64,000 nt of DNA from Nocardioides baekrokdamisoli (GTDB lineage: Bacteria > Actinomycetota > Actinomycetes > Propionibacteriales > Nocardioidaceae), in assembly GCF_003945325.1 (NCBI RefSeq), contig NZ_AP019307.1, forward strand, positions 1,674,001 through 1,738,000, read 5' to 3'. Within the stretch, counting starts at the first letter, position 1; every line of letters starts with the position of its first letter. Positions 1 through 64,000 of this stretch are shown here, piece by piece. The notes beneath the pieces are model-generated. The model did not search any database. It was not told the DNA's origin and worked only from the letters and a program-made list of their open reading frames with translations. The position numbers and the translations under genes were made by a program.

Positions 1-88
1 GGGGGGTGGTCACCACATCATTCTTGCCGACCGGCCCCGGCCTCGACCTCGCGGGCTGGCACGGTCCGAGGCACTAGGCTCATCCTCC

Positions 89-1870
89 GTGGCTACCACT
101 GGTTTGAAGCGCTTCTGGGACGGCGTTCGTACGCCTGTCTGGGTGAGTCGCATCGTCTTCTTCGTCGGCCTTGCGAACCTGTTGAGCGCGTACTTCCCGA
201 TCGAGGTGGGCCACCGCGTCCGCTGGATCGAGCAGATGGTGCCGGATGCGTTCCCGGCGGCCGCGACCACCGGTTCTGCGGCCCTCGGTCTGCTCCTGAT
301 GGTCCTGTCCCGAGCGATCCGTCGCGGCAAGTTCCGCGCATGGCTGGTGGTCACGATCTCGACGGTGCTGACCATCGCGCTGCACTTCTTCCGCGGCGTA
401 CGCGGCACGCCGGAACTCCTCTGCATCCTGTTGCTCATCCTGCTGCTCGCCGCCCGGCCGAACTTCCAGGCCCGACCCGACCGCCGCTCGGTGCGCCGGT
501 TCCTGACGGTCGTCGTCCTGGGCCCGATCGTGGCCACCGGAATGGGTTGGCTGTGGCTGCAGGTGTTCGACGGGCAGCAGGCTCACGGCACCACCTCCTG
601 GGAGCGCCTCCAGCATGCGTTCGTCGGACTTGCTGGGTTCACCGGGCCGGTCAACTACGTCGCCAGCAACCGCCACCCGGCGTCCTACTACGCCGACCAC
701 GCCGCGGTCGCTCTGGTGGTCCTCGGAGCAGCCGTGCTGATCGCAGCCATTCTGACGGCGATGGAACCGGCCGACGGGCCGACGTTCATGTCTGCCGACG
801 ACAGCGAGCGCGTCCGAGCCATGCTCGACAAGTACGGCAGCAACGACTCGCTGGGCTACTTCGCGACTCGCGACGATCGGCACGTCATCTTCAGCCCGTC
901 GGGTCAGTCCGCGATCTCCTACCGGGTCGTGGGCGCAGTCTCGTTCGCAGCCGGGGACCCGCTCGGCGTACCGGCAGACTGGCCGGAGGCGATCAATGCC
1001 TGGCTGGCCGAGGCCAAGACGTACGGGTGGACGCCCGCCAACCTCGGCGCCAGCGAGCGCGGCGCCGCCGCGTTCCACAAGGCCGGGCTCGACGTGCTCG
1101 AGCTCGGCGACGAGGCGATCCTGCACACGGATGACTTCTCGCTGGAGGGCCGCTCGATGCGCGGCGTACGCCAGGCGGTCGCGCGGGTCAACCGCGCCGG
1201 GATCACCGCCGAGTGCCACCGCCTCGCCGACCTGACCCCGGAGCAGCGTCGTGCGCTGCGCCAGAAGGCGGTCGAATGGCGTGAGGGCCCAGTGGAGCGC
1301 GGCTTCTCGATGGCGCTCGGCCGGTTCGGGCAGATGCGCGACAGCCAGTCGGTCGTCGTCGTCGCCACCCAGACCACCGAGAACTCCCAGGAACAGGTCG
1401 GCCTGCTCTCACTCGCCCCCTGGGGCAAGGACGGCGCCTCGCTGGACCTGATGCGGCGGACTCGTGGCGCCGCCGGGTTCGGCACCGAGAACGGCATCGT
1501 CGAGCTCATGGTCACCCAGCTGATGGCAGACGCTCCCACCCTGGGCATCAAGCACGTCTCGCTCAACTTCGCGGTCTTCCGGAGCGCGTTCGAGCGCGGC
1601 GAGCGCCTCGGCGCCGGCCCGTCGACGCGGTTGTGGCGCGGCGTACTCATGCAGGCCTCGAAGTTCGCCCAGATCGAGTCGCTCTACCGTTCCAACGCGA
1701 AGTACCAGCCCGAGTGGCTGCCGCGCTTCATCGTCTATCCGAGCGTGAGCGACATTCCCAAGATCGCCACCGCGGCCCTGCGGGCCGAGGCGTTCCTGGT
1801 CGCCCCGAACTGGTACCTGCGCCTCACCGGTCAGGCTCCGTCGGACATCGACACGATCGAGCGGGACTAG
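89..1870 (+). CDS. Lysylphosphatidylglycerol-synthase-like membrane protein (DUF2156)
   Basis: A 593-residue protein beginning with GTG. The N-terminal ~225 residues hold several hydrophobic segments (for example around residues 19-35, 62-76, 85-100, 110-120, 138-155 and 205-225). A cytosolic domain from about residue 235 to the end resembles the MprF/LysX C-terminal catalytic domain (DUF2156, GNAT-like), with the expected stretch around GVRQAVARVNRAGI. Enzymes of this family transfer lysine or another amino acid from tRNA to phosphatidylglycerol, lowering membrane negative charge. Unlike mycobacterial LysX there is no C-terminal lysyl-tRNA synthetase domain, so it is the MprF-like stand-alone form. 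It converges on the GH16 gene with only 8 bp between the stops. Family assignment is fairly firm; the transferred amino acid is unknown. Confidence 0.8.
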   Translation: MATTGLKRFWDGVRTPVWVSRIVFFVGLANLLSAYFPIEVGHRVRWIEQMVPDAFPAAATTGSAALGLLLMVLSRAIRRGKFRAWLVVTISTVLTIALHFFRGVRGTPELLCILLLILLLAARPNFQARPDRRSVRRFLTVVVLGPIVATGMGWLWLQVFDGQQAHGTTSWERLQHAFVGLAGFTGPVNYVASNRHPASYYADHAAVALVVLGAAVLIAAILTAMEPADGPTFMSADDSERVRAMLDKYGSNDSLGYFATRDDRHVIFSPSGQSAISYRVVGAVSFAAGDPLGVPADWPEAINAWLAEAKTYGWTPANLGASERGAAAFHKAGLDVLELGDEAILHTDDFSLEGRSMRGVRQAVARVNRAGITAECHRLADLTPEQRRALRQKAVEWREGPVERGFSMALGRFGQMRDSQSVVVVATQTTENSQEQVGLLSLAPWGKDGASLDLMRRTRGAAGFGTENGIVELMVTQLMADAPTLGIKHVSLNFAVFRSAFERGERLGAGPSTRLWRGVLMQASKFAQIESLYRSNAKYQPEWLPRFIVYPSVSDIPKIATAALRAEAFLVAPNWYLRLTGQAPSDIDTIERD

Positions 1871-1878
1871 GTCGCGAA

Positions 1879-2763
1879 CTACTTCCAGACGCGTACGTAG
1901 TCGACCAGCGTCGTCGCCGGGATCGGCGTCTTGTCGCTCATCGAGTTGTGTGACTCACCCAGCGCTGCCGTGAGGTTGAGGATGTAGCGCTCGGCGAATG
2001 CCACCGGGTGTGCGGTGTTGACCAGACACACCTTGCCGTTCATCGAGATCGTGAGCGCCTTCCGGTCCCACTCGAGCGTGTACGTGTTCCACTCGCCACG
2101 CTCGGCGGCGCAGGTCCACTGGGTGTTGACTCCCTTGATCCAGCCGTCGTTGTCAGTCGCGCCGTAGTGGAGGTATGGCAGCCCCACATGCGGATAGAGG
2201 GAGTACGTCTCCACGACGTCGAACTCGCCGGTGGAGGGCCAGTTCAGCTTCACGTAGCGGTCGTCGGGCCAGAGCCAGAACGCCTCATGCAAGCCCGGGA
2301 CCACTGTCGCCGTGTTCTTCATCCGGACCTCGAAGCGTCCGTACTGCTGACTGAACCGGTGATAGGTGTTGACCATGCCGGCGATGTACGGGGTCGGCTT
2401 CGGGAGCCCTTGGCAGCTGCGCATCGTTCCGGTCTTGCGCACGGTCAGATGGAGGGTGCCGCCGCCGACGCTCACCGCAGCAGGGTCGTCGATGTAACAG
2501 GCATACCCGTCGTGCACGCTTCCCGAGACGAACTCGGTCTGCACCTGCCACTTGCTGCGGTCGAGCGACGTGCCGTCGAACTCGTCGTCGAACGTGCAGG
2601 CCCACGCAGTGCCGTCGGCCTTGTAGATCGGCGGGCCGCAGGGCTGGGTCAGAAGAGCCGCGACGTCAGCCTGGCGTTGGTGCTGCCAGAGCAGCGCGGC
2701 CACGACCGCGACGAGCACGAGGGCGGCCGCCAGTGCCGGCGCAGCACGGCGCGCGTTGATCAC
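1879..2763 (-). CDS. Secreted or membrane-anchored glycoside hydrolase family 16 protein
   Basis: About 294 residues. A GTG start at 2763 is preferred over the ATG 30 bases upstream because GGGAGGG sits just before it. A hydrophobic segment near the N-terminus (AAALVLVAVVAALLW) is a signal peptide or anchor. The rest is a GH16 beta-sandwich with the catalytic signature GEFDVVET (ExDxxE: nucleophile and acid/base Glu around the assisting Asp). W-rich strands such as EAFWLWPDD and a C-terminal VDYVRVWK complete the fold. GH16 enzymes cut beta-1,3 or beta-1,4 glucans and galactans; the substrate cannot be told here. It may act on environmental or envelope polysaccharide. Confidence 0.85.
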   Translation of the reverse strand: MINARRAAPALAAALVLVAVVAALLWQHQRQADVAALLTQPCGPPIYKADGTAWACTFDDEFDGTSLDRSKWQVQTEFVSGSVHDGYACYIDDPAAVSVGGGTLHLTVRKTGTMRSCQGLPKPTPYIAGMVNTYHRFSQQYGRFEVRMKNTATVVPGLHEAFWLWPDDRYVKLNWPSTGEFDVVETYSLYPHVGLPYLHYGATDNDGWIKGVNTQWTCAAERGEWNTYTLEWDRKALTISMNGKVCLVNTAHPVAFAERYILNLTAALGESHNSMSDKTPIPATTLVDYVRVWK

Positions 2764-2848
2764 TTGCGCCCTCCCCCGTGGCTGATGACGCACCCATGGC
2801 CCGAGGAGTGCACGTACACCCTAACGACCGGACCATGCGGTGAGTTAT

Positions 2849-4273
2849 TCAGCGAGCGAGAGCTCCCACGATCTCGTCGACCTTGGTCTTGGCGTCGCCG
2901 AAGAGCATCGCCGAGTTCTCACGGAAGAAGAGCGGGTTCTGCACACCTGCGTAGCCCGCGGCCATCGACCGCTTGAACACGATCACGTCCTTGGCCTCCC
3001 ACACCTTCAGCACCGGCATGCCGGCGATCGGGGAGGTGGGGTCCTCGGATGCGGCCGGGTTCACCGTGTCGTTGGCGCCGATGACCAGCACCACGTCCGT
3101 CGAGGCCAGGTCGTCGTTGATCTCGTCCATCTCCAGGACGATGTCGTACGGCACCTTCGCCTCGGCGAGCAGGACGTTCATGTGACCCGGCAGACGACCC
3201 GCGACCGGGTGAATGCCGAACCTGACGTTGACGCCCTTCTCCCGCAGGATCCGGGTCATCTCCGCGACCGGGTACTGCGCCTGGGCGACGGCCATGCCGT
3301 ACCCCGGGGTGATGACGACCGACGAGGCGTTCTTGAGCATGTCCGCGACGGTCTCGGCGTCCACCTCGCGGTGCTCGCCGTAGTCCTTGTCCTCCGCAGG
3401 GCCCGCCTCGATACCGAAACCACCCGCGATGACGGAGATGAACGACCGGTTCATGGCCTTGCACATGATGAAGGAGAGGTACGCACCGGAGGAACCCACC
3501 AGGGCACCGGTGACGATCAGCAGGTCGTTGTCGAGCAGGAAGCCCGACGCCGCCGCAGCCCAGCCGGAGTACGAGTTGAGCATCGACACGACGACCGGCA
3601 TGTCGCCTCCGCCGATCGAGGCGACCAGGTGCCAGCCGAGGCCGAGGGCCAGGATCGTGATCAGCGCGAGGATGAACCCGTCGGTGCCGTGGTTGTCCAC
3701 GGCTACGTAGACCGCAGTCAGGACCGCGAACAGCCCCAACGAACCGACGTTGATGAAGTTCTTCCCAGGCAGCATCAGCGGGGCCGACTTGATCCGCGCC
3801 GAGAGCTTGAGGTTGGCCACGATCGACCCGGTGAAGGTGACCGCACCGATGAAGATCCCGATGGCGACCTCGGCCTTGTGAATGTTCACCAGGCTGCTCA
3901 GCTCGCCGGCGGGAGCGCCGAGGAGGTGGCCGTTCCAGCCGATCGCGACCGCTGCGAGACCCACGAACGAGTGCAGCAGCGCGATGAGTTCCGGCATCCC
4001 GGTCATCTCGACGATCTTCGCGCGCCAGAACCCGATGCCGGCGCCGATGCCGACCGCAAGCAGCATCAGCACGATCGCCAGGGTGCGGCCCGATTCGCCG
4101 TTGCTCAGTTTGATGACGGCAACGACCGTGGCGGCGAGCGCCACACCCATACCGACCATGCCGTACGTCAGCCCGTGACGGGCAGAGGTCTGCTTGGAGA
4201 GCCCGGCCAGGGCCAGGATGAAGAGCAGAGCGGCAACGATGTACGCCGCCTCAGTGATCGACACGATTCCCAT
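2849..4273 (-). CDS. pntB: NAD(P) transhydrogenase subunit beta
   Basis: A 474-residue protein, normal length for PntB. The N-terminal two thirds is membrane domain II (about nine hydrophobic helices, with the [16 protein letters not shown] and [15 protein letters not shown] segments). The C-terminal ~180 residues form the NADP(H)-binding domain III, with [10 protein letters not shown] and [12 protein letters not shown]. With PntA it couples hydride transfer between NADH and NADP+ to proton movement, supplying NADPH. The ATG at 4273 lies 2 bases after the pntA stop, so the two are co-transcribed and translationally coupled. A longer upstream reading frame exists but overlaps pntA and lacks homology. 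Very secure. Confidence 0.96.
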
Positions 4274-4275
4274 GG

Positions 4276-5811
4276 TCAGTGCCCCTTGCTGAACATCACG
4301 AGCATGCGGCGGGTCACCGCAAAGCCACCGAACACGTTGATCGACGCGAGCAGGATCGCGACTGCGGACAGGATCGTCACCGTGGTGTTGCCCTGCGCCA
4401 CCGACAGCAGCGCGCCCACGACCACGACACCGGAGATGGCGTTCGTCACCGACATCAGCGGGGTGTGCAGCGCGTGCGCGACCTTGCCGATCACGTAGTA
4501 ACCGATCACGATCGAGAGCATCAGCACGGTGAAGTGCGTACGCAGCTCCGTGGTCGGTGCGATGGCATTGAGCAGGCCGAAGACGGCGATTCCGGCCAGG
4601 GCAAGGATGAGCTTGCCGCGCGGGGTCATGGTCGCCTTCTCGGGCGCCTTCTCCACGACGGCTGCTGGAGCAGCGGCGGGCGCGGCCGAGACCTGGACCT
4701 GGGGCGGAGGCCACATCTTCTCGCCGCGTACGACCACGGCGATGCCGCGCTGGACGACGTCCTCGAGGTCGAGGGTGAACTGACCGTCCTTGCCCGGGGT
4801 GACGAGCTTGGTGAGGTTGACCAGGTTCTGGCCGTACAACTGCGACGACTGCTGCGGCAGGCGACCGACGAGGTCGGTGTAGCCGATGATCGTGACGCCG
4901 TTGGCGGTCGTGACGACCTCACCGGCGACGGTGCCCTCGACGTTGCCACCGTTGGAGGCGGCCATGTCGACGATGACCGAACCGGACTTCATCGACGCGA
5001 CATCAGCCGCGGTGAGCAGCCGAGGCGCCGGACGTCCCGGGATCAGAGCGGTGGTGATGATGATGTCGCAGTCCGCGGCTTGCTCGGAGTAGATCTCCGC
5101 CGCACGGCGGTCATACGCCTCCGAGGTCGCCTTGGCGTACCCGTCGGTCGACTGCTCCTGCTCGACATCGACCAGCAGGTACTCGCCACCGAGCGACTTC
5201 ACCTGGTCAGCGACCTCGGCGCGGGGGTCCGTGGCGCGCACGATCGCGCCGAGCGAAGATGCGGCACCGATCGCAGCCAGACCGGCCACGCCCGCACCGG
5301 CGACCAGGACCTTGGCCGGCGGGACCTTGCCCGCAGCGGTGACCTGACCGGTGAAGAACCGACCGAACTGGTGGGCCGCCTCGACCACAGCACGGTAACC
5401 CGCGATGTTGGCCATCGAGGACAGCACGTCGAGCGACTGGGCACGAGAGATACGCGGCACCGCATCCATCGCCAACACCGTGACCGGGCGCCCCGCCAGG
5501 GCGTCGACCAACTCCGGGTTCAACGCCGGAGCGAGGGTGCAGACGATCGTCACCCCGTCCGGGATGGAGGCAACCTCGTCCAACGTCGGGCCGTTGACCC
5601 GGAACACGACGTCGGAGTTCCACGCATCGGCGTTGGAACCGACCGTCGCGCCGGCAGCGGCGTACGCGTCGTCGAGGAAAGAGGCAAGGGATCCGGCTCC
5701 GGCTTCGACGATGACGTCGTAGCCGAGACCGATCAATTGAGCGACAGTCGCCGGGGTCGCGGCAACGCGCGTCTCTCCGGGCTTGCTTTCGCGGGGCACG
5801 CCGATTCGCAT
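4276..5811 (-). CDS. pntA: NAD(P) transhydrogenase subunit alpha (single-chain form)
   Basis: A 511-residue protein. Residues ~1-370 are the NAD(H)-binding domain I: the [17 protein letters not shown] start, the Rossmann segment [20 protein letters not shown], and the conserved stretch around GRPAPRLLT. An Ala/Pro-rich linker (~390-410) leads to four hydrophobic helices (~420-505) that form the alpha part of the membrane domain. It is therefore the fused, E. coli-like type rather than the split PntAA/PntAB type. AAAGGAG seven bases before the ATG supports the start. It is the first gene of the pntAB operon, divergent from the DUF1304 gene. Confidence 0.96.
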
Positions 5812-5946
5812 CGTCAGGCTCCTTTTGTCTGAGGGTGCAGACGATCAGAGTGCCAGTGAATCTGTGCGTTTTGCGATCCCTCACCGCAAACTGAGACACC
5901 GAGTTACGCATGTCTCATTCGGTTGCGTACGCGTAGATTGCTGCGC

Positions 5947-6345
5947 GTGACCTCCCTCTTCTGGGGCCTGACGCTGACATTCGCGTCCTTGGCTGCCGTT
6001 CTGCACGTCTACATCTTCTGGATGGAGTCCCTCGCCTGGGAGACGCCGAAGGTCCGTCGTACGTTCGGCGTGACCGCTGAACAAGCCGCTGCCAACAAGC
6101 AGTTCGCGTACAACCAGGGCTTCTACAACCTGTTCCTGGCGATCATCACCGGCGTCGGAGTCGGCATCGCCTGCCGGTCGCACGCGCCGGGGATCGCACT
6201 GATCATCGCCGGTCTCGGCTCGATGGTCGGTGCTGCCGCGGTACTCATCTCCAACGACCGCAGCAAGCTGCGCGCGGCGATGGTGCAGGCGACCTTCGCC
6301 AAGCTCGGCCTGATCTCGCTGCTCGTCTGGGCGCTGGTCAAGTGA
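5947..6345 (+). CDS. DUF1304 family membrane protein
   Basis: About 132 residues with four predicted membrane helices (roughly residues 3-25, 48-65, 70-90, 105-128) and the DUF1304 signature H-Y-I-F-W-M-E near the first helix (LHVYIFWMESLAW). Function unknown; the family is widespread as small inner-membrane proteins. I chose the GTG at 5947 over an upstream TTG because homology starts there and a TAGATT hexamer lies seven bases before it, which would fit a leaderless transcript. Its stop overlaps the SDR start by 4 bp (GTGA), so the two genes are likely one operon. Confidence 0.8.
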   Translation: MTSLFWGLTLTFASLAAVLHVYIFWMESLAWETPKVRRTFGVTAEQAAANKQFAYNQGFYNLFLAIITGVGVGIACRSHAPGIALIIAGLGSMVGAAAVLISNDRSKLRAAMVQATFAKLGLISLLVWALVK

Positions 6346-7232
6346 AGTTCTCACCCGCCGACCTGCCGGACCTGACCGGCACTTCCTCGATCGTCACCGG
6401 CGCCAACGCGGGGATCGGTCTGATCACGGCCCGCGAACTCGCTGCCAAGGGCGCTTCGGTCGTCCTCGCGTGCCGCAACGTCGTCGCCGGTGAGGCTGCC
6501 ATCAAGGACATGACCGGAGACGTACGCGTCGAGGAACTCGACCTTGCCTCGCTCGCATCGGTACGTGCCTTCGCGGCCCGCTGGCGCGGCCCGCTGGATC
6601 TGCTGATCAACAACGCCGGCGTGATGAACCCGCCGACGTACCGCGAAACGGCCGACGGTCACGAGCTGATGTTCGGCACCAACCACCTCGGCCACTTCGC
6701 CCTCACCGGTCTGCTGCTGCCGACGCTGCTGCACTCCACCCGGGCTCGTGTGGTGACGGTGTCCTCGATCGCCCACCACGGCGGCAACGAGAAGGTCCTG
6801 CTGGCCAACCCGAAGGACAAGTACAAGCCGGAGCCGTACTACGGGAACTCCAAGCTCGCCAACCTGCTGTTCGGGCTCGAACTCGGTCGTCGCGCGACCC
6901 GCACCGGCCTGATCTCGACGATGGCGCACCCCGGCATCTCGGCCACCAACCTCGTCGCCTCTCAGGACGGGATGGGTGCCAACCGGGCGATTCGGGCCGC
7001 TGCTCCGTTCGTGATGCCGCTGATCTTCCAGTCGGCCGACAAGGGCGCGAACCCCACGCTGTACGCGGCCACGCTCGGCGAGCCCGGGTCGTACACCGGT
7101 CCGCAGAAAATGGGCGAGAGCCGGGGTCCGCTCGGCCCGGCCAGGTTGAGCACGTACGCCCAGGATGCCGATCTGGCAGCGAAGCTGTGGGACCTCAGCG
7201 AGGACCTGACCGGGGTCGAGTTCGCGCTCTGA
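6342..7232 (+). CDS. Short-chain dehydrogenase/reductase (retinol-dehydrogenase-like)
   Basis: A 296-residue SDR. It shows the cofactor motif TGANAGIG (~19-26), NNAGVM, a conserved N in FGTNHLGHF, a catalytic Ser in VVTVSSIAHH, and YGNSKLANLL carrying the Tyr-x3-Lys pair. The arrangement matches the RDH/WW-oxidoreductase-like subgroup that is common in actinobacteria and uses NADP(H). Substrate is unknown. Starts with GTG overlapping the DUF1304 stop, so it is probably translated from the same mRNA. Confidence 0.88.
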   Translation: MKFSPADLPDLTGTSSIVTGANAGIGLITARELAAKGASVVLACRNVVAGEAAIKDMTGDVRVEELDLASLASVRAFAARWRGPLDLLINNAGVMNPPTYRETADGHELMFGTNHLGHFALTGLLLPTLLHSTRARVVTVSSIAHHGGNEKVLLANPKDKYKPEPYYGNSKLANLLFGLELGRRATRTGLISTMAHPGISATNLVASQDGMGANRAIRAAAPFVMPLIFQSADKGANPTLYAATLGEPGSYTGPQKMGESRGPLGPARLSTYAQDADLAAKLWDLSEDLTGVEFAL

Positions 7233-7386
7233 GTGGTCCGCCGACGCGCTGGGCGGCATGGTCCGTTCGGGTCATCTGATCGAGTACGCACTGCGATCCC
7301 TCGGGCATCCGCGTCGGCGTAGCGTCCAAAACCTCGGACAGGCCGCTCGCCCACACTGGGCGGACCTTTGGGGGAAGGACCGAGAG

Positions 7387-7614
7387 ATGACCAAGATCGA
7401 TCAGCACTTGCTCGCCCACACGCGCGGCGACATCGCCGTCTGTGCCGCCGCCTACATCGCCGGATTCTTCCTGCTCGTGGCCGGCATCAAGCTCGGTGAC
7501 ATCTGGGCGCTGGCCCTCTGTACGCCGCTCGCCGCGATGCTGATGTTCGCCGCGAGTGCAGGCCTGCTCGAGGCCGGTCGGGTCGCCAACGCGTACGCGG
7601 AGAAGACGTTCTGA
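7387..7614 (+). CDS. Small two-helix membrane protein, function unknown
   Basis: A 75-residue protein starting at the ATG preceded by GGGGGAAGGA. It has two hydrophobic segments, about residues 18-37 (AYIAGFFLLVAGIKLG) and 41-63, with charged ends. I recognise no family. An in-frame GTG/ATG extension upstream exists but has no ribosome-binding site or hydrophobic character and is probably not translated. It stands alone between the SDR gene and the exported YkuD-like gene; 154 bases without a gene precede it. Confidence 0.6.
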   Translation: MTKIDQHLLAHTRGDIAVCAAAYIAGFFLLVAGIKLGDIWALALCTPLAAMLMFAASAGLLEAGRVANAYAEKTF

Positions 7615-7675
7615 ACCCACCCCGGTGGCCGCGATCAGCGGCTAGCGTCGGACCGTCGAGGGTTCGGGGGACGAC

Positions 7676-8398
7676 ATGAAGTTCGGGGCAATGATCACGT
7701 CGACGGCGGTGGTCGCCGCGACCGTGGTGACATTCGGGTCGCAGGCAGCAGGCGCCGCGGTGGCACCGGTCTGCGGGCAGGTACGCGCTCCCGGCACGAC
7801 CATCTACTCGAACACCTCCGCGAAGGTGAGCCAGGTCCTCCTGGCCCATGTCGTCTCCGGCCACGCCGGTTGGTACAACCGCTTCCAGTGGGACCCGGCG
7901 ACGTGCCGGTGGGTGAAGGTCGGCAGCTCCTCGGCCGTGTTCGGCTCCGCCGGGATCATCGCCGCGAAGAACCGCGTCGCCAACGACAACAAGACCCCGG
8001 CGGGCACCTTCCAGCTGTACGGCGCCTTCGGCGTCGGCAATCCGGGGACGACCTGGCCGTACACCCGGTTGACACCCAACCTGTGGTGGGACGGTCGGCA
8101 GTGGGCGTGGTCGTACAACCACATGCTCGCCAGCCAGAGCGGATGCGACCTGGTGAACTGCGAGCAGCTGATCCGCGACACCCCTGCCTGGGGCGGCTAC
8201 CAGTACACACAGGCCGTTGAGATCGGCTACAACATGCCGGTCCGGCACCGCTACGGCGGCGGCTCGGGGGACGGCATCTTCCTGCACTATGCGCACTACT
8301 TCACGACAGGTTGCGTCGGGCTCGCCAACCTGACTGAACTCACCAACACCTTGCGCTGGTTGAAACAGTCGGCGAACCCGCGCATCGTGATCAACTGA
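7676..8398 (+). CDS. Exported L,D-transpeptidase-like (YkuD-fold) protein
   Basis: A 240-residue protein with a clear signal peptide (MKFGAMITSTAVVAATVV followed by small residues, cleavage near residue 28). The mature part has a YkuD-like catalytic patch: His in GIFLHYAHYF, then TTGCVGLAN, with the Cys as likely nucleophile. The canonical pattern is [S/T]HGChN; here the His before Gly is replaced by Thr. KTPAGTFQLYGAFG is also typical of the fold. YkuD enzymes make 3-3 cross-links or attach proteins to peptidoglycan. Activity is plausible but the altered motif leaves room for another role. Followed by a strong terminator. Confidence 0.75.
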   Translation: MKFGAMITSTAVVAATVVTFGSQAAGAAVAPVCGQVRAPGTTIYSNTSAKVSQVLLAHVVSGHAGWYNRFQWDPATCRWVKVGSSSAVFGSAGIIAAKNRVANDNKTPAGTFQLYGAFGVGNPGTTWPYTRLTPNLWWDGRQWAWSYNHMLASQSGCDLVNCEQLIRDTPAWGGYQYTQAVEIGYNMPVRHRYGGGSGDGIFLHYAHYFTTGCVGLANLTELTNTLRWLKQSANPRIVIN

Positions 8399-8424
8399 CC
8401 GGCTCCGCACACCGGAGAACGACG

Positions 8425-8452
8425 AAGGCCCCCGGGATGAACCGGGGGCCTT
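8425..8452. terminator. Rho-independent terminator, likely bidirectional
   Basis: An 11-bp perfect GC-rich stem (AAGGCCCCCGG paired with CCGGGGGCCTT) with a 6-base loop, followed by TTTCGTT. It lies 26 bases after the YkuD-like gene and just past the 3' end of the tRNA-Leu on the other strand, so it can serve both. Confidence 0.85.
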
Positions 8453-8461
8453 TCGTTCGCG

Positions 8462-8544
8462 TGCGCGAGGGGGGATTTGAACCCCCACGCCCTTTCGGAC
8501 ACTGGCACCTGAAGCCAGCGCGTCTGCCGTTCCGCCACTCGCGC
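8462..8544 (-). tRNA. tRNA-Leu (anticodon CAG)
   Basis: The reverse strand folds as an 83-nt type II tRNA. The acceptor GCGCGAG pairs with CTCGCGC plus discriminator A. There is a T-arm with GGTTCAAATCC, an anticodon loop CTTCAGG giving CAG (codon CUG), and a long variable arm closed by TGTCCGAAAGGGCG, as expected for leucine. The 3' CCA is not encoded. Confidence 0.95.
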
Positions 8545-8688
8545 GCAATGCGACTGAATCCAATTCAGCGCATCGGAAGGCTAGCCCACCCCGAGGGACA
8601 GACCCAAACCGCCGCCGCACGGTCCCACAGCCTCCCGATGCCTACCCGATACGATCGCCGAGGACACACGTGCCTTGAGGAGGTGACG

Positions 8689-9399
8689 ATGAGCGGGTTG
8701 CAACGGTTCGAGCGCAAGCTCGAGACGATGATTTCGGGTGGTTTCGCAAGGGTCTTCCGGAGCGCCGTACAGCCCGTGGAGATCGCCGCCGCGCTCCAGC
8801 GCGAGGTCGACAACAACGCCCAGATCCTGTCCCGTGAGCGCCGGATCGTGCCGAACGAGTTCCACGTCGAACTCTCGTCGGCCGACCTGCAGCGCTTCGG
8901 CCAGTTCGGCCCAGCATTGACGCAGGAACTCAGCGATCAGATCACCGAGTACGCCCGCACCCAGGGCTACGTGTTCCCGGGTGTCGTCAGCATCCGTTTC
9001 GCCGAGGCAGCCGACCTGACCGTCGGCCGCTTCCGCGTACGCAGCAGCGCCAAGGCCAAGGTCGAGTCCGATGCGATGACCAACACCCAGATCGGGCGTG
9101 CGTACGCCTGGCTCGAGGTCAACAACGGTCGTCATCCGCTCACCGGCAACGTCGTCGTGGGTCGCGGCGCAGACGCCGACCTGCGGATCAACGACCCCGG
9201 CATCAGTCGCCGCCACATCGAGTTCGTCGCCCGCACAGACCACATCGAGGTACGCGACCTCGGCTCGACCAACGGCATGCTTGTCAACGGCGCCAAGATC
9301 CCCGCTGCGACGGTCGTCGACGGCACTCACGTACGCATCGGCAACACCACGTTGATCGTCAGGGTTTCGCAAGAACCCAGTGAGGGGGCGTCCGCGTGA
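8689..9399 (+). CDS. fhaA: FhaA: DUF3662 and FHA domain protein
   Basis: A 236-residue protein. Residues ~1-110 are the DUF3662 (FhaA N-terminal) domain; residues ~140-225 are a forkhead-associated domain with GRGADADLRI, SRRHIEF and DLGSTNGMLVNG, which contain the phosphothreonine-binding Arg, Ser and Asn. In mycobacteria FhaA binds the phosphorylated kinase-like domain of MurJ (MviN) and slows peptidoglycan synthesis. GAGGAGGTGACG before the ATG supports the start; the longer in-frame extension runs across the tRNA and is discarded. First gene of the fhaA-pknB operon; its stop overlaps fhaB by 4 bp. Confidence 0.93.
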   Translation: MSGLQRFERKLETMISGGFARVFRSAVQPVEIAAALQREVDNNAQILSRERRIVPNEFHVELSSADLQRFGQFGPALTQELSDQITEYARTQGYVFPGVVSIRFAEAADLTVGRFRVRSSAKAKVESDAMTNTQIGRAYAWLEVNNGRHPLTGNVVVGRGADADLRINDPGISRRHIEFVARTDHIEVRDLGSTNGMLVNGAKIPAATVVDGTHVRIGNTTLIVRVSQEPSEGASA

Positions 9400-9893
9400 G
9401 CCAACTGACCCTGTTCCTGATCCGCATCGGCTACCTGGTGGCCCTGTGGATCTTCGTGTTCGCCGCGCTGAGTGTCGTCCGCACCGACCTCTTCGGCGTA
9501 CGCGCATCCAAGGCTCAGAAGGCTTCCGCCAACGTCAACACGAGGTCCAAGACGCAGGGTTCATCCAAACGGGCGGCCAAACCAGCGAAGAAGAGCAAGC
9601 GCACCCCGACCCAACTCGTCGTGACGGCCGGATCGAGCGCGGGCACCAGCGTGCCGCTCACCGAGGTCCCGATCGTGATCGGTCGTGGCGCAGACGCGCG
9701 GATCATCCTGGACGACGACTACGTCTCGACCCGGCACGCGCGCGTGGGCTATTCGGGCGACCAGTGGTTCGTGGAGGACCTCGGATCGACCAACGGCACG
9801 TATCTCGGCTCGGCGCGCATCCATCAGGCAACGGCTCTCGTGATGGGTGCCCAGATCCGGATCGGCAAGACCATCCTGGAGCTTCGCCCGTGA
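9396..9893 (+). CDS. fhaB: FhaB/FipA: membrane-anchored FHA protein
   Basis: A 165-residue protein with one N-terminal membrane helix (~5-28), a basic Lys/Ala linker (~35-68) and an FHA domain (~73-163) with IGRGADARIIL, STRHARV and DLGSTNGTYLG. The homologue in mycobacteria (FipA/FhaB) is a PknA/PknB target linking the kinases to FtsZ and FtsQ at the septum. GTG start overlaps the fhaA stop; its own stop overlaps the pstP start. Secure as family, role by homology. Confidence 0.92.
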   Translation: MSQLTLFLIRIGYLVALWIFVFAALSVVRTDLFGVRASKAQKASANVNTRSKTQGSSKRAAKPAKKSKRTPTQLVVTAGSSAGTSVPLTEVPIVIGRGADARIILDDDYVSTRHARVGYSGDQWFVEDLGSTNGTYLGSARIHQATALVMGAQIRIGKTILELRP

Positions 9894-11140
9894 AGTTGGC
9901 CTTCGCTGCGCTCTCCGACGTCGGACGGATCCGCAAAGACAACCAGGACAGTGGATACGCCGGCCCCTGGCTGATCGCGATCTGCGACGGCGTCGGCGGC
10001 GCCGCCCGCGGCGACATCGCCTCGGCGACCGCGATCGGCCAGATCAAGCGACTCGACATCCGGCCGCCGGAGGGCACCTCCGAGGACGACCTGATGAGTC
10101 TGGTCGCGAACGCGCTGCACCGCGCACACGACCGGATCGGTGAGCTGGTCGAGGTCGACCCCAACCTCAACGGCACCTCGACGACGGCGACCATTGGCCT
10201 CTTCGACGGCTCGCGGTTCGCGATCGGCCACGTCGGCGACAGTCGGGCGTACTTGCTCCGTGGCGGACTGTTGCATCAGCTCAGCAAGGACCACACCTTC
10301 GTCCAGAGCCTCGTCGACGACGGTCGGATCACCGAGGAGGAGGCGCGGGTTCACCCGCACAAGAACCTCATCCTCAACGCGCTCGACGGCGTACGCGACC
10401 TGGACCCCGACCTGTCCGTGATGGACCTGGAGATCGGCGACCGACTCCTGTTCTGCAGCGACGGTGTCAACGGCTTCCTCACCGATCCGCGGATCGCGGA
10501 CATCCTCGGCACCTCGACCCCGTCGTACGCCACCGTCGAACTGCTGCGCGCGAGTCTCGAGGCCGGCAGCACCGACAACGTCACCTGTCTCGTGGCCGAC
10601 GTCGTCGAGGACGACGCCCCGGCGCCCACGATGCCGATGACCGTCGGTGCCGCGGCCGAGATGCGTCGCAAGCCGAGCCTGACGTCGAAGTTCCGCGGTC
10701 ACCGGATGGGCGACACCGGCGAGCTCGAGCCGATCGACAGCGAGATCCCCGAAGGCGCGGTGGACTCGGACCCCGCCGAGCGCGAGCAGGCTCGGTACGC
10801 ACTCCTGGCGCCGACCCGGCAGACCTGGGTGCGCCGCGTCCTGGCTCTCCTGCTGATCGTCGGGCTGTTCTGGACCGCCGTCGCCGGCGCGTACTCGTGG
10901 ACCCAGACCCGCTACTTCGTCAAGGGTGGCGGCGACGGGTACGTGACCATCTACCGCGGCATCAACGCGAACGTCCTCGGCCTCCAGTTGTACGACGCCT
11001 ACGAGACCAGCACGCTCAAGGTCTCGGACCTCAGCAGCACCGGCCAAGCCACCGTGGACAAGGGTGTCGACAAGGGCAGCCTGACCAACGCCGAGACCTG
11101 GGTCCACCAACTCGCCAGCCAGTTCGGCGCGGCTCAGTGA
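9890..11140 (+). CDS. pstP: PstP: PP2C-type Ser/Thr protein phosphatase
   Basis: A 416-residue protein. Residues ~1-237 are a PP2C catalytic domain with metal-binding motifs RKDNQDS, CDGVGG, GDSRAYLL, CSDGVNGF and STDNVTC. A linker follows, then one membrane helix (~321-341) and a short extracytoplasmic tail. It reverses phosphorylation by PknA and PknB. The GTG at 9890 overlaps the fhaB stop; the longer frame upstream lies inside fhaB and is rejected. Compared with M. tuberculosis PstP the external domain is short. Confidence 0.94.
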   Translation: MKLAFAALSDVGRIRKDNQDSGYAGPWLIAICDGVGGAARGDIASATAIGQIKRLDIRPPEGTSEDDLMSLVANALHRAHDRIGELVEVDPNLNGTSTTATIGLFDGSRFAIGHVGDSRAYLLRGGLLHQLSKDHTFVQSLVDDGRITEEEARVHPHKNLILNALDGVRDLDPDLSVMDLEIGDRLLFCSDGVNGFLTDPRIADILGTSTPSYATVELLRASLEAGSTDNVTCLVADVVEDDAPAPTMPMTVGAAAEMRRKPSLTSKFRGHRMGDTGELEPIDSEIPEGAVDSDPAEREQARYALLAPTRQTWVRRVLALLLIVGLFWTAVAGAYSWTQTRYFVKGGGDGYVTIYRGINANVLGLQLYDAYETSTLKVSDLSSTGQATVDKGVDKGSLTNAETWVHQLASQFGAAQ

Positions 11141-12540
11141 GCGGCACCACGCCCGGCGCCCCGCTGGAGTACGGCCAACGCCGCGGCTCGGAATTCTGGC
11201 TGTGTCTCCTTGCCCTGCTGATCAGCGTGGCTGGCTACGCCGCGATGAGCGTTGGAGTGAACGGTCGCGTCGGCACGGACATCGCCACCTTCAGCGGATG
11301 GCTCGCCGGCCTGACGCTCGTGGCGCACGTGGCCGTACGCCGACTGGCGCCGCACGCAGACCCGGTGATCCTGCCGATCGCTCTCTTCCTCAACGGTCTC
11401 GGCCTGGTCATGATCCAGCGCCTGCACCTCGGCCCGCGAGGCACCGCAGAGCACTACTTCCCGCAGGGCTACACGCTGCAACTGATGTGGATGTCCGTCG
11501 GGGTGGTGCTCTTCGTCGCCGCCCTGTGGGTGATCCGTGACCACCGCATGCTGCAACGGTTCACTTACACCTTCGGCCTCGCGGCGGTCGTCCTGCTGCT
11601 CCTTCCCGCGATGCCCGTGATCGGACGTACCGTGAATGGCGCCCCGGTGTGGATCCACATCGGTCCGCTCACCGCCCAGCCGGGCGAGGTCGCGAAGGTG
11701 CTCCTGGTGATCGCCTTCTCGGGTTACCTCGTCGTCCACCGCGATGCTCTGGCGTTGGCCGGTCGTCGTGTCCTGGGCATCGACCTTCCGCGCGGTCGGG
11801 ATCTCGGTCCGATCCTGGCGATGTGGCTCATCGCCGTGGCCGTCCTGGTGTGGGAGTCCGACCTCGGCATGAGCCTGCTGTTCTTCGGCGTCTTCGTGAT
11901 CCTGCTGTACGTCTCGACGGAGCGCCGCGGTTGGATCGTCGTCGGAGGGGCACTGTTCGTCGTGGGTCTCGCCGCCGCGTACACAGCCGTCGGACACGTC
12001 CGGGTCCGCTTCGAGATCTGGCTGCATCCGTGGCAGTACTTCCACGCGGCGTCGGGGCCACAGTCCGACCAACTCGTGTCCTCGCTCTACGGGATGGCGT
12101 GGGGCGGCCTCCTGGGCCGCGGCTACGGCAACGGCATGCCCCGGCTGACGTCCTTCGCGAACTCCGACTTCGTCATCGGCTCCATCGGTGAGGAGCTCGG
12201 ACTGACGACTCTCTTCGTCATCCTGGTGTGCTACGCGCTGATCGTCGCGCGCGGGCTGCGGACCGCGATCATCTGCCGCGACGACTTCGGCAAGTTGCTG
12301 GCCGTGGGGCTGTCCACGTCGATCGCGATCCAGGTGTTCGTCATCGTCGGCGGCGTCACCCGCCTGATCCCGCTCACCGGTCTCACCACGCCGTTCCTGG
12401 CGTACGGCGGATCCAGTCTGGTGGTCAACTGGGTGATCATCGCGCTCCTGCTACGGATCTCCGACCAGGCGCGTCGCCCGGCCCCGACCTTCTCGATCGA
12501 CTCCTCGATGGAGGAGACGCAGGTGGTGAAGCTCGGATGA
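11137..12540 (+). CDS. rodA: RodA/FtsW-family SEDS peptidoglycan glycosyltransferase
   Basis: A 467-residue polytopic protein with about ten or more membrane helices. SEDS signatures are present: NGAPVWIHIGPLTAQPGE (catalytic-loop region with the QPGE stretch), WESDLGMSLLFFG, FVIGSIGEELGL, and TPFLAYGGSS near the end. It polymerises lipid II during elongation with the adjacent class B transpeptidase PbpA. The position between pstP and pbpA is the standard actinobacterial one, which supports RodA rather than FtsW. GTG start overlaps the pstP stop. Confidence 0.93.
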   Translation: MSGTTPGAPLEYGQRRGSEFWLCLLALLISVAGYAAMSVGVNGRVGTDIATFSGWLAGLTLVAHVAVRRLAPHADPVILPIALFLNGLGLVMIQRLHLGPRGTAEHYFPQGYTLQLMWMSVGVVLFVAALWVIRDHRMLQRFTYTFGLAAVVLLLLPAMPVIGRTVNGAPVWIHIGPLTAQPGEVAKVLLVIAFSGYLVVHRDALALAGRRVLGIDLPRGRDLGPILAMWLIAVAVLVWESDLGMSLLFFGVFVILLYVSTERRGWIVVGGALFVVGLAAAYTAVGHVRVRFEIWLHPWQYFHAASGPQSDQLVSSLYGMAWGGLLGRGYGNGMPRLTSFANSDFVIGSIGEELGLTTLFVILVCYALIVARGLRTAIICRDDFGKLLAVGLSTSIAIQVFVIVGGVTRLIPLTGLTTPFLAYGGSSLVVNWVIIALLLRISDQARRPAPTFSIDSSMEETQVVKLG

Positions 12541-14036
12541 ACCGACAGATCCGCGTACTGACGATCGCCTCGCTCTGCCTCCTGCTCGCCCTGATGGCGA
12601 ACATCACCTACGTCCAGTACTTCAAGCAATCGGAGTACAACAAGAAGGCCGACAACGCTCGGGTGATCCTGGAGGGCCTCAAGCGCCAGCGCGGCGAGAT
12701 CCTGGCCGGCTCGATGGTGATCGCCAAGAGCGTCCCGTCCAAGGACGGGTTCAACTTCCTGCGGGTCTACGGCAACAAGATCGACCCCAAGTACGCCGCC
12801 GACGCTGCCGCCGAGTACGCGCCCGTCACCGGCTACCTGACGCTGGGAGCCGACTGGGGAACCGAACAGGCGCAGAACTCGATCCTCTCGGGCACCGACG
12901 ACCGGCTGTTCATCGACCGGGTCAGCGACCTGCTCAACAACAACCAGCCCCAGGGCGGCAACGTCGAGCTCACCATCGACCCGAAGGTCCAGGACGCTGC
13001 GTACCAGGGTCTGGCGTCGCGCGGGTTCACCGGTGCGGCGGTCGCGATCGACCCGACCACCGGCAAGATCCTCGCGATGGCGAGTACGCCCTCCTACGAC
13101 CCGAACCGGGTGGCCTCGCACGACGCGTCCGCCTCGGCGAAGGCGTACGCGGAGATCCTGAAGAGCAACGCGCTGCTCAACCGCGGCGCCCAGCGACCGC
13201 TGTTCCCCGGGTCGACGTTCAAGTTGGTGACTGCGGCGGCGGCGATCCAGGACCTGCACATGAACCCGCAGTCTCTGGTCAACGGCAACGCCACCACCAC
13301 GATCCAGGGCACCAACCGGATCACCCAGAACGAGGACAAGGTCTCCTGCGGCTTCCTCAACCAGCCGCAGGTCAGCTTCATGACCGCGCTCGACTACTCG
13401 TGCAACGTGGCGTTCGCGGAGATCGGCGCCCGACTGAGCGCCGACCAGCTGACCTCCATGGCTGACTCCTTCGGCTTCAACACCAACCCGTTCCTCGACG
13501 TGTGGCCCTCGAGCGCCAGCAGCTACCCGAACGAGACGGACAAGGCGCTGCGCGCGCTGTCGGCGTACGGCCAACTGAGCGTCCAGGCGACGCCGCTGCA
13601 GATGGCGATGGTGGCGGCTGCGATCGGCAACCACGGCAAGCTGATGAAGCCGTACATGATCAACCGGCTCACCTCGCCGACGCTCGACGTCATCTCGCAG
13701 ACGCAGCCGACGGCACTGTCGAACCCCATCTCCGGCTCCACCGCCGACCAGCTCACCCAGATGATGGTCGACGTCGTGAACCGCGGCACGGGTACGCGGG
13801 CGCAGATCCCCGGGATCAGCGTCGCCGGCAAGACCGGTACCGCCGAGACGGGCACCGGCGGGTCGCCGTACGCGTGGTTCGTCTCGTTCGGTCCGTCGGA
13901 CAACGCGAAGATCGCGATCGCGGTGCTGGTGGAGAGTTCCAGCACCGTCAAGGACAACGTCGCCGGCGGGGCGCTCTGCGCGCCGATCGCCAAGGCGATG
14001 ATGCAGGCTTATCTCAGCGAAACGGGGACGCAGTAA
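12537..14036 (+). CDS. pbpA: PbpA: class B penicillin-binding protein (D,D-transpeptidase)
   Basis: A 499-residue protein with an uncleaved N-terminal membrane helix (~7-27), a dimerisation domain and a C-terminal transpeptidase domain. The three active-site motifs are seen: PGSTFK (SxxK, ~224-229), SCN (SxN, ~287) and AGKTGTAE (KTG, ~430). It cross-links the glycan made by RodA. The ATG overlaps the rodA stop (ATGA), and the TAA overlaps the pknA ATG, so expression is tightly coupled. Start and function secure. Confidence 0.95.
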   Translation: MNRQIRVLTIASLCLLLALMANITYVQYFKQSEYNKKADNARVILEGLKRQRGEILAGSMVIAKSVPSKDGFNFLRVYGNKIDPKYAADAAAEYAPVTGYLTLGADWGTEQAQNSILSGTDDRLFIDRVSDLLNNNQPQGGNVELTIDPKVQDAAYQGLASRGFTGAAVAIDPTTGKILAMASTPSYDPNRVASHDASASAKAYAEILKSNALLNRGAQRPLFPGSTFKLVTAAAAIQDLHMNPQSLVNGNATTTIQGTNRITQNEDKVSCGFLNQPQVSFMTALDYSCNVAFAEIGARLSADQLTSMADSFGFNTNPFLDVWPSSASSYPNETDKALRALSAYGQLSVQATPLQMAMVAAAIGNHGKLMKPYMINRLTSPTLDVISQTQPTALSNPISGSTADQLTQMMVDVVNRGTGTRAQIPGISVAGKTGTAETGTGGSPYAWFVSFGPSDNAKIAIAVLVESSSTVKDNVAGGALCAPIAKAMMQAYLSETGTQ

Positions 14037-15619
14037 TGGCAGGGCGTTACGTCTTCGGCGATTTCATCGCCTCCGGTGGCATGGCGGAGGTGTGGCGAGC
14101 GCGTGACAACGACTACAGCCGCGACGTCGCCATCAAGCTCCTCAAGCCGGAGTACGCGGACGACCCCGCGAGCCGTGCCCGCTTCGACGCCGAAGCGCGT
14201 CACGTGCAGAGCATCGATCACCCCAACGTGGCCGCGGTGTACGACGTCGGCGAGATGCCGACTGCGTCCGGGCTGATCCGGCCGTACCTGACGATGGAGT
14301 ACGTCGCGGGCCGGCCGCTCTCGGCGATCATCGGCGACGGTCCGCTGGCTCCCGAACTGGTGCAGTCGTTGCTCGCGCAGGCAGGCGATGGTCTCGCTGC
14401 TGCCCACGGGTCCGGGATCGTGCACCGTGACGTCAAGCCGGCGAACCTGCTGGTCACTGACTCCGGGACGCTCAAGATCACCGACTTCGGGATCGCCCGG
14501 TCGGCATCCCAGGGTGCTGTCACGGTGACCGGCCAGGTGGTCGGCACGCCGCAGTACCTGTCTCCCGAGCAGGCGCGCGGCGAGGTCGCCACGCCAGCGT
14601 CCGACGTGTACGGCCTCGGTGTGGTCGCCTTCGAAGCCCTCACCGGCTCACGTCCGTTCGACCGTCCGACCGCCGTCGCCACGGCCCTGGCCCACCTGGA
14701 GGACCCGGTCCCGGCGCTGCCGGACACCGTCCCCGCTGGTCTTGCCGCCGTGGTCGAGCGCTCACTCGCCAAGGATCCGGCCGACCGGTACGCCACCGGT
14801 GCGGAGTTCGCGGACGCGATGCGGGCCGCGAAGCTGACCTCGGCGTCATCGGTGCCGGTCGACAATGCCGAGCCGACTGTGGTGGTCGCGCCCGTGGTTC
14901 GGGGTGGGCACGAGGACGTCCCGACGCAGGCGATCGCCGCGATCGACGTCCCGATCCCGATGACGCCGGTCGCGGACGCAGCGCCAACCGACTTCGTACC
15001 GGCCACCCAGGCACCCCTCGCGCAGCCGATCGATCCGCTCGCGCCGCAGCGTTCCAACGCCAAGCCGGCTGTCGAGCCCGAGGCCCGCGCCGACGGACCG
15101 ACCCATTCGCGGACCACGGTCGTACGCCTCCCGAAGTCGGTCAAGCCGCTGGCCTCAGCCGTCAACAAGAAGACGAGCGCCTGGCCGTTCGGCACCCTCG
15201 ACACGGTGCTGGTGGTGCTCGGCGCGCTCACCATCCTGGCCCTGGGCTGGGTCGCGTACTTCCTCAATTCCGGAGCGCCCACCTCTCCGACAACGCCGAC
15301 ACCGACGGCGACCCAGACGTCCCACCCGACGAAGACGTCCAGTGCCGCTCCCACTCCGCCGGCTTTGGTCAACATGACCTGCGGACCGGTGACGGCTGAC
15401 GGCAAATACCTCAAGGGGCGGCAGTTGAGCGACGTCGAGTCGATCCTCACCGGCCTGGGCGTGAAGGTGCAGGCCAACGCCGAGAAGGGCACCCCGATCA
15501 ACACCGTCAGCCGGGTCACGCCGTGCCGCGGCGTACACGTCGGTGACACCGTCCAGATCTACTACTGGTCCGACCTGGCCACGAGCAGCAGCAGCCCAAC
15601 GAGCGGAGCAACACCATGA
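14036..15619 (+). CDS. pknA: PknA: transmembrane Ser/Thr protein kinase with a PASTA-like external domain
   Basis: About 527 residues. The kinase domain (~5-265) has the Gly loop SGGMAEVW, VAIK (K34), HRDVKPANLL (D131), DFG (149-151) and activation-loop Thr in TVTGQVVGT. A Pro/Ala-rich juxtamembrane stretch follows (~275-380), then a membrane helix (~386-408), a Thr/Pro-rich spacer and a single ~65-residue external module. That module looks PASTA-like and carries two Cys (MTCGP and TPCRG) that could form a disulfide. Mycobacterial PknA lacks a PASTA domain, so this outside part is a difference. Partner of PknB in growth and division control; start overlaps the pbpA stop. Confidence 0.92.
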   Translation: MAGRYVFGDFIASGGMAEVWRARDNDYSRDVAIKLLKPEYADDPASRARFDAEARHVQSIDHPNVAAVYDVGEMPTASGLIRPYLTMEYVAGRPLSAIIGDGPLAPELVQSLLAQAGDGLAAAHGSGIVHRDVKPANLLVTDSGTLKITDFGIARSASQGAVTVTGQVVGTPQYLSPEQARGEVATPASDVYGLGVVAFEALTGSRPFDRPTAVATALAHLEDPVPALPDTVPAGLAAVVERSLAKDPADRYATGAEFADAMRAAKLTSASSVPVDNAEPTVVVAPVVRGGHEDVPTQAIAAIDVPIPMTPVADAAPTDFVPATQAPLAQPIDPLAPQRSNAKPAVEPEARADGPTHSRTTVVRLPKSVKPLASAVNKKTSAWPFGTLDTVLVVLGALTILALGWVAYFLNSGAPTSPTTPTPTATQTSHPTKTSSAAPTPPALVNMTCGPVTADGKYLKGRQLSDVESILTGLGVKVQANAEKGTPINTVSRVTPCRGVHVGDTVQIYYWSDLATSSSSPTSGATP

Positions 15620-17340
15620 CGGACGGCCTGATCGGCGGACGGTACGAGCTGGGCGAGCTCCTCGGGCGTGGCGGTATGGCGGAGGTCCGCAAGGGGACCG
15701 ACAGCCGACTCGGACGTACGGTCGCCATCAAGCGCCTGCGGACCGACCTCGCCAGCGACGCCACGTTCCAGGCGCGCTTCCGTCGCGAGGCCCAGTCCTC
15801 CGCGGCGCTCAACCACCCCGCGATCGTCGCCGTGTACGACACCGGCGAGGAGATCACGGCCGACGGGATCCATCAGCCGTACATCGTGATGGAGTACGTC
15901 GCCGGGCGTACGCTGCGCGACATCCTCCGCGAGGGACGCAAGATCCTCCCCGAGCGCGCACTCGAGATCGGCTCGGACGTGCTGTCGGCGCTGGAATACA
16001 GCCACAAGGCCGGCATCATCCACCGCGACATCAAGCCCGGCAACGTGATGCTCACGCCGAACGGCGACGTCAAGGTGATGGACTTCGGCATCGCCCGGGC
16101 GATGAGCGACGGCCAGCAGACGATGACCCAGACGGCGGCTGTCGTCGGCACCGCGCAGTACCTCTCCCCGGAGCAGGCGCGCGGCGAGACGGTGGACTCC
16201 CGTTCGGACGTCTACTCCGCCGGCTGTCTGTTGTACGAGCTCCTCACCGGTCGGCCGCCGTTCGTCGGCGATTCGCCGGTGGCGGTCGCGTACCAGCACG
16301 TGCGCGAGAACCCGCAGCCGCCGTCGGCGCTCGACCCCTCGCTGCCCGGTGCGATCGACGCGATCGTGCTGACCTCGCTCGCGAAGCGCGTCGGCGATCG
16401 CTACCAGTCGGCTGCCGCCATGCGCGACGACATCGAGCGCTACCTCGGCGGGCGCCCGGTGACCGCATCGATCCCAGCCGTCGTGGCACCGCTCGCTGCC
16501 CCGGCGGCCGCCGCTCCGACCGGAGTCGTGCCGGCAGTCTGGGAGACGCGTCCCGAGGAGCCCAGCGGCCCACGTACGGGTCTGCTGATCGGACTCGCCC
16601 TGCTGGTGCTGGCGCTGATCGTCGGCGGAGTGCTGCTGATGCCAAAGCTCTTCCACCACAAGGCCGCCCAGATCTGCATCGACTCGACCGTCAACGGGAT
16701 GAGCCCTGCCCAGGCGCAGCAGAAGCTGAGCGGGCTGACCACGTCCGTGCAGCCGAAGACAGGCACCGCCCAGGACAAGGGCCAGATCATCGATGTCCTC
16801 GACAGCAGCAACAACGAGGCCGTCGGGCGCTGCTTCGACAGCGGCGCAGCGGTGATCCTGGTCAAGTCGGTCGGCCCGGCCAACGTGAGCGTCCCGGACG
16901 TACGCGGCTACACCCAGCAGGGTGCTCAGAACGCGCTCGGCGGTGCGCCGTACAACCTCGTCGTGAAGATCAGCCAGGTGTTTGACCCGTCGGCGGCGGG
17001 CAACGTGCTCAGCACCGATCCGGTCGCTGGCACCAGCGTGGCGCCGGGCTCGACCGTCACGATCACGGTGTCCAAGGGGCCGCAGCCCGTGGTGCCGAGT
17101 GAGGTCGGTCAGACGAAGGACGCGGCCACCAGCGCCCTGCAGGCCCTGGGTTACAAGGTGAAGTGGCTGGCGGACCCGACGTCGTCGCTGCCCGCCAACA
17201 CGGTGTCGCAGCAGGATCCGCCCGCGGGACAGGCGGTCGACGACCCGACGAAGACGACGGTCACGCTCTACATCTCGTCCGGCTCCGCTGGCGGACCGAC
17301 GGACTCGGGCTCGCCGACTCCGAGCGGCTCACCTACCTAA
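15616..17340 (+). CDS. pknB: PknB: transmembrane Ser/Thr protein kinase with PASTA repeats
   Basis: A 574-residue protein. The kinase domain (~8-275) has GRGGMAEV, VAIK (K39), HRDIKPGN (D138) and DFG (156-158). The activation segment TMTQTAAVVGT puts Thr at 171 and 173, the positions autophosphorylated in M. tuberculosis PknB. One membrane helix (~322-342) is followed by three external modules: a divergent one with a Cys pair (ICIDS and GRCFDS), then two standard PASTA domains starting near VSVPDVRGYT and PVVPSEVGQT. PASTA domains bind muropeptide or lipid II, letting the kinase sense wall growth. Ends the operon; its last 4 bp overlap the stop of the opposing DUF881 gene. Confidence 0.95.
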   Translation: MTDGLIGGRYELGELLGRGGMAEVRKGTDSRLGRTVAIKRLRTDLASDATFQARFRREAQSSAALNHPAIVAVYDTGEEITADGIHQPYIVMEYVAGRTLRDILREGRKILPERALEIGSDVLSALEYSHKAGIIHRDIKPGNVMLTPNGDVKVMDFGIARAMSDGQQTMTQTAAVVGTAQYLSPEQARGETVDSRSDVYSAGCLLYELLTGRPPFVGDSPVAVAYQHVRENPQPPSALDPSLPGAIDAIVLTSLAKRVGDRYQSAAAMRDDIERYLGGRPVTASIPAVVAPLAAPAAAAPTGVVPAVWETRPEEPSGPRTGLLIGLALLVLALIVGGVLLMPKLFHHKAAQICIDSTVNGMSPAQAQQKLSGLTTSVQPKTGTAQDKGQIIDVLDSSNNEAVGRCFDSGAAVILVKSVGPANVSVPDVRGYTQQGAQNALGGAPYNLVVKISQVFDPSAAGNVLSTDPVAGTSVAPGSTVTITVSKGPQPVVPSEVGQTKDAATSALQALGYKVKWLADPTSSLPANTVSQQDPPAGQAVDDPTKTTVTLYISSGSAGGPTDSGSPTPSGSPT

Positions 17341-18113
17341 GGCGTCGGCTCGGTGGCGTACGACAGCGCGGTGATGCCGGTGTACGCCGGAGCGCTCACC
17401 TGCGTCTGACGTACGCTCCAGCCGAGCTGGATGTCGGGGCTGGTGGCCGCCTCGACGATGAACCCGACGTCGCGGCTCGCGGCCAGGGCGGCGTTCAGCT
17501 TCGTCGGATCGCCGACTGCCTGGACGACGAACGGCTCCGGGTACGGCACCCCGCCCAGGAGGACGGTGCTGCCCGAGCACTTGATGCCGGTGGTGGAGAT
17601 GATCCGTTGTCCCTGGATCGTGATCGCCGTCGCGCCTCCGGACCAGAGTGCGTTGACGACCGCCTGGATGTCCTGCTGGTGGATCACGAAGAGGTTCGGG
17701 TCGAGTCGGGTGGTGTTGACCAGTGAGGTGGGCGAGTCCGCCAGGGAGATCGACAATCCGGGGCCATTGACCTTGGCCAGGCCGGCAGCCGGCATCGCCT
17801 TCTCCCGCAGCGCCTGCGCAGCGCGTACGGCCGCATCCGGGACGGCATTGGTGAGGGCGTTGATCTCGTCCTGGAGTGTGGCGGCCTGGCGCTGGTACGC
17901 ATCGGCCTGTTGCTTCTCCGACGCGACCAGCCCGCTGACGCCGACGTAGCGACCCGGACGGAGGTCGGTGCCGTGGCTGTTGACGGCGCTGATGATGAAC
18001 AGCGCCCCGCAGGCCGCAGCGACAGCAGGGGTGGCCCACCGCCACCGCCGGGCCCGCCACGGCATGCCCGAAACCGGCTCCGTCGGCCCTGTCTCGGTCG
18101 GCGGTGTGGTCAT
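17337..18113 (-). CDS. DUF881 family membrane-anchored protein
   Basis: A 258-residue protein: a short cytosolic tail rich in Thr/Pro, one membrane helix (~29-45, VAAACGALFIISAV), a coiled-coil-like segment (ASEKQQADAYQRQAATLQ, ~64-90) and a DUF881 domain with GPGLSISLAD and NALWSGGATAITIQGQR. This family is related to a division-linked protein group in Gram-positives, but its function is not established. Convergent with pknB, sharing 4 bp at the stops, and divergent from crgA with about 40 bp between starts, where both promoters must lie. Confidence 0.85.
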   Translation of the reverse strand: MTTPPTETGPTEPVSGMPWRARRWRWATPAVAAACGALFIISAVNSHGTDLRPGRYVGVSGLVASEKQQADAYQRQAATLQDEINALTNAVPDAAVRAAQALREKAMPAAGLAKVNGPGLSISLADSPTSLVNTTRLDPNLFVIHQQDIQAVVNALWSGGATAITIQGQRIISTTGIKCSGSTVLLGGVPYPEPFVVQAVGDPTKLNAALAASRDVGFIVEAATSPDIQLGWSVRQTQVSAPAYTGITALSYATEPTP

Positions 18114-18155
18114 GGTGGCTAGGGTATGCCGTTGTTGACTACGAGGAGGACGACG

Positions 18156-18626
18156 ATGGTCAAGGCGAAGCGTTCAGATCTTGCGTTGGGTGGCACCGGG
18201 GAACCGATCTTCACAGTTCGGTTCATGGCCGCGCTGGCGCTGGTCGTACTCGGGCTCGCATGGGTCCTGTACTACTACTTCGGCGTGCACCCGTCGCACA
18301 ACGCGAACGCGGTCAACCCGCCGTTCCGCGGGATCCAGCCGCTGAAGTGGCTGAAGGACTGGAACTACCTGATCGGCTTCGGACTGTTCTTCCTCGGCCT
18401 GATCATCACCGCCGACAAGAGCACCCCCCTGGGTCGCAACCGTGGCGTCGTGGTCTCGATGCTCTCGTGCTTCCTCTGCGCGCTGGTATGGATCTGCGTG
18501 TTCTACATCTTCAACGGCACGCATCTGGACAAGGTCTGGGTGTTCAACGACCTCGGCCAGAAGAACCTGTTCGTCGGGTTCGGCTTCCTGATCTGCGGGT
18601 TCTTCTTCGCCACCCGGTGGGAGTGA
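18156..18626 (+). CDS. crgA: CrgA-like division protein, apparently duplicated internally
   Basis: A 156-residue protein with four membrane helices (~23-43, 69-87, 98-118, 133-152). Ordinary CrgA is about 85-95 residues with two helices ending in a WNY...TMRW-type second helix. Here the second helix DWNYLIGFGLFFLGLIIT and the fourth QKNLFVGFGFLICGFFFATR resemble each other, and the third resembles the first, so the gene looks like two CrgA units in tandem. GAGGAGGA precedes the ATG at 18156; a frame extension upstream is not supported. CrgA helps assemble the divisome (FtsZ, FtsQ, PBPs). Family call good, duplication inferred by eye. Confidence 0.8.
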   Translation: MVKAKRSDLALGGTGEPIFTVRFMAALALVVLGLAWVLYYYFGVHPSHNANAVNPPFRGIQPLKWLKDWNYLIGFGLFFLGLIITADKSTPLGRNRGVVVSMLSCFLCALVWICVFYIFNGTHLDKVWVFNDLGQKNLFVGFGFLICGFFFATRWE

Positions 18627-18662
18627 GCCTGCGCTGACTCCGATCAGCGCCCTCTTGCCTCG

Positions 18663-18692
18663 AAGCCCCGTCGGCTCAGGTCGGCGGGGTTT
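18663..18692. terminator. Probable terminator after crgA
   Basis: Imperfect 12-bp stem with G.U pairs (AAGCCCCGTCGG against TCGGCGGGGTTT) and a short loop, ending in TTT. It sits 36 bases after the crgA stop. Confidence 0.65.
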
Positions 18693-18697
18693 CGGCG

Positions 18698-18784
18698 TTC
18701 GTCCACAGGTGGTCTAGTCATCCACAGGTTATGCACGATCTGTGGAGAATTACACGTGTGTAGTTCTCCACATGACAGTCCACA
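18698..18784. promoter_or_regulatory. Cluster of DnaA-box-like sequences with a 32-bp palindrome
   Basis: Within 87 bases there are six 9-mers close to the DnaA box (TTATCCACA or TTGTCCACA): TCGTCCACA at 18699-18707, TCATCCACA at 18718, TTATGCACG at 18729, TGTGGAGAA at 18741 (reverse of TTCTCCACA), TTCTCCACA at 18764 and CAGTCCACA at 18776. The fourth and fifth are the arms of a palindrome, 18741-18772, whose centre is ACACGTGTG. The cluster lies between the 3' ends of convergent crgA and the rhomboid gene, so it is unlikely to be a promoter. Possible role: DnaA binding or titration, about 28 kb from oriC. Confidence 0.6.
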
Positions 18785-18808
18785 GCTGTGTACAAGTCGT
18801 GCTGTCGA

Positions 18809-19636
18809 TCAGCGCTGGAGGATGCGGCGGCGTCGCCCGAGAGGCGTGTACGCGTACAGCGCGCCGATCGCGAGGCCCGTGAGCAGCCCGCCGATGTGGC
18901 CCTGCCACGACACGACGTTGTGCAGCGCGAAGGTCAGGACCAGGTTCAGAGCGAGAACCGACCCCAGTTGCTGCAGGGGTAGCCCCCGACGAATGAAGAG
19001 GACGACGAGGATCCCGAGCAGTCCGAAGATCGCTCCTGAGGCCCCCAACGTGTAGCCCACCTGCGGTCCTGCTGCCACAACCAGGAGCGATCCGCCGAGA
19101 CCGCACACGAGATACGCCACGAGATAGCGCCAGCGCCCAAGGGCCTGCTCCACCAGAGGCCCGATCATCCACAGCGAGATCATGTTCGTGGCGATGTGCC
19201 ACGCCTGTTGATGGGTGAACGCCGAGGTGATCAGCTCCCAAGGGCCGCCATGCCATACGCCTGGCGCGAACGTGCCGCCGTAAGCAGCGCATCCAGCGCT
19301 GTCGAAGCCCAGCCGTGGATAACCCTGAGAGGAGCAGTAGTCGGCCAGGTGCAGGCTCAACAGGTGAGCCACAGACGGCGCGATCAGGATCAGTGCCCAC
19401 ACGGCCAGGTTGATCCCGATCAGCGCGTACGTCACCACAGGTCCCGAGGGCCCGAAGTTCAGCGGTCGGCCCTGACGGACCGACCGCTGACCCTCGCGTA
19501 CGCACTCCGGGCACTGAAAACCCACAGCCGCCGACTTCATGCAGTCGGGGCAGATCGGCCGCTCGCACCGTTGGCACCGGATGTGGGACTCCCGGTCGGT
19601 GTGCCGATAACAAACCGGCGCGGCCTCAACGCTCAT
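18809..19636 (-). CDS. Rhomboid family intramembrane serine protease with zinc-finger N-terminus
   Basis: A 275-residue protein. The N-terminal ~55 residues carry paired Cys/His (CYRHTDRESHIRCQRCERPI, then CPDC and CPEC), a B-box-like zinc-binding domain. Six membrane helices follow, with the rhomboid Ser in GASGAIFGLLG and the catalytic His in SWQGHIGGLLTG; the conserved HQQAWHIATNMISLW segment is also there. Rhomboids cut membrane-protein substrates within the bilayer; substrate unknown. Next to ppiA, same strand, 5 bp apart. Confidence 0.9.
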   Translation of the reverse strand: MSVEAAPVCYRHTDRESHIRCQRCERPICPDCMKSAAVGFQCPECVREGQRSVRQGRPLNFGPSGPVVTYALIGINLAVWALILIAPSVAHLLSLHLADYCSSQGYPRLGFDSAGCAAYGGTFAPGVWHGGPWELITSAFTHQQAWHIATNMISLWMIGPLVEQALGRWRYLVAYLVCGLGGSLLVVAAGPQVGYTLGASGAIFGLLGILVVLFIRRGLPLQQLGSVLALNLVLTFALHNVVSWQGHIGGLLTGLAIGALYAYTPLGRRRRILQR

Positions 19637-19641
19637 CGAGG

Positions 19642-20190
19642 TCAGATGATCTCGACGGAGTTGATGACGACGTCCTCGACCGGGCGGTCGCCCGGTCGGG
19701 TCGCCACGACACCGATGGCGTCGACGACGGCGCGCGACGCGTCATCGGCGACCTCGCCGAAGATCGTGTGCTTGCCGGTCAACCACGGCGTGGCCGCGAC
19801 GGTGATGAAGAACTGCGAGCCGTTGGTGCCGCGACCGCCGTGCGAGCCCGCGTTGGCCATGGCCAGCAGGTACGGCTTGGTGAAGGCGAGGTCGTTCTGG
19901 ACCTCGTCGTTGAAGTTGTAGCCCGGGCCGCCGGTGCCGGTGCCCTGCGGGCAACCGCCCTGGAGCATGAAGTCGGCGATGACGCGGTGGAAGACGAGAC
20001 CGTCGTAGAACGGACCCTCACCAACCGAACCCTCGCGCGGCGAGGGGAAGTACGGGCCCTCGGGGGAGACCGTCACCGGGTTGCCGGTGGCCAGACCGAC
20101 GAAGCTGTCGACGGTACGCGGCGCGTGGTCCGGGAACAGGTTGACGGCGATGTCGCCCTTGGACGTGTGGAAGATGGCCTGGGTTGCCAT
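19642..20190 (-). CDS. ppiA: Cyclophilin-type peptidyl-prolyl cis-trans isomerase
   Basis: A 182-residue protein without signal peptide, so cytosolic. Active-site motifs FHRVIADFMLQGG (catalytic Arg) and GSQFFITV are intact, followed by WLTGKHTIFGEV. The ATG at 20190 has AGAAGGGC upstream, which decides the start against an in-frame ATG 36 bases earlier. Cyclophilins speed proline isomerisation in protein folding. It is the conserved neighbour of rhomboid and crgA in many actinobacteria. Confidence 0.93.
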   Translation of the reverse strand: MATQAIFHTSKGDIAVNLFPDHAPRTVDSFVGLATGNPVTVSPEGPYFPSPREGSVGEGPFYDGLVFHRVIADFMLQGGCPQGTGTGGPGYNFNDEVQNDLAFTKPYLLAMANAGSHGGRGTNGSQFFITVAATPWLTGKHTIFGEVADDASRAVVDAIGVVATRPGDRPVEDVVINSVEII

Positions 20191-20276
20191 GACGTGCCCT
20201 TCTGCTGTCTGCATTGACGCCCACATCCTTCCACGGCCCCCTGACGGCTGGTCCGGGGATGTGGTGGGATGGGGGG

Positions 20277-20543
20277 ATGAAGTTCGTGAAGCTCCTGCTC
20301 GGGTCAGGCCTGATCGCCGGTATCGCGTACCTGCTCTACCAGCAGTGGCACGACGAGTCCGCCGGGGCAGCCGAGTGGATCTCGACCGGTCCGGCGGAGC
20401 GTACGTCCTCGGCCGTCCAGTCGATCCCGCAGACCGAGGACGAACTGGCCTTCAGCGACGCCGAGGAAGAAGGCTGGCCCGACGTCAAGGACCCGTTCGA
20501 GGGTCAGGACCCGTTGACCGCGCCCTTGCCCGAGGACATCTGA
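20277..20543 (+). CDS. Small single-pass membrane protein with acidic tail, unknown function
   Basis: An 88-residue protein: Met-Lys-Phe start, one membrane helix (~5-22, LLLGSGLIAGIAYLLYQQ), then an acidic Ser/Pro-rich cytosolic or external tail (EDELAFSDAEEEGWPDVKD). No family recognised. Its last 40 bases overlap the 3' end of the opposing DUF3817 gene. Codon use is like that of its neighbours. Probably real because of the membrane helix and the GGGGGG just before the ATG. Confidence 0.6.
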   Translation: MKFVKLLLGSGLIAGIAYLLYQQWHDESAGAAEWISTGPAERTSSAVQSIPQTEDELAFSDAEEEGWPDVKDPFEGQDPLTAPLPEDI

Positions 20544-20881
20544 GCCGCTTCGGCTTCTTCCTTGATCCAGGGCTGTACGCGCTCCTCGACGAGGCGCTCG
20601 ACCCAGAAGATCAGGCCCGGCACCAGGCCCGCGATCAGCAGCACCGCGAGGAACCGCAATGTCCAGCCTGCGTGCCGGCTGAGGACGAACGCGACGATCA
20701 CGTACACGATGTAGATGAAGCCGTGTCCGGTGAAGACGAGTCGGTCCCAGGTGGAGCAGAAGTGCTGCAGTGAGCTGCCGTCGGTGACCGCGTACTTGCC
20801 GATCAGGAAGATCGTGCCGAGCAGCAGCAGTACGCCGACGATGTAGGCCAGCGGACGGTAGAGGTTGAAGAGCTTCTTCAC
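20504..20881 (-). CDS. DUF3817 family integral membrane protein
   Basis: A 125-residue protein with three membrane helices (~10-29, 52-70, 74-95) and the DUF3817 layout: LFNLYRPLAYIVGVLLLLG at the start, HGFIYIVYVIVAF in the middle, FWVERLVEERV near the end. Function unknown; family members often sit near respiratory-chain genes, and here SURF1 is directly upstream. GTG start overlaps the SURF1 stop (4 bp). Its 3' end overlaps the facing small gene by 40 bases. Confidence 0.85.
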   Translation of the reverse strand: MKKLFNLYRPLAYIVGVLLLLGTIFLIGKYAVTDGSSLQHFCSTWDRLVFTGHGFIYIVYVIVAFVLSRHAGWTLRFLAVLLIAGLVPGLIFWVERLVEERVQPWIKEEAEAAQMSSGKGAVNGS

Positions 20882-21573
20882 GACTCAGAGGGTACGGGTG
20901 TCGCGGTCATGTCCCGGACTTGTCGCGACCAGATGAACGCCGCGAAACACGCGAAGAACCACCACTCGATGGCATAGAGCCAGTTCCGCAGGCCGGTCCA
21001 GAAGTCCGCCTTCGGCAGCGTCGGCTCGGGTACCGCCGTCATCCACCCCGGCGGCGCGGACGCCACCACGTACGCGTCCAGCAGGGGCGTCGACGCGAAC
21101 GCTGCGGTGAGACCGTTCGACATCACCGGGAGTACGCGGCCCTGCGCCGGGTCGATCGAGGACTGGTCCGGCTGGAGCCAGCCGACGACATCCGCCGTCA
21201 ACGGGCTACCCACCCAGGAACGGTCCTCGGGCCGGTCGGTGGCTCCACGGACGACGTAGATCGAGGAGTCGCCGGAGCGTACGGCTGTGGCCACCCAGTA
21301 GCCGGAGCCCGCGTGGACGAAGACCGTCGAGGACGGCACCCATTGGCCCGTCACCCGCACCGGTCGACCGAACTCGGAGGCGGGGAACGAGGCTCCCGGC
21401 GCGATCACCGACGCCAGCGGTGCCGGAGCGGCGTGTGCATACTCGTGGGACTGCGTGCTCTTGCGGCCGTCGCCGACGTTCCACTGCCAGATCCCGAGGA
21501 TGACCGCCGCGGCCACAGCGGCGAGGCCGAGTGCATGCACACCCCACAGGCGGGGGTGGAGAGCAGCGATCAC
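20878..21573 (-). CDS. SURF1 family cytochrome c oxidase assembly protein
   Basis: A 231-residue protein with the SURF1 topology: an N-terminal membrane helix (~12-29, ending GIWQWN), a periplasmic domain containing GRPVRVTGQWVPSS and VGWLQPDQSS, and a C-terminal helix preceded by NWLYAIEWWFFACFAAFIW. SURF1 assists assembly of the haem-copper oxidase. Starts with GTG at 21573 and is translationally coupled to DUF3817. Divergent from fprA. Confidence 0.88.
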   Translation of the reverse strand: MIAALHPRLWGVHALGLAAVAAAVILGIWQWNVGDGRKSTQSHEYAHAAPAPLASVIAPGASFPASEFGRPVRVTGQWVPSSTVFVHAGSGYWVATAVRSGDSSIYVVRGATDRPEDRSWVGSPLTADVVGWLQPDQSSIDPAQGRVLPVMSNGLTAAFASTPLLDAYVVASAPPGWMTAVPEPTLPKADFWTGLRNWLYAIEWWFFACFAAFIWSRQVRDMTATPVPSES

Positions 21574-21704
21574 GCGGCGAGCGTACGCGGGCCTCGGCTG
21601 GCTCGTTCCATCGCCGGACGACGAATCGGGAGGCGGGCCGTACCGCCGGTACCCTCAACGGTGGTTTTGCACGACCAGAGGCAGCCACGGAGGTAGTAGG
21701 ACAC

Positions 21705-23048
21705 ATGCGCAACATCCGCGTCGCAGTCATCGGCGCCGGCCCTGCCGGCATCTACGCCAGTGACATCCTCTGTCGCGAGCACGAGGGTGCGACCGTCGAC
21801 ATCTTCGACCGGCTGCCGGCCCCGTACGGACTCGTCCGGTACGGCGTGGCCCCCGACCACCCGCGCATCAAGGAGATCATCAAGGCTCTGCGCCGCGTCC
21901 TGGGCAACGAGCGGATCCGCTTCTTCGGCAACGTCGAGTTCGGCAAGGACCTGAGCGTCGACGACATCCACGAGTTCTACGACGCGGTCATCTACGCCAC
22001 CGGCGCGATCGGTGACAAGGAGCTCACCATCCCGGGCATCGACCTGCCGGAGTCGCACGGCGCGGCCGACTTCGTCAGCTGGTACGCCGGGCACCCGGAC
22101 TACCCGCTCGAGTGGCCGCTCGAGGCCGACGCGGTTGCCGTCCTCGGCGCCGGCAACGTGGCGCTCGACGTCGCCCGCATGCTCGCGAAGACCGCGGACG
22201 AGCAACTCGTCACCGAGATCTCCGACAACATCTACCAGGGCCTGGCGAAGAACCCGGCGAAGAAGATCCACGTCTTCGCCCGCCGCGGGCCGGCACACAT
22301 CAAGTTCTCCCCGATGGAGCTGCGCGAGCTGTCGCACAGCCCGAACGTCGACGTCTTCGTCACCGAGGAGGGCTTCCAGATCGACGACGCCGGTCAGGCC
22401 GAGATCGGCAAGCACAAAGCCACCAAGCTCGTGGTCGACGGCCTGCTCAAGTACCTCGAGTCCGAGGGCACCGGCGCTCCGCACCAGATCCACATCCACA
22501 TGATGCAGAACCCGGTCGAGGTCCTCGGCGAGGACGGTCATGTCGTCGCCCTCCGCACCGAGGTCACCGAGTACCAGGGCGATGGCTCGGTCAAGGGCAC
22601 CGGCGAATTCATCGACACGCCCGTCCAGGCCGTCTACCGCGCCATCGGTTACCGCTCCGACGCGCTGCCCGGCGTACCTTTCGACAACCGCGACGACGTC
22701 ATCCCCAACATCGAGGGGCGCGTCACCGACGAGGACGGCCAACACATCGCCGGTACGTACGCCACCGGCTGGATCAAGCGCGGTCCGGTCGGTCTCATCG
22801 GCCACACCAAGTCGGACGCCACCGAGACGATCCGTCACCTGATGGAGGACCTCGACCAGCTTCCGGTCCCGATCCACGGGTCGCCGGACGCCGTCCTGGA
22901 GAACCTCGCCGCCAAGGGTGTCGAGTTCACCACCTCGGAGGGCTGGGACAAGCTCGACGCGTACGAGATCGCGCTCGGTGAGCCGCAGGGCCGCGAGCGG
23001 GTCAAGGTGCAGTCACGCGACGAGATGATGCGGGTCTCGCGCGGCTGA
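21705..23048 (+). CDS. fprA: Ferredoxin/NADP+ reductase FprA (adrenodoxin-reductase type)
   Basis: A 447-residue flavoprotein. The FAD motif VIGAGPAGIYASDIL is at residues ~7-21, RLPAPYGLVRYGVAPDH is the family hallmark, and the NADP-binding segment is GAGNVALDVARML. YATGWIKRGPVGLIGHTKSDA near residue 350 is also diagnostic. It passes electrons between NADPH and ferredoxin. Start at ATG 21705 with GGAGG upstream; an in-frame upstream extension overlaps SURF1 and is rejected. Followed by a strong bidirectional terminator. Confidence 0.95.
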   Translation: MRNIRVAVIGAGPAGIYASDILCREHEGATVDIFDRLPAPYGLVRYGVAPDHPRIKEIIKALRRVLGNERIRFFGNVEFGKDLSVDDIHEFYDAVIYATGAIGDKELTIPGIDLPESHGAADFVSWYAGHPDYPLEWPLEADAVAVLGAGNVALDVARMLAKTADEQLVTEISDNIYQGLAKNPAKKIHVFARRGPAHIKFSPMELRELSHSPNVDVFVTEEGFQIDDAGQAEIGKHKATKLVVDGLLKYLESEGTGAPHQIHIHMMQNPVEVLGEDGHVVALRTEVTEYQGDGSVKGTGEFIDTPVQAVYRAIGYRSDALPGVPFDNRDDVIPNIEGRVTDEDGQHIAGTYATGWIKRGPVGLIGHTKSDATETIRHLMEDLDQLPVPIHGSPDAVLENLAAKGVEFTTSEGWDKLDAYEIALGEPQGRERVKVQSRDEMMRVSRG

Positions 23049-23063
23049 CCAGTCGCTGCATCC

Positions 23064-23105
23064 GAAGGCCCGCCCCTAGAACCCAAGTAGTGGAGGCGGG
23101 CCTTC
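23064..23105. terminator. Bidirectional rho-independent terminator
   Basis: An 11-bp perfect stem, GAAGGCCCGCC and GGCGGGCCTTC, with a 20-base loop. It separates the convergent fprA and SPFH genes. Confidence 0.85.
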
Positions 23106-23119
23106 GGCGTTTCGCAGGA

Positions 23120-24040
23120 CTACTTGGTGGCCGACGGGATCACGACGCCGCTGCCGGAACCCGGCCAGCACGAGAAGCCTGCCGGCGGGACGAAGGCACC
23201 AGCGGCGAGCTCGTCAAGACACTTCGAGACCAGGACGGCCGGATCGCGCAGGCTCGCTGCCAGCAGCTGGTTCGCCTTGGCCTGGGCACGCGCGGTCTGC
23301 TCGGCCTGGATTGCCTGCTCTGTCTTCGCAGCCTGCGCCACGATGCTGTTGATGCGCTGCTCCGTCGCCGGCGAGTACTGGATGCCCGCGACCGTGACGC
23401 CGTCCAGGACGACCAGTGGTTCACCGGTTGCGTCCTTGACGCGGTCGATCATCGACGCGGTGATCGCCTTGCCCATCTCCGCGTAGTTCGGTGAGAAGCT
23501 CAGCGCCGTGATGTTCGCCGTCGGGTTGTAGCTGGAGAAGACCTGATTCACCGCCGCCTTGAACTGGGTGTCGACAACGGCGTCGCGCAGACTCTCGGCC
23601 GGGTTGTCCGAGCGGTAGTTGGCATAGATGTAGTCAGCCGCCGTCGGGTCGACGTGCCAGCGGATCGTGGCAGACACGCTCGCGGTGTTGCCGTCGCCGA
23701 GGCGCACGGGCAGGGCATTGTTGTCGGAATAGGTGTCGGTGAAGATCGTCTCGTTGATCTTGGTGACTGACTGCCACGGCCATTTCAGGTGCAGTCCGGC
23801 GCCGATCTCGCCGGTCGGCCGGCCGAAGGCGGTGACGACTCCGATCTCCTTCGCGTGAACCTGTACGACGGTCGATCCGATGAGGATCACCCCGCTGACC
23901 ACGATCGGGATGACGGCGAGGAACCGTAGCGGCTTGCGTGGCGACGCCGCCGCGCGTACGCCGGGGAAGCCGTTGATCGGCCGCAGCCACAGGAAGACGC
24001 CGACGGCGATGAAGAGGACGGAGAAGACGAGAGCACCCAC
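23120..24040 (-). CDS. SPFH/Band 7 domain membrane protein
   Basis: A 306-residue protein. Two hydrophobic N-terminal segments (~1-18 and ~40-60) are followed by an SPFH domain from about residue 65 (EIGVVTAFGRPTGEIGAGLH) and an alpha-helical Ala/Gln/Glu-rich region (QAAKTEQAIQAEQTARAQAK, ~230-255). A Gly/Pro-rich tail with two Cys ends the protein. SPFH proteins form large membrane ring assemblies that scaffold proteases or microdomains. Unlike most, no NfeD partner gene is adjacent. Confidence 0.85.
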   Translation of the reverse strand: MGALVFSVLFIAVGVFLWLRPINGFPGVRAAASPRKPLRFLAVIPIVVSGVILIGSTVVQVHAKEIGVVTAFGRPTGEIGAGLHLKWPWQSVTKINETIFTDTYSDNNALPVRLGDGNTASVSATIRWHVDPTAADYIYANYRSDNPAESLRDAVVDTQFKAAVNQVFSSYNPTANITALSFSPNYAEMGKAITASMIDRVKDATGEPLVVLDGVTVAGIQYSPATEQRINSIVAQAAKTEQAIQAEQTARAQAKANQLLAASLRDPAVLVSKCLDELAAGAFVPPAGFSCWPGSGSGVVIPSATK

Positions 24041-24092
24041 CGCACGAACTTCTCACGCTGTGGTTTGCGCCGCGCGTGGACGCGCCGACCGG

Positions 24093-24164
24093 CTATTTCT
24101 TGCGGCTGAACTTCGCCAGATTGAACCCGTAGCCCCGCCAGAGCTGGTCGTTGAGGTCGACGAA
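24093..24164 (-). pseudogene. Truncated copy of the DUF5808 gene (C-terminal 23 codons)
   Basis: Read on the minus strand this gives ...LWRGYGFNLAKFSRKK and a TAG stop, closely matching the intact copy at 24955-25134 (...GWGYAFNLATFSRKK). The reading frame is closed by TGA three codons upstream, so the N-terminal part is missing. The DNA similarity between the copies runs for about 50 bases. The break point is directly next to the toxin-antitoxin operon. Confidence 0.75.
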
Positions 24165-24193
24165 TGTTTGCTGTCATTGCTAGCATTGCTGTC

Positions 24194-24469
24194 GTGGCCA
24201 CGATCACCGTCCGTCAGCTCTCTGACGACACCCACGCCCGCCTACGGATGAGGGCGGCCGAGCATGGTCGTTCGGTGGAGGCCGAGGTGCGAGCGATCCT
24301 CGATGAGGTTGTGGAGCCGCCACGAGTCGACTTCAGTTGGAGAGACGACCTGTTGGCGCTCGGCGACAAGTACGGCGACGCAGGCCTGGAACTCGAAAGC
24401 CTCATTCCGCCTCGGACGGGAAATGCCTGGGACTCTCCACGCATCCCCGACTTCTCCGACTTCGAATGA
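24194..24469 (+). CDS. FitA-like ribbon-helix-helix antitoxin
   Basis: About 91 residues from the GTG at 24194. The first ~40 residues are a ribbon-helix-helix DNA-binding domain of the FitA/VapB type (ITVRQLSDDTHARLRMRAAE, then GRSVEAEVRAILDE). The C-terminal half, acidic and aromatic (PRIPDFSDFE), should wrap the toxin. It neutralises the PIN-domain RNase encoded next and represses its own operon. The short inverted repeat ATTGCTAGCATTGCT just before the start (from 24176) is a candidate operator. The stop overlaps the toxin start by 4 bp. Confidence 0.85.
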   Translation: MATITVRQLSDDTHARLRMRAAEHGRSVEAEVRAILDEVVEPPRVDFSWRDDLLALGDKYGDAGLELESLIPPRTGNAWDSPRIPDFSDFE

Positions 24470-24879
24470 TCGTCGTCGATACCAACGTTCTCTCCGAGCT
24501 CATGAAAGGGACGCAAGCGCGCAGCGCGCGAGTGACGTCGTGGCTCGGAGAGCAGGACAAGCGACCAGTGACCGCCGTTGTCTGCCTGGCTGAACTCCTT
24601 GAAGGTGCGCACAGGCTCGTCCCGGGACGCCGTCGCGAAGCCTTGCTCGCCGCGATCGGTGAAGCGGTCAGCCTGCTCGCCGGGGTGCTCCCCTTCAACG
24701 AACCGTGCGCCGAGGCGTACGCGATGGTGGTCGCATCGCGACGGACCATGGGGCGCCCCATCAGCATCCCGGACGCGCAGATCGCGGCGATCGCGCTCGT
24801 CAATGGTGCGACGCTGGTCACGCGGAACACGAAGGACTTCGCAGGTCTGGGGATCACGCTCGTCAACCCCTGGGACTGA
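24466..24879 (+). CDS. FitB/VapC-like PIN-domain toxin ribonuclease
   Basis: A 137-residue PIN protein. Acidic metal-binding residues appear in the right order: VVDTNVLSELM (first Asp), VCLAELLEGAHR (Glu), SIPDAQIAAIA (Asp) and TRNTKDFAGLGI (Asp). PIN toxins of this group cut tRNA or rRNA when the antitoxin is lost. ATG overlaps the antitoxin stop (ATGA), so the module is complete and probably active. It lies in a region with signs of insertion (see the DUF5808 remnant). Confidence 0.9.
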   Translation: MIVVDTNVLSELMKGTQARSARVTSWLGEQDKRPVTAVVCLAELLEGAHRLVPGRRREALLAAIGEAVSLLAGVLPFNEPCAEAYAMVVASRRTMGRPISIPDAQIAAIALVNGATLVTRNTKDFAGLGITLVNPWD

Positions 24880-24900
24880 CGCCTTTTGGGGCCGCGCGAC

Positions 24901-24952
24901 GGCTCTCGTGCGCATCTCCGGGGGCTATGACCCCCGCTGGTGCGCACGAGCC
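24901..24952. terminator. Terminator-like double hairpin between toxin and DUF5808 genes
   Basis: Outer arms GGCTCTCGTGCGCA and TGCGCACGAGCC pair with one bulge; an inner hairpin GGGGG-CTATGA-CCCCC sits in the loop. Placed between convergent genes, it could terminate both. Confidence 0.7.
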
Positions 24953-24954
24953 GG

Positions 24955-25134
24955 CTACTTCTTGCGGCTGAACGTCGCGAGGTTGAACGCATAGCCCCAG
25001 CCGTACGCCCGCGGGACGACGAATTTGTCGTTCTCCGGGTCCCACCAGGTCTTCTTCTCGCGCTGCATCGTCGGCCTGTTCCAGTTGTACGGAATGCCGA
25101 GGAACGTGCCGGTCTTGTCTCCGTTGGATGCCAT
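24955..25134 (-). CDS. DUF5808 family small protein
   Basis: A 59-residue protein, ATG at 25134 to TAG at 24955. It reads MASNGDKTGTFLGIPYNW, then a basic RPTMQREKKTWWDPEN stretch, and ends GWGYAFNLATFSRKK. The pattern GTFLG.PY.WRRPT, W.P, GWGY..N is that of DUF5808, small actinobacterial proteins of unknown function. No membrane helix or signal. A truncated second copy lies 0.9 kb away on the same strand, on the far side of the toxin-antitoxin pair. Confidence 0.85.
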   Translation of the reverse strand: MASNGDKTGTFLGIPYNWNRPTMQREKKTWWDPENDKFVVPRAYGWGYAFNLATFSRKK

Positions 25135-25157
25135 GCCTCGAGCCTACGGACCGGTGC

Positions 25158-27242
25158 TCAGCGCAACAATGCCGCGATCGCGGGGCGCAGGTACGGCGCG
25201 AGGGTGGCGTTGAAGGTCGTCGTCATGTGCGAGTCGTCGTAGTAGACGATCATGTCGCCGATGACCGCGGGGCAGATCGTCGCGGTGCAGAGGTGGTCGT
25301 TGAGATCAACCAACCTGACGCGCGGCGAAGCAGTCGCCGCGACTGCTGCCGCCCACGGGTCCGGCCGGATCCAGGCCCGGGTGCCGTCACAGGCTGCGAG
25401 GTTCCCGTGGTGAGCGTCGAGGCACTGCGGGATGGACACCTCGGGGGTCGGGGCGTCGCGGATCACCAGTACGGGGATCCCTGCCGCGGCGAAGCGCCGC
25501 AGGACCACGGTCGCTGCAGTCGTGTACGTCCCACCGGCTTGCTTGCGGGACACCCCTTCGATCGCGAGGAAGGTGCGGTTGGAGAGCACCACGAGGTCCG
25601 GTCGTTCCTGGATCACTCGTGCGAGCGTCCCCGCCTGCCAGCGCTGGCACCCGTCGATCCAGGCCGCGTTGCCACCCAACTGCCGTACTGGCGCGAAGTT
25701 GCACCCCGAGGCGACGTGGGTGGTGATCCGGAACCCGTCCTGCGCGGCCACACCCATCAGAGCCGCAAGCCACTGCTGGGCGTGGGAGTCCCCGACGAGC
25801 GCGACCGTCCTGGGTGCGGCGGCCGGGCCGAAGGTGCACTCCAGCAACGACCAGTTGTTCTGCGCGTTGCCGGGACAGTCGCGTACGCCGTTGATGCTCT
25901 TGTGCGTCTGCGGTTGGTCGGACATCGCGACCTGAGGCGGTTCGACCAGCGTGGCGAAGGTGCTGGCAGGACAAGTGGTACGCCCCAGCGCCGCGGCGCC
26001 CACACACGAACCCGGCTGGAGGGCGTGGTTGACCACGTCGTTGCGGTGGGCCAGGAACGCGTCGAGCTGATCCTGCTGGTGCTGGATCTGCATGCTGGTC
26101 ACACCGACGACGACACCCATGCCGAGCACGCCGGCGGCGTACACCCACCCCAAGGCGGCGTGCGGGCGCCAGAACTGCGCCGGGTCCTCGACGAGGCGCT
26201 TGGTGAGCGCTGCGAGCACCAGGGTCGCCGCGATGATCAGCGCCTTCGAGGTGGCGCCCGTGATGTGCGGGAAGACGGACGGCCACAGGATCAGCAGCGG
26301 CCAGTGCCACAAATAGATCGAGTACGAGATGTCGCCGAGCCACTGGATCGGGCGGACCGCGAGTACGCGCGCGATCCGGGACCGGTTGGGCACCATTCCG
26401 GTCAGTGACGGCTGGGCCGCGATCACCGCGGCGGCGCCGAGCACCGGCAGCAACGCCGAGTAGCCGGGGAACGGAGTGCTCGCGTCGAACGTCACGAACG
26501 TCACGACGATCGCTGCGAGGCCGGCGGCGGCCACCGCGGTCCGCGCCGGGGGCGTCCAGGTCGGGTGCCACGTGACCCAGGCACCGAGGAGCGCGCCGAC
26601 GCCGAGCTCCCAGATCCGGGTCTCGGTGACGAAGTACGCAGCGGACGGGTTGGTGGTCGTGAGGTGGATCGAGGCTGCGAGCGATGCGGCCGTGACGACG
26701 CCGAGGCCGAGCGTGACCGTCAGCTTCGGTCCCCGTCGGACGGCTCGCGCCAGGAGGACGAGGACGAGGAGCAGCACCGGCCAGAACGCGTAGAACTGCT
26801 CCTCGACCGACAGGGACCAGAAGTGCTGGACGGCGGTCGGAGCGTCGGACGAATGCAGATAGTCGACCGAGTCGCCGGCGAGCAGCCAGTTGATCCAGTA
26901 CGTCGAGGCAGCTCGGGCCATCCGCGCGGTCGGCGCGATCTGGGATCCCTCGCCGAGCCACTGCACCGCAGCCACGGTCGTGATCAGCACGAGCAGCGCG
27001 GCCGGCAGAAGCCGCCGGATCCGCCTCGCCCAGAACGCGGCCAGATGGCGGGGTGTGGTCGGCGGGGACGCCACCAGATGGGAGGTGATCAGGAATCCGG
27101 AGATCACGAAGAAGAGATCGACTCCGGTGAATCCGCCCGGCAGGGCACCCGGGAAGCAGTGGTAGACGACGACGGCTCCGACTGCGAGCGCGCGGAGGGC
27201 CTGGACGTCAGTACGGAAGCCCCGTTGAGATGCCCCCGTCAC
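25158..27242 (-). CDS. Membrane O-acyltransferase with C-terminal SGNH domain (OafA-like)
   Basis: A 694-residue protein. Residues ~1-375 form the acyltransferase-3 membrane domain with ten or more helices. Catalytic or conserved parts are R-x10-H early (RALAVGAVVVYHCFPG) and GVDLFFVISGFLI. From ~440 an extracytoplasmic SGNH hydrolase-like domain has the block LVGDSHAQQWL and a C-terminal DDSHMTTTF with the Asp-x2-His pair. Such proteins acetylate surface polysaccharide, peptidoglycan or lipids. Starts with GTG at 27242. A second protein of this class begins at the right window edge. Confidence 0.9.
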   Translation of the reverse strand: MTGASQRGFRTDVQALRALAVGAVVVYHCFPGALPGGFTGVDLFFVISGFLITSHLVASPPTTPRHLAAFWARRIRRLLPAALLVLITTVAAVQWLGEGSQIAPTARMARAASTYWINWLLAGDSVDYLHSSDAPTAVQHFWSLSVEEQFYAFWPVLLLVLVLLARAVRRGPKLTVTLGLGVVTAASLAASIHLTTTNPSAAYFVTETRIWELGVGALLGAWVTWHPTWTPPARTAVAAAGLAAIVVTFVTFDASTPFPGYSALLPVLGAAAVIAAQPSLTGMVPNRSRIARVLAVRPIQWLGDISYSIYLWHWPLLILWPSVFPHITGATSKALIIAATLVLAALTKRLVEDPAQFWRPHAALGWVYAAGVLGMGVVVGVTSMQIQHQQDQLDAFLAHRNDVVNHALQPGSCVGAAALGRTTCPASTFATLVEPPQVAMSDQPQTHKSINGVRDCPGNAQNNWSLLECTFGPAAAPRTVALVGDSHAQQWLAALMGVAAQDGFRITTHVASGCNFAPVRQLGGNAAWIDGCQRWQAGTLARVIQERPDLVVLSNRTFLAIEGVSRKQAGGTYTTAATVVLRRFAAAGIPVLVIRDAPTPEVSIPQCLDAHHGNLAACDGTRAWIRPDPWAAAVAATASPRVRLVDLNDHLCTATICPAVIGDMIVYYDDSHMTTTFNATLAPYLRPAIAALLR

Positions 27243-27264
27243 GAGGACCGATGGTAGTCGTCGG

Positions 27265-27648
27265 TCAGAGCCAACTGCCGTTCGAGACGATCTCGCGACC
27301 CAGCGGGGTCAGCGACACCGGGATGAGCTTGAAGTTCGCGAGGCCGAGCGGGATGCCGATGATGGTCAGGCAGAGAGCGACGCCGGTGACGAGGTGGCCG
27401 ATCGCGAGCCACACTCCGCCGAAGATGAACCAGATGACGTTGCCGATCGTGCTGCCCGCACCAGCGGTCGGCTTGCGTACGATCTGCCGGCCGAACGGCC
27501 ACAGCGCGAAGCCGGCGATCCGGAAGCACGCGATCCCGAACGGGATGCCGAGGATCGTGATGGACCACAGCAGTCCGACCAGGACGTACCCGCAGAACAT
27601 CCAGAAACCGCTGAGGACCAGCCAGATCAGATTGAGCAGCAGTCGCAT
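27265..27648 (-). CDS. YccF domain membrane protein
   Basis: About 127 residues. It contains two related YccF halves (RLLLNLIWLVLSGFWM / GNVIWFIFGGVWLAIGH and ITILGIPFGIACFRIAGFAL / LTIIGIPLGLANFKLIPVSL), each with hydrophobic helices, giving four segments in all. Function unknown. I chose the ATG at 27648 because the YccF homology begins there; another in-frame ATG lies ten codons upstream. Confidence 0.87.
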   Translation of the reverse strand: MRLLLNLIWLVLSGFWMFCGYVLVGLLWSITILGIPFGIACFRIAGFALWPFGRQIVRKPTAGAGSTIGNVIWFIFGGVWLAIGHLVTGVALCLTIIGIPLGLANFKLIPVSLTPLGREIVSNGSWL

Positions 27649-27681
27649 GTCGCTGACTCTGCCACGGACCGCCGACAACCG

Positions 27682-27924
27682 TCAGAGTGCAGCGAGCTTG
27701 GCTCTCACCTGGGCGACCGAGGGGTTCGTGTGGGCGCTGCCGTCGGCGTACACGAGCGTCGGCACGGTCTGGTTGCCGTTGTTGACCGCCTCGACGATCT
27801 CAGCCGCGCCGGGGGTCTTCTCGATGTCGATGACCTGGTAGGCGATGCCCTCGCGGTCGAGCTGGGACTTGAGGCGGTGGCAGTAGCCGCACCAGGTGGT
27901 GCTGTACATCGTGACGGCAGTCAT
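27682..27924 (-). CDS. mrx1: Mycoredoxin/glutaredoxin-like thiol oxidoreductase
   Basis: An 80-residue thioredoxin-fold protein with active site TWCGYC at residues ~10-15, a TVPTLVYADG cis-Pro segment and a C-terminal NPSVAQVRAKLA helix. The CGYC pair and length match actinobacterial mycoredoxin-1, which reduces mycothiol mixed disulfides. A much longer in-frame extension upstream overlaps the CHAD gene antisense and is not credible. Confidence 0.88.
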   Translation of the reverse strand: MTAVTMYSTTWCGYCHRLKSQLDREGIAYQVIDIEKTPGAAEIVEAVNNGNQTVPTLVYADGSAHTNPSVAQVRAKLAAL

Positions 27925-27966
27925 GCGCCCATTCTCCGGACGCGGCCAAGGGCGGATGATGGAGGG

Positions 27967-28755
27967 GTGCGGGTACGCCGCCTGCTGCAACCGCGGATCC
28001 GGTCGCTGGTCGACCGGATCGTTGACGGGTGCGCCCGGTTGGAGGGCGGATCGGGCGACGTGCACGACCTGCGTACGGACTGTCGGCGGCTGCGCTCGAT
28101 CCTCAGCGCGTACGCACCGATGCTCAAGGCGTCTCCGGCGCGTCGGGTCGACCGGGATCTGCAGCGGTTGATGGCGATGCTGGGCGTCTGCCGCGATGCC
28201 GAGGTCGCCCGCGACTTGCTCGAGGCGCTCGACCCGGACGGTCGGGACGAACTCGATGCCTTGGAGGCAGCCTTTGCTGGTGCTCTGGCGCAATTGAGGT
28301 CGTGGCTGGTGTCTCCCGAGGGCCGCCACGCGACCGAGCGGCTGCGGGCGTACGCGGCGAACGTGCCGTGGACGCACCACGCGGAGCGTCCCGCGAAGCG
28401 CGCGGTGGCTCGCACCCTCGATCACGAACGTCGTCGGATCCGCCGGCGCGCTCACCGCGCCCGTCACACCCATCCGGGCGACACCCAGGATCGGCGGTTG
28501 CATGCTGTACGCAGGGCGGTGAAGCAGGCGAACGACGCCTCCGCCGTCGCCTCTCTCGCCCGGTCGCAGCGACGCCTGTCGAAGGAGTGGCGCGAGGCGC
28601 AGGACGTCCTCGGTCGGCATCACGATCTGGTGATGCTCCGAGCAGAACTGCGCCGCTACGAGGCCGACGAACAGGTCCATCTCGAGGCCGTGAACGCGGA
28701 GGCCGAGGCAGCTCATGCGGACGCGATGCGTACCGTCCGGAGCCTGGGTCGGTAG
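27967..28755 (+). CDS. CHAD domain protein
   Basis: A 262-residue, highly basic, alpha-helical protein. CHAD features are the repeated H-x-x-R pattern: VHDLRTDCRRLRSIL near residue 35, LHAVRRAVKQANDA near 178 and LGRHHDLVMLRAEL near 216. CHAD domains bind polyphosphate granules. No CYTH triphosphatase domain is attached. GTG start at 27967 with GGAGG directly before it. Confidence 0.85.
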   Translation: MRVRRLLQPRIRSLVDRIVDGCARLEGGSGDVHDLRTDCRRLRSILSAYAPMLKASPARRVDRDLQRLMAMLGVCRDAEVARDLLEALDPDGRDELDALEAAFAGALAQLRSWLVSPEGRHATERLRAYAANVPWTHHAERPAKRAVARTLDHERRRIRRRAHRARHTHPGDTQDRRLHAVRRAVKQANDASAVASLARSQRRLSKEWREAQDVLGRHHDLVMLRAELRRYEADEQVHLEAVNAEAEAAHADAMRTVRSLGR

Positions 28756-28806
28756 CCGGCGGAGGTCGCCAATCCTCGCGTACGCCCGCGAGGGCGCATA
28801 CTCATC

Positions 28807-29028
28807 ATGATGAGCACCTCACCCCCGAAGCGTCGACACCTCGCCAGCAGCCCGTTCCGGCCGGATCCCGAGCCCTTCATCGAGACGTTCGTGTTCGATG
28901 AGCTCGTCAACCACGACTCGTACGGGATGGGCCGGATCATTGCGGTCGAGGCCCATGCGGTGACCGTCGACTTCCGCCCCGAGGTGGTCCGGATCGTCAG
29001 CCCGTACAAGAAGCTGTCGAGGCTCTGA
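28807..29028 (+). CDS. Small conserved-looking protein, unknown function
   Basis: A 73-residue soluble protein: a basic Ser/Pro-rich start (MMSTSPPKRRHL) and a compact domain with FDELVNHDSYGMGRIIAV and VTVDFRPEVVRIVSPYK. The second part reads like a small beta-barrel (a VNH..YG.GRI pattern of the kind found in proteins that bind nucleic acid), but this is only a guess. Two adjacent ATG codons can start it. Lies between CHAD and the tRNA-Ala. Confidence 0.65.
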   Translation: MMSTSPPKRRHLASSPFRPDPEPFIETFVFDELVNHDSYGMGRIIAVEAHAVTVDFRPEVVRIVSPYKKLSRL

Positions 29029-29050
29029 CCTGCGGCGTTGCCGTGATCGG

Positions 29051-29123
29051 TGGAGCCTAGGAGATTCGAACTCCTGACATCTGCCTTGCAAAGGCAGCGC
29101 TCTACCAGCTGAGCTAAGGCCCC
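29051..29123 (-). tRNA. tRNA-Ala (anticodon TGC)
   Basis: The minus strand folds as a 73-nt tRNA: acceptor GGGGCCT with AGGCTCC and discriminator A, D-arm AGCTCAGCTGGTAGAGC, anticodon loop CTTTGCAAG (TGC), T-arm with GTTCGAATC. CCA is not encoded. In many actinobacteria tRNA-Ile and tRNA-Ala follow gyrA; here 8 kb, including the accessory island, separate them. Confidence 0.96.
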
Positions 29124-29208
29124 TCGGCAACGAGTGCCTTGGTTGTGGCGCCGAGTTTAGCGGCGAGTACGCGTCCCTCCGAATCGCGCGCGGAGCCTCG
29201 GACTGGGG

Positions 29209-29607
29209 TCAGTCCTCCGGACGACCTCGCAACCGCTTGGTCTCGCCCCGCGCCTTCTTCTCGTCGAGCCGCCGTCGTTGCGAACCCTTCGATGGCTTCG
29301 TCGGTACGCGCTTGCGCGGAGGTGGCTTCATCGCCGCCTCCAGGATCGCGACAAGCCGTTCCTCGGCCGCACGCCGATTGCTCAACTGCGTGCGATGCTC
29401 CGAAGCTGTGACCACGACCTGATCGCCAACGCGGGCGAGCATCCGCTGCTTGAGGTGCTCCGGGAAGGCGTCTGAATTCGCAAGGTCGAAGGTCAGTTGC
29501 ACGCGACTGTCGGTGGTGTTGACGCCCTGACCGCCCGGCCCGGATGCGCGGGAGAAGCGCCAGGCGAGGTCGGCGTCCGGGATGTCGTACGCGCCTACCG
29601 TGATCAC
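29209..29607 (-). CDS. arfB: ArfB-like peptidyl-tRNA hydrolase (ribosome rescue)
   Basis: A 132-residue protein with a class-I release-factor catalytic loop, SRASGPGGQGVNTTDSRVQL, whose GGQ triggers peptide release. The C-terminal tail is strongly basic (PPPRKRVPTKPSKGSQRRRL and RGETKRLRGR), as in ArfB/YaeJ, where it enters the empty mRNA channel. It frees ribosomes stalled on broken mRNA. Starts with GTG at 29607. Divergent from the helicase gene, so the 86-base gap holds two promoters. Confidence 0.93.
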   Translation of the reverse strand: MITVGAYDIPDADLAWRFSRASGPGGQGVNTTDSRVQLTFDLANSDAFPEHLKQRMLARVGDQVVVTASEHRTQLSNRRAAEERLVAILEAAMKPPPRKRVPTKPSKGSQRRRLDEKKARGETKRLRGRPED

Positions 29608-29693
29608 CGGCGAGCTCCCCTCAACACCCTGCCATCATGCACGCAGACGCCGAATCCGGACGAAGTGTCAGCGGGAGCTACTACGGTGCGGAC

Positions 29694-32600
29694 ATGCGTA
29701 TTGAACGGATCGAATCAGGCATCCACGAATCCCTGATCACGTCCGACCTCAACGCGAAGATCATCGCTCTCGACGGCGTCGATGCCTCCACAGCTGAAGT
29801 GGACGCAGCGGACCTCGCACACGTCCTCGCGCAGCACGTGTACGCCTCGGCGCAGCGGGCGTTCGCAGGACGCAAGCCGGTTGAGGCAGTCGCGCTTGCT
29901 AACGAACTCGTCGCCGCCCTCGAAGGCGCAGGCTCCCAGGTCGACTCGCCGGCTGCTCAGTTGCTGCGCGTCAGCCCGTCGCCCGGACCCGGGGTTGTGA
30001 CCTATCCCAACGTTCGGCCGCGAACCCCACTGGCCGAGGCCGCCTTGATGACAAACGCCAAGAGCGAGCCGAGTCTCGGGCCTGAACTCCGCACCGAGAT
30101 CGATACCTCTGACCACGTCGATCTCCTCTGCGCGTTCGTTCGGTGGGCGGGCTTGCGGCTGCTCGATCCTGAGCTCCGCCGACTGCGGGAGCGCGGCGGC
30201 AAGCTTCGGGTCATCACGACCACTTACACCGGCTCGACCGAGCGGCGCGCACTCGATCACCTGATTCGTGAGTACGGAGCGGAGGTCCGCGTTCAGTACG
30301 ACGCCCAGCGGACCAGGCTCCACGCCAAGGCATGGATGTTCCACCGGGCCACTGGTTTCGACACGGCTTACGTCGGCTCATCGAATCTGACCCACACCGC
30401 CATGCTTGAGGGCGTTGAGTGGAACGTACGACTCTCCCGCATCGCCACGCCCACGCTGCTTGAGAAGTTCAACGCCACCTTCGACACCTACTGGAACGAC
30501 TCCGCGTTCGAACTGTACGACCCAGATCGGGATGCAGATCGCCTCGATCTCGCGCTCGCAGAAGCTGGCGGCCGGGCGTCATCGGGTCGCGTCACTCTGT
30601 CGCTCTCCGGCTTGGAAGTCACGCCGTACCCCTACCAGCAAGAGATGCTGGACGAACTCGAAGCTGAACGCGAGATCCACGGACGGCATCGCAATTTGCT
30701 GGTCGCCGCGACCGGCACCGGCAAGACCGTCATTGCGGCGCTTGACTACAAGAGGCTGTGCCGCGGAGGATCCGATCGACCTCCCCTTCTCTTCGTTGCG
30801 CACCGCAAAGAGATCCTCACTCAGTCACTGCGTACGTATCGCGAGGTCCTGTCGGACGCGAACTTTGGCGAGCTCTACGTCGACGGCGCCTTCCCCACTG
30901 AATGGAAGCACGTCTTCGCCAGCGTTCAATCTCTGACCGCATATGGCGTCGATCAACTTCCTCTGGATGCTTTCGACATTGTCGTGATCGACGAGTTCCA
31001 CCATGCGGCCGCCGTGACCTATCGGCGTCTTCTCGACCATCTCACGCCCAAGGAACTCCTCGGTCTCACGGCGACTCCCGAGCGCGCCGACGGAGTGAAC
31101 GTCCGCGACGCATTCTTCGACGGCCGCATCGCGTCAGAGCTACGTCTCTGGGATGCCCTCGGTGCCGAGCTGCTGTGTCCGTTCCATTACTTCGGCGTAG
31201 CCGACAACACCGACTTGAGTCAGGTGACGTGGCGTCAAGGGCGCTACGACGACCGCGAGCTTTCCAACCTCCTCACCGGCAACGACGCACGTACACGCAT
31301 CGTTCTCAAGCAGCTGAACGACAAGGTTCTCGACACGGGATCGATGCGCGCACTTGGCTTCTGCATCACCATCGAGCACGCCCGCTACATGACCCAGGCA
31401 TTCAACGATGCCGGTATCAGCGCGAGGGCTGTGACGGGCAACAGCTCAGCCGAGGAGCGCGCATCCGCGCTCGAAGCGCTCCGCGAAGGTTCGGTCAACG
31501 TCCTCTTCACGGTCGACCTCTTCAACGAGGGTCTCGACATTCCAGGGGTGGACACGATCCTGTTCCTCCGCCCAACCGAAAGCGCCACGATCTTCCTTCA
31601 GCAGTTGGGTCGCGGACTTCGGCGGACTGCAGACAAGGCCGTCCTGACCGTGCTCGACTTCGTCGGCTTCCAGCACAAGTCGTTTAGGTGGGACCTCAAA
31701 CTCACCGCCCTCACTGGTCTGTCTCGCAGCCGCCTGGAACCTGCAGTCGGGCAAGAGTTCCCGTTCCTCCCAAGTGGCTGTCAGATCGTGATGGACAAGG
31801 AGACGCAAGCCGCGGTCCTGGCGAACCTTCGAAGGCAGCTGGGTAATCGCTGGAGCGATCTGCTCACGGAGCTCCGGTCCATCGGGAACGTCGACCTCAA
31901 CGAGTACCTCACCGAGTCCGGCGCCTCCTTGCCTGACGTCCTTCGAGCGAACCGCTCGTGGACGCGGTTGCGTCGCGAAGCTGGATTCGAAACGCGCCCT
32001 GCCGGACCTCGCGAGGACGAGTTGCTCAAGCGTGGCCGCTCGCTCGTGCATGTCGACGACCCAAATCGGGCCGCTGTCTACCGAAGTCTCCTGACACACG
32101 ACTCCGACATCGTCGGCTGGGCGGAACACGAGCGTCGTCTGGCGGAGATGCTGTTCTTCTCCCTCTGGCCAAACGGCGGTGGCTTCGCCAGCATCAGCGA
32201 AGGTCTCAAGGCCGTCGCCGCTGAGCGACCGGCCGCCGGCGAACTGTCCTCAGTCGTCGATATCGGGTTCGACCGAGCGCGGCGGGCGACAGTCGCCCTC
32301 TCGGGAGACCTCGCCGCTGTACCTCTTCAGGTCCATGCACGGTACCGACGCGAGGAGGTGCTCGCTGCCCTGGGCGATGCCACCCTCGCGAAGCCGCCCG
32401 TGAACTTCCGCGAAGGCGTCCTCTGGGTCCCGCATCTCAACGCCGATGTGTTCTTCATTCAGTTGAAGAAGTCCGAGGCTGCGTTTTCTCCCACGACGAT
32501 GTACCGCGACTTCCCGATCAGTCCACTCCTGTTCCATTGGGAGTCACAGAGCCGGACGACAACCTCGTCGCCGACCGGTCAGCGATACCTCAGCGGATCC

Positions 32601-32786
32601 AGCAACGTCCTGCTTTTCGTCCGCGAAACCTCTGTCGACGAGTACGGCACGGGCGCTCCTTACCTGTTCCTCGGCCCCGCTAAGTATGTGAAGCACGAGG
32701 GCGAGCGTCCGATCGCAATCACGTGGAAGCTGGAAACCACAATGCCGATCGACTTCTTTACTGCCGCAAAGATCGTCACGAGCTAA
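29694..32786 (+). CDS. PLD-nuclease / SF2 helicase fusion with DUF3427 C-terminus
   Basis: A ~1030-residue protein. Order: N-terminal region (~1-125), a single phospholipase-D-type nuclease motif (LHAKAWMFHR then GSSNLTH, around residues 209-230), an SF2 helicase core with Walker A ATGTGKT (~338), DEFH box (~432), GLTATPERADG, and helicase motif VI QQLGRGLRR (~636), then a DUF3427-like C-terminal region (~700-1030). One HxK motif means the nuclease would need to dimerise. Proteins of this layout occur in accessory and defence-associated loci; DNA or RNA processing is likely, the target unknown. Start at ATG 29694 by protein homology, without a strong ribosome-binding site. TAATG coupling to the NERD gene. 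Confidence 0.88.
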   Translation: MRIERIESGIHESLITSDLNAKIIALDGVDASTAEVDAADLAHVLAQHVYASAQRAFAGRKPVEAVALANELVAALEGAGSQVDSPAAQLLRVSPSPGPGVVTYPNVRPRTPLAEAALMTNAKSEPSLGPELRTEIDTSDHVDLLCAFVRWAGLRLLDPELRRLRERGGKLRVITTTYTGSTERRALDHLIREYGAEVRVQYDAQRTRLHAKAWMFHRATGFDTAYVGSSNLTHTAMLEGVEWNVRLSRIATPTLLEKFNATFDTYWNDSAFELYDPDRDADRLDLALAEAGGRASSGRVTLSLSGLEVTPYPYQQEMLDELEAEREIHGRHRNLLVAATGTGKTVIAALDYKRLCRGGSDRPPLLFVAHRKEILTQSLRTYREVLSDANFGELYVDGAFPTEWKHVFASVQSLTAYGVDQLPLDAFDIVVIDEFHHAAAVTYRRLLDHLTPKELLGLTATPERADGVNVRDAFFDGRIASELRLWDALGAELLCPFHYFGVADNTDLSQVTWRQGRYDDRELSNLLTGNDARTRIVLKQLNDKVLDTGSMRALGFCITIEHARYMTQAFNDAGISARAVTGNSSAEERASALEALREGSVNVLFTVDLFNEGLDIPGVDTILFLRPTESATIFLQQLGRGLRRTADKAVLTVLDFVGFQHKSFRWDLKLTALTGLSRSRLEPAVGQEFPFLPSGCQIVMDKETQAAVLANLRRQLGNRWSDLLTELRSIGNVDLNEYLTESGASLPDVLRANRSWTRLRREAGFETRPAGPREDELLKRGRSLVHVDDPNRAAVYRSLLTHDSDIVGWAEHERRLAEMLFFSLWPNGGGFASISEGLKAVAAERPAAGELSSVVDIGFDRARRATVALSGDLAAVPLQVHARYRREEVLAALGDATLAKPPVNFREGVLWVPHLNADVFFIQLKKSEAAFSPTTMYRDFPISPLLFHWESQSRTTTSSPTGQRYLSGSSNVLLFVRETSVDEYGTGAPYLFLGPAKYVKHEGERPIAITWKLETTMPIDFFTAAKIVTS

Positions 32787-33589
32787 TGCGACTGAGCCAA
32801 CCGCGGTTTAGGCCGTTTCCTCGGCGGGTGTATCGAAGACTGTTCAAAGCGTGGATGCTGCGCAACAAGCGGTTGCTCGCGGCCACGTCTGCCGCTGTGG
32901 TCGTACTGATGGCCGTCGAGACGGTGGTCGCTGTGTACTTCATGCGTGGTGGCGGGTTCAGGTGGTGGCTCCTTGGCGTGCTTCAGACAACCTTCGTGGC
33001 GGTGGCGCTAAACCTCGTCCTCACAGCATTCCTGACATACGAGGGATCGGCGATCCATCAACTGCGTGGTGCGTGGGGCGAGGAAGCAACACGTGACGAG
33101 CTCGCGCGTGCCAAGCGCAAACGCATCATTTGGGGCTGGGTTGACAGCATCGATCTACAGATCGGGGACATCGACCACATCGTTGTCAGTCGAGCTGGTG
33201 GCCTCATTGCGATCGACTCGAAGTGGCGAAGCGATGTCGGTGACGTCGATGGGATCGTGCGGACGGCGGTCCGCTTACGTACACGCGCGGAGGGCGTCAT
33301 TCGCACCCAATTCACCTATGAACGCGGTGGCCACCGGGCCAGGGTCAACCCGCTGCCGGTCAAGGTTGTAGTTGTGATCTGGGGAGCTGCCCGTACGCAG
33401 ATGCCAGCGTCCGCGAACGGGGTCGAATTCGTCGATGGCGCGAAGCTCGGGACGTGGCTCGGTTCTCTCCGGGGCGATGTCGTCGACCAGGCCTACGCCG
33501 GGGACGTGCTTTCGAAGTTCGAAGAGTTCCGAACAAGGTCACGCACGGCCAGCGAACAACAGGCCAATCGGTCGATACATCGGGCCTGA
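32786..33589 (+). CDS. NERD-domain membrane protein
   Basis: A 267-residue protein. A basic start leads to two membrane helices (~30-52 and ~59-82), then a NERD (nuclease-related) domain of ~100 residues beginning RGAWGEEATRDELARA. Its core GDIDHIVVSRAGGLIAIDSK carries the Asp and D-x-Lys of the PD-(D/E)xK-like nuclease fold. A charged C-terminal tail follows. ATG overlaps the helicase TAA stop, so both are made from one mRNA and probably work together. NERD proteins are suspected nucleases in DNA processing; membrane anchoring would place this activity at the cell envelope. Confidence 0.82.
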   Translation: MRLSQPRFRPFPRRVYRRLFKAWMLRNKRLLAATSAAVVVLMAVETVVAVYFMRGGGFRWWLLGVLQTTFVAVALNLVLTAFLTYEGSAIHQLRGAWGEEATRDELARAKRKRIIWGWVDSIDLQIGDIDHIVVSRAGGLIAIDSKWRSDVGDVDGIVRTAVRLRTRAEGVIRTQFTYERGGHRARVNPLPVKVVVVIWGAARTQMPASANGVEFVDGAKLGTWLGSLRGDVVDQAYAGDVLSKFEEFRTRSRTASEQQANRSIHRA

Positions 33590-33664
33590 TTCGATGATCG
33601 GGCCGTTGCAATCCGGCAGTCAGAGACCACGTCCCGAACGAAATCTCGACGTCGGCCTAGCGAA

Positions 33665-34228
33665 CTACTCGTCGCCAGAAGCAGTGGGCTCGAGCTCTAC
33701 ACCGATCCACGTAGCTGCCCACTTCTGGTGGAACAGATCGAGATCCTGATTGGTCAGCTTCTCGACTCGCGAATCATTGAAGGTGATGGTCAACCGTAGG
33801 TCGGTCAAATCCTCATTGACGGCGACCAGCTCCGGCTGAAACAGAACCGCGGGCAAGGTGAACGGCTCTGCTAATGAGGCGTATGACTCTCCGACCTCTG
33901 CGACGTCCCCGATGTACTGGACGGCGTGCGGGGCGACCGCACGACGCACCCCGCACCGGCGGAGTTCGGCCGCAGCGTGCGCGTTCTCTGCTGCTTTCGC
34001 CGCGACACTTAGCAGCGGTACAAACGTTAGAAACTCGCAACGCGACTTACCGGCACCCGTGCGCTTATCCATGATGCATCCGTGGCTCACAAGCATCGCT
34101 GGACCGCGTTGCATTTCTTGCCGAGAGAGTGCACCCGCTCGAATGATCGGCACCGTTTTGAAGATGTCGCCTTGGCTCAGCCACGAATCATGAGGACACG
34201 TCGCGCTGAACGCGGAACCGGCTGTCAC
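33665..34228 (-). CDS. Unknown protein with SHGC motif, last gene of TIGR04255 unit
   Basis: A 187-residue soluble protein that I cannot assign. Notable pieces are WLSQGDIFKTVPII near residue 16, a buried-looking strand AMLVSHGCIMDKRTG (~44-58) with adjacent His and Cys, and an aromatic C-terminus (LFHQKWAATWIGVE). The pattern W.QGD.F..VP......LVSH.C..DK resembles conserved hypothetical proteins I have seen but whose function is not known. ATG overlaps the upstream gene stop (ATGA). Base composition is less GC-rich than in the housekeeping genes. Confidence 0.7.
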   Translation of the reverse strand: MTAGSAFSATCPHDSWLSQGDIFKTVPIIRAGALSRQEMQRGPAMLVSHGCIMDKRTGAGKSRCEFLTFVPLLSVAAKAAENAHAAAELRRCGVRRAVAPHAVQYIGDVAEVGESYASLAEPFTLPAVLFQPELVAVNEDLTDLRLTITFNDSRVEKLTNQDLDLFHQKWAATWIGVELEPTASGDE

Positions 34229-34458
34229 CAGTATTCGGAGTCATCTTCCGCTGCCGGTCGGGCCTTGACCTTCGGCAGAACTACCTCGTCGAAACACATC
34301 GAAACGACGCGTTCAAATGCCGCGCCGCTCGACCTGGCGACCGACGCGTCTATCGCCGAGCCGCTGAGCGCAGGCAACTGATACGTGCGAAGCGCGCGAC
34401 TCGGAACGAGGGCTGACTCGCGGATCGCTTCTCTCGCCACACCTGCGTAGATTGGCAT
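34225..34458 (-). CDS. Small unknown protein, middle gene of TIGR04255 unit
   Basis: A 77-residue protein from the ATG at 34458, which overlaps the TIGR04255 stop (TGATG); its own stop overlaps the next start (ATGA). Helical start MPIYAGVAREAIRESALVPS, a middle rich in Ala/Ser, and an acidic aromatic end (AAEDDSEYW). No family recognised. Size and placement between two partners would suit a connector or an antitoxin-like protein, but nothing in the sequence proves that. Confidence 0.65.
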   Translation of the reverse strand: MPIYAGVAREAIRESALVPSRALRTYQLPALSGSAIDASVARSSGAAFERVVSMCFDEVVLPKVKARPAAEDDSEYW

Positions 34459-35153
34459 CAGCCGATCAGCCCTCTCGTCGCGTCGGTAATACAAGCCTCG
34501 AACACGTAGTTCTTAGTGTTGCGCAGAGTGGCAAGAGTAGCGCGCAAATCTGCGTCAAATGACTCGGAGCGCGGAGAGAGCGCCACATCAGCTCGAACGT
34601 CAATATCGAGCAGCAGCGCTAGCGAGTCCGCGTTTTGGGTGAACGCGGAGCTGATCCTTGCGATCGTTCCGACCTCGACGAACGGAACCTCTACCTGCAT
34701 GAACATGTCACTCACGCTCTGCGGTAGGTACGCAGACACCTCAACGGTGGTTCGCAGATAGTCACGGATCTCGACCACCTGGGTCGGCATCGGAATGTGG
34801 TTCACGAACCGAACGCTCGCGCCCGACACTAAGACAGGCCGAGTTACCGCCTTGTACCTAGACCAAGCAGCATCCGCGGCGGAGTCGAAGGAGTCCCACC
34901 CCACGTAGTGCCCACGTTGCGCAAATGCGAATCGATCCAGCGACACGAAGGACATGTGCGACTGCTCGCGGAGACCCAAGGAATATCCAACTAGCTCGCC
35001 AGTGGCGTCGAGCCCGTCGGTTACTAACGGAACGAACTGGCCACCGACGAGCTGCATTGGCATCGCCGTCTCTCCTGGACCGGCAACTGCCGGGAGGTTG
35101 GCGAGCACACTCGACTCCTCGCATTCCACCCTGAGCTCCACGATGGCTTCCAC
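34458..35153 (-). CDS. TIGR04255-like family protein, first gene of a three-gene unit
   Basis: At least 231 residues. Family-like features are VEAIVELRV at the start, SLDRFAFAQRGHYVGWDSF, SVRFVNHIPMPTQVVEIRDYL in the middle (resembling the RYINRI..P segment of TIGR04255), and a C-terminal TKNYVFEACITDATR. Function of this family is unknown; it often sits in variable genome regions. The coding frame stays open upstream to about 35237 and the missing family N-terminus (HYANAPIVEAIVEL) is encoded there, so translation probably starts earlier than the GTG at 35153. A CTG at 35237 follows GAGGAGGA. Codon use is more AT-rich than in neighbours. Confidence 0.65.
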   Translation of the reverse strand: MEAIVELRVECEESSVLANLPAVAGPGETAMPMQLVGGQFVPLVTDGLDATGELVGYSLGLREQSHMSFVSLDRFAFAQRGHYVGWDSFDSAADAAWSRYKAVTRPVLVSGASVRFVNHIPMPTQVVEIRDYLRTTVEVSAYLPQSVSDMFMQVEVPFVEVGTIARISSAFTQNADSLALLLDIDVRADVALSPRSESFDADLRATLATLRNTKNYVFEACITDATRGLIG

Positions 35154-35488
35154 GATCGGAGCGTTGGCGTAATGACAACCAAGCGTGAGACCACCTGGAA
35201 GGCGATCCCAGAACTCGTGTGGTGTGTTCGCGGTCAGCGCTCCTCCTCAGACAACGACGCACGCTCCGCCGGATATCGGCAGCCTATCCGGCGAGCTCTG
35301 CACCAGTGAGCAACTCGACCACACGGCGTCGATCGATGGCACCAGTTCCGAAGCTGAGTACCGGATCCACGTTCGCGCTTCACTAACTGCTGAACCGTCC
35401 GTGCGTCCGCAACCTCGTATTGGCTCAGCACGCGCAACGCCCTCACGGAGCATCGCCTCTAGGCGTCTCGGCGACATAACCTTCGAGC
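35154..35488. other. Divergent intergenic region with hidden N-terminus of the TIGR04255 gene
   Basis: 335 bases with no independently called gene. Bases 35154-35237 are probably coding for the N-terminus of the minus-strand gene. The rest must hold its promoter and the promoter of the plus-strand oxidoreductase; ACATAACC lies just before that start (35478). No repeat or RNA was seen. Confidence 0.5.
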
Positions 35489-37036
35489 ATGACCGATGCC
35501 TGGCTCAAGTACAACGCGGTCATCATCGGCGGCGGACACAACGGCCTCACCGCAGCCGCGTACCTCGCCAAGGCCGGACTCACCACACTCCTGCTCGAGC
35601 GCGACGACCACCTCGGCGGCGCGACGATGTCTGCGCAGGCGTTCAGGGGCGTCGACGCCCGGCTGTCGCGCTACTCGTACCTGGTCAGCCTCATGCCGCG
35701 CCAGATCATCGACGACCTCGGCCTCGATATCACGCTCGCGCGGCGTCGGTACGCCTCGTACACGCCGCTGCCCGGGACTGACACCGGGCTGCTGATCGAC
35801 CACGGCGACCCGGCGGCAACCGCGGCATCGTTCAATGCCGTCGGAGCAGAAGCCGACGCTGGCGCCTGGTCCGACTTCTACGCACGCACCAGCCACCTCG
35901 CCGCCACGATCTGGCCGACCATGACCCAGCCGCTCCAGCGCCGGTCCGCCATCGAACAGGCGATCGGCGACAACGAGATCGTCGCCGACTTCATCGACCG
36001 CCCACTCGGCGAGGTCCTCGAAGATACGTTCACCGACGACCTCGTCCGCGGCGTCGTCGCTACCGACGCCCTGATCGGGACGTTCGCCGACGTGCACGAG
36101 CCCGACCTGCGGCAGAACATCTGCTTCCTCTACCACGTGATCGGCGGCGGCACCGGTGACTGGGACGTGCCGATCGGAGGCATGGGCGCGGTCGCTGGCG
36201 AGCTCCACCAGGCGGCGGCCCGGGAAGGCGCCGACCTCCGGACCAGCTGCGACGTCACCCACGCAGCACCCGACCAGGTCACCTGGATCCAGGACGGCGT
36301 GGAGCACACCGTCACCACCGACCACCTGCTCTGGGCGGCCTCGCCCGCGGCGCTCGACCAACTTCGGGGCCAGGAGCCGGGGCTGTACGAAGGCTCCCAG
36401 ATCAAGGTCAACCTGATGCTCACCCGACTCCCGAAACTCAAGGACGGGGTCGAGCCGGCAGCGGCCTTCGGCGGTACGTTCCACATCAACGAGTCGTACT
36501 CACAGTTGCAGGACGCCTACCAACAGGCGCTCGACGGTGAGTTCCCCGACCCGATGCCCGCGGAGATCTACTGCCACTCATTGACCGACCCGAGCATCCT
36601 CGGCCCGGATCTCCGCGCCTCAGGCGCCCAGACCCTCACAGTGTTCGCCCTGCACGTGCCCCACCGACTCATCACAGGCACCGACAAGGAACGCGCTGAC
36701 CTGCAGCAGCGCGTACTCAACTCCCTCTCAGCGGTCCTGGCCGAGCCGATCGAGGACGTCCTCCTGCGCGACGCCGATGGCAACCCGTGCGTCGAGACGA
36801 AGACCACCCTGGACATCGAGAACGCGGTCGGCATGACGGGCGGCAACATCTTCCACGGACCGCTCACCTGGCCATGGGCCGAGGAGGACGAACCCCTCGA
36901 CACCCCGGCTCAACGCTGGGGAGTGACCAGCAAGTACGACGGGATCCTGCTCGCGGGTGCCGCGACGCGACGCGGCGGCGGAGTCAGTGGCCTCGGCGGA
37001 TATCACGCAGCGCAGGCCGTGCTGGAGAGCCGCTGA
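35489..37036 (+). CDS. FAD-dependent oxidoreductase, phytoene-desaturase/PYROXD2-like
   Basis: A 515-residue flavoprotein. The N-terminal Rossmann motif AVIIGGGHNGLTAAAYLAKAG (residues ~10-30) binds FAD. The family pattern continues with LLERDDHLGGATMS and ends with GVSGLGGYHAAQAVL, where the C-terminal FAD-binding part closes. Length and layout fit the NAD(P)/FAD-dependent oxidoreductases related to phytoene desaturase and human PYROXD2. No other carotenoid gene is near, so the substrate is open. GC-rich codon use marks the return from the island to core-like DNA. Confidence 0.85.
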   Translation: MTDAWLKYNAVIIGGGHNGLTAAAYLAKAGLTTLLLERDDHLGGATMSAQAFRGVDARLSRYSYLVSLMPRQIIDDLGLDITLARRRYASYTPLPGTDTGLLIDHGDPAATAASFNAVGAEADAGAWSDFYARTSHLAATIWPTMTQPLQRRSAIEQAIGDNEIVADFIDRPLGEVLEDTFTDDLVRGVVATDALIGTFADVHEPDLRQNICFLYHVIGGGTGDWDVPIGGMGAVAGELHQAAAREGADLRTSCDVTHAAPDQVTWIQDGVEHTVTTDHLLWAASPAALDQLRGQEPGLYEGSQIKVNLMLTRLPKLKDGVEPAAAFGGTFHINESYSQLQDAYQQALDGEFPDPMPAEIYCHSLTDPSILGPDLRASGAQTLTVFALHVPHRLITGTDKERADLQQRVLNSLSAVLAEPIEDVLLRDADGNPCVETKTTLDIENAVGMTGGNIFHGPLTWPWAEEDEPLDTPAQRWGVTSKYDGILLAGAATRRGGGVSGLGGYHAAQAVLESR

Positions 37037-37150
37037 TCACACCTCGTCAGTCACCTGAGCCCACACCTGAACTGGCGGGGCAGGAGACAGCGAACGCTTC
37101 GCGAGGATGGCAGTTGCGGCAGCCAGAGCCACCAGAGCGATGCGCTTCAT
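37037..37150 (-). CDS. DLW-39 family small protein
   Basis: A 37-residue protein, ATG 37150 to TGA 37037, with CAGGAG just upstream. It begins MKRIALVALAAATAILAKR (short hydrophobic segment then basic) and ends PPVQVWAQVTDEV. Length, hydrophobic start, W near the end and location next to tRNA-Ile match DLW-39 proteins, which lie in this spot in many actinobacteria. The D-L-W triplet is here QVW. Function unknown. Its stop abuts the stop of the opposing oxidoreductase with no gap. Confidence 0.8.
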   Translation of the reverse strand: MKRIALVALAAATAILAKRSLSPAPPVQVWAQVTDEV

Positions 37151-37173
37151 GGGGCTCCTGGAAGGAGAAGGGG

Positions 37174-37247
37174 TGGGCCTAGGAGGACTTGAACCTCCGA
37201 CCCCCACATTATCAGTGTGGTGCTCTAACCGTCTGAGCTATAGGCCC
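37174..37247 (-). tRNA. tRNA-Ile (anticodon GAT)
   Basis: The minus strand gives a 74-nt cloverleaf: acceptor GGGCCTA, D-arm GCTCAGACGGTTAGAGC, anticodon loop with CTGATAA (GAT), T-arm GGAGGTTCAAGTCCTCC and 3' TAGGCCCA. CCA is not encoded. Adjacent to DLW-39 and downstream of DUF3566, its usual position. Confidence 0.96.
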
Positions 37248-37325
37248 GGGTGGAACGTAGGTGGAAGCCCTACGAACCGAGGTGGAACGTTACCGGAGCG
37301 CGGCCCGTACGGACAAAACGACGGA

Positions 37326-37736
37326 TCAGCGCCGCACTTCCTGGAGCACCCAGCCGTTGCCGTCCGGGTCGGTGAAGTCGGCGAAGGAGTTGTACGTGGT
37401 GTGCTCCGGGTCCACGCCCGGCTGCCGGCCCGAGGCCGTCATGTGCCGGACCGCGGAGACGTCGACGCCGCGGTCGACCAACTCCGCCCGAGTCGCCTCG
37501 ATGTCGGTGACGACGAGGTGGAGCCCCTGTACGGATCCGGGCGGCGTGGTCACCAGACCGACACCGAAGGAGACCGAGCATGCCGAGCCGGGCGGCGTCA
37601 CCTGGACGACCCGGAACGATTCACCCGCGGTGTGGTCGACGTCCAGGACGAATCCGCACGCATCCACGTAGAAGGCCTTCGCCCGATCCACATCGGTGAC
37701 CGGGAGGAGGACGAGCTCGAGCCGGAACTCAGTCAT
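37326..37736 (-). CDS. VOC (glyoxalase/bleomycin-resistance) family protein
   Basis: A 136-residue protein with the paired beta-alpha-beta-beta-beta fold of the VOC superfamily. ELVLLPVTDVDRAKAFYVDA opens module one; GLHLVVTDIEATRAELVDRG opens module two; FTDPDGNGWVLQEVR closes with a metal-binding-like Glu. Members include dioxygenases and antibiotic-binding proteins; the substrate cannot be read. Overlaps the end of the DUF3566 gene by 8 bases, so they share a transcript. Confidence 0.88.
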   Translation of the reverse strand: MTEFRLELVLLPVTDVDRAKAFYVDACGFVLDVDHTAGESFRVVQVTPPGSACSVSFGVGLVTTPPGSVQGLHLVVTDIEATRAELVDRGVDVSAVRHMTASGRQPGVDPEHTTYNSFADFTDPDGNGWVLQEVRR

Positions 37737-38211
37737 CTTCCGGTCCGGGGACCTCGCCTGCCAACGTCAGGTTGATGCCACCCACCGTCTCGGCCGCCAG
37801 GTTGTAGAGGTACGCCCCCAGGGTTGCGCCGGTGGTCACCACGACAACCTCGACGAGCGACACGACCAACATGAATCCGATCACCCGGAACGTCGACAGG
37901 TAGTCCGTCACCGAGAACGTCGAGCCGTTGTTGAGGATCGTCTGGACCGACCGGTTGATGTCGTCCCAGACCCCGATCGCACCCAGCACCCACCACAGCA
38001 CGACGGTCGCGATCATCATCGCGATGCCGATCCCGATCGAGATGACGAAGGCGATCCGCCCGACCGACCACGGGTCGACGCGTACGACCTTGACCTTGGC
38101 GAAGCCTTGATGAGTCTCCGGCGTCACCGAGCGTACGGCGGCCGCGATCCGGCCCATCCGGGTCTGGGTGTCGTCCACAGACTCATGCACGCGGGTGGCG
38201 TCGTCGTTCAT
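37729..38211 (-). CDS. DUF3566 membrane protein
   Basis: A 160-residue protein. A cytosolic N-terminus is followed by the DUF3566 domain: KVKVVRVDPWSVGRIAFVIS with the first helix, WWVLGAIGVWDDINRSV, then VTDYLSTFRVIGFMLVV and a third hydrophobic segment LGAYLYNLAAETVGGINLTL. It lies downstream of gyrA in nearly all actinobacteria; function unknown. ATG overlaps the gyrA stop (TGATG), which implies coupled expression. Confidence 0.93.
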   Translation of the reverse strand: MNDDATRVHESVDDTQTRMGRIAAAVRSVTPETHQGFAKVKVVRVDPWSVGRIAFVISIGIGIAMMIATVVLWWVLGAIGVWDDINRSVQTILNNGSTFSVTDYLSTFRVIGFMLVVSLVEVVVVTTGATLGAYLYNLAAETVGGINLTLAGEVPGPEDD

Positions 38212-40784
38212 CAGGCCTCAGTCTCCTCCACGGTCTCGACAGGCTCGACCACCGAACCTTCGTCGCCTTCGGCCTCCTCGTCGGCTGCCTCCACCGAGCG
38301 TGCGACCACAGCGACCGTGTCGCCCTTCTTGGGCGACACGAACTTCACGCCCTGAGTATCGCGGCCCGTCGGGCGGAAGTCATCGTTGATCGGGGAGCGT
38401 ACGACCTGGCCCGATGCGGTGATCGAGAGCACCTCGTCGCCGTCGCGGACGATGAACGCACCGACCAGGCCGCCACGGTCCTCGTTCGCCAGCTTCATCG
38501 CCTTGATGCCGATGCCGCCACGGGACTGGGTCCGGTAGTCCGAGATCCGGCTGCGCTTGGCGAAACCGCCGTCGGTGATCGTGAAGACGTACTGGACGTT
38601 CTCGTCCGACTCCTCCGCCGCGACATCCTCGGCGCGGATGATCGACATCGAGAGCAACGAGTCGTCACCGCGGAACTTCATGCCCGTGACACCACCCGTG
38701 ACACGACCCATCGGCCGCAGCTGCGAGTCGTCCGCCCGGAAGCGCACAGACTGACCGCGACGCGACACCAGCAGGATGTCGTCCTCACCGTTGACCAGTT
38801 CGGCACCGATCAGCTCGTCGTCGTCCTCGCGGAAGTTGATCGCGATGACGCCGGCCTGGCGCGGAGAGTTGTAGTCACCGAGCTTCGTCTTCTTCACCAG
38901 ACCCGACCGCGTCGCCAGCACCAGGTACGGCGCCTGCTCGTAGTCGCGGATGGCGAGGACCTGGGCGATCGACTCGTCCGGCAGGAAGCTCAGCAGCCCG
39001 GCCACGTGACCACCCTTCGCGTCACGCGACGCCTCCGGGAGGTTGTACGCCTTGGTCCGGTAGACCCGACCGGCCGTGGTGAAGAACAACAACCAGTGGT
39101 GGTTGGTCGTGGAGATGAAGTGCTCGACCACGTCGTCACCGCGCAGCGACGCACCGCGTACGCCCTTGCCGCCACGCTTCTGGGTCCGGTACTGGTCCGC
39201 GCGGGTGCGCTTGGCGTACCCACCGCGGGTGATCGAGACGACGAGCTCCTCATCGGGGATGAGGTCCTCCATCGACAGGTCGCCCTCGGACGCGATGAAC
39301 TGCGAGCGACGGTCGTTGCCGAACTTGTCCGTGATCTCGCCGAGCTCGGTGATGACGATCGAACGCTGACGCTCCGGGCGGGCGAGGATGTCATTGAGGT
39401 CGGCGATGATGAGCTCGAGCTCAGCCAACTCGTCGAGGATCTTCTGACGCTGCAGCGCTGCCAGTTGGCGCAGCTGCATGTCGAGGATGGCGGTCGCCTG
39501 GATCTCGTCGATGTCGAGCAACGCGATCAAGCCGGTGCGAGCCTCGGCGACGTCCGGCGACCGACGGATGAGCGCGATGACCTCGTCGAGCATGTCCAGC
39601 GCCTTGGCCAGACCCCGGAAGATGTGCGCGCGCTCCTCGGCCTTGCGCAGCCGGAAGGCCGTACGCCGCTGGATGACCTCGATCTGGTGGGCCACCCAGT
39701 TGGAGATGAACTGGTCGATGGTCAACGTACGCGGGACGCCGTCGACCAGCGCGAGCATGTTCGCGCTGAAGTTGGTCTGCAGCTCGGTGTGCTTGAGCAG
39801 GTTGTTGAGGACGACGCGGGCGACGGCGTCGCGCTTGAGTACGACGACGAGACGCTGACCCGTACGCGAGGAGGTGTCGTCGCGTACGTCCGCGATGCCC
39901 TGGACCTTGCCGGAGTCGGCCAGCTCGGCGATCTTCAGCGCGAGGTTGTCCGGGTTCACCATGTACGGCAACTCGGTGATGATCAGGCAGGTGCGGCCCT
40001 TGTTGTCCTCATCGACCTCGATGACAGCGCGCTGGGTGATCGAGCCGCGACCGGTGCGGTACGCCTGCTCGATGCCGGAGCGACCAACGATGAGCGCACC
40101 GTTGGGGAAGTCCGGGCCCTTGATCCGCTCGACGAGAGCATCCTGGAGTTCCTCACGCGAGGCATCCGGGTGCTCCAGCGCCCACTTCGCGCCTTCGGCC
40201 ACCTCACGCAGGTTGTGCGGCGGGATGTTCGTGGCCATGCCGACCGCGATGCCGGCGGAACCGTTGACGAGCAGGTTCGGGAACCGGGCCGGCAGGATGA
40301 CCGGCTCCTCGGTCTTGCCGTCGTAGTTCGGCTGCATGTTGACGGTGTCTTCATCGATGTCGCGCACCATCTCCATGGCCAGCGGCGCCATCTTGCATTC
40401 GGTGTATCGCATCGCAGCCGCGGGGTCGTTGCCCGGCGAACCGAAGTTGCCCTGCCCGCTGATCAGCGGCGCCCGCATCACCCACGGCTGCGCCAACCGG
40501 ACCAAGGTGTCGTAGATCGCCGAGTCGCCGTGCGGGTGGTACTGACCCATCACGTCACCGACGATGCGGGAACACTTGTTGAAGCCACGGTCCGGGCGGT
40601 AGCCGCCGTCGTACATCGCGTAGAGCACTCGACGGTGCACCGGCTTCAGGCCGTCGCGTACGTCCGGGAGGGCTCGGCCGACAATGACGGCCATCGCGTA
40701 GTCGATGTAGCTGCGCTGCATCGAGGTCTGCAGTTCGATCGGGCGGATGCGAGCGTCGCCCAGGTCGTTGTTGATCTCAGTCAT
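38211..40784 (-). CDS. gyrA: DNA gyrase subunit A
   Basis: An 857-residue protein. The quinolone-resistance region reads [17 protein letters not shown] (Ser88, Asp92 in this numbering: the susceptible pattern), and the catalytic Tyr is Y127 in AAAMRYTE. The C-terminal half has the beta-pinwheel with the GyrA box QRGGKG (as [10 protein letters not shown]). The tail is acidic (EEAEGDEG...). It forms the double-strand break and passage part of the A2B2 enzyme that introduces negative supercoils. Lies 16 bp after gyrB. Confidence 0.98.
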
Positions 40785-40800
40785 CAGTCTTCAGTCCAGA

Positions 40801-42900
40801 TCAGATATCGAGGAAACGTACGTCTTTGGCGTTGCGCTGGATGAACGTCCGTCGCTGCTCGACGTCCTCTCCCATGAGGATCGAGAAGATCTCGTCCGCG
40901 GCAGCGGCGTCCTCCAGCGTGACCTGCAGCATCAGCCGTTGGTCCGGATCCATCGTGGTCTCCCACAACTCATCGGCGTTCATCTCACCAAGACCCTTGT
41001 AGCGCTGGACCGGGTTGTCCTTCGGCAACTTCTTGCCCTGGCCGAGACCGTCCGCCATCACCGCGTCGCGCTCGGCGTCGGAGTAGACGAACTCGTGCTC
41101 GTGCGGCTTGTTCCACCGGAGTCGGTAGAGCGGCGGCTGCGCGAGGTAGACGTACCCACCCTCGATCAGCGGACGCATGAAACGGAACAGCAGCGTCAGC
41201 AGCAGGGTGTTGATGTGGTGGCCGTCGACATCTGCATCGGCCATCAGCACGACCTTGTGATACCGCAGTTTGGCGATGTCGAAGTCGTCACTCACGCCCG
41301 TGCCGAGTGCGGAGATGATCGCCTGGACCTCGGTGTTGGCAAGCACCTTGTCCAGGCGCGCCTTCTCGACGTTGAGGATCTTGCCTCGGATCGGGAGGAT
41401 TGCCTGTATCCGCGGATCGCGACCGGACTTCGCCGACCCACCTGCGGAGTCACCCTCGACGACGAAGACCTCGCACTCCTCCGGGTTGGTCGACTGGCAG
41501 TCAGCCAACTTGCCCGGGAGCGAGCCCTTGCCGAGCAGCCCCTTGCGATCACGCGCGAGGTCGCGAGCCTTGCGAGCCGCGATACGTGCGGTCGCGGCTG
41601 CCATGGCCTTGCGGATGATCTCCTTGCCGTCGTTCGGATTCTGCTCGAGCCAGGCACCGAGCTGGTCGTTGACGATGCCCTGGGTGAACCCCTTGGCCTC
41701 GGTGTTGCCGAGCTTGGACTTGGTCTGCCCTTCGAACTGCGGCTCGCCGATCTTGAGGCTGATGATCGCGGTGAGGCCCTCACGGATGTCGTCACCGGTG
41801 AGGCGGTCCTCCTTCTTCTTGATCAGACCCCAGGTCTCGCCCCACTTGTTCATCAGGGTGGTGAGCGCCGCCCGGAAGCCCTCTTCGTGCGTACCGCCCT
41901 CAGGTGTGTTGATCGTGTTCGCGAAGGTGTGGACGCTCTCGTTGTACGTCGAGACCTGCCACTGCATCGCGACCTCGAGGCTCATGTGGTTGTCGACCTC
42001 GGGGCCGGTCTCCGCCTCGAACGAGATGATCGAACTGACCGGGCTCTTGCGCTTGTTGAGGTGCTCGACGTAGTCGACCAGCCCGCGCTCGTACAGGAAG
42101 ACCTGCTCGAGTACGCGCTCCGCGCCTTCGGCCGCGTGCAGCTCATCGGCTTCGTGCTTGGTGTCGTCGACGTACTCGGCGTCCTCCTCCAGCGCCTCGA
42201 CGATGTCGGCCACCTCGGGCCGCTCGTCGCGGAGCACGATCGTCAGGCCCTTGTTGAGGAAGGCCATCTCGCGGAACCGGGTCGAGATCGTCTCGAGGTT
42301 GTATTCGGTGGTCTCGAACGTGTCCTTGCTGGCGAACCAGGTGACGCTCGTTCCGGTCTTCTCGTCGTCCGCGAGGTCGCGGACCTCGCGCAGGGCGTAG
42401 TCCGGGGCGCCGTGGGTGAATTCCTGCTCCCAGAGCTTGCCGCGGTTCTTCACCTCGAGGTGGAGCTTGCTCGAGAGCGCGTTCACCACGGAGACGCCGA
42501 CGCCGTGCAGACCGCCGGACACCTTGTAGCCGCCGCCACCGAACTTGCCACCGGCGTGCAGGACGGTGAGCGCGAGCGTTGCCGCCGGCAACTCCTGACC
42601 GGGCGCGGTCCCGGTCGGGATGCCTCGACCGTTGTCGTCGACCCGGACGCTGCCATCAGCCTGAAGGGTGACGGTGATCGTGTCGCAGTAGCCGGCCAGT
42701 GCCTCGTCGACGGAGTTGTCGACGATCTCCCAGATCAGGTGGTGAAGGCCCCGTACGCCGGTGGAACCGATGTACATACCGGGCCGCTTGCGTACGGCCT
42801 CCAGACCTTCCAGGACCTGGATGGCGGAAGCGTCGTACTCGACACCTTCGACCGTTCCCGACCCCTTGACCTCGCCTGCGGGCTGGTTCTCGTCGACCAC
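40801..42900 (-). CDS. gyrB: DNA gyrase subunit B
   Basis: A 699-residue protein from the GTG at 42900, preceded by AGAAGGGG. The longer open frame upstream lacks homology. GHKL ATPase motifs are [25 protein letters not shown] and [21 protein letters not shown] motifs are [15 protein letters not shown] and [21 protein letters not shown] is near the end. It provides ATP-driven strand passage with GyrA. The Gly-rich [13 protein letters not shown] loop is the usual one. Confidence 0.98.
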
Positions 42901-43149
42901 TCCGGACCCCTTCTGTACGCGAATCGGGCCGACCCTGCTTTGCGCACCCTGGTGGTGCACACGTGAGGGGCTGGCCCGGAGGCTCAGTTTAGCCTTCAAG
43001 GGCCCAGAACCGAGTGAAGTGCGTACGGAATCTGGGGATCTGGGACGAAAAGTGTCCCTCTGTGGCCAAAAAATGGCCTTTCGCGGCACTTTCCAGGGTC
43101 CAGACGACTCCCTATACGTCCCTCCCGCCGCTGACGCGCCCACGAGCGA
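42901..43149. promoter_or_regulatory. gyrB upstream region
   Basis: 249 bases between DUF721 and gyrB, read on the minus strand. A TAAACT hexamer around 42990 is a reasonable -10 for gyrB. A short hairpin GGCCA-A5-TGGCC lies at 43064-43078. No gene seen. Confidence 0.4.
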
Positions 43150-43719
43150 TCATCCGTAGGTGTCGCGCGGCCCTCTCCCCTTGACCGAATAGCGGCCCTT
43201 TTTCCACGTCGGTCCCTGGGGTCCGACGACGGCGATCGCGGTCACCGTGCCGTGGCCGAGTTCGTCGTTGAGACGAGCCACGATCTGGGGCGCGAGCAGG
43301 GTCAACTGCGTCGCCCACGGCGTGGAATCCGTACGCACCGTGAGCACGCCGTCGTTGAACGACTCGGGTGTCGCATGCTCGCCGATGTCGTCCCCGACGA
43401 GCTCGGTCCACCTTCCGAACAGGCTGTGGACCCGCAGGTTCACGTCCCACCCGTGGTCGCCGATCAGGCGCTCAAGGAGGTTCTTGACCAGCTGAGGGTC
43501 GCGGTCGTCCGGCCCGCTCCCGGTCGTCCTGGTGTTCCGGATGGGGTAGCTGGTGCGCAGCCGGGCGCGGGTCGCCGGGGTCGTGCCCTGGACCACGCGG
43601 TTCATGGTCCGGGCGAGATCCAGACCGTCCACCTCGTGCTCGTCGTCGACCTCGGCGGGCTCGGCGGCGTCTGCATCGTCTGTTGATCCCGTCGAAACCA
43701 CCGGGTCGTCAGGATTCAC
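43150..43719 (-). CDS. DUF721 protein
   Basis: A 189-residue protein. The acidic N-terminal ~90 residues are low complexity; the DUF721 domain follows, with [34 protein letters not shown] and a C-terminal [20 protein letters not shown]. Family members lie next to recF and gyrB in actinobacteria and are thought to act in replication or translation initiation, without proof. The GTG start is inside a parS-like sequence and inside the end of recF (11-bp overlap). Confidence 0.88.
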
Positions 43720-44848
43720 GTGAAACCTCGCCCTCCGACACCCGGTACCGCACCGCGTGTTCGCCCAGCGACTTCGGTACGTCCTCCGCGACTGCCGCCG
43801 TCACCAGGACCTGCTCGGCTCCAGCGACCAACTCGCCCAATTGCTCGCGTCGAGCCGCATCGAGCTCGGCAAACACATCATCAAGAATCAGGATCGGGTC
43901 GTCGCCCTCGGAACGCAACAGGTCGTACGACGCCAACCGGAGCGCCAACGAGAACGACCAGCTCTCGCCGTGGCTGGCGTAGCCCTTCACCGGAAGGGTC
44001 CCGAGCTCGCAGACCAACTCGTCGCGATGTGGTCCGACGAGCGTGATCCCGCGCGCGAGCTCCTCGTTGCGTCGGGTGCCGATCGCGAGCAGCAACGACG
44101 TCTCGATCGACTCAGCGGCATCGCCTTCCGAGATCGCTTCGACGCGCGGCGCGTACGCGATCTTGGCGTCGTCACGGGTGGACCCCTTGGCTACCGTCGC
44201 GTACGCCTCGCCGAGGTGAGGCCGTAGTGCGGCGACCAGCTCGAGCCGTGCATGAGTCAGCTCGGCACCGAGTCGGGCCAGTTGCTCATCCCAGACCAGC
44301 AGGGTATCGAGCGCTGCTTCGCGCGAGGAACCCCGGGCGAGGCCAGCCGTCTTGAGCAGCGAGTTCCGCTGGCGGAGCACCCGGTCATAGTCCGACTTCG
44401 TGCCCGCGAGCCGCGGAGTACGCAGGACCAGCAGGTCATCGAGGAACCGTCGCCGCTCGGACGGATCGCCCTTGACGAGAGCCAGATCCTCGGGCGAGAA
44501 GATCACGGTGCGTACGAGGCCGATCAGGTCGCGCGTACGCGGGACCGGCGACTTGTTGATCCGTGCACGGTTGGCGCGTCCGGGATTGAGTTCGATCTCG
44601 AGCGTCGCGGAGCGACCGTCCCTGATCACGGCGGCGCGGACAACAGCCTGATCCGCTCCCTGCTTGATGAGTGGGGCGTCGGTCGCGACGCGGTGCGATT
44701 CGAGCCGCGACAAGTAGTCGATCGCCTCGACGAGATTGGTCTTGCCTTGTCCGTTGCGGCCGATGAACGCCGTCACGCCCGCCTCAAGCGGCACGTCCGC
44801 CGAGGTGTACGACCGGAAGTTGTGGAGGGACAGGTGGGATACGTGCAC
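43709..44848 (-). CDS. recF: RecF recombination and repair ATPase
   Basis: A 379-residue SMC-like ABC ATPase: Walker [15 protein letters not shown], signature and Walker B region [11 protein letters not shown], and the typical start [14 protein letters not shown]. It loads RecA on gaps with RecO/RecR. Starts with GTG at 44848. The last codons (EGEVSRES) coincide with a parS-like site and overlap the DUF721 start. Conserved place downstream of gnd and dnaN. Confidence 0.96.
43713..43726. other. parS: parS-like ParB binding site, one mismatch
   Basis: GATTCACGTGAAAC differs from consensus GTTTCACGTGAAAC at one base. It lies in the overlap of recF and DUF721; the central CACGTG supplies the DUF721 GTG start codon. 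Confidence 0.7.
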
Positions 44849-44872
44849 TAGGAGCCGTCCATGAGCCGGAAG

Positions 44873-45757
44873 CTATTCGCTTCGGACAGCATGGCCGCCG
44901 AAGCCGTTGCGCATGGCCGCGATTGCCTTCATTGCGGGCGAATCGTCCTGGCGGGAGGAGAAGCGGGCAAATAGCGAGGCTGAGATCGCCGGCATCGGCA
45001 CCGCGTTGTCGATCGCGGCCTCGACGGTCCATCGGCCTTCGCCGGAGTCCTCGGCGTAGCCCGCGATCTTGTCGAGATGTTCGTCGGCGTGGAGTTGGTC
45101 GACGAGCAGGTCGAGCAGCCACGAACGGACCACCGTGCCCGTCCGCCAGGAGGCGAAGACCTCCGGCACGTTCTCGACGATGTCGACCTTGTCGAGCAGT
45201 TCCCAGCCCTCGGCGTAGGCCTGCATCATCGCGTACTCGATACCGTTGTGGACCATCTTGGCGAAGTGGCCAGCCCCCGGCGTCCTGCCCGCATGGACGC
45301 AGCCATCGGTGGTGTCCGCGGGTTTGAGGGCGTCGAACGCCCATTGGACCTTCGCGACATCGGCGTCGGATCCACCGAACATCAAGGCGTACCCGTTCTG
45401 CAGACCCCAGACGCCACCGGAGGTACCGCAGTCGACGAACCCGATCCCCTTCGTCGCCAGGTACGCAGCGTTCTCCGCATCGTCGGTGTACTTCGAGTTG
45501 CCACCGTCGATGACGACGTCGCCCTCGCCCAGCAGATCGCCGAGCTCCATGATCGTGGAGAGTGTGGGGTCACCCGCCGGCACCATCAGCCAGACGATCT
45601 TCGGGCTAGGCAGCGCATCCACCATCTCCTGCAAGGAGTGGACGTCGGCGAGGTCGGGATTGCGGTCGTACCCCACCACCGTGTGTCCGGCGTTGCGGAT
45701 CCGGGTCCGCATGTTGCCGCCCATCTTGCCGAGTCCGACGAGTCCGAGCGTGGCCAT
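44873..45757 (-). CDS. gnd: 6-phosphogluconate dehydrogenase, short NAD+-type (GndA/YqeC-like)
   Basis: A 294-residue protein, the short form (the classic NADP type has ~470). Cofactor motif GLGKMGGNMRTRI; substrate and catalytic regions are VIDGGNSKYTDD, CGTSGGVWGL and HFAKMVHNGIEYAMMQ (Lys general base). It decarboxylates 6-phosphogluconate to ribulose 5-phosphate. Found between dnaN and recF in many actinobacteria, so it is part of the conserved origin block rather than an insertion. Confidence 0.95.
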   Translation of the reverse strand: MATLGLVGLGKMGGNMRTRIRNAGHTVVGYDRNPDLADVHSLQEMVDALPSPKIVWLMVPAGDPTLSTIMELGDLLGEGDVVIDGGNSKYTDDAENAAYLATKGIGFVDCGTSGGVWGLQNGYALMFGGSDADVAKVQWAFDALKPADTTDGCVHAGRTPGAGHFAKMVHNGIEYAMMQAYAEGWELLDKVDIVENVPEVFASWRTGTVVRSWLLDLLVDQLHADEHLDKIAGYAEDSGEGRWTVEAAIDNAVPMPAISASLFARFSSRQDDSPAMKAIAAMRNGFGGHAVRSE

Positions 45758-45790
45758 GGCGTACTTCCTTGGGTGGATCGTCGGGGTGGA

Positions 45791-46930
45791 TCAGTTCAGC
45801 AGGCGACGCGGCATCAGGAGGTAGCGGAACCCCGGGTCATCCTGGTCCTCCGCCGGCTTGCCACTGATCACCACGGGCTTTGAGGCCTGCGTGAACGACA
45901 GGACGACCTCGGCCTCGTCGATCGCACCCAAACCATCGAGCAGGTACGCCGGGTTGAAGCCGGTGGTCAGCGACTCACCGTTGATGACCGCCTCGACGGA
46001 CTCGGTCGCCTGGGCCTCGTCGCTGGAGCCGGCGTCGAGAGTGATCCCACCGTCGCCGAACGTCATCTGGACCGCGGTGTTGCGGCCGGCGACGAGCGCC
46101 ACGCGCTTGACGGACTCGACCAACTCAGCCTTCGAGACCACTGCGGTGGTCAGGTGCTCGGCCGGGAACAGCGCCCGGACCTTCGGGAACTCGCCGTCGA
46201 GCAGCCGAGTGGTGGTCCGCCGTACGCCGCCGGCGACCTGACCTTCGAAACCGATGATCCCGTCGCCCTGTCCACCGGCGCTGAGCGCAATGGTGATCTC
46301 CGAACCCGTGGTGAGGCTCTTGGCTGTGTCGGCCAGGATCTTGGCTGGCACCAACGCGGCGAAGCTCGCGTCGGGAGTCTGCGGAGTCCAGGTCAGCTCG
46401 GTGCTGCTCAGACGGAAGCGGTCGGTCGCCAGGAGTGCGATGGTGTCGCCCTCGATCTCGATCCGGACACCGGTGAGCACCGGCAGCATGTCGTCGCGAC
46501 CGGCCGCGGTGACCGCTTGGCTGACAGCGTGCGCGAAGTCGTCGCTCTTGACCGTGCCGGAGGCCGTCGGCATGTCCGGCAGGCTCGGGTACTCATCCAC
46601 GGGCATCGACGGGATGCTGAACCGCGCGCTGCCACAGGTGAGCTGGACGCGGGAACCGTCGAGCGACACGTCGACCGGCTTGGCCGGGAGGGCGCGAACG
46701 ATGTCGGCGAGCATGCGGCCGGGCACCAGGACGGTGCCTTCTTCGATGACGTCCGCGTTGAGCGTTGCCCGCGCAGAGGTCTCGTAGTCGAACGAGTTGA
46801 GGATGAGGCCGTCACCGGCCGTGATCATGAGACCGGCGAGAACTGGCTGGCTGCCGGGGCGGGTCGGGAGAGTACGCGCGGCCCAGGCCACAGCGTCGGC
46901 GAATACGTCGCGGTCAACGCGGAACTTCAC
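45791..46930 (-). CDS. dnaN: DNA polymerase III sliding clamp (beta subunit)
   Basis: A 379-residue protein from the GTG at 46930, with AAAAGGA upstream. An in-frame ATG eight codons earlier overlaps that site and is less likely. Homology starts MKFRVDRDVFADAVAWAA. Three clamp domains are present, ending with PGFRYLLMPRRL. It holds polymerase on DNA. Separated from dnaA by the origin region. Confidence 0.97.
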   Translation of the reverse strand: MKFRVDRDVFADAVAWAARTLPTRPGSQPVLAGLMITAGDGLILNSFDYETSARATLNADVIEEGTVLVPGRMLADIVRALPAKPVDVSLDGSRVQLTCGSARFSIPSMPVDEYPSLPDMPTASGTVKSDDFAHAVSQAVTAAGRDDMLPVLTGVRIEIEGDTIALLATDRFRLSSTELTWTPQTPDASFAALVPAKILADTAKSLTTGSEITIALSAGGQGDGIIGFEGQVAGGVRRTTTRLLDGEFPKVRALFPAEHLTTAVVSKAELVESVKRVALVAGRNTAVQMTFGDGGITLDAGSSDEAQATESVEAVINGESLTTGFNPAYLLDGLGAIDEAEVVLSFTQASKPVVISGKPAEDQDDPGFRYLLMPRRLLN

Positions 46931-47338
46931 GTCGCATGTCCTTTTGTTGTCCAAAGGTCACACCCGCGCGGCTAGGCCTGCAGGTATGCGGACTTGAATC
47001 CTGCCACGAGTACGGAAGGGACGCAGCCACGAGGTGTGATGCCAGGCCGTTGGATTGAAGGTTTTCCCCAGATCGGGCGGTTGGTGGTGTTTTCGGGATC
47101 TTGGACCTAGTAACAGTACGTAGGAGTAGTAGGGCCTGTGGATCCTGTGGATGAAGGGCGTTTGTGCAGGTCATCGTGGGTGTGGGTGTGGGACGTACCT
47201 GTGGATCAAGGACGCATCGCGTGGCCCGGCGTGTGTGCGAACGACACGTTGTGGAGGGGCGTTGCGAGGACTCCGCAAATCCTCCCCGTGTAGTTCGTAC
47301 CTCCGGGGTGGGGTTTATCCACAGGACGTGGCGTGGTC
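46931..47338. other. oriC: Candidate replication origin oriC (dnaN-dnaA spacer)
   Basis: 408 bases with no gene between dnaN and dnaA. DnaA-box-like 9-mers are TGTGGATCC at 47137, TGTGGATGA at 47146 (tandem), TGTGGATCA at 47200 and TTATCCACA at 47315, with weaker TGTGGAGGG near 47250. A less GC-rich stretch (TAGTAACAGTACGTAGGAG, 47109-47127) could be the unwinding element. In Streptomyces and mycobacteria oriC lies in this spacer. I cannot prove activity. Confidence 0.75.
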
Positions 47339-48784
47339 TCAACCCTGTCGGGCCTGCAACTTGATCCGGTTCGTCAGCTCGGTGACCTGGTTGAACACCG
47401 CGCGACGCTCAGCGAGGAGTTGGTTGATCTTCCGCTCGGCGTACATCACCGTCGTGTGGTCGCGCTTGAACTGCTCACCGATCTTCGGGAGGCTCAGCTG
47501 GGTCATCTCGCGGCACAGATACATGGCGATCTGTCGTGCCATGACCAGGTGTCGCCCACGGCTCGGCCCGGTGAGCTCCTCGATAGAGAGGCCGAAGTAC
47601 GCCGCCGTCTGGGCGATGATCAGGCCGGCCGTGATCTCGGGCTCAGCACCTTCGGGGATCAGATCCTTGAGGACGATCTCCGCCAGCGTCATGTCGACTT
47701 CTTGACGGTTGAGGTTGGCGAACGCGGTTACACGGATGAGTGCGCCCTCGAGCTCGCGGATGTTCGTCTGGATCTTGGTGGCGATGAATTCGAGTACGTC
47801 CGGCGGCGCGGACAGCCGCTCCATCGCTGCCTTCTTGCGAAGGATGGCGATCCTGGTCTCGACGTCGGGGGGCTGCACGTCGGTGATCAGGCCCCACTCG
47901 AACCGGTTGCGGAGCCGATCCTCCAGCGCCTCGAGTCGCTTCGGGCTCCGGTCGGACGTCAGCACGATCTGCTTGTTCGCGTTGTGGAGCGCGTTGAACG
48001 TGTGGAAGAACTCTTCCTGAGTCTGGGTCTTGCCCTCGAGGAACTGGATGTCGTCGATCAGCAAGACGTCGACATCGCGGTAACGACGCTTGAAACGGTC
48101 CTGTCGGTCGTCGCGAATGGCGTTGATGAACTCGTTGGTGAATTCCTCGCTGGAGACGTACCGAACCTTCGCGCTCTTGTAGAGCGACCGGACGTAATGA
48201 CCGATCGCGTGCAGGAGGTGGGTCTTGCCCAGGCCACTGTCTCCGTAGACGAGCAGCGGGTTGTACGCCTTGCCCGGCGCCTCGGCGACAGCGACGGCGG
48301 CAGCGTGCGGGAAGCGGTTGCTGCTGCCGATGACGAAGGTGTCGAACGTGTACTTCGGGTTCAGGCGCGTCTCGATCGGACGCTCGATGTGCTTGGGCCG
48401 TTCATGGCTCGGCGTCGGAATGAAGACTTCGTCAGCCGATCTAAAAGTCGATAAAGCACTTTGTTCACTTGTCGACAGATCTACGAGCTCATGTCTGGGT
48501 TCGGGAGCCGGGCTCTGGTCGGTGTCGAGGCTCGAGTCGACGGTGACCGCAATGCTGATGGGTCGGCCGAGCAGGGAGGTCAGCGCGTCGTCGATCTCGG
48601 CACGTAGCCGGCCCTCGAGTTGATTGCGGGCGAACTCGCTCGGCACTGCGATGATCGCGCTGCTGCTGTGAAGGGCGACCGGGTGTCCCATGCGTGCCCA
48701 GGCGGATTGGTTGGGCTGGAGCTCATCGACGACCTTGGGCCATGCCGCAATCAGTTCGTCGGTGCCGGCGCTATTCGCGTCCAC
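47339..48784 (-). CDS. dnaA: Chromosomal replication initiator DnaA
   Basis: About 481 residues from the GTG at 48784, preceded by GGGAGGG. The open frame continues upstream for ~49 codons through the DnaA-box region and is rejected. Walker A GDSGLGKTHLLHAIG, Walker B LLIDDIQFLEG, sensor SDRSPKRLEALEDRL, and the DNA-binding helix-turn-helix FKRDHTTVMYAERKI near the end. The linker (~residues 85-125) is low complexity and AT-richer than average. It binds DnaA boxes and opens oriC. Confidence 0.98.
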   Translation of the reverse strand: MDANSAGTDELIAAWPKVVDELQPNQSAWARMGHPVALHSSSAIIAVPSEFARNQLEGRLRAEIDDALTSLLGRPISIAVTVDSSLDTDQSPAPEPRHELVDLSTSEQSALSTFRSADEVFIPTPSHERPKHIERPIETRLNPKYTFDTFVIGSSNRFPHAAAVAVAEAPGKAYNPLLVYGDSGLGKTHLLHAIGHYVRSLYKSAKVRYVSSEEFTNEFINAIRDDRQDRFKRRYRDVDVLLIDDIQFLEGKTQTQEEFFHTFNALHNANKQIVLTSDRSPKRLEALEDRLRNRFEWGLITDVQPPDVETRIAILRKKAAMERLSAPPDVLEFIATKIQTNIRELEGALIRVTAFANLNRQEVDMTLAEIVLKDLIPEGAEPEITAGLIIAQTAAYFGLSIEELTGPSRGRHLVMARQIAMYLCREMTQLSLPKIGEQFKRDHTTVMYAERKINQLLAERRAVFNQVTELTNRIKLQARQG

Positions 48785-49114
48785 GCTCTCGTTCCCTCCC
48801 AGGTGCGTACGCCCCCAAGGTCCCGAGTCAGTTCTCCACAAGGTTGTCCACAGAATGTGGGGTTGCCAAGGGGAAGGGGGCAATCCCTGCGAACCTAGAC
48901 GCTCCGGCAGTGTGCAGCAACCCTTATCCACAGGGTGGAGACTTGTCAGAGGACGTCATTCGGCGTGTCTGTCGGTGCGTTCGGCAGTTTGACCCGGCGG
49001 AGTGGTAGCGCGTACCGTTTGGCGGTCGCTGGAAGGTCATTCGTGACCGCCGCGACCATTGACTTCGACCATGGCTCCGGGCAATTTCCGGGGCGAGAAA
49101 CAAGGGGTAAACCC
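48785..49114. promoter_or_regulatory. dnaA-rpmH divergent spacer with DnaA boxes
   Basis: 330 bases with no gene. DnaA-box-like sequences: TTCTCCACA at 48832, perfect TTGTCCACA at 48844, and perfect TTATCCACA at 48924. They probably autoregulate dnaA and may be part of the origin. TTGACC near 48989 with TACCGT about 17 bases on could be an rpmH promoter. Confidence 0.7.
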
Positions 49115-49252
49115 ATGAGCAAGCGTACGTACCAGCCGAACAACCGTCGTCGGGCCAAGGTGCACGGCTTCCGCCTGCGTATGCGCACCCGGGCCGGCCG
49201 CTCGATCCTTTCGGCGCGCCGCCGCAAGGGCCGCAACAAGCTCGCTGTCTGA
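49115..49252 (+). CDS. rpmH: 50S ribosomal protein L34
   Basis: A 45-residue, very basic protein: [20 protein letters not shown] at the start and [12 protein letters not shown] at the end, the complete L34 signature. AAGGGGTAA precedes the ATG. First gene of the rpmH-rnpA-yidD-yidC-khpB operon; next to dnaA as in nearly all bacteria. Confidence 0.98.
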
Positions 49253-49269
49253 CGGTTCTCGCCAGACTC

Positions 49270-49635
49270 GTGCTGCCGCGGGCGCATCGGATCACCGAGC
49301 CCGCCGAGTTCCGCACAACTGTGCGCGCCGGCAGGCGATGCGGTGGGGCTCTGCTCACCGTTCATCTCGCGTCACCTTCTGTGGATGACACAGGTGAGGC
49401 TGACGCTGCTCGAGTCGGTTTCGTCACGTCCAAGGCCGTTGGTTCGGCCGTCGCCCGCAATCGGGTGAAGCGGCGGCTGCGTGAACTCGCTCGGACCGAG
49501 CTCGATTCACTTCCGCCTGGGTCGCGCCTGGTCGTACGTGCTCAGCCCGCGTCCGGCGCTTCCTCGTATGAGGAACTTCGCGGGGAGTTCCGACGTTGCC
49601 TCGATCGAGTGCTGTCGTCTGGGAGGACCGTGTGA
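49270..49635 (+). CDS. rnpA: Ribonuclease P protein component
   Basis: A 121-residue basic protein: MLPRAHRITEPAEFRTTVRAG, the central RNA-binding segment SAVARNRVKRRLREL (RNR motif) and a helical end. It assists RNase P RNA in making tRNA 5' ends. Starts with GTG at 49270, 17 bases after rpmH; its stop overlaps the yidD GTG by 4 bp. Confidence 0.96.
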   Translation: MLPRAHRITEPAEFRTTVRAGRRCGGALLTVHLASPSVDDTGEADAARVGFVTSKAVGSAVARNRVKRRLRELARTELDSLPPGSRLVVRAQPASGASSYEELRGEFRRCLDRVLSSGRTV

Positions 49636-49877
49636 AGTACCTCCTGATCGGGTTTCTCAAGGCGTACCGGACTGTTGTCAGCCCGATGTACGGCCAAGTC
49701 TGTCGCTATCACCCCTCGTGCTCGGCGTACGCACTTGAAGCTGTCCAGGTCCATGGATCTGTCCGCGGCGTCTGGCTCGCCATCAAGCGACTCGCTCGCT
49801 GCCATCCATGGGCTCCCGGGGGTTACGACCCGGTGCCTCACCGTCGTAACACCTCAACCATGACTCAAGGAGTCTGA
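49632..49877 (+). CDS. yidD: Membrane protein insertion efficiency factor YidD
   Basis: An 81-residue protein from the GTG at 49632 (overlap with rnpA). The motif YHPSCSAYALEAVQVHG and the segment RCHPWAPGGYDPVP are diagnostic, including the conserved Cys residues. The hydrophobic start VKYLLIGFLKAYRTVVSPM anchors it. It assists YidC, whose gene begins 3 bases after its stop. Confidence 0.95.
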   Translation: MKYLLIGFLKAYRTVVSPMYGQVCRYHPSCSAYALEAVQVHGSVRGVWLAIKRLARCHPWAPGGYDPVPHRRNTSTMTQGV

Positions 49878-49880
49878 TCC

Positions 49881-50843
49881 GTGGGCGCGTTATTCCATGC
49901 CATTGCTTTGCCGCTGTATTGGGTGATCTCAGGGATCCTGGTGCTCTGGCACAAGATCTTTGCGTTCTTGCCATCGGAGGGTTGGGCCTGGGCGCTCGCC
50001 ATCGTTGGTCTGACGGTCACGATCCGCGCCCTCCTCATCCCGGTGATGGTCAAGCAGATCAAATCCATGCGCAACATGCAGCTGATCCAGCCGCAGATGA
50101 AGGCCGTGCAGGAGAAGTACAAGCACGACCGTGAGCGCATGTCGCAAGAGATGATGAAGCTCTACAAGGACAACGGCACGAACCCGTTCGCCTCGTGTCT
50201 TCCGATCCTGATCCAGATGCCGATCTTCTTCTCACTGTTCGCGTTGCTGCGGCACGCGGTTCAGGGTCATGGCAACGGCTTCCTCAGCGACAGCGCAGCC
50301 GCCTCATTCGGCCAGTCGCACTGGCTCGGCACGCTTCTGGGCGCCTCGCTCACCAATACCCACGGCTACCACAGCACCCAGATCATCGCCCCGGTGCTTG
50401 TGGTGCTGATGACGCTCACGCAGTTCCTCACGTCGCGCCAGATCCTCACCAAGAACATGCCGCCGGCGGCGATGACTGGCCAGTACGCGCAGCAGCAGAA
50501 GATCATGATGTACGTCCTGCCGGTGGTCTTCTCGGTCGGTTCGTTCGGCTTCCCGATCGGCTTGATGCTGTACTGGACGGTCTCGAACCTGTGGACGATG
50601 GGCCAGCAGTACGTCGTGATCAAGGCGTCTCCGACGCCGGGTTCACCCGCGGCCATCGCCAAGGAGAAGCGTGACCGTGAGAAGGCCGCGCAGAAGGGCG
50701 CCGTGGCAACCACGAGCAGCGCTGTGTTCAACGGTGAGGAAGCCGTCGAGGCTCCCCGTGCGGCGCAGCGCGCTCAACCCAAGCGCCAGACGAAGGCTCA
50801 GCGCCAGTCCGGCACCAAGACTCCGAAGAAGAAGGACGACTGA
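49881..50843 (+). CDS. yidC: Membrane protein insertase YidC
   Basis: A 320-residue protein of the Gram-positive/Oxa1 type, without the large periplasmic domain. Hydrophobic segments lie at ~5-25, ~38-55, ~110-128, ~170-185 and ~205-230. The cytosolic hairpin MVKQIKSMRNMQLIQPQMK carries the conserved basic residues. A long basic tail (KRQTKAQRQSGTKTPKKKD) may bind ribosomes. It inserts membrane proteins alone or with SecYEG. GTG start. Confidence 0.96.
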   Translation: MGALFHAIALPLYWVISGILVLWHKIFAFLPSEGWAWALAIVGLTVTIRALLIPVMVKQIKSMRNMQLIQPQMKAVQEKYKHDRERMSQEMMKLYKDNGTNPFASCLPILIQMPIFFSLFALLRHAVQGHGNGFLSDSAAASFGQSHWLGTLLGASLTNTHGYHSTQIIAPVLVVLMTLTQFLTSRQILTKNMPPAAMTGQYAQQQKIMMYVLPVVFSVGSFGFPIGLMLYWTVSNLWTMGQQYVVIKASPTPGSPAAIAKEKRDREKAAQKGAVATTSSAVFNGEEAVEAPRAAQRAQPKRQTKAQRQSGTKTPKKKDD

Positions 50844-51331
50844 TGACTGAAACGACTGAAGCAGCCGCTCCCGCCCTGAAGTTGCTCGAGCGCGAGGGCG
50901 ATATTGCTGCCGACTACCTCGAGGGCCTGCTCGATATCGCTGACCTTGATGGCGATCTGGACATGGACGTGGACGGCAACCGGGCAGCGGTGTCGATTGT
51001 CGGTGCTGACCTGGCGCAGTTGGTGGGCGACCATGGCCAGGTGCTCGATGCCCTCCAGGAGCTCACCCGCCTCGCCGTGTACCGCGAGACCGGCGAGCGC
51101 TCGCGTCTGATCCTCGACGTATCCGGGTTCCGGGCTTCGCGCCGTGAGGTGTTGACCGCGCTGGCCTCTGAGGTGGTCGCTCGGGTCAAGGAATCCGGCG
51201 AGAAGGAGTCCCTGAAGGCGATGTCTGCATATGAGCGGAAGATCGTTCACGACGCAGTCGCTGCTGCCGGCCTCACGTCGGAGTCTGAAGGCGCCGAGCC
51301 GCGCCGCCGCGTCGTAGTCCTCCCAGCCTGA
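50843..51331 (+). CDS. khpB: KhpB/Jag RNA-binding protein (KH and R3H domains)
   Basis: A 162-residue protein. An acidic start leads to a KH domain (LDMDVDGNRAAVSIVGADLA, ~40-105) and an R3H domain (MSAYERKIVHDAVAAAGLTS with R-x3-H, ~130-160). The KhpA/KhpB pair binds RNA and controls cell length in firmicutes. ATG overlaps the yidC stop (TGATG), so it is coupled to yidC. Confidence 0.93.
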   Translation: MTETTEAAAPALKLLEREGDIAADYLEGLLDIADLDGDLDMDVDGNRAAVSIVGADLAQLVGDHGQVLDALQELTRLAVYRETGERSRLILDVSGFRASRREVLTALASEVVARVKESGEKESLKAMSAYERKIVHDAVAAAGLTSESEGAEPRRRVVVLPA

Positions 51332-51332
51332 C

Positions 51333-51346
51333 GTTTCACGTGAAAC
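51333..51346. other. parS: parS site (consensus)
   Basis: GTTTCACGTGAAAC, a perfect 14-bp palindrome equal to the ParB-binding consensus. It begins 2 bases after the khpB stop and contains the proposed GTG start of rsmG. Confidence 0.93.
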
Positions 51347-52077
51347 CAGTGACGACCGAACTCCCCGACATTCCGGAGGTCGGTCGTTCGCTGTTTCACG
51401 TGAAACAACTGCCTCTGGTTGAGAAGTACGCAGCCTTGCTGGCCACTGACGGTGTCATCCGCGGGTTGATCGGGCCACGTGAAGTGCCCCGCCTGTGGGA
51501 TCGACACATTCTCAACTGCGTCGTGATGGCTGATCTGTTGGTGACAGATTCGACTCTCGCCGACATCGGTTCGGGCGCCGGCCTCCCTGGCCTTGTGCTG
51601 GCTATCGCGCGGACGGACGTGCGAGTCACGCTGATTGAGCCCCTGCTGCGCCGGACCACCTTCTTGTCCGAGGTAGTTGCAGAGCTGGCTCTCGAAAATG
51701 TCGAAGTCGTGCGCGGACGGGCGGACGAGCTGCATGGCAAGCGCACCTTCGACGCGGTGACTTCGCGCGCTCTGGCACCTCTGCCGCGGCTGCTCACGTG
51801 GTCGATGCCGTTGGTGGCCCAAGAGGGCAAGTTGCTCGCCCTCAAGGGATCGAACGTCGCAGATGAACTGCAGGAGGTCCGTGACGTTCTGCAGCTCGGC
51901 AGGTGTGCGGAGCCCGTCATCCACACGCTGGGCGGTTCCGACGGGTTGTCCACAACACATGTTCTTCAGGTGGCCTGGGCAGGTCCGCGCTCGGTAGATT
52001 GGCCCCCTACCCACAGAGCAGCCGGATCTGGTGCTCGTGGTCGTACGTCACGTCAAGGTTCGGGTCGGCGCAGATAG
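51340..52077 (+). CDS. rsmG: 16S rRNA (guanine-N7) methyltransferase RsmG
   Basis: Up to 245 residues. The SAM-binding core is LADIGSGAGLPGLVLAIART; upstream GPREVPRLWDRHILNC and downstream TSRALAPLPRLLTWSMPL are diagnostic for GidB/RsmG. It methylates G527 of 16S rRNA. Start is uncertain: GTG at 51340 and GTG at 51400 both fall within parS sites, with another GTG at 51349. Homology (FHVKQLPLVEKYAALLA) begins by about residue 19, which favours a start before 51400. The C-terminal ~25 residues are Arg/Gly-rich and poorly conserved. Confidence 0.92.
   Translation: MKPVTTELPDIPEVGRSLFHVKQLPLVEKYAALLATDGVIRGLIGPREVPRLWDRHILNCVVMADLLVTDSTLADIGSGAGLPGLVLAIARTDVRVTLIEPLLRRTTFLSEVVAELALENVEVVRGRADELHGKRTFDAVTSRALAPLPRLLTWSMPLVAQEGKLLALKGSNVADELQEVRDVLQLGRCAEPVIHTLGGSDGLSTTHVLQVAWAGPRSVDWPPTHRAAGSGARGRTSRQGSGRRR
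51393..51406. other. parS: parS site (consensus, inside rsmG)
   Basis: GTTTCACGTGAAAC within the 16-bp TGTTTCACGTGAAACA, the full symmetrical consensus. It encodes Leu-Phe-His-Val-Lys-Gln of RsmG. Confidence 0.95.
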
Positions 52078-52148
52078 CGCCTGGCTTATCCACCGCTTCG
52101 CCACCCGGCTCACGCGTGACATCCACAGATCAACGCAACTTATCCACA
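51917..52148. promoter_or_regulatory. DnaA-box-like cluster at rsmG 3' end and parA upstream region
   Basis: Five near or perfect boxes: TCATCCACA at 51917, perfect TTGTCCACA at 51946, TTATCCACC at 52086, ACATCCACA at 52119 and perfect TTATCCACA at 52140. The last ends ten bases before the parA start codon, overlapping the expected ribosome-binding area. This may let DnaA regulate parAB. Confidence 0.6.
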
Positions 52149-52158
52149 AGGTAGGCCG

Positions 52159-53172
52159 ATGGACGACAGCACCAGCGAGACCCCGCAAACCGACGTTTCA
52201 CGTGAAACCAGCGGCCTCGGCGGCCTTACCGCCGGCCTCGGTGCCACGCGGACGGCAGCCGATATCGCCGCGAACTCGACGCTTCTGGACGACACGGAGA
52301 CTCCTCTCGCCCGCGCTGCCGAACATTCCGTGCTGGCGCGCCAGTCCGTCTTGAACCGACCGGCCATCCCACGCCCGGCCACGCCACGCATCTTTGTGGT
52401 GGCGAACCAGAAGGGTGGTGTCGGCAAGACCACCTCGACGGTCAATCTCGCGGCGGGGCTGGCACAGCTGGGTCAGCGCGTACTGGTCATCGACCTTGAC
52501 CCACAGGGCAATGCGTCAACAGCTCTCGGTGTCCCGCACCCTGTCGGGACGCCTGGCACATACGAAGTGGTCGTCGATGGCGCGGCCATCGACGACGTGG
52601 CCGTTCCGTGCCCCGACGTGGATGGCATTGATGTGGTGCCGGCGACGATCGATCTGGCAGGTGCCGAAATCGAGCTGGTACCGGCAGTTGCACGTGAATT
52701 CCGGCTCAAGAACGCCCTCACAGCCTCCAAGCGCACGTCGCCGGACAACGAAGACCGCTGGGACTTCGTCTTCGTTGACTGCCCACCGTCGCTCGGTCTG
52801 TTGACGATCAACGCTCTGACGGCGGGCAGTGAGGTCCTGATCCCCATTCAGGCCGAGTACTACGCCCTGGAGGGCCTCGCACAGCTCCTGAACACGGTCG
52901 AACTGGCGCGGAAGGCCCTCAACCCGGTGATCAGGGTCTCCGCGATGCTGATCACCATGTACGACGCGCGTACGCGCCTGGCGGCTGGAGTCGCCGATCA
53001 GGTGAGGGACAGCTTCGGTGACATCGTCCTCAACACGTACATTCCGCGCTCAGTCCGCGTCTCCGAGGCTCCGTCGTACGGGGAGAGCGTCATGACGTAT
53101 GACCCGGGATCACCAGGTGCACTGTCGTATCTTGAGGCTGCACGTGAACTCGCTCTGAAGGGAACCAGCTGA
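52159..53172 (+). CDS. parA: Chromosome segregation ATPase ParA
   Basis: A 337-residue deviant Walker ATPase. An N-terminal ~70-residue extension includes TDVSRETSG, encoded by a parS site. The core follows: [20 protein letters not shown] (deviant Walker A), [14 protein letters not shown], and [13 protein letters not shown]. It moves ParB-parS complexes during segregation. AGGTAGG precedes the ATG. Its stop overlaps the parB ATG. Confidence 0.96.
52195..52208. other. parS: parS site (consensus, inside parA)
   Basis: GTTTCACGTGAAAC in codons for Val-Ser-Arg-Glu-Thr near residue 15 of ParA. Actinobacterial parA genes often carry VSRET here, which fits maintenance of the site. Confidence 0.95.
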
Positions 53173-54209
53173 TGTCCCAGCCGCCGCGCCGTGGTCTTGG
53201 TCGAGGCCTTGGCTCCCTGATCCCCAGCGCTCCTATCGAAACCACTTCCCCGGCCTCGGCGTTCGCAGAGGGCGTACCAGCGACGTCGGGGGCGCCCGCT
53301 CCGGCGCCTTTTGAGCGCACTTCCCAAGGATTCGGGGGCCCGGCCACACAGCCGCCTACGGCTCAGCGCGACCTGTTGCCGGTCGACGGCGCCTACTTCG
53401 CTGAACTCCCAGTGGAGAAGATCCACCCGAACCACGCCCAGCCTCGTACGGTCTTCGATGAGACCGACATGGCGGAGTTGGTCCACTCGGTGCGTGAGAT
53501 CGGCGTCCTGCAGCCCATCGTGGTCCGTCCCGACGGTGACGGCTTCGAGTTGGTCATGGGTGAGCGCCGCTGGCGTGCGACCCAGGCTGCCGGCCTCGCC
53601 ACGATTCCGGCGATCGTCCGTCAGACCGACGACGTCGACATGCTTCGGGACGCCCTTCTGGAGAACCTGCATCGCTCGCAGCTGAACCCACTCGAAGAGG
53701 CGGCGGCATACCAACAGCTCCTCGATGACTTCGGTTGCACGCACGAGGAGCTGGCGGAGCGGATCGGTCGCTCACGTCCGACCATCAGCAACACCTTGCG
53801 GCTCCTGAAGCTCTCGCCGGGCGTCCAGCGCCGTGTCGCCGCCGGCGTTCTCTCAGCTGGCCACGCGAGAGCACTCGTCGCCGTCCAGGACGCCGAGGTG
53901 CAGGACCGCTTGGCCTCCCGCGTTGTCGCTGAGGGCATCAGCGTCCGCGGCCTCGAGGAGCTCGTCTCGCTGGGTGACGACGGCGGCCCGAAGCTGCGGG
54001 CGACTCCGGGTCCGAAGGTGAACGCGCCTGGTCTCGGTGACCTGAGCGACCGCCTCGCCGACCGCCTGGACACACGAGTGAAGGTCGAACTGGGGCGTAC
54101 CAAAGGCAAGGTGACCATCGAGTTCGCGACCTTCGGTGACCTCCAGCGCATCGTGAATCTCATCGACCCGCGCCCGGTTCAGGCCACGCCGCAACCCTAT
54201 GGCGATTGA
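53172..54209 (+). CDS. parB: Chromosome partitioning protein ParB (CTPase, parS-binding)
   Basis: A 345-residue protein. A basic start [13 protein letters not shown]; ParB/Srx CTP-binding fold with [34 protein letters not shown] (GERR motif) and [20 protein letters not shown]; helix-turn-helix around [13 protein letters not shown]-terminal dimerisation domain. It binds the parS sites listed here and spreads. Starts at ATG 53172 overlapping parA. Followed by a short AT-rich stretch, then a terminator. Confidence 0.97.
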
Positions 54210-54285
54210 TCAATAAGTCGATAAAACGATAAAACGCTAAATAGATACTGTTGACGAAACCGCAGGTCAGCGGCCACAAGCAGAA

Positions 54286-54313
54286 GGACCCGCTCCCCGT
54301 TGGGGGCGGGTCC
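54286..54313. terminator. Bidirectional terminator between parB and aminotransferase
   Basis: Stem GGACCCGC-T-CCCC with GGGG-GCGGGTCC, one T bulged, loop GTT. It sits 76 bases after parB and just before the stop of the facing aminotransferase gene. The intervening bases 54210-54250 are markedly AT-rich (AAGTCGATAAAACGATAAAA). Confidence 0.85.
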
Positions 54314-54330
54314 AGTGCGTTGGAGAGCGG

Positions 54331-55650
54331 CTATCGCAGGTCGGTAGGGGGAGCTTCGTCGCCGCGGATGGGTAGCCCGGGGATGCCCTCGGCGGTGCCG
54401 AACGTCTGCAGCATGTCGAGCTGCCGCTCCACGACACCGGCAAGCCGACGTACGCCCTCGCGAATCTTGTCCGGCGGCGGGTAGCAGTACGACAGCCGCA
54501 TCGCACCCGACCCGAAGCCATCGGTGAAGAACGCCGTGCCCGGCACGTACGCAACGCGCTCCTTGACGGCGTTCGGGAGCATGGTCTTGGTGTTGACGCC
54601 CAGCGGCATCGTCATCCAGACGTAGAAGCCACCGTCCGGGACGTTCCACGAACACCCGGCGGGCATCAGGTCGGTGAGGGCGCCGACCATCGCGTCACGG
54701 CGTTCGCGGTACATCTCGCGGAACTGCTTGATCTGGCCCTGCCAGTCAGCCTTGTCGAGGTAGGTGGAGATCGCCATCTGCGAGAACTGCGGCGGACACA
54801 GCGTCGCCGACTCCTGTGCCAGGACGAGCTTCTCGCGTACGGACGCCGGCGCCAACGCCCAGCCGACCCGAAAACCGGGGGCGAACGTCTTGGAGAAGGA
54901 CCCCAGGTAGATGATCCCCTCGGACTCCTCGGCCCGCATGGCCCGCATCGGGTCGCGGTCGAAACCCAGGAGGCCGTACGGATTGTCCTCGAGGACCAGT
55001 ACGCCCTCAGTGCGACAGATCTCGAGGATCTCCAGCCGGCGCTGCGCAGACAGCGTCACACCGGCGGGGTTGTGGAAGTTCGGGATCGTGTAGAGGAACT
55101 TGATCTTCTTGCCAGCGGCCTTCGTGGCAGCGATCGCCTGACGCACGGCTTCCGGGATGAGACCGTCGGCGTCCATCTCTGCGTGCACGATCTCGCACTG
55201 GTAGGACTTGAAGACGCCGAGGGCGCCGACATACGACGGCGCCTCACAGATGATCACGTCGCCCGGGTCGCAGAACACACGCGTCACGAGGTCGACCGCC
55301 TGCTGGGAGCCCACGGTGACCACGACGTCGTCCGCGTGGGCCTCGATGCCCTCCAGACGCATGATGTCGGTGATCTTCTCGCGCAGCTCGGGGAGTCCCT
55401 GGCCGGAGCCGTACTGCATCGCCACCGGGCCGTTGGTCAGCACGAGCTCACGGAGCGCCTCACCGACCACGTCCAGTGGCAGGCCAGAGATGTTGGGCAT
55501 GCCGCCCGCGAGGGATACCACCTCGGGGCGTGAAGCCACCGCGAATAGTGCCCGGATCTCCGAGGCCGTCATTCCGGCCGTACGCGCTGCGTAGCGATCG
55601 ACGTAGGGGTCTAGTCGATGGGCGGGCCGGGAGACAGGAAGATCGCTCAT
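54331..55650 (-). CDS. PLP-dependent aminotransferase, class I (2-aminoadipate transaminase-like)
   Basis: About 439 residues. PLP Lys in LGSFSKTFAPGFRVGWAL; other conserved pieces are VVSLAGGMPNISGLP, QYGSGQGLPELREKI and TIPNFHNPAGVTLS. Layout matches the LysN/MocR-C-terminal group, some of which act on 2-aminoadipate or aromatic and branched amino acids; the substrate is uncertain. Two ATGs four codons apart (55662, 55650) could start it; neither has a clear ribosome-binding site. The gene occupies this place beside parAB in many related genomes. Confidence 0.88.
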   Translation of the reverse strand: MSDLPVSRPAHRLDPYVDRYAARTAGMTASEIRALFAVASRPEVVSLAGGMPNISGLPLDVVGEALRELVLTNGPVAMQYGSGQGLPELREKITDIMRLEGIEAHADDVVVTVGSQQAVDLVTRVFCDPGDVIICEAPSYVGALGVFKSYQCEIVHAEMDADGLIPEAVRQAIAATKAAGKKIKFLYTIPNFHNPAGVTLSAQRRLEILEICRTEGVLVLEDNPYGLLGFDRDPMRAMRAEESEGIIYLGSFSKTFAPGFRVGWALAPASVREKLVLAQESATLCPPQFSQMAISTYLDKADWQGQIKQFREMYRERRDAMVGALTDLMPAGCSWNVPDGGFYVWMTMPLGVNTKTMLPNAVKERVAYVPGTAFFTDGFGSGAMRLSYCYPPPDKIREGVRRLAGVVERQLDMLQTFGTAEGIPGLPIRGDEAPPTDLR

Positions 55651-55726
55651 GGGAGCAACCATGGTCGCATACCGACGGCATGCCTGCCGAGATTAGATCG
55701 CCGTTGAAACGGTCACACAACGACAG

Positions 55727-55754
55727 AACCCCGCCACCCGAAGGTGACGGGGTT
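55727..55754. terminator. Terminator downstream of trxA
   Basis: AACCCCG-C-CACC with GGTG-A-CGGGGTT, loop CGAA, about 78 bases past the trxA stop on the minus strand. Its right arm shares 3 bases with the parS-like sequence at 55752. Confidence 0.75.
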
Positions 55755-55765
55755 CCACGTGGAAC
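55752..55765. other. parS-like palindrome, variant
   Basis: GTTCCACGTGGAAC: a perfect 14-bp palindrome, one symmetrical change from the consensus GTTTCACGTGAAAC. Pseudomonas parS uses this TTCCACGTGGAA core. Lies in a non-coding gap 1.5 kb from parB. ParB binding is likely but unproven. Confidence 0.6.
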
Positions 55766-55769
55766 AGGC

Positions 55770-55831
55770 TCAGCCGATACTGCACCCTTGGTACATCGGG
55801 TCAGCCGATACTGAACTCTTGGTACATCGGC
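55770..55831. repeat. Two 31-bp tandem repeats next to the trxA stop
   Basis: 55770-55800 and 55801-55831 match except at a few positions near the centre (GCACCC versus GAACTC) and the last base. Each begins TCAGCCGATACTG and ends GGTACATCGG. A third partial unit is the trxA 3' end itself (TCAGCCGATGTAC). Confidence 0.85.
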
Positions 55832-55844
55832 TCAGCCGATGTAC
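55822..55844. repeat. Perfect 10-bp inverted repeat around the trxA stop codon
   Basis: GTACATCGGC, then TCA, then GCCGATGTAC. The three-base spacer TCA is the TGA stop of trxA read on the other strand. In RNA this is a stable hairpin that could slow release or guard the mRNA 3' end. Confidence 0.8.
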
Positions 55845-56161
55845 GGAGCGAGCTCCGCGAGCAGCGCGGCCTTCGGCTTGGCGCCGACGATCGTCTTCAC
55901 GACCTGGCCGCCCTGGTAGACGTTGAGCGTCGGGATGCCGGTCACCCGGTAGGAAGCCGGGGTCACCGGGTTCTCGTCGACGTTCATCTTGAGGAACGTG
56001 ATCTTGTCGCCGTGCTGCGACGCGATCTCGTCGAGAATCGGGGAGACCTGGCGGCACGGGCCACACCACTCGGCCCAGAAGTCGACCAGGACCGGCTTGT
56101 CGGACTGCAGCACGTTCGCGGTGAACTCGGCGTCGGTAACGGCGGAAATGTTGTCAGCCAC
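55832..56161 (-). CDS. trxA: Thioredoxin
   Basis: A 109-residue thioredoxin with active site WAEWCGPCRQ, cis-Pro in GIPTLNVYQGG and the usual VLVDFWAEW strand. It reduces protein disulfides and receives electrons from TrxB, encoded 46 bp upstream in the same direction. Normal length. Confidence 0.97.
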   Translation of the reverse strand: MADNISAVTDAEFTANVLQSDKPVLVDFWAEWCGPCRQVSPILDEIASQHGDKITFLKMNVDENPVTPASYRVTGIPTLNVYQGGQVVKTIVGAKPKAALLAELAPYIG

Positions 56162-56207
56162 GGTGGGCCCCTTCTTTCAAGTTGGACGGAACGTCTGCGG
56201 GTAGAAC

Positions 56208-57188
56208 CTACGCGGTCGCGGGGACATTCCCGGCAGACGCACGATTCTGGGAAGCGTGGTGCTCCCGGACTGCCAGCCAGCGCTCAGCGTCGAGCGCAGC
56301 GGCGCAGCCTGACCCGGCAGCGGTGACCGCCTGGCGGTAGGTGTGGTCGACCAGATCGCCGGCCGCGAAGACGCCCTCGAGGTTCGTCGCAGTCGAACCC
56401 GGCTGCGTGAGGACGTACCCCTCGTCGTCGAGGTCGACCTGGCCCCCGATGAGTTCGGACCGCGGCTCGTGGCCGATCGCGATGAAGAGGCCGGTGGCGT
56501 CGAGCTCACGCTTCTCGCCGGTGACGGTGTCGACCAGCGTGACCGAGTCCAGGCCGTTCTCGCCGTTGAGCGAATCCACGGCCGAGTTCCAGACGATCTC
56601 GATCTTCTCGTCCGCGATCGCGCGATCCTGCATGATCTTGGATCCACGCAGCTCGTCGCGACGGACCAGCAGGGACACCTTCGAGCCGAACCGCGACAGG
56701 AACGTCGCCTCCTCCAAGGCCGAATCGCCGCCGCCGACGACGGCGATGTGCTGGTTGCGGAAGAAGAAGCCGTCGCAGGTCGCGCACCAGGACACGCCAC
56801 GGCCGGACAGCCGGTCCTCGTCGGGCAGACCGAGCTTCTTGTAGCCCGAACCCATCGCCAGGATGACGGCCGTGGCCTCGTAGGTCGCCTCGGCGGTCTT
56901 CACGATCTTGATGTCGCCGGTCAGGTCGACCTCGATGACGTCGTCAGCGATCAGTTCGGCACCGAACCGCTCCGCCTGGGCGCGCATGTTCTCCATCAGC
57001 TCAGGACCCATGATCCCGTCGCGGAAGCCGGGGAAGTTCTCGACCTCGGTGGTGTTCATCAAGGCACCGCCAGCCGTCACCGAGCCTTCGAAGACGAGGG
57101 GGTTCAACGCAGCCCGGGCGGCGTACACCGCGGCGGTGTAGCCGGACGGGCCGGAGCCGATGATGATGACGTTGCGGGGCTCGCTCAC
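56208..57188 (-). CDS. trxB: Thioredoxin reductase
   Basis: A 326-residue flavoprotein from the GTG at 57188; the longer frame upstream lacks homology. FAD motif [19 protein letters not shown], redox pair WCATCDGFF (CATC), NADPH motif [15 protein letters not shown], and C-terminal [20 protein letters not shown]. It reduces TrxA with NADPH. Co-oriented with the upstream pseudokinase gene (57 bp gap). Confidence 0.97.
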
Positions 57189-57244
57189 GCTGGATCCTTC
57201 GAGACGGTTGTACGCGGTGGAACGGTGCTTTGTAGCAACGGAGT

Positions 57245-58762
57245 CTAAGGCGCGGGTGTTCCCGTCACGTCCACCTCGGCGATCGCTCCACGGTATGAAC
57301 CACCCACCTTCGGCAGGGCGGTGAACCAGACGACGACGTACCGACCCTTGGTCCCGGCCGGGAGCGTGATCGTCGGGTGCGTGCCCCACGGACCGGACGC
57401 TGCCGGCGCCACACCTGCCATCGTGATCGGGTTGCCGGTCCCGACGGTGCTCGCTGCCAGTGCGGGTTGGTCCGGAAGCACGTAGATGGAACCGGCGCTG
57501 CCGTCGCCGACCAGGGTCAGCTCGACCGAGGTGACGTTCGACGACTGGTGCAGGTCGAGGACCAGCCCGACACCGAGCTTGTCGCCCTTGGGTCCGAGCT
57601 GCTGCAGATAGGTCATGGTCGTCCAGGAGGTGGACGGATAGCCGTCGACGGCGTACTTCACCTGGTCGGGGTTCTCCTGCAGATTCCCGAGCGGATCGAA
57701 GTCGGTGGCACCGAAGGACATCTGCGGACCAGGGCCGGCGGCGCCAGAGCCGCTCTTGTCATGCCCGAGTTGGAAGGCGAAGAACACGCCCACCACGAGG
57801 AAGAGCACCATCGCGGCCGCAAGGGCGATCTGCATCCAACGGCTGCCGGGCAACGAGCTCGGTGCGTCCGGGGCGGGAGCGATCGCGGACGGCATGGGGT
57901 CGTCCCGGCGTACGATCCGCGGCTCTGGGGCGGTCGCGGCGGGTGGTGCCGCGTGCCGACCGGTGTCCCTGATCGGCGTCAGGTCGAGCGCGGTGTCCGT
58001 GGTCACGTCGCCCGCGTGAGCCTCGACGTGTACGCCGAGCCACGTGGCCAGCGTCGCCTGCAGATCCGACAGCGATCCGCCGGGCTTCGCGACCCGCGCG
58101 ACCGCCTCGTCGAGGACTGGGGGTACGCCGGCGCGTACCTGGCGTACGCGAAGGAACCGTCCGTCCGGCCCCCGCGGAGCCGTCGGCAGACTCGACTCGG
58201 ATCGCCCGGCCCACTTGCCGGTCAGGGCCGCGTACAGCAGGCCGACGACGTCGGCGGTGTCCTGGGCGACCGTGGAGCGGGGCAGGCCCAGGAGGGCAGC
58301 CTCGATGGCAGTGCCGATGATGCGTACTTCGCCGGCCTCGTCGACGAGGACGTTCTCAGGCGCGAGCCGACCGTGGGTGACCCCGGCCGAGTGCGCGTGA
58401 CTGATCGCTCGGGAGATGTGTTCGGCCATCCTGGCGGCACGTTCATGGTCGAGAGGACCGTGCGCGACTGCGTGGTTGAGGGTGAGGCCCGCGCCCCACT
58501 CGCTGACCACGTAGAGCGTGCCGGCCTCGACGTCGAAATCCAGGACGCGCAGCAGACGTGGGTCGTTGGCCAGGGCGGCCGCCCGCGCGGCGTTGCGCAT
58601 CTTCTCCGCGCGGACATCGGTCTCGGGCACTTCGTGGATCGAGATCGATCGGCCGAGCACCTTGTCGTGGGCGAGCCACGCGGCACCGGCCCCGGCGTCG
58701 ACCAGCAACTCCGCCAACTGATAGCGCCGACCGAGGACATCTCCTGCGTGATGAACGGTCAT
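57245..58762 (-). CDS. Pseudokinase with membrane helix and discoidin-like external domain (MurJ partner)
   Basis: A 505-residue protein. Residues ~10-255 have the protein-kinase fold, but key residues are gone: the Gly loop is VDAGAGAAW, the VAIK Lys position reads SISIHEV, the HRD motif reads HGRLAPEN and DFG reads IIGTAI. A Pro-rich linker, one membrane helix (~340-364) and a ~140-residue external beta-rich domain with [13 protein letters not shown] (discoidin/F5-8C-like) follow. In M. tuberculosis the same parts are fused to MurJ (MviN, Rv3910). Here it is a separate gene whose ATG overlaps the murJ stop. Likely binds FhaA when phosphorylated by PknB; this is inferred. Confidence 0.87.
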
Positions 58763-60369
58763 CGGAGCCCTGGTAGACGTCGCGTCACGGAATCCACGAT
58801 GCTCGTGATCTCGGCGAGACGGAAGAGATGAGCCGACACGATCAGCGCGACGGCGCCCGCACCGCCGGCAACGACGAGGGTCACGAGCGATCCGCCGATG
58901 GTGTGACCCAGCCCGACGCCGAGTTCGACCACGTACGCCGCGCCCGCGGCCAGTGCCGACACGAGCGTGATGCGTACGCAGAAACGAATCGGTTCGGCCC
59001 ACGACCAGCCGCCGAGCCTGCGGGCGAGGTAGGTGACAGAGAGCGTCGTGCCGACGAGGTACGAGAGTGAGTACGCCAGTGCCAGCGCGCCGGCGGTGTC
59101 CTTGCTGGGGATGCCGTTCACCAGCCAGAGTGCGGCGCCGATGTTGACCGAGGCGATCGCGATCTGGATGAGCAGCGCCTGCCGGTTGAGTTCGTACGCG
59201 TAGAAGGCGCGGAGCACCAGGTACTGGATCGTCCAGAGCAGCAGGCCCGGGGCGAACCAGGCCAGCGCCGGCGCGTACATGTCGATCGTGGCGACGTCGC
59301 GGGAGGCGCCGTAACCGAACAGCAGGCGCGCCACCGGGACGGCGAGGAGCGGCAGGAGGGCGGCGATGGGCACGATCAGAGCCATCGCATTGCGCATCGT
59401 CCGGCCGAGCTGCTGCTTCACCGCGGCTGTGTCGTTGTCGGCCGCGAACCGCGACAGCATCGGCAGGATGGCGGTGGCGAGCGACACAGTGATGATCGAG
59501 TGCGGGACCTGCACGACCAGCCACGCGTTTGAGTAGACGGTGTAACCGGCGCCGCCGCCGACTGATCCATCGCTCGCCAGCGCGGTGATCACCAGGAATG
59601 CCACCTGGTTGACGATCACGAAAAGGATCGTCCAGGCACCCAACTTCGCCGTCTGGGACAGGCCGACACCGCGGAAGTCCCACCGGGGCGAATAGCGGAA
59701 CCCGGCGGCGCGGAGGGCGGGAAGCAGGACCACGAACTGGGCCACGATCCCCAGCGTCGAACCCAGACCGAGCAGAGTCTCCTCACCGGAGCTGTAACCA
59801 CCCGTGCTGGAGGTCCCGAAGGCGACCAGGTACGCGATCAGCACCCCGATCGCGATGATGTTGTTCGCGATCGGCGCCCACATCATCGGCCCGAAACTGC
59901 CGCGAGAGTTCAGGATCTGGCCGACGAGCACGTACATCCCGTAGAAGAAGATCTGTGGCAGGCACCAGCGCGCGAAGGCAATCGTCGAGTGCAGTTGGGC
60001 GGCGTGGTCCGGGGCGTACCAGGATCCGTGCAACCAGAGGTGGAGCAGCAGCGGGGCGGCGATCACCAGGAGCGCGGTGACCACGGCAAGGAACGCCCCG
60101 GCCAGCGTGATGATCCGGTCGGCGTACGCCTGGCCGCCGTCGGCGTCGTTCTTCATCGACCGCACGAGTTGCGGGACCAGTACGGCGTTGAACACCCCGC
60201 CCGCCAACAGGATGTAGAGCATGTTGGGAATCGTGTTCGCGAGATTGAACACGTCGGCGTGCAACGTGGAGCCGATCGCCGCGGCCAGCAGGGCGGTGCG
60301 TACGAACCCGCTCGCGCGGGAGAAGATCGTGCCGACCGCCATCACGGCGCTGCTGCGCGCGACGCTCAT
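58759..60369 (-). CDS. murJ: Lipid II flippase MurJ (MviN)
   Basis: A 536-residue protein with about 14 membrane helices of the MOP superfamily. N-terminal SSAVMAVGTIFSRASGFVRT holds the conserved Arg; NLANTIPNMLYILLAGGVFN and FALARW-like FARWCLPQIFFYGMYVL are typical. It moves lipid II across the membrane. Lacks the C-terminal kinase-like extension of mycobacterial MviN, which is encoded next. Both ends overlap neighbours by 4 bp (DUF6049 stop upstream, pseudokinase start downstream). Confidence 0.94.
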   Translation of the reverse strand: MSVARSSAVMAVGTIFSRASGFVRTALLAAAIGSTLHADVFNLANTIPNMLYILLAGGVFNAVLVPQLVRSMKNDADGGQAYADRIITLAGAFLAVVTALLVIAAPLLLHLWLHGSWYAPDHAAQLHSTIAFARWCLPQIFFYGMYVLVGQILNSRGSFGPMMWAPIANNIIAIGVLIAYLVAFGTSSTGGYSSGEETLLGLGSTLGIVAQFVVLLPALRAAGFRYSPRWDFRGVGLSQTAKLGAWTILFVIVNQVAFLVITALASDGSVGGGAGYTVYSNAWLVVQVPHSIITVSLATAILPMLSRFAADNDTAAVKQQLGRTMRNAMALIVPIAALLPLLAVPVARLLFGYGASRDVATIDMYAPALAWFAPGLLLWTIQYLVLRAFYAYELNRQALLIQIAIASVNIGAALWLVNGIPSKDTAGALALAYSLSYLVGTTLSVTYLARRLGGWSWAEPIRFCVRITLVSALAAGAAYVVELGVGLGHTIGGSLVTLVVAGGAGAVALIVSAHLFRLAEITSIVDSVTRRLPGLR

Positions 60370-62315
60370 GCGCGGCTCCTGATCCGGCGGACCAGTCTCA
60401 TCGAGATCGCGATGCCGAGCAGGGCCAGCCCGCCGGCGATGAAGGCCCAGATCAGTCCGCTCACCTGCACGGATCGAACGGCGACGTCCACCGTGACGCC
60501 GATCGGATGTCCTGCGGAGTCAGTCACCGAGAAGTGCACTCGGTGATTGCCATGGGCGTTGATGGACACGTTCGCGAGCGGCGCTGCGGCCCCGTGAGCC
60601 GGCAGCGGGACGTTGCCGAAATGGCCGATCGAGGTGTCCTGGTCCGTCCAGGCCTTGAGGCTGACCGTGATGGGCACCGCGAGCTTGTTCTCCAGGGCGA
60701 GCGAGAAGCGACCACTCGACCCGGACAGGGTGACACCGCGGGGCGCCGTGACGGTGATGTTGTTGGAGATCAGGTCGGCGAGCTGAACGCTGACGCTCTG
60801 CGCGGACGGGCCGTGCACCATCGCCCGCGACATCGCGGGGAGCACCGTACGGCTCACCGGTCCGTTGACGTCCAGGCCGGTGAGGTTGTGCAGCGTCGCT
60901 GCTGTTCGGATGGCAGCGACGTACGCGGCCACACTGAGGTGGACGAGCGGTGACTCGGCGGCGGCCTTTGGCTGGTCGGGGAAGGTGCCCATGGTCAGGC
61001 CGTTGAGCGCCTGCGGCAGCGTGTCGAGCGACACCCACGGGGCTGCCAGGCTGGCTGCGAAGCCCGCTGGGTCCGCCGGAGAGAACGTCGACGGGATGAC
61101 CACGACGACCGGGGCGGTGGTGCCGAGGTGCAGCGCGGCCTCGGCGAGGATCTGCTGGCGCAGTGGCACCGGCGCGTACGCCTCCCCGGGCTTCGGGGCG
61201 CCGAGCGAGGCGAGGGCTGTGCCGACGACGCGTACGCCGTTGGCGCTCGATTGTGAGCCGGCAACCCGCGCGTCCACGAATGCCGTACTGCCCTCTGGTC
61301 CCAGGACTGCCGCTCCGGATGCGGTGAGGTCGGCGGAACGCCGGGCGGGTGCGGCATGGACACCGATCGCCGTGAACGGCGCCATCGCGATGCTCTCGGC
61401 CGAGGCCGCGATGTCCGGGCGGTCCGCGGTGGCGGTGATGTCGACGTCGCCGTACGGAAGGCCCCACACCTGATGGGTCCGGGCGACGTACTTGAACGAC
61501 GCCAGCCAGGACTGGGCGGCGGCCTTGGTGTCGGCCAGGGCACCGGCGTCGCCGAGCCAACCGGGGTTACCGTCAGCCAACCGGCTCGCAGCATCCACGA
61601 CCGCGGGATCGACGAGCAGATCTGCACCCGGAGTGCTGTTCACGACCTTCAGGAGTCGGGCCAGATGACCGCTGAACTCGCTGACCCACGTCGGAGCACC
61701 GGGTGCGTACGAGGTCGTCTCGAGCAGGTGACCGGTGGCGTCGTACTCGATGGGCTCGGTGATCTCGACGATCAGATGAACTCGCGCCTTCTGGGTGGTC
61801 GGTCCAACCACCGGGAGGAACGTACGCGCGCGGCCATCGGCGGTCTGGCTGACACCCGCGCTGCTCGTGCCGAGGGCATGGACGCCGAACCAGTAGACGC
61901 CGCCATGGACGTGTGGCAGCACCGAACTCGGCACGGTCAGGGACCAGGTGGTCGTCTGGCCGGGGTCGAGCTGCTTGATGGTGGTGAAGACACTGAGGAT
62001 CCGCTTGCCGACGGGCGCATCCTCGGGCATCTGCATCGCAGCGGCGAGCGCGTCCGTGGTCTGAATGGGAGTCGGCGCCAGGAACGGAAGGACCTGGATC
62101 TGCGTCCACGTCTGGTCGTCCGCGTTCGTGATGTGGCCGCTCAGACGGATGTCCCCGCTGGAGGTGCTCGGGGTCATCGCATCGATGGTGATCGTCAGCG
62201 GGTCCGTCGTCCCCGCGGCGTGCGCACGACCGCTCACGGTTGGAAGGAGCGCGCAGATCAGCGCGATGAGAGCCACGAGACCCGCCCGGATGCGGACGGT
62301 ACTGGCCCCAGACAT
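60366..62315 (-). CDS. DUF6049 family secreted membrane-anchored protein
   Basis: A 649-residue protein from ATG 62315. N-terminal signal peptide (RIRAGLVALIALICALLPTV, cut near AHAAG), a long extracytoplasmic part beginning with a beta-sandwich (DPLTITIDAMTPSTSSGDIR) and another near the C-terminus (NITVTAPRGVTLSGSSGRFS), and a single membrane helix near the end (~620-640) before a basic RRIRSRA tail. DUF6049 is the conserved actinobacterial gene upstream of murJ (Rv3909-like). Function unknown; probably part of the envelope complex with MurJ. Confidence 0.9.
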   Translation of the reverse strand: MSGASTVRIRAGLVALIALICALLPTVSGRAHAAGTTDPLTITIDAMTPSTSSGDIRLSGHITNADDQTWTQIQVLPFLAPTPIQTTDALAAAMQMPEDAPVGKRILSVFTTIKQLDPGQTTTWSLTVPSSVLPHVHGGVYWFGVHALGTSSAGVSQTADGRARTFLPVVGPTTQKARVHLIVEITEPIEYDATGHLLETTSYAPGAPTWVSEFSGHLARLLKVVNSTPGADLLVDPAVVDAASRLADGNPGWLGDAGALADTKAAAQSWLASFKYVARTHQVWGLPYGDVDITATADRPDIAASAESIAMAPFTAIGVHAAPARRSADLTASGAAVLGPEGSTAFVDARVAGSQSSANGVRVVGTALASLGAPKPGEAYAPVPLRQQILAEAALHLGTTAPVVVVIPSTFSPADPAGFAASLAAPWVSLDTLPQALNGLTMGTFPDQPKAAAESPLVHLSVAAYVAAIRTAATLHNLTGLDVNGPVSRTVLPAMSRAMVHGPSAQSVSVQLADLISNNITVTAPRGVTLSGSSGRFSLALENKLAVPITVSLKAWTDQDTSIGHFGNVPLPAHGAAAPLANVSINAHGNHRVHFSVTDSAGHPIGVTVDVAVRSVQVSGLIWAFIAGGLALLGIAISMRLVRRIRSRA

Positions 62316-62359
62316 GCTGGCGAGGATATCGGGCCGTTGGCCCTGCGCTTCTAGACTCG

Positions 62360-63820
62360 GTGGCTGTGTCCGGACCTGTGCAGCCAATCTCGTGGTCCGT
62401 GGTCGACATGCAACGGGCCGTGGAGGCCCAGCTCGACCTCCTGGCACCAGTCCTCGAGCCGCTCGGAGAGGCCTTCGCCGCCGAAGGACACGAACTCGCC
62501 CTCGTCGGCGGACCGGTCCGTGACGCGCTCCTCGGTCGTCCGGTGACCGACCTCGACCTGACCACCTCAGCGCGCCCGGAGCAGACCGAGGCCATCCTCA
62601 AGCGCGAGCGCGGACCGATCTGGGACATGGGCCGTGCCTTCGGCACGATCGGTACCCGCCGCGGCGAGTGGACGATCGAGATCACCACCTATCGCTCGGA
62701 GATCTACGACCCGTCCTCCCGCAAGCCGGAGGTCGACTTCGGCGACTCGCTGCCCGGAGACCTCGGCCGCCGAGACTTCACGATCAACGCGATGGCGGTG
62801 TCACTGCCGTCCCGCGAGATCGTCGATCCGTACGGTGGCGTCGTCGATCTGGCCCAGCGCGTGATTCGTACGCCGGGCGCACCTGAGTCGTCGTTCTCCG
62901 ACGATCCGCTGCGGATGATGCGCGCAGCCCGGTTTGCCGCGCAGCTCGGCTTCACCGTCGCCCCCGAGGTGATCGCCGCGATGACCGCGATGGCCGCCCG
63001 CATCGAGATCATCTCCGCGGAGCGCGTACGCGATGAACTGGTCAAGCTGATCCTGGCTCCGTACCCGCGCCTCGGCCTGACGTTGCTGGTCGAGACCGGG
63101 CTGGCTGACCATGTCCTGCCCGAACTGCCTGCGCTGAAACTCGAATCCGACGAGCACCACCGGCACAAGGACGTCTACGAGCATTCGTTGACCGTGCTGG
63201 AACAGGCGATTGCCCAGGAGTCGCGCCTGGGTGGCCCCGACTTCGTGTCCCGCTTCGCCGCGCTCATGCACGACGTCGGCAAGCCGCGTACGCGCCGCTT
63301 CGTCGACGGCGGTGTCGTGACGTTCCACAACCACGACGTGGTCGGCGCCAAGCTCACCCGCAAGCGGATGCAGGCACTGAAGTTCTCCAACGATGAGATC
63401 GCGGCGGTGTCGCGGCTGGTCGAGCTGCACCTGCGGTTCCACGGGTACGGCGAAGGCCAGTGGACCGATTCAGCGGTCCGGCGGTACGTACGCGACGCCG
63501 ACGACCTGCTCGAGCGGCTGCACATCCTGACCCGTGCCGACTGCACGACCCGCAACGCCCGCAAGGCGGCACGGCTCGCGGCCACGTACGACGAGCTCGA
63601 GTCCAGGATCGCGCGGCTGTCCGAGGAGGAGTCGTTGGCGTCGCTGCGGCCCGACCTCGACGGCAACCAGATCATGGAGATCCTCGGACTGGCACCCGGT
63701 CGCGAGGTCGGCGAGGCGTACGCCTTCCTGATGGAGCGCCGCCTGGATCACGGTCCGTCGACGCCCGAGGAGGCCGAGGCCGCGCTGCGTACCTGGTGGG
63801 CGGAGCGCCAGGCCCGGTGA
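62360..63820 (+). CDS. cca: CCA tRNA nucleotidyltransferase
   Basis: A 486-residue class II enzyme. GGPVRDALLGRPVTDLDLTT bears the GG signature and metal-binding DxD; GRRDFTINAMAVSLPS, DDPLRMMRAARFAAQL and an HD domain (FAALMHDVGKPRT) follow. It adds or repairs the 3' CCA, needed since the three tRNAs here do not encode CCA. GTG at 62360 is used; GTG at 62366 is also possible. Divergent from DUF6049 with 44 bases between, the standard actinobacterial order. Confidence 0.95.
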   Translation: MAVSGPVQPISWSVVDMQRAVEAQLDLLAPVLEPLGEAFAAEGHELALVGGPVRDALLGRPVTDLDLTTSARPEQTEAILKRERGPIWDMGRAFGTIGTRRGEWTIEITTYRSEIYDPSSRKPEVDFGDSLPGDLGRRDFTINAMAVSLPSREIVDPYGGVVDLAQRVIRTPGAPESSFSDDPLRMMRAARFAAQLGFTVAPEVIAAMTAMAARIEIISAERVRDELVKLILAPYPRLGLTLLVETGLADHVLPELPALKLESDEHHRHKDVYEHSLTVLEQAIAQESRLGGPDFVSRFAALMHDVGKPRTRRFVDGGVVTFHNHDVVGAKLTRKRMQALKFSNDEIAAVSRLVELHLRFHGYGEGQWTDSAVRRYVRDADDLLERLHILTRADCTTRNARKAARLAATYDELESRIARLSEEESLASLRPDLDGNQIMEILGLAPGREVGEAYAFLMERRLDHGPSTPEEAEAALRTWWAERQAR

Positions 63821-64000
63821 GCACGTCCACCGGCTTGCGCGGGGAGATCCAGGCGCTGCGAGCACTCGCGGCGTCGATGGTCGTCCTGTTCCACGTGTGG
63901 CCGGCCCTCGTGCCGGGTGGGTACGCCGGGGTCGACGTCTTCTTCGTCATCTCCGGCTACCTGATCACGGCGCACCTGTTGACCGAGCGCGAGCGGCACG
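63817..64000 (+). CDS. Acyltransferase-3 family membrane protein (partial, cut by window end)
   Basis: Only the first 61 codons are in view. GTG overlaps the cca stop by 4 bp. LRGEIQALRALAASMVVLFH, then GGYAGVDVFFVISGYLITAH, is the typical acyltransferase-3 start with its catalytic-region Arg and His. Whether an SGNH domain follows cannot be seen. Resembles the 25-27 kb gene and probably modifies an envelope sugar. Confidence 0.85.
   Translation, partial: MSTSTGLRGEIQALRALAASMVVLFHVWPALVPGGYAGVDVFFVISGYLITAHLLTERERH

Follow-up and report, generated by a model that had tools for sequence, protein, structure and literature searches.

The gap that follows crgA in the genome of Nocardioides baekrokdamisoli is best read as a DnaA-control locus that lies near the origin, is not a promoter and corresponds to the Rv0010c-Rv0011c site of mycobacteria; it probably holds a dimeric partner protein on a palindromic core, and we give this reading a probability of roughly 60%. 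Binding of DnaA to the site is very probable in view of its boxes and of the mycobacterial analogy, binding of a second protein to the core appears probable, and a net effect that restrains DnaA comes slightly short of even odds.

The window, i.e. the whole stretch of 64 kb that was analysed (G000:C1:1674001-1738000), is part of a one-contig genome of 2.97 Mb, which is smaller than the same-genus genomes compared (3.2-6.3 Mb, some incomplete). crgA and a rhomboid gene converge onto a gap of 182 bp, and oriC lies 28 kb from the cluster, the crgA-gap site thus not being located in the dnaA-dnaN gap; both the convergent setting and the distance had been given in an earlier note on this DNA and were borne out. 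The features are as follows.

18156..18626, plus strand: crgA (PF06781), coding for a cell-division protein that contains two CrgA stretches; the site lies 3' of its stop codon
18699..18707, plus strand: DnaA-like box TCGTCCACA, 2 mismatches to TTATCCACA
18718..18726, plus strand: DnaA-like box TCATCCACA, 1 mismatch to TTATCCACA
18729..18737, plus strand: weak DnaA-like box TTATGCACG, 2 mismatches to TTATCCACA
18741..18772, no strand: 32-bp near-palindrome; its arms are two inverted DnaA-like boxes TTCTCCACA, with the core between them
18741..18749, minus strand: DnaA-like box TTCTCCACA, left arm of the palindrome, 1 mismatch to TTATCCACA
18747..18766, no strand: 20-bp palindromic core GAATTACACGTGTGTAGTTC of the type ACA-N4-TGT, predicted site of a dimeric protein
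18764..18772, plus strand: DnaA-like box TTCTCCACA, right arm of the palindrome, 1 mismatch to TTATCCACA
18776..18784, plus strand: weak DnaA-like box CAGTCCACA, 3 mismatches to TTATCCACA
18787..18795, minus strand: seventh DnaA-like box TTGTACACA, 2 mismatches to TTATCCACA, just beyond 18698-18784
18809..19636, minus strand: rhomboid membrane protein gene (PF01694), convergent with crgA
about 46955..47338, no strand: oriC (dnaA-dnaN gap), used as comparison region; the names dnaA and dnaN were read from the protein sequences

The six 9-mers near TTATCCACA that the earlier note had reported within 87 bp are present at 18698-18784, provided that up to three mismatches are allowed (one mismatch in three boxes, two in two and three in one), and they form the densest run in the window. 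Counting boxes with at most one mismatch to TTNTCCACA resulted in four within 87 bp and five within 110 bp, the top density in the 64 kb, the richest 110 bp at the dnaA promoter containing three and those at oriC two. First-order resampling of the window, repeated 100 times, gave a maximum per 87 bp of one box in 59 cases, two in 40 and three in a single case, as compared to the four observed. Exact copies of TTNTCCACA occur 42 times in the genome versus 18 for the reversed pattern. Four further boxes with at most one mismatch to TTNTCCACA are found at 51917-52148, just upstream of a parA-like gene at 52159.

Conservation of the boxes was followed in near relatives. The rhomboid gene is present in all 58 genomes, own included; 50 rhomboid loci were examined, and measurements of the crgA-rhomboid gap cover 40 genomes, again with our own among them. 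These 40 gaps contain 187 DnaA-like boxes where 5.3 are expected, each gap exceeding the mean of its own shuffles, demonstrating that the cluster is not due to chance. For an alignment (A1, 40 rows including our genome) 43 loci were examined, of which L010, L042 and L045 were dropped as their core was split, weak or absent; L012, L024, L043 and L047-L050 stayed outside A1, no crgA being found in the stretch examined. Throughout the 40 sequences the ACA-N4-TGT of the core and the following TT are invariant, despite rhomboid proteins of the same genus being just 44-51% identical to ours; since the best match in each stretch served as the core, column conservation is partly given by construction, the shuffles having been handled alike. 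The arms-around-core layout of the near-palindrome also recurs in relatives. No plasmid relatives of the gap were found. Several genomes of the genus likewise encode two CrgA stretches, a same-genus rhomboid match (G023:C1:16797-17471) contains two in-frame TGA codons, and in another genus of the family (G161, L083 centre) two palindromic cores lie close together beside crgA.

The site extends far beyond the near relatives. Of 148 genomes sampled from the class, 141 encode a member of the CrgA family PF06781, and the stretch after crgA was examined in 90 of the 141, namely 30 returned loci and 60 genomes picked to spread over families. The first 300 bp after crgA contain 275 DnaA-like boxes in these 90 genomes, compared to 12.2 expected, and at least two boxes in 78 of them. 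Together with the count in the 40 gaps this is a clear outcome for the earlier note, which had named conservation of the boxes in relatives as the finding on which its reading would stand or fall. A 20-bp core like GAATTACACNNGTGTAATTC, scoring at least 10 bits and above all 200 shuffles, follows crgA in 66 of the 90 genomes, among them 9/9 genomes examined from family f7 (probably mycobacteria-like). A scored core is absent after crgA in the other 24, including 5/5 genomes of f22 (probably Streptomyces-like) and 5/5 of f20; these core-less families keep their boxes (31 vs 1.0 expected in f22, with 4-8 per genome, and 16 vs 0.6 in f20).

Searching the class with R1, a model built on the near relatives, gave matches in 135 of 394 genomes (E<=0.001, strict filters), and among the best 30 of these loci 27 have crgA and two more have the rhomboid gene but no adjoining crgA. 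These two, L073 and L075, are from small f29 genomes, and in them the element adjoins rhomboid and ppiA without crgA. One of the two f29 genomes, G101, carries crgA elsewhere, and was hence scored as core-less in the 90-genome count, indicating that the element is independent of an adjoining crgA.

We also scanned genomes of 84,980 species with the pattern TTACACNNGTGTARTTN{1,2}TCCMCA, which yielded at least 119 matching stretches. Among the matches listed, the 80 titles are all actinobacterial (one of them Acidimicrobiia), except for one metagenome-assembled genome titled Acidobacteria. Of the 119 matches listed 68 follow crgA at a distance of 3-452 bp (median 27), 56 of these in its orientation and 12 in the opposite one; another 17 are within 1.5 kb of a rhomboid gene, 17 precede nrdR and the last 17 lie elsewhere. 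Eight of the 17 listed as lying elsewhere have an NrdR-box-like sequence beside the core, and the neighbours of five of these eight are two glutaredoxin-like genes (as NrdH), two NrdI genes and one gene without family match (L254). Nine of the 119 listed matches, e.g. L264 and L288, combine an intact-looking core with boxes away from crgA, rhomboid and nrdR, two Leucobacter genomes being among those with this arrangement. As far as sequence comparison goes, the crgA-side site is class-wide and is newly recognised here as such; open-access titles and abstract beginnings yielded no description of a class-wide site or of the shared core.

What sets the locus apart from a plain box cluster is the core. 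The 32-bp palindrome at 18741-18772 proposed earlier does exist, though not in perfect form: complementarity extends to 14 of its 16 base pairs (counted by eye). Its arms are DnaA-like boxes; the centre is an element of its own, which recurs at ribonucleotide reductase promoters and had been overlooked. In the crgA gap the core scores 33.1 bits, the next best place in the window reaching 8.7, and within these 64 kb oriC (1.7 bits), the dnaA promoter (2.9) and the stretch preceding parA (-14.7) lack it. Covariation between the two half sites is not above that of shuffles, so that an RNA hairpin was rejected; this pattern is not that of an RNA structure, but what a DNA-bound dimer would leave. 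The absence of the core from these three regions, together with half sites that vary independently, points to a further protein that binds DNA as a dimer. On one side of the core a box hexamer starts within 0-2 bp in 39 of the 66 class crgA sites with a core, on the other side in 16 of the 66, and at the same distance in 18/23 nrdR promoters, which suggests side-by-side binding. Its letters and places of occurrence set the core apart from DnaA boxes as a separate DNA element, newly recognised here.

A second home of the core is found at ribonucleotide reductase promoters. In our own genome R1 (E<=10) matches two places only, the crgA gap and a place 0.5 Mb away upstream of nrdR, which precedes nrdJ, i.e. 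the nrdR-nrdJ (ribonucleotide reductase) promoter. Of 20 second sites in relatives 18 have nrdR beside the core, and in the class as a whole the core reaches at least 10 bits in 42 of 69 nrdR promoters (sets of 23/40 and 20/30, with one genome common to both). A search of 24 genomes gave NrdI in 13, and a core of at least 10 bits lies upstream of nrdI in 4/4 genomes of f39, which we infer to be Microbacteriaceae-like, and in 4/9 of f7, as judged by score only, without shuffle control. Upstream of the core in the family's nrdR promoters (L175-L190) there are repeated CTGTG motifs about 20 bp apart.

The consensus of the NrdR box is CWANATNTWG, and we searched for it allowing one mismatch at most. 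Such a box is located 14-17 bp from the core centre in all 23 nrdR promoters examined (13 of them without mismatch), whereas it is found at 13-18 bp from the core in none of 66 crgA sites, so that the idea of NrdR binding the core next to crgA was rejected. NrdR boxes are known from ribonucleotide reductase promoters (PMC9110341, accessible text); they flank the core in nrdR promoters, not at crgA, and the core itself is no NrdR box. We compared the presence of the core at the two loci in 59 genomes, resulting in 28 with both, 19 with crgA only, 7 with nrdR only and 5 with neither (p=1.0), where nrdR was the sole reductase locus counted and up to 28 genomes were scanned over the whole nrdR locus, not the promoter alone. 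There is no association, hence a single partner cannot be deduced from co-presence, and the unrelated occurrence counts against a common partner.

In mycobacteria the Rv0010c-Rv0011c gap adjoins Rv0011c, which we take to be crgA. The gap resembles ours in lying near oriC and in containing a cluster of DnaA-like boxes with a small palindrome inside, and our gap has the same core as the f7 genomes, which probably represent mycobacteria. The difference is that the next gene begins downstream of the palindrome there, whereas crgA and rhomboid converge here. According to the accessible text of a 2020 study (PMC7738170) five DnaA regions were found in M. tuberculosis, each with a homologue in M. smegmatis; one of the five is this gap, at which DnaA of M. 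tuberculosis was detected by pull-down and gel shift and DnaA of M. smegmatis by ChIP-seq. DnaA binding is thus established for mycobacteria only, and as the gap is a proven DnaA site, the DnaA reading of the crgA-gap boxes is well supported. The claim of the earlier note that the locus is of DnaA type, away from oriC and not a promoter for its neighbours, is sustained by the conservation of the boxes and by the binding of the mycobacterial site in vitro and in vivo (PMC7738170). The mycobacterial palindrome is a mutation hotspot in clinical isolates, and its variants resemble dnaA variants, have longer cells and leave the initiation rate unchanged (PMC7738170). In the accessible text the core is not singled out, nor is its copy at reductase promoters, and the authors saw no obvious counterpart of the site in other species (PMC7738170).

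It may be asked if the core needs a protein other than DnaA at all. It could consist of face-to-face low-affinity DnaA sites (ACA-N4-TGT), making the whole element a single, partner-free DnaA platform, and the authors of the mycobacterial study indeed interpret the palindrome as a pair of DnaA-box-like sequences (accessible text of PMC7738170), in which case no partner is needed; that the core abuts the boxes in a nearly fixed register fits as well. However, the core is missing at the DnaA-rich oriC and dnaA promoter of the window, R1 picks out no places in its own genome other than those at crgA and nrdR, and the core half GAATTACA is a poor match to a DnaA box, and we consider a DnaA-only element unlikely. 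An ordinary transcription factor site that came to lie among DnaA boxes by happenstance has a precedent in HigA2 of M. tuberculosis, which binds ATCAC-N6-GTGAT and for which the Rv0010c-Rv0011c DnaA site is one reported site (accessible text of PMC11205783), and the f7 core of G060, GAATCACACGCGTGTGATTG, is of this form. Yet the convergent genes leave no promoter to regulate, scanning 18500-19000 gave no promoter match, and core and boxes have been conserved together in many families, making such a coincidence improbable.

The position of the palindrome directly after the stop codon would also suit a crgA mRNA that ends in an RNA hairpin or terminator, a reading made very improbable by the lack of covariation above shuffles, by the DnaA-like boxes around the palindrome and by a scan of 18500-19000 that revealed no terminator-like site; as neither scan gave a match in this interval, promoter and terminator were both rejected. 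Finally, a box density above that of oriC could be taken to indicate a second origin or helicase-loading site, the latter having been raised in the earlier note. The site is very short, however, nothing seen hints at initiation, and the mycobacterial variants, with longer cells, kept their initiation rate (accessible text of PMC7738170), so that the idea of a second loading site was given up and either version is barely conceivable.

For the preferred reading, a DnaA-control locus with a dimeric partner, the following mechanism can be proposed. The clustered boxes would load several DnaA molecules, as shown at the mycobacterial site. As the sequence pattern suggests, the dimeric partner would occupy the 20-bp core, which adjoins the boxes or lies between them, and its register relative to DnaA would be almost constant. 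Since replication reaches the locus shortly after each initiation, the complex would most likely lower or reset the amount of DnaA on hand for initiation, similar to datA of E. coli or to origin-near box clusters there; a role of the cluster as DnaA sink is plausible. Through the copies of the core in ribonucleotide reductase promoters the partner would be able to tie dNTP supply to the replication cycle. Carried to its conclusion, this amounts to an actinomycete cell-cycle switch, in which one DnaA partner binds the palindrome at the crgA site and at reductase promoters (nrdR-nrdJ or nrdHI operons), setting both DnaA activity and dNTP synthesis, an idea that we put forward as tentative.

Other bacteria provide partial parallels. 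Smulczyk-Krawczyszyn is said to have found in 2006 that a DnaA-box cluster outside oriC affects replication in Streptomyces, likewise an actinobacterium, and f22, probably Streptomyces, has boxes but no core after crgA. In E. coli datA comprises five DnaA boxes and an IHF site, and the DARS elements have three-box cores, to which DARS2 adds IHF and Fis sites (PMC4585315, accessible text). Like the crgA-gap site, datA, DARS1 and DARS2 are non-coding DnaA-box clusters away from oriC, and datA and DARS2 pair DnaA with partner sites; of the features of datA, the crgA gap has the several boxes, and its core is a candidate for the partner site. In contrast, these elements have other neighbours and another sequence and, in the accessible text, no palindromic core. 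datA acts by promoting hydrolysis of the ATP bound to DnaA, and the three-box core of DARS by promoting nucleotide exchange on DnaA. An origin-near region of E. coli with dense DnaA boxes, proposed to titrate DnaA (PMC12371093), shares the high box density near the origin that is suited to titration, but is broad instead of one short gap, and its abstract mentions no palindromic core.

The conservation throughout the class suggests that the site is a basic part of actinomycete chromosome control, not a mycobacterial oddity. The 2020 study, in its accessible text, had found a site without obvious counterpart elsewhere and left its role open (PMC7738170); a class-wide counterpart is now seen, and its occurrence outside mycobacteria offers harmless hosts for study. 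Lineages that have boxes but lost the core can serve as natural controls, and with the shared core as bait one can search for a regulator that may link replication initiation to dNTP supply.
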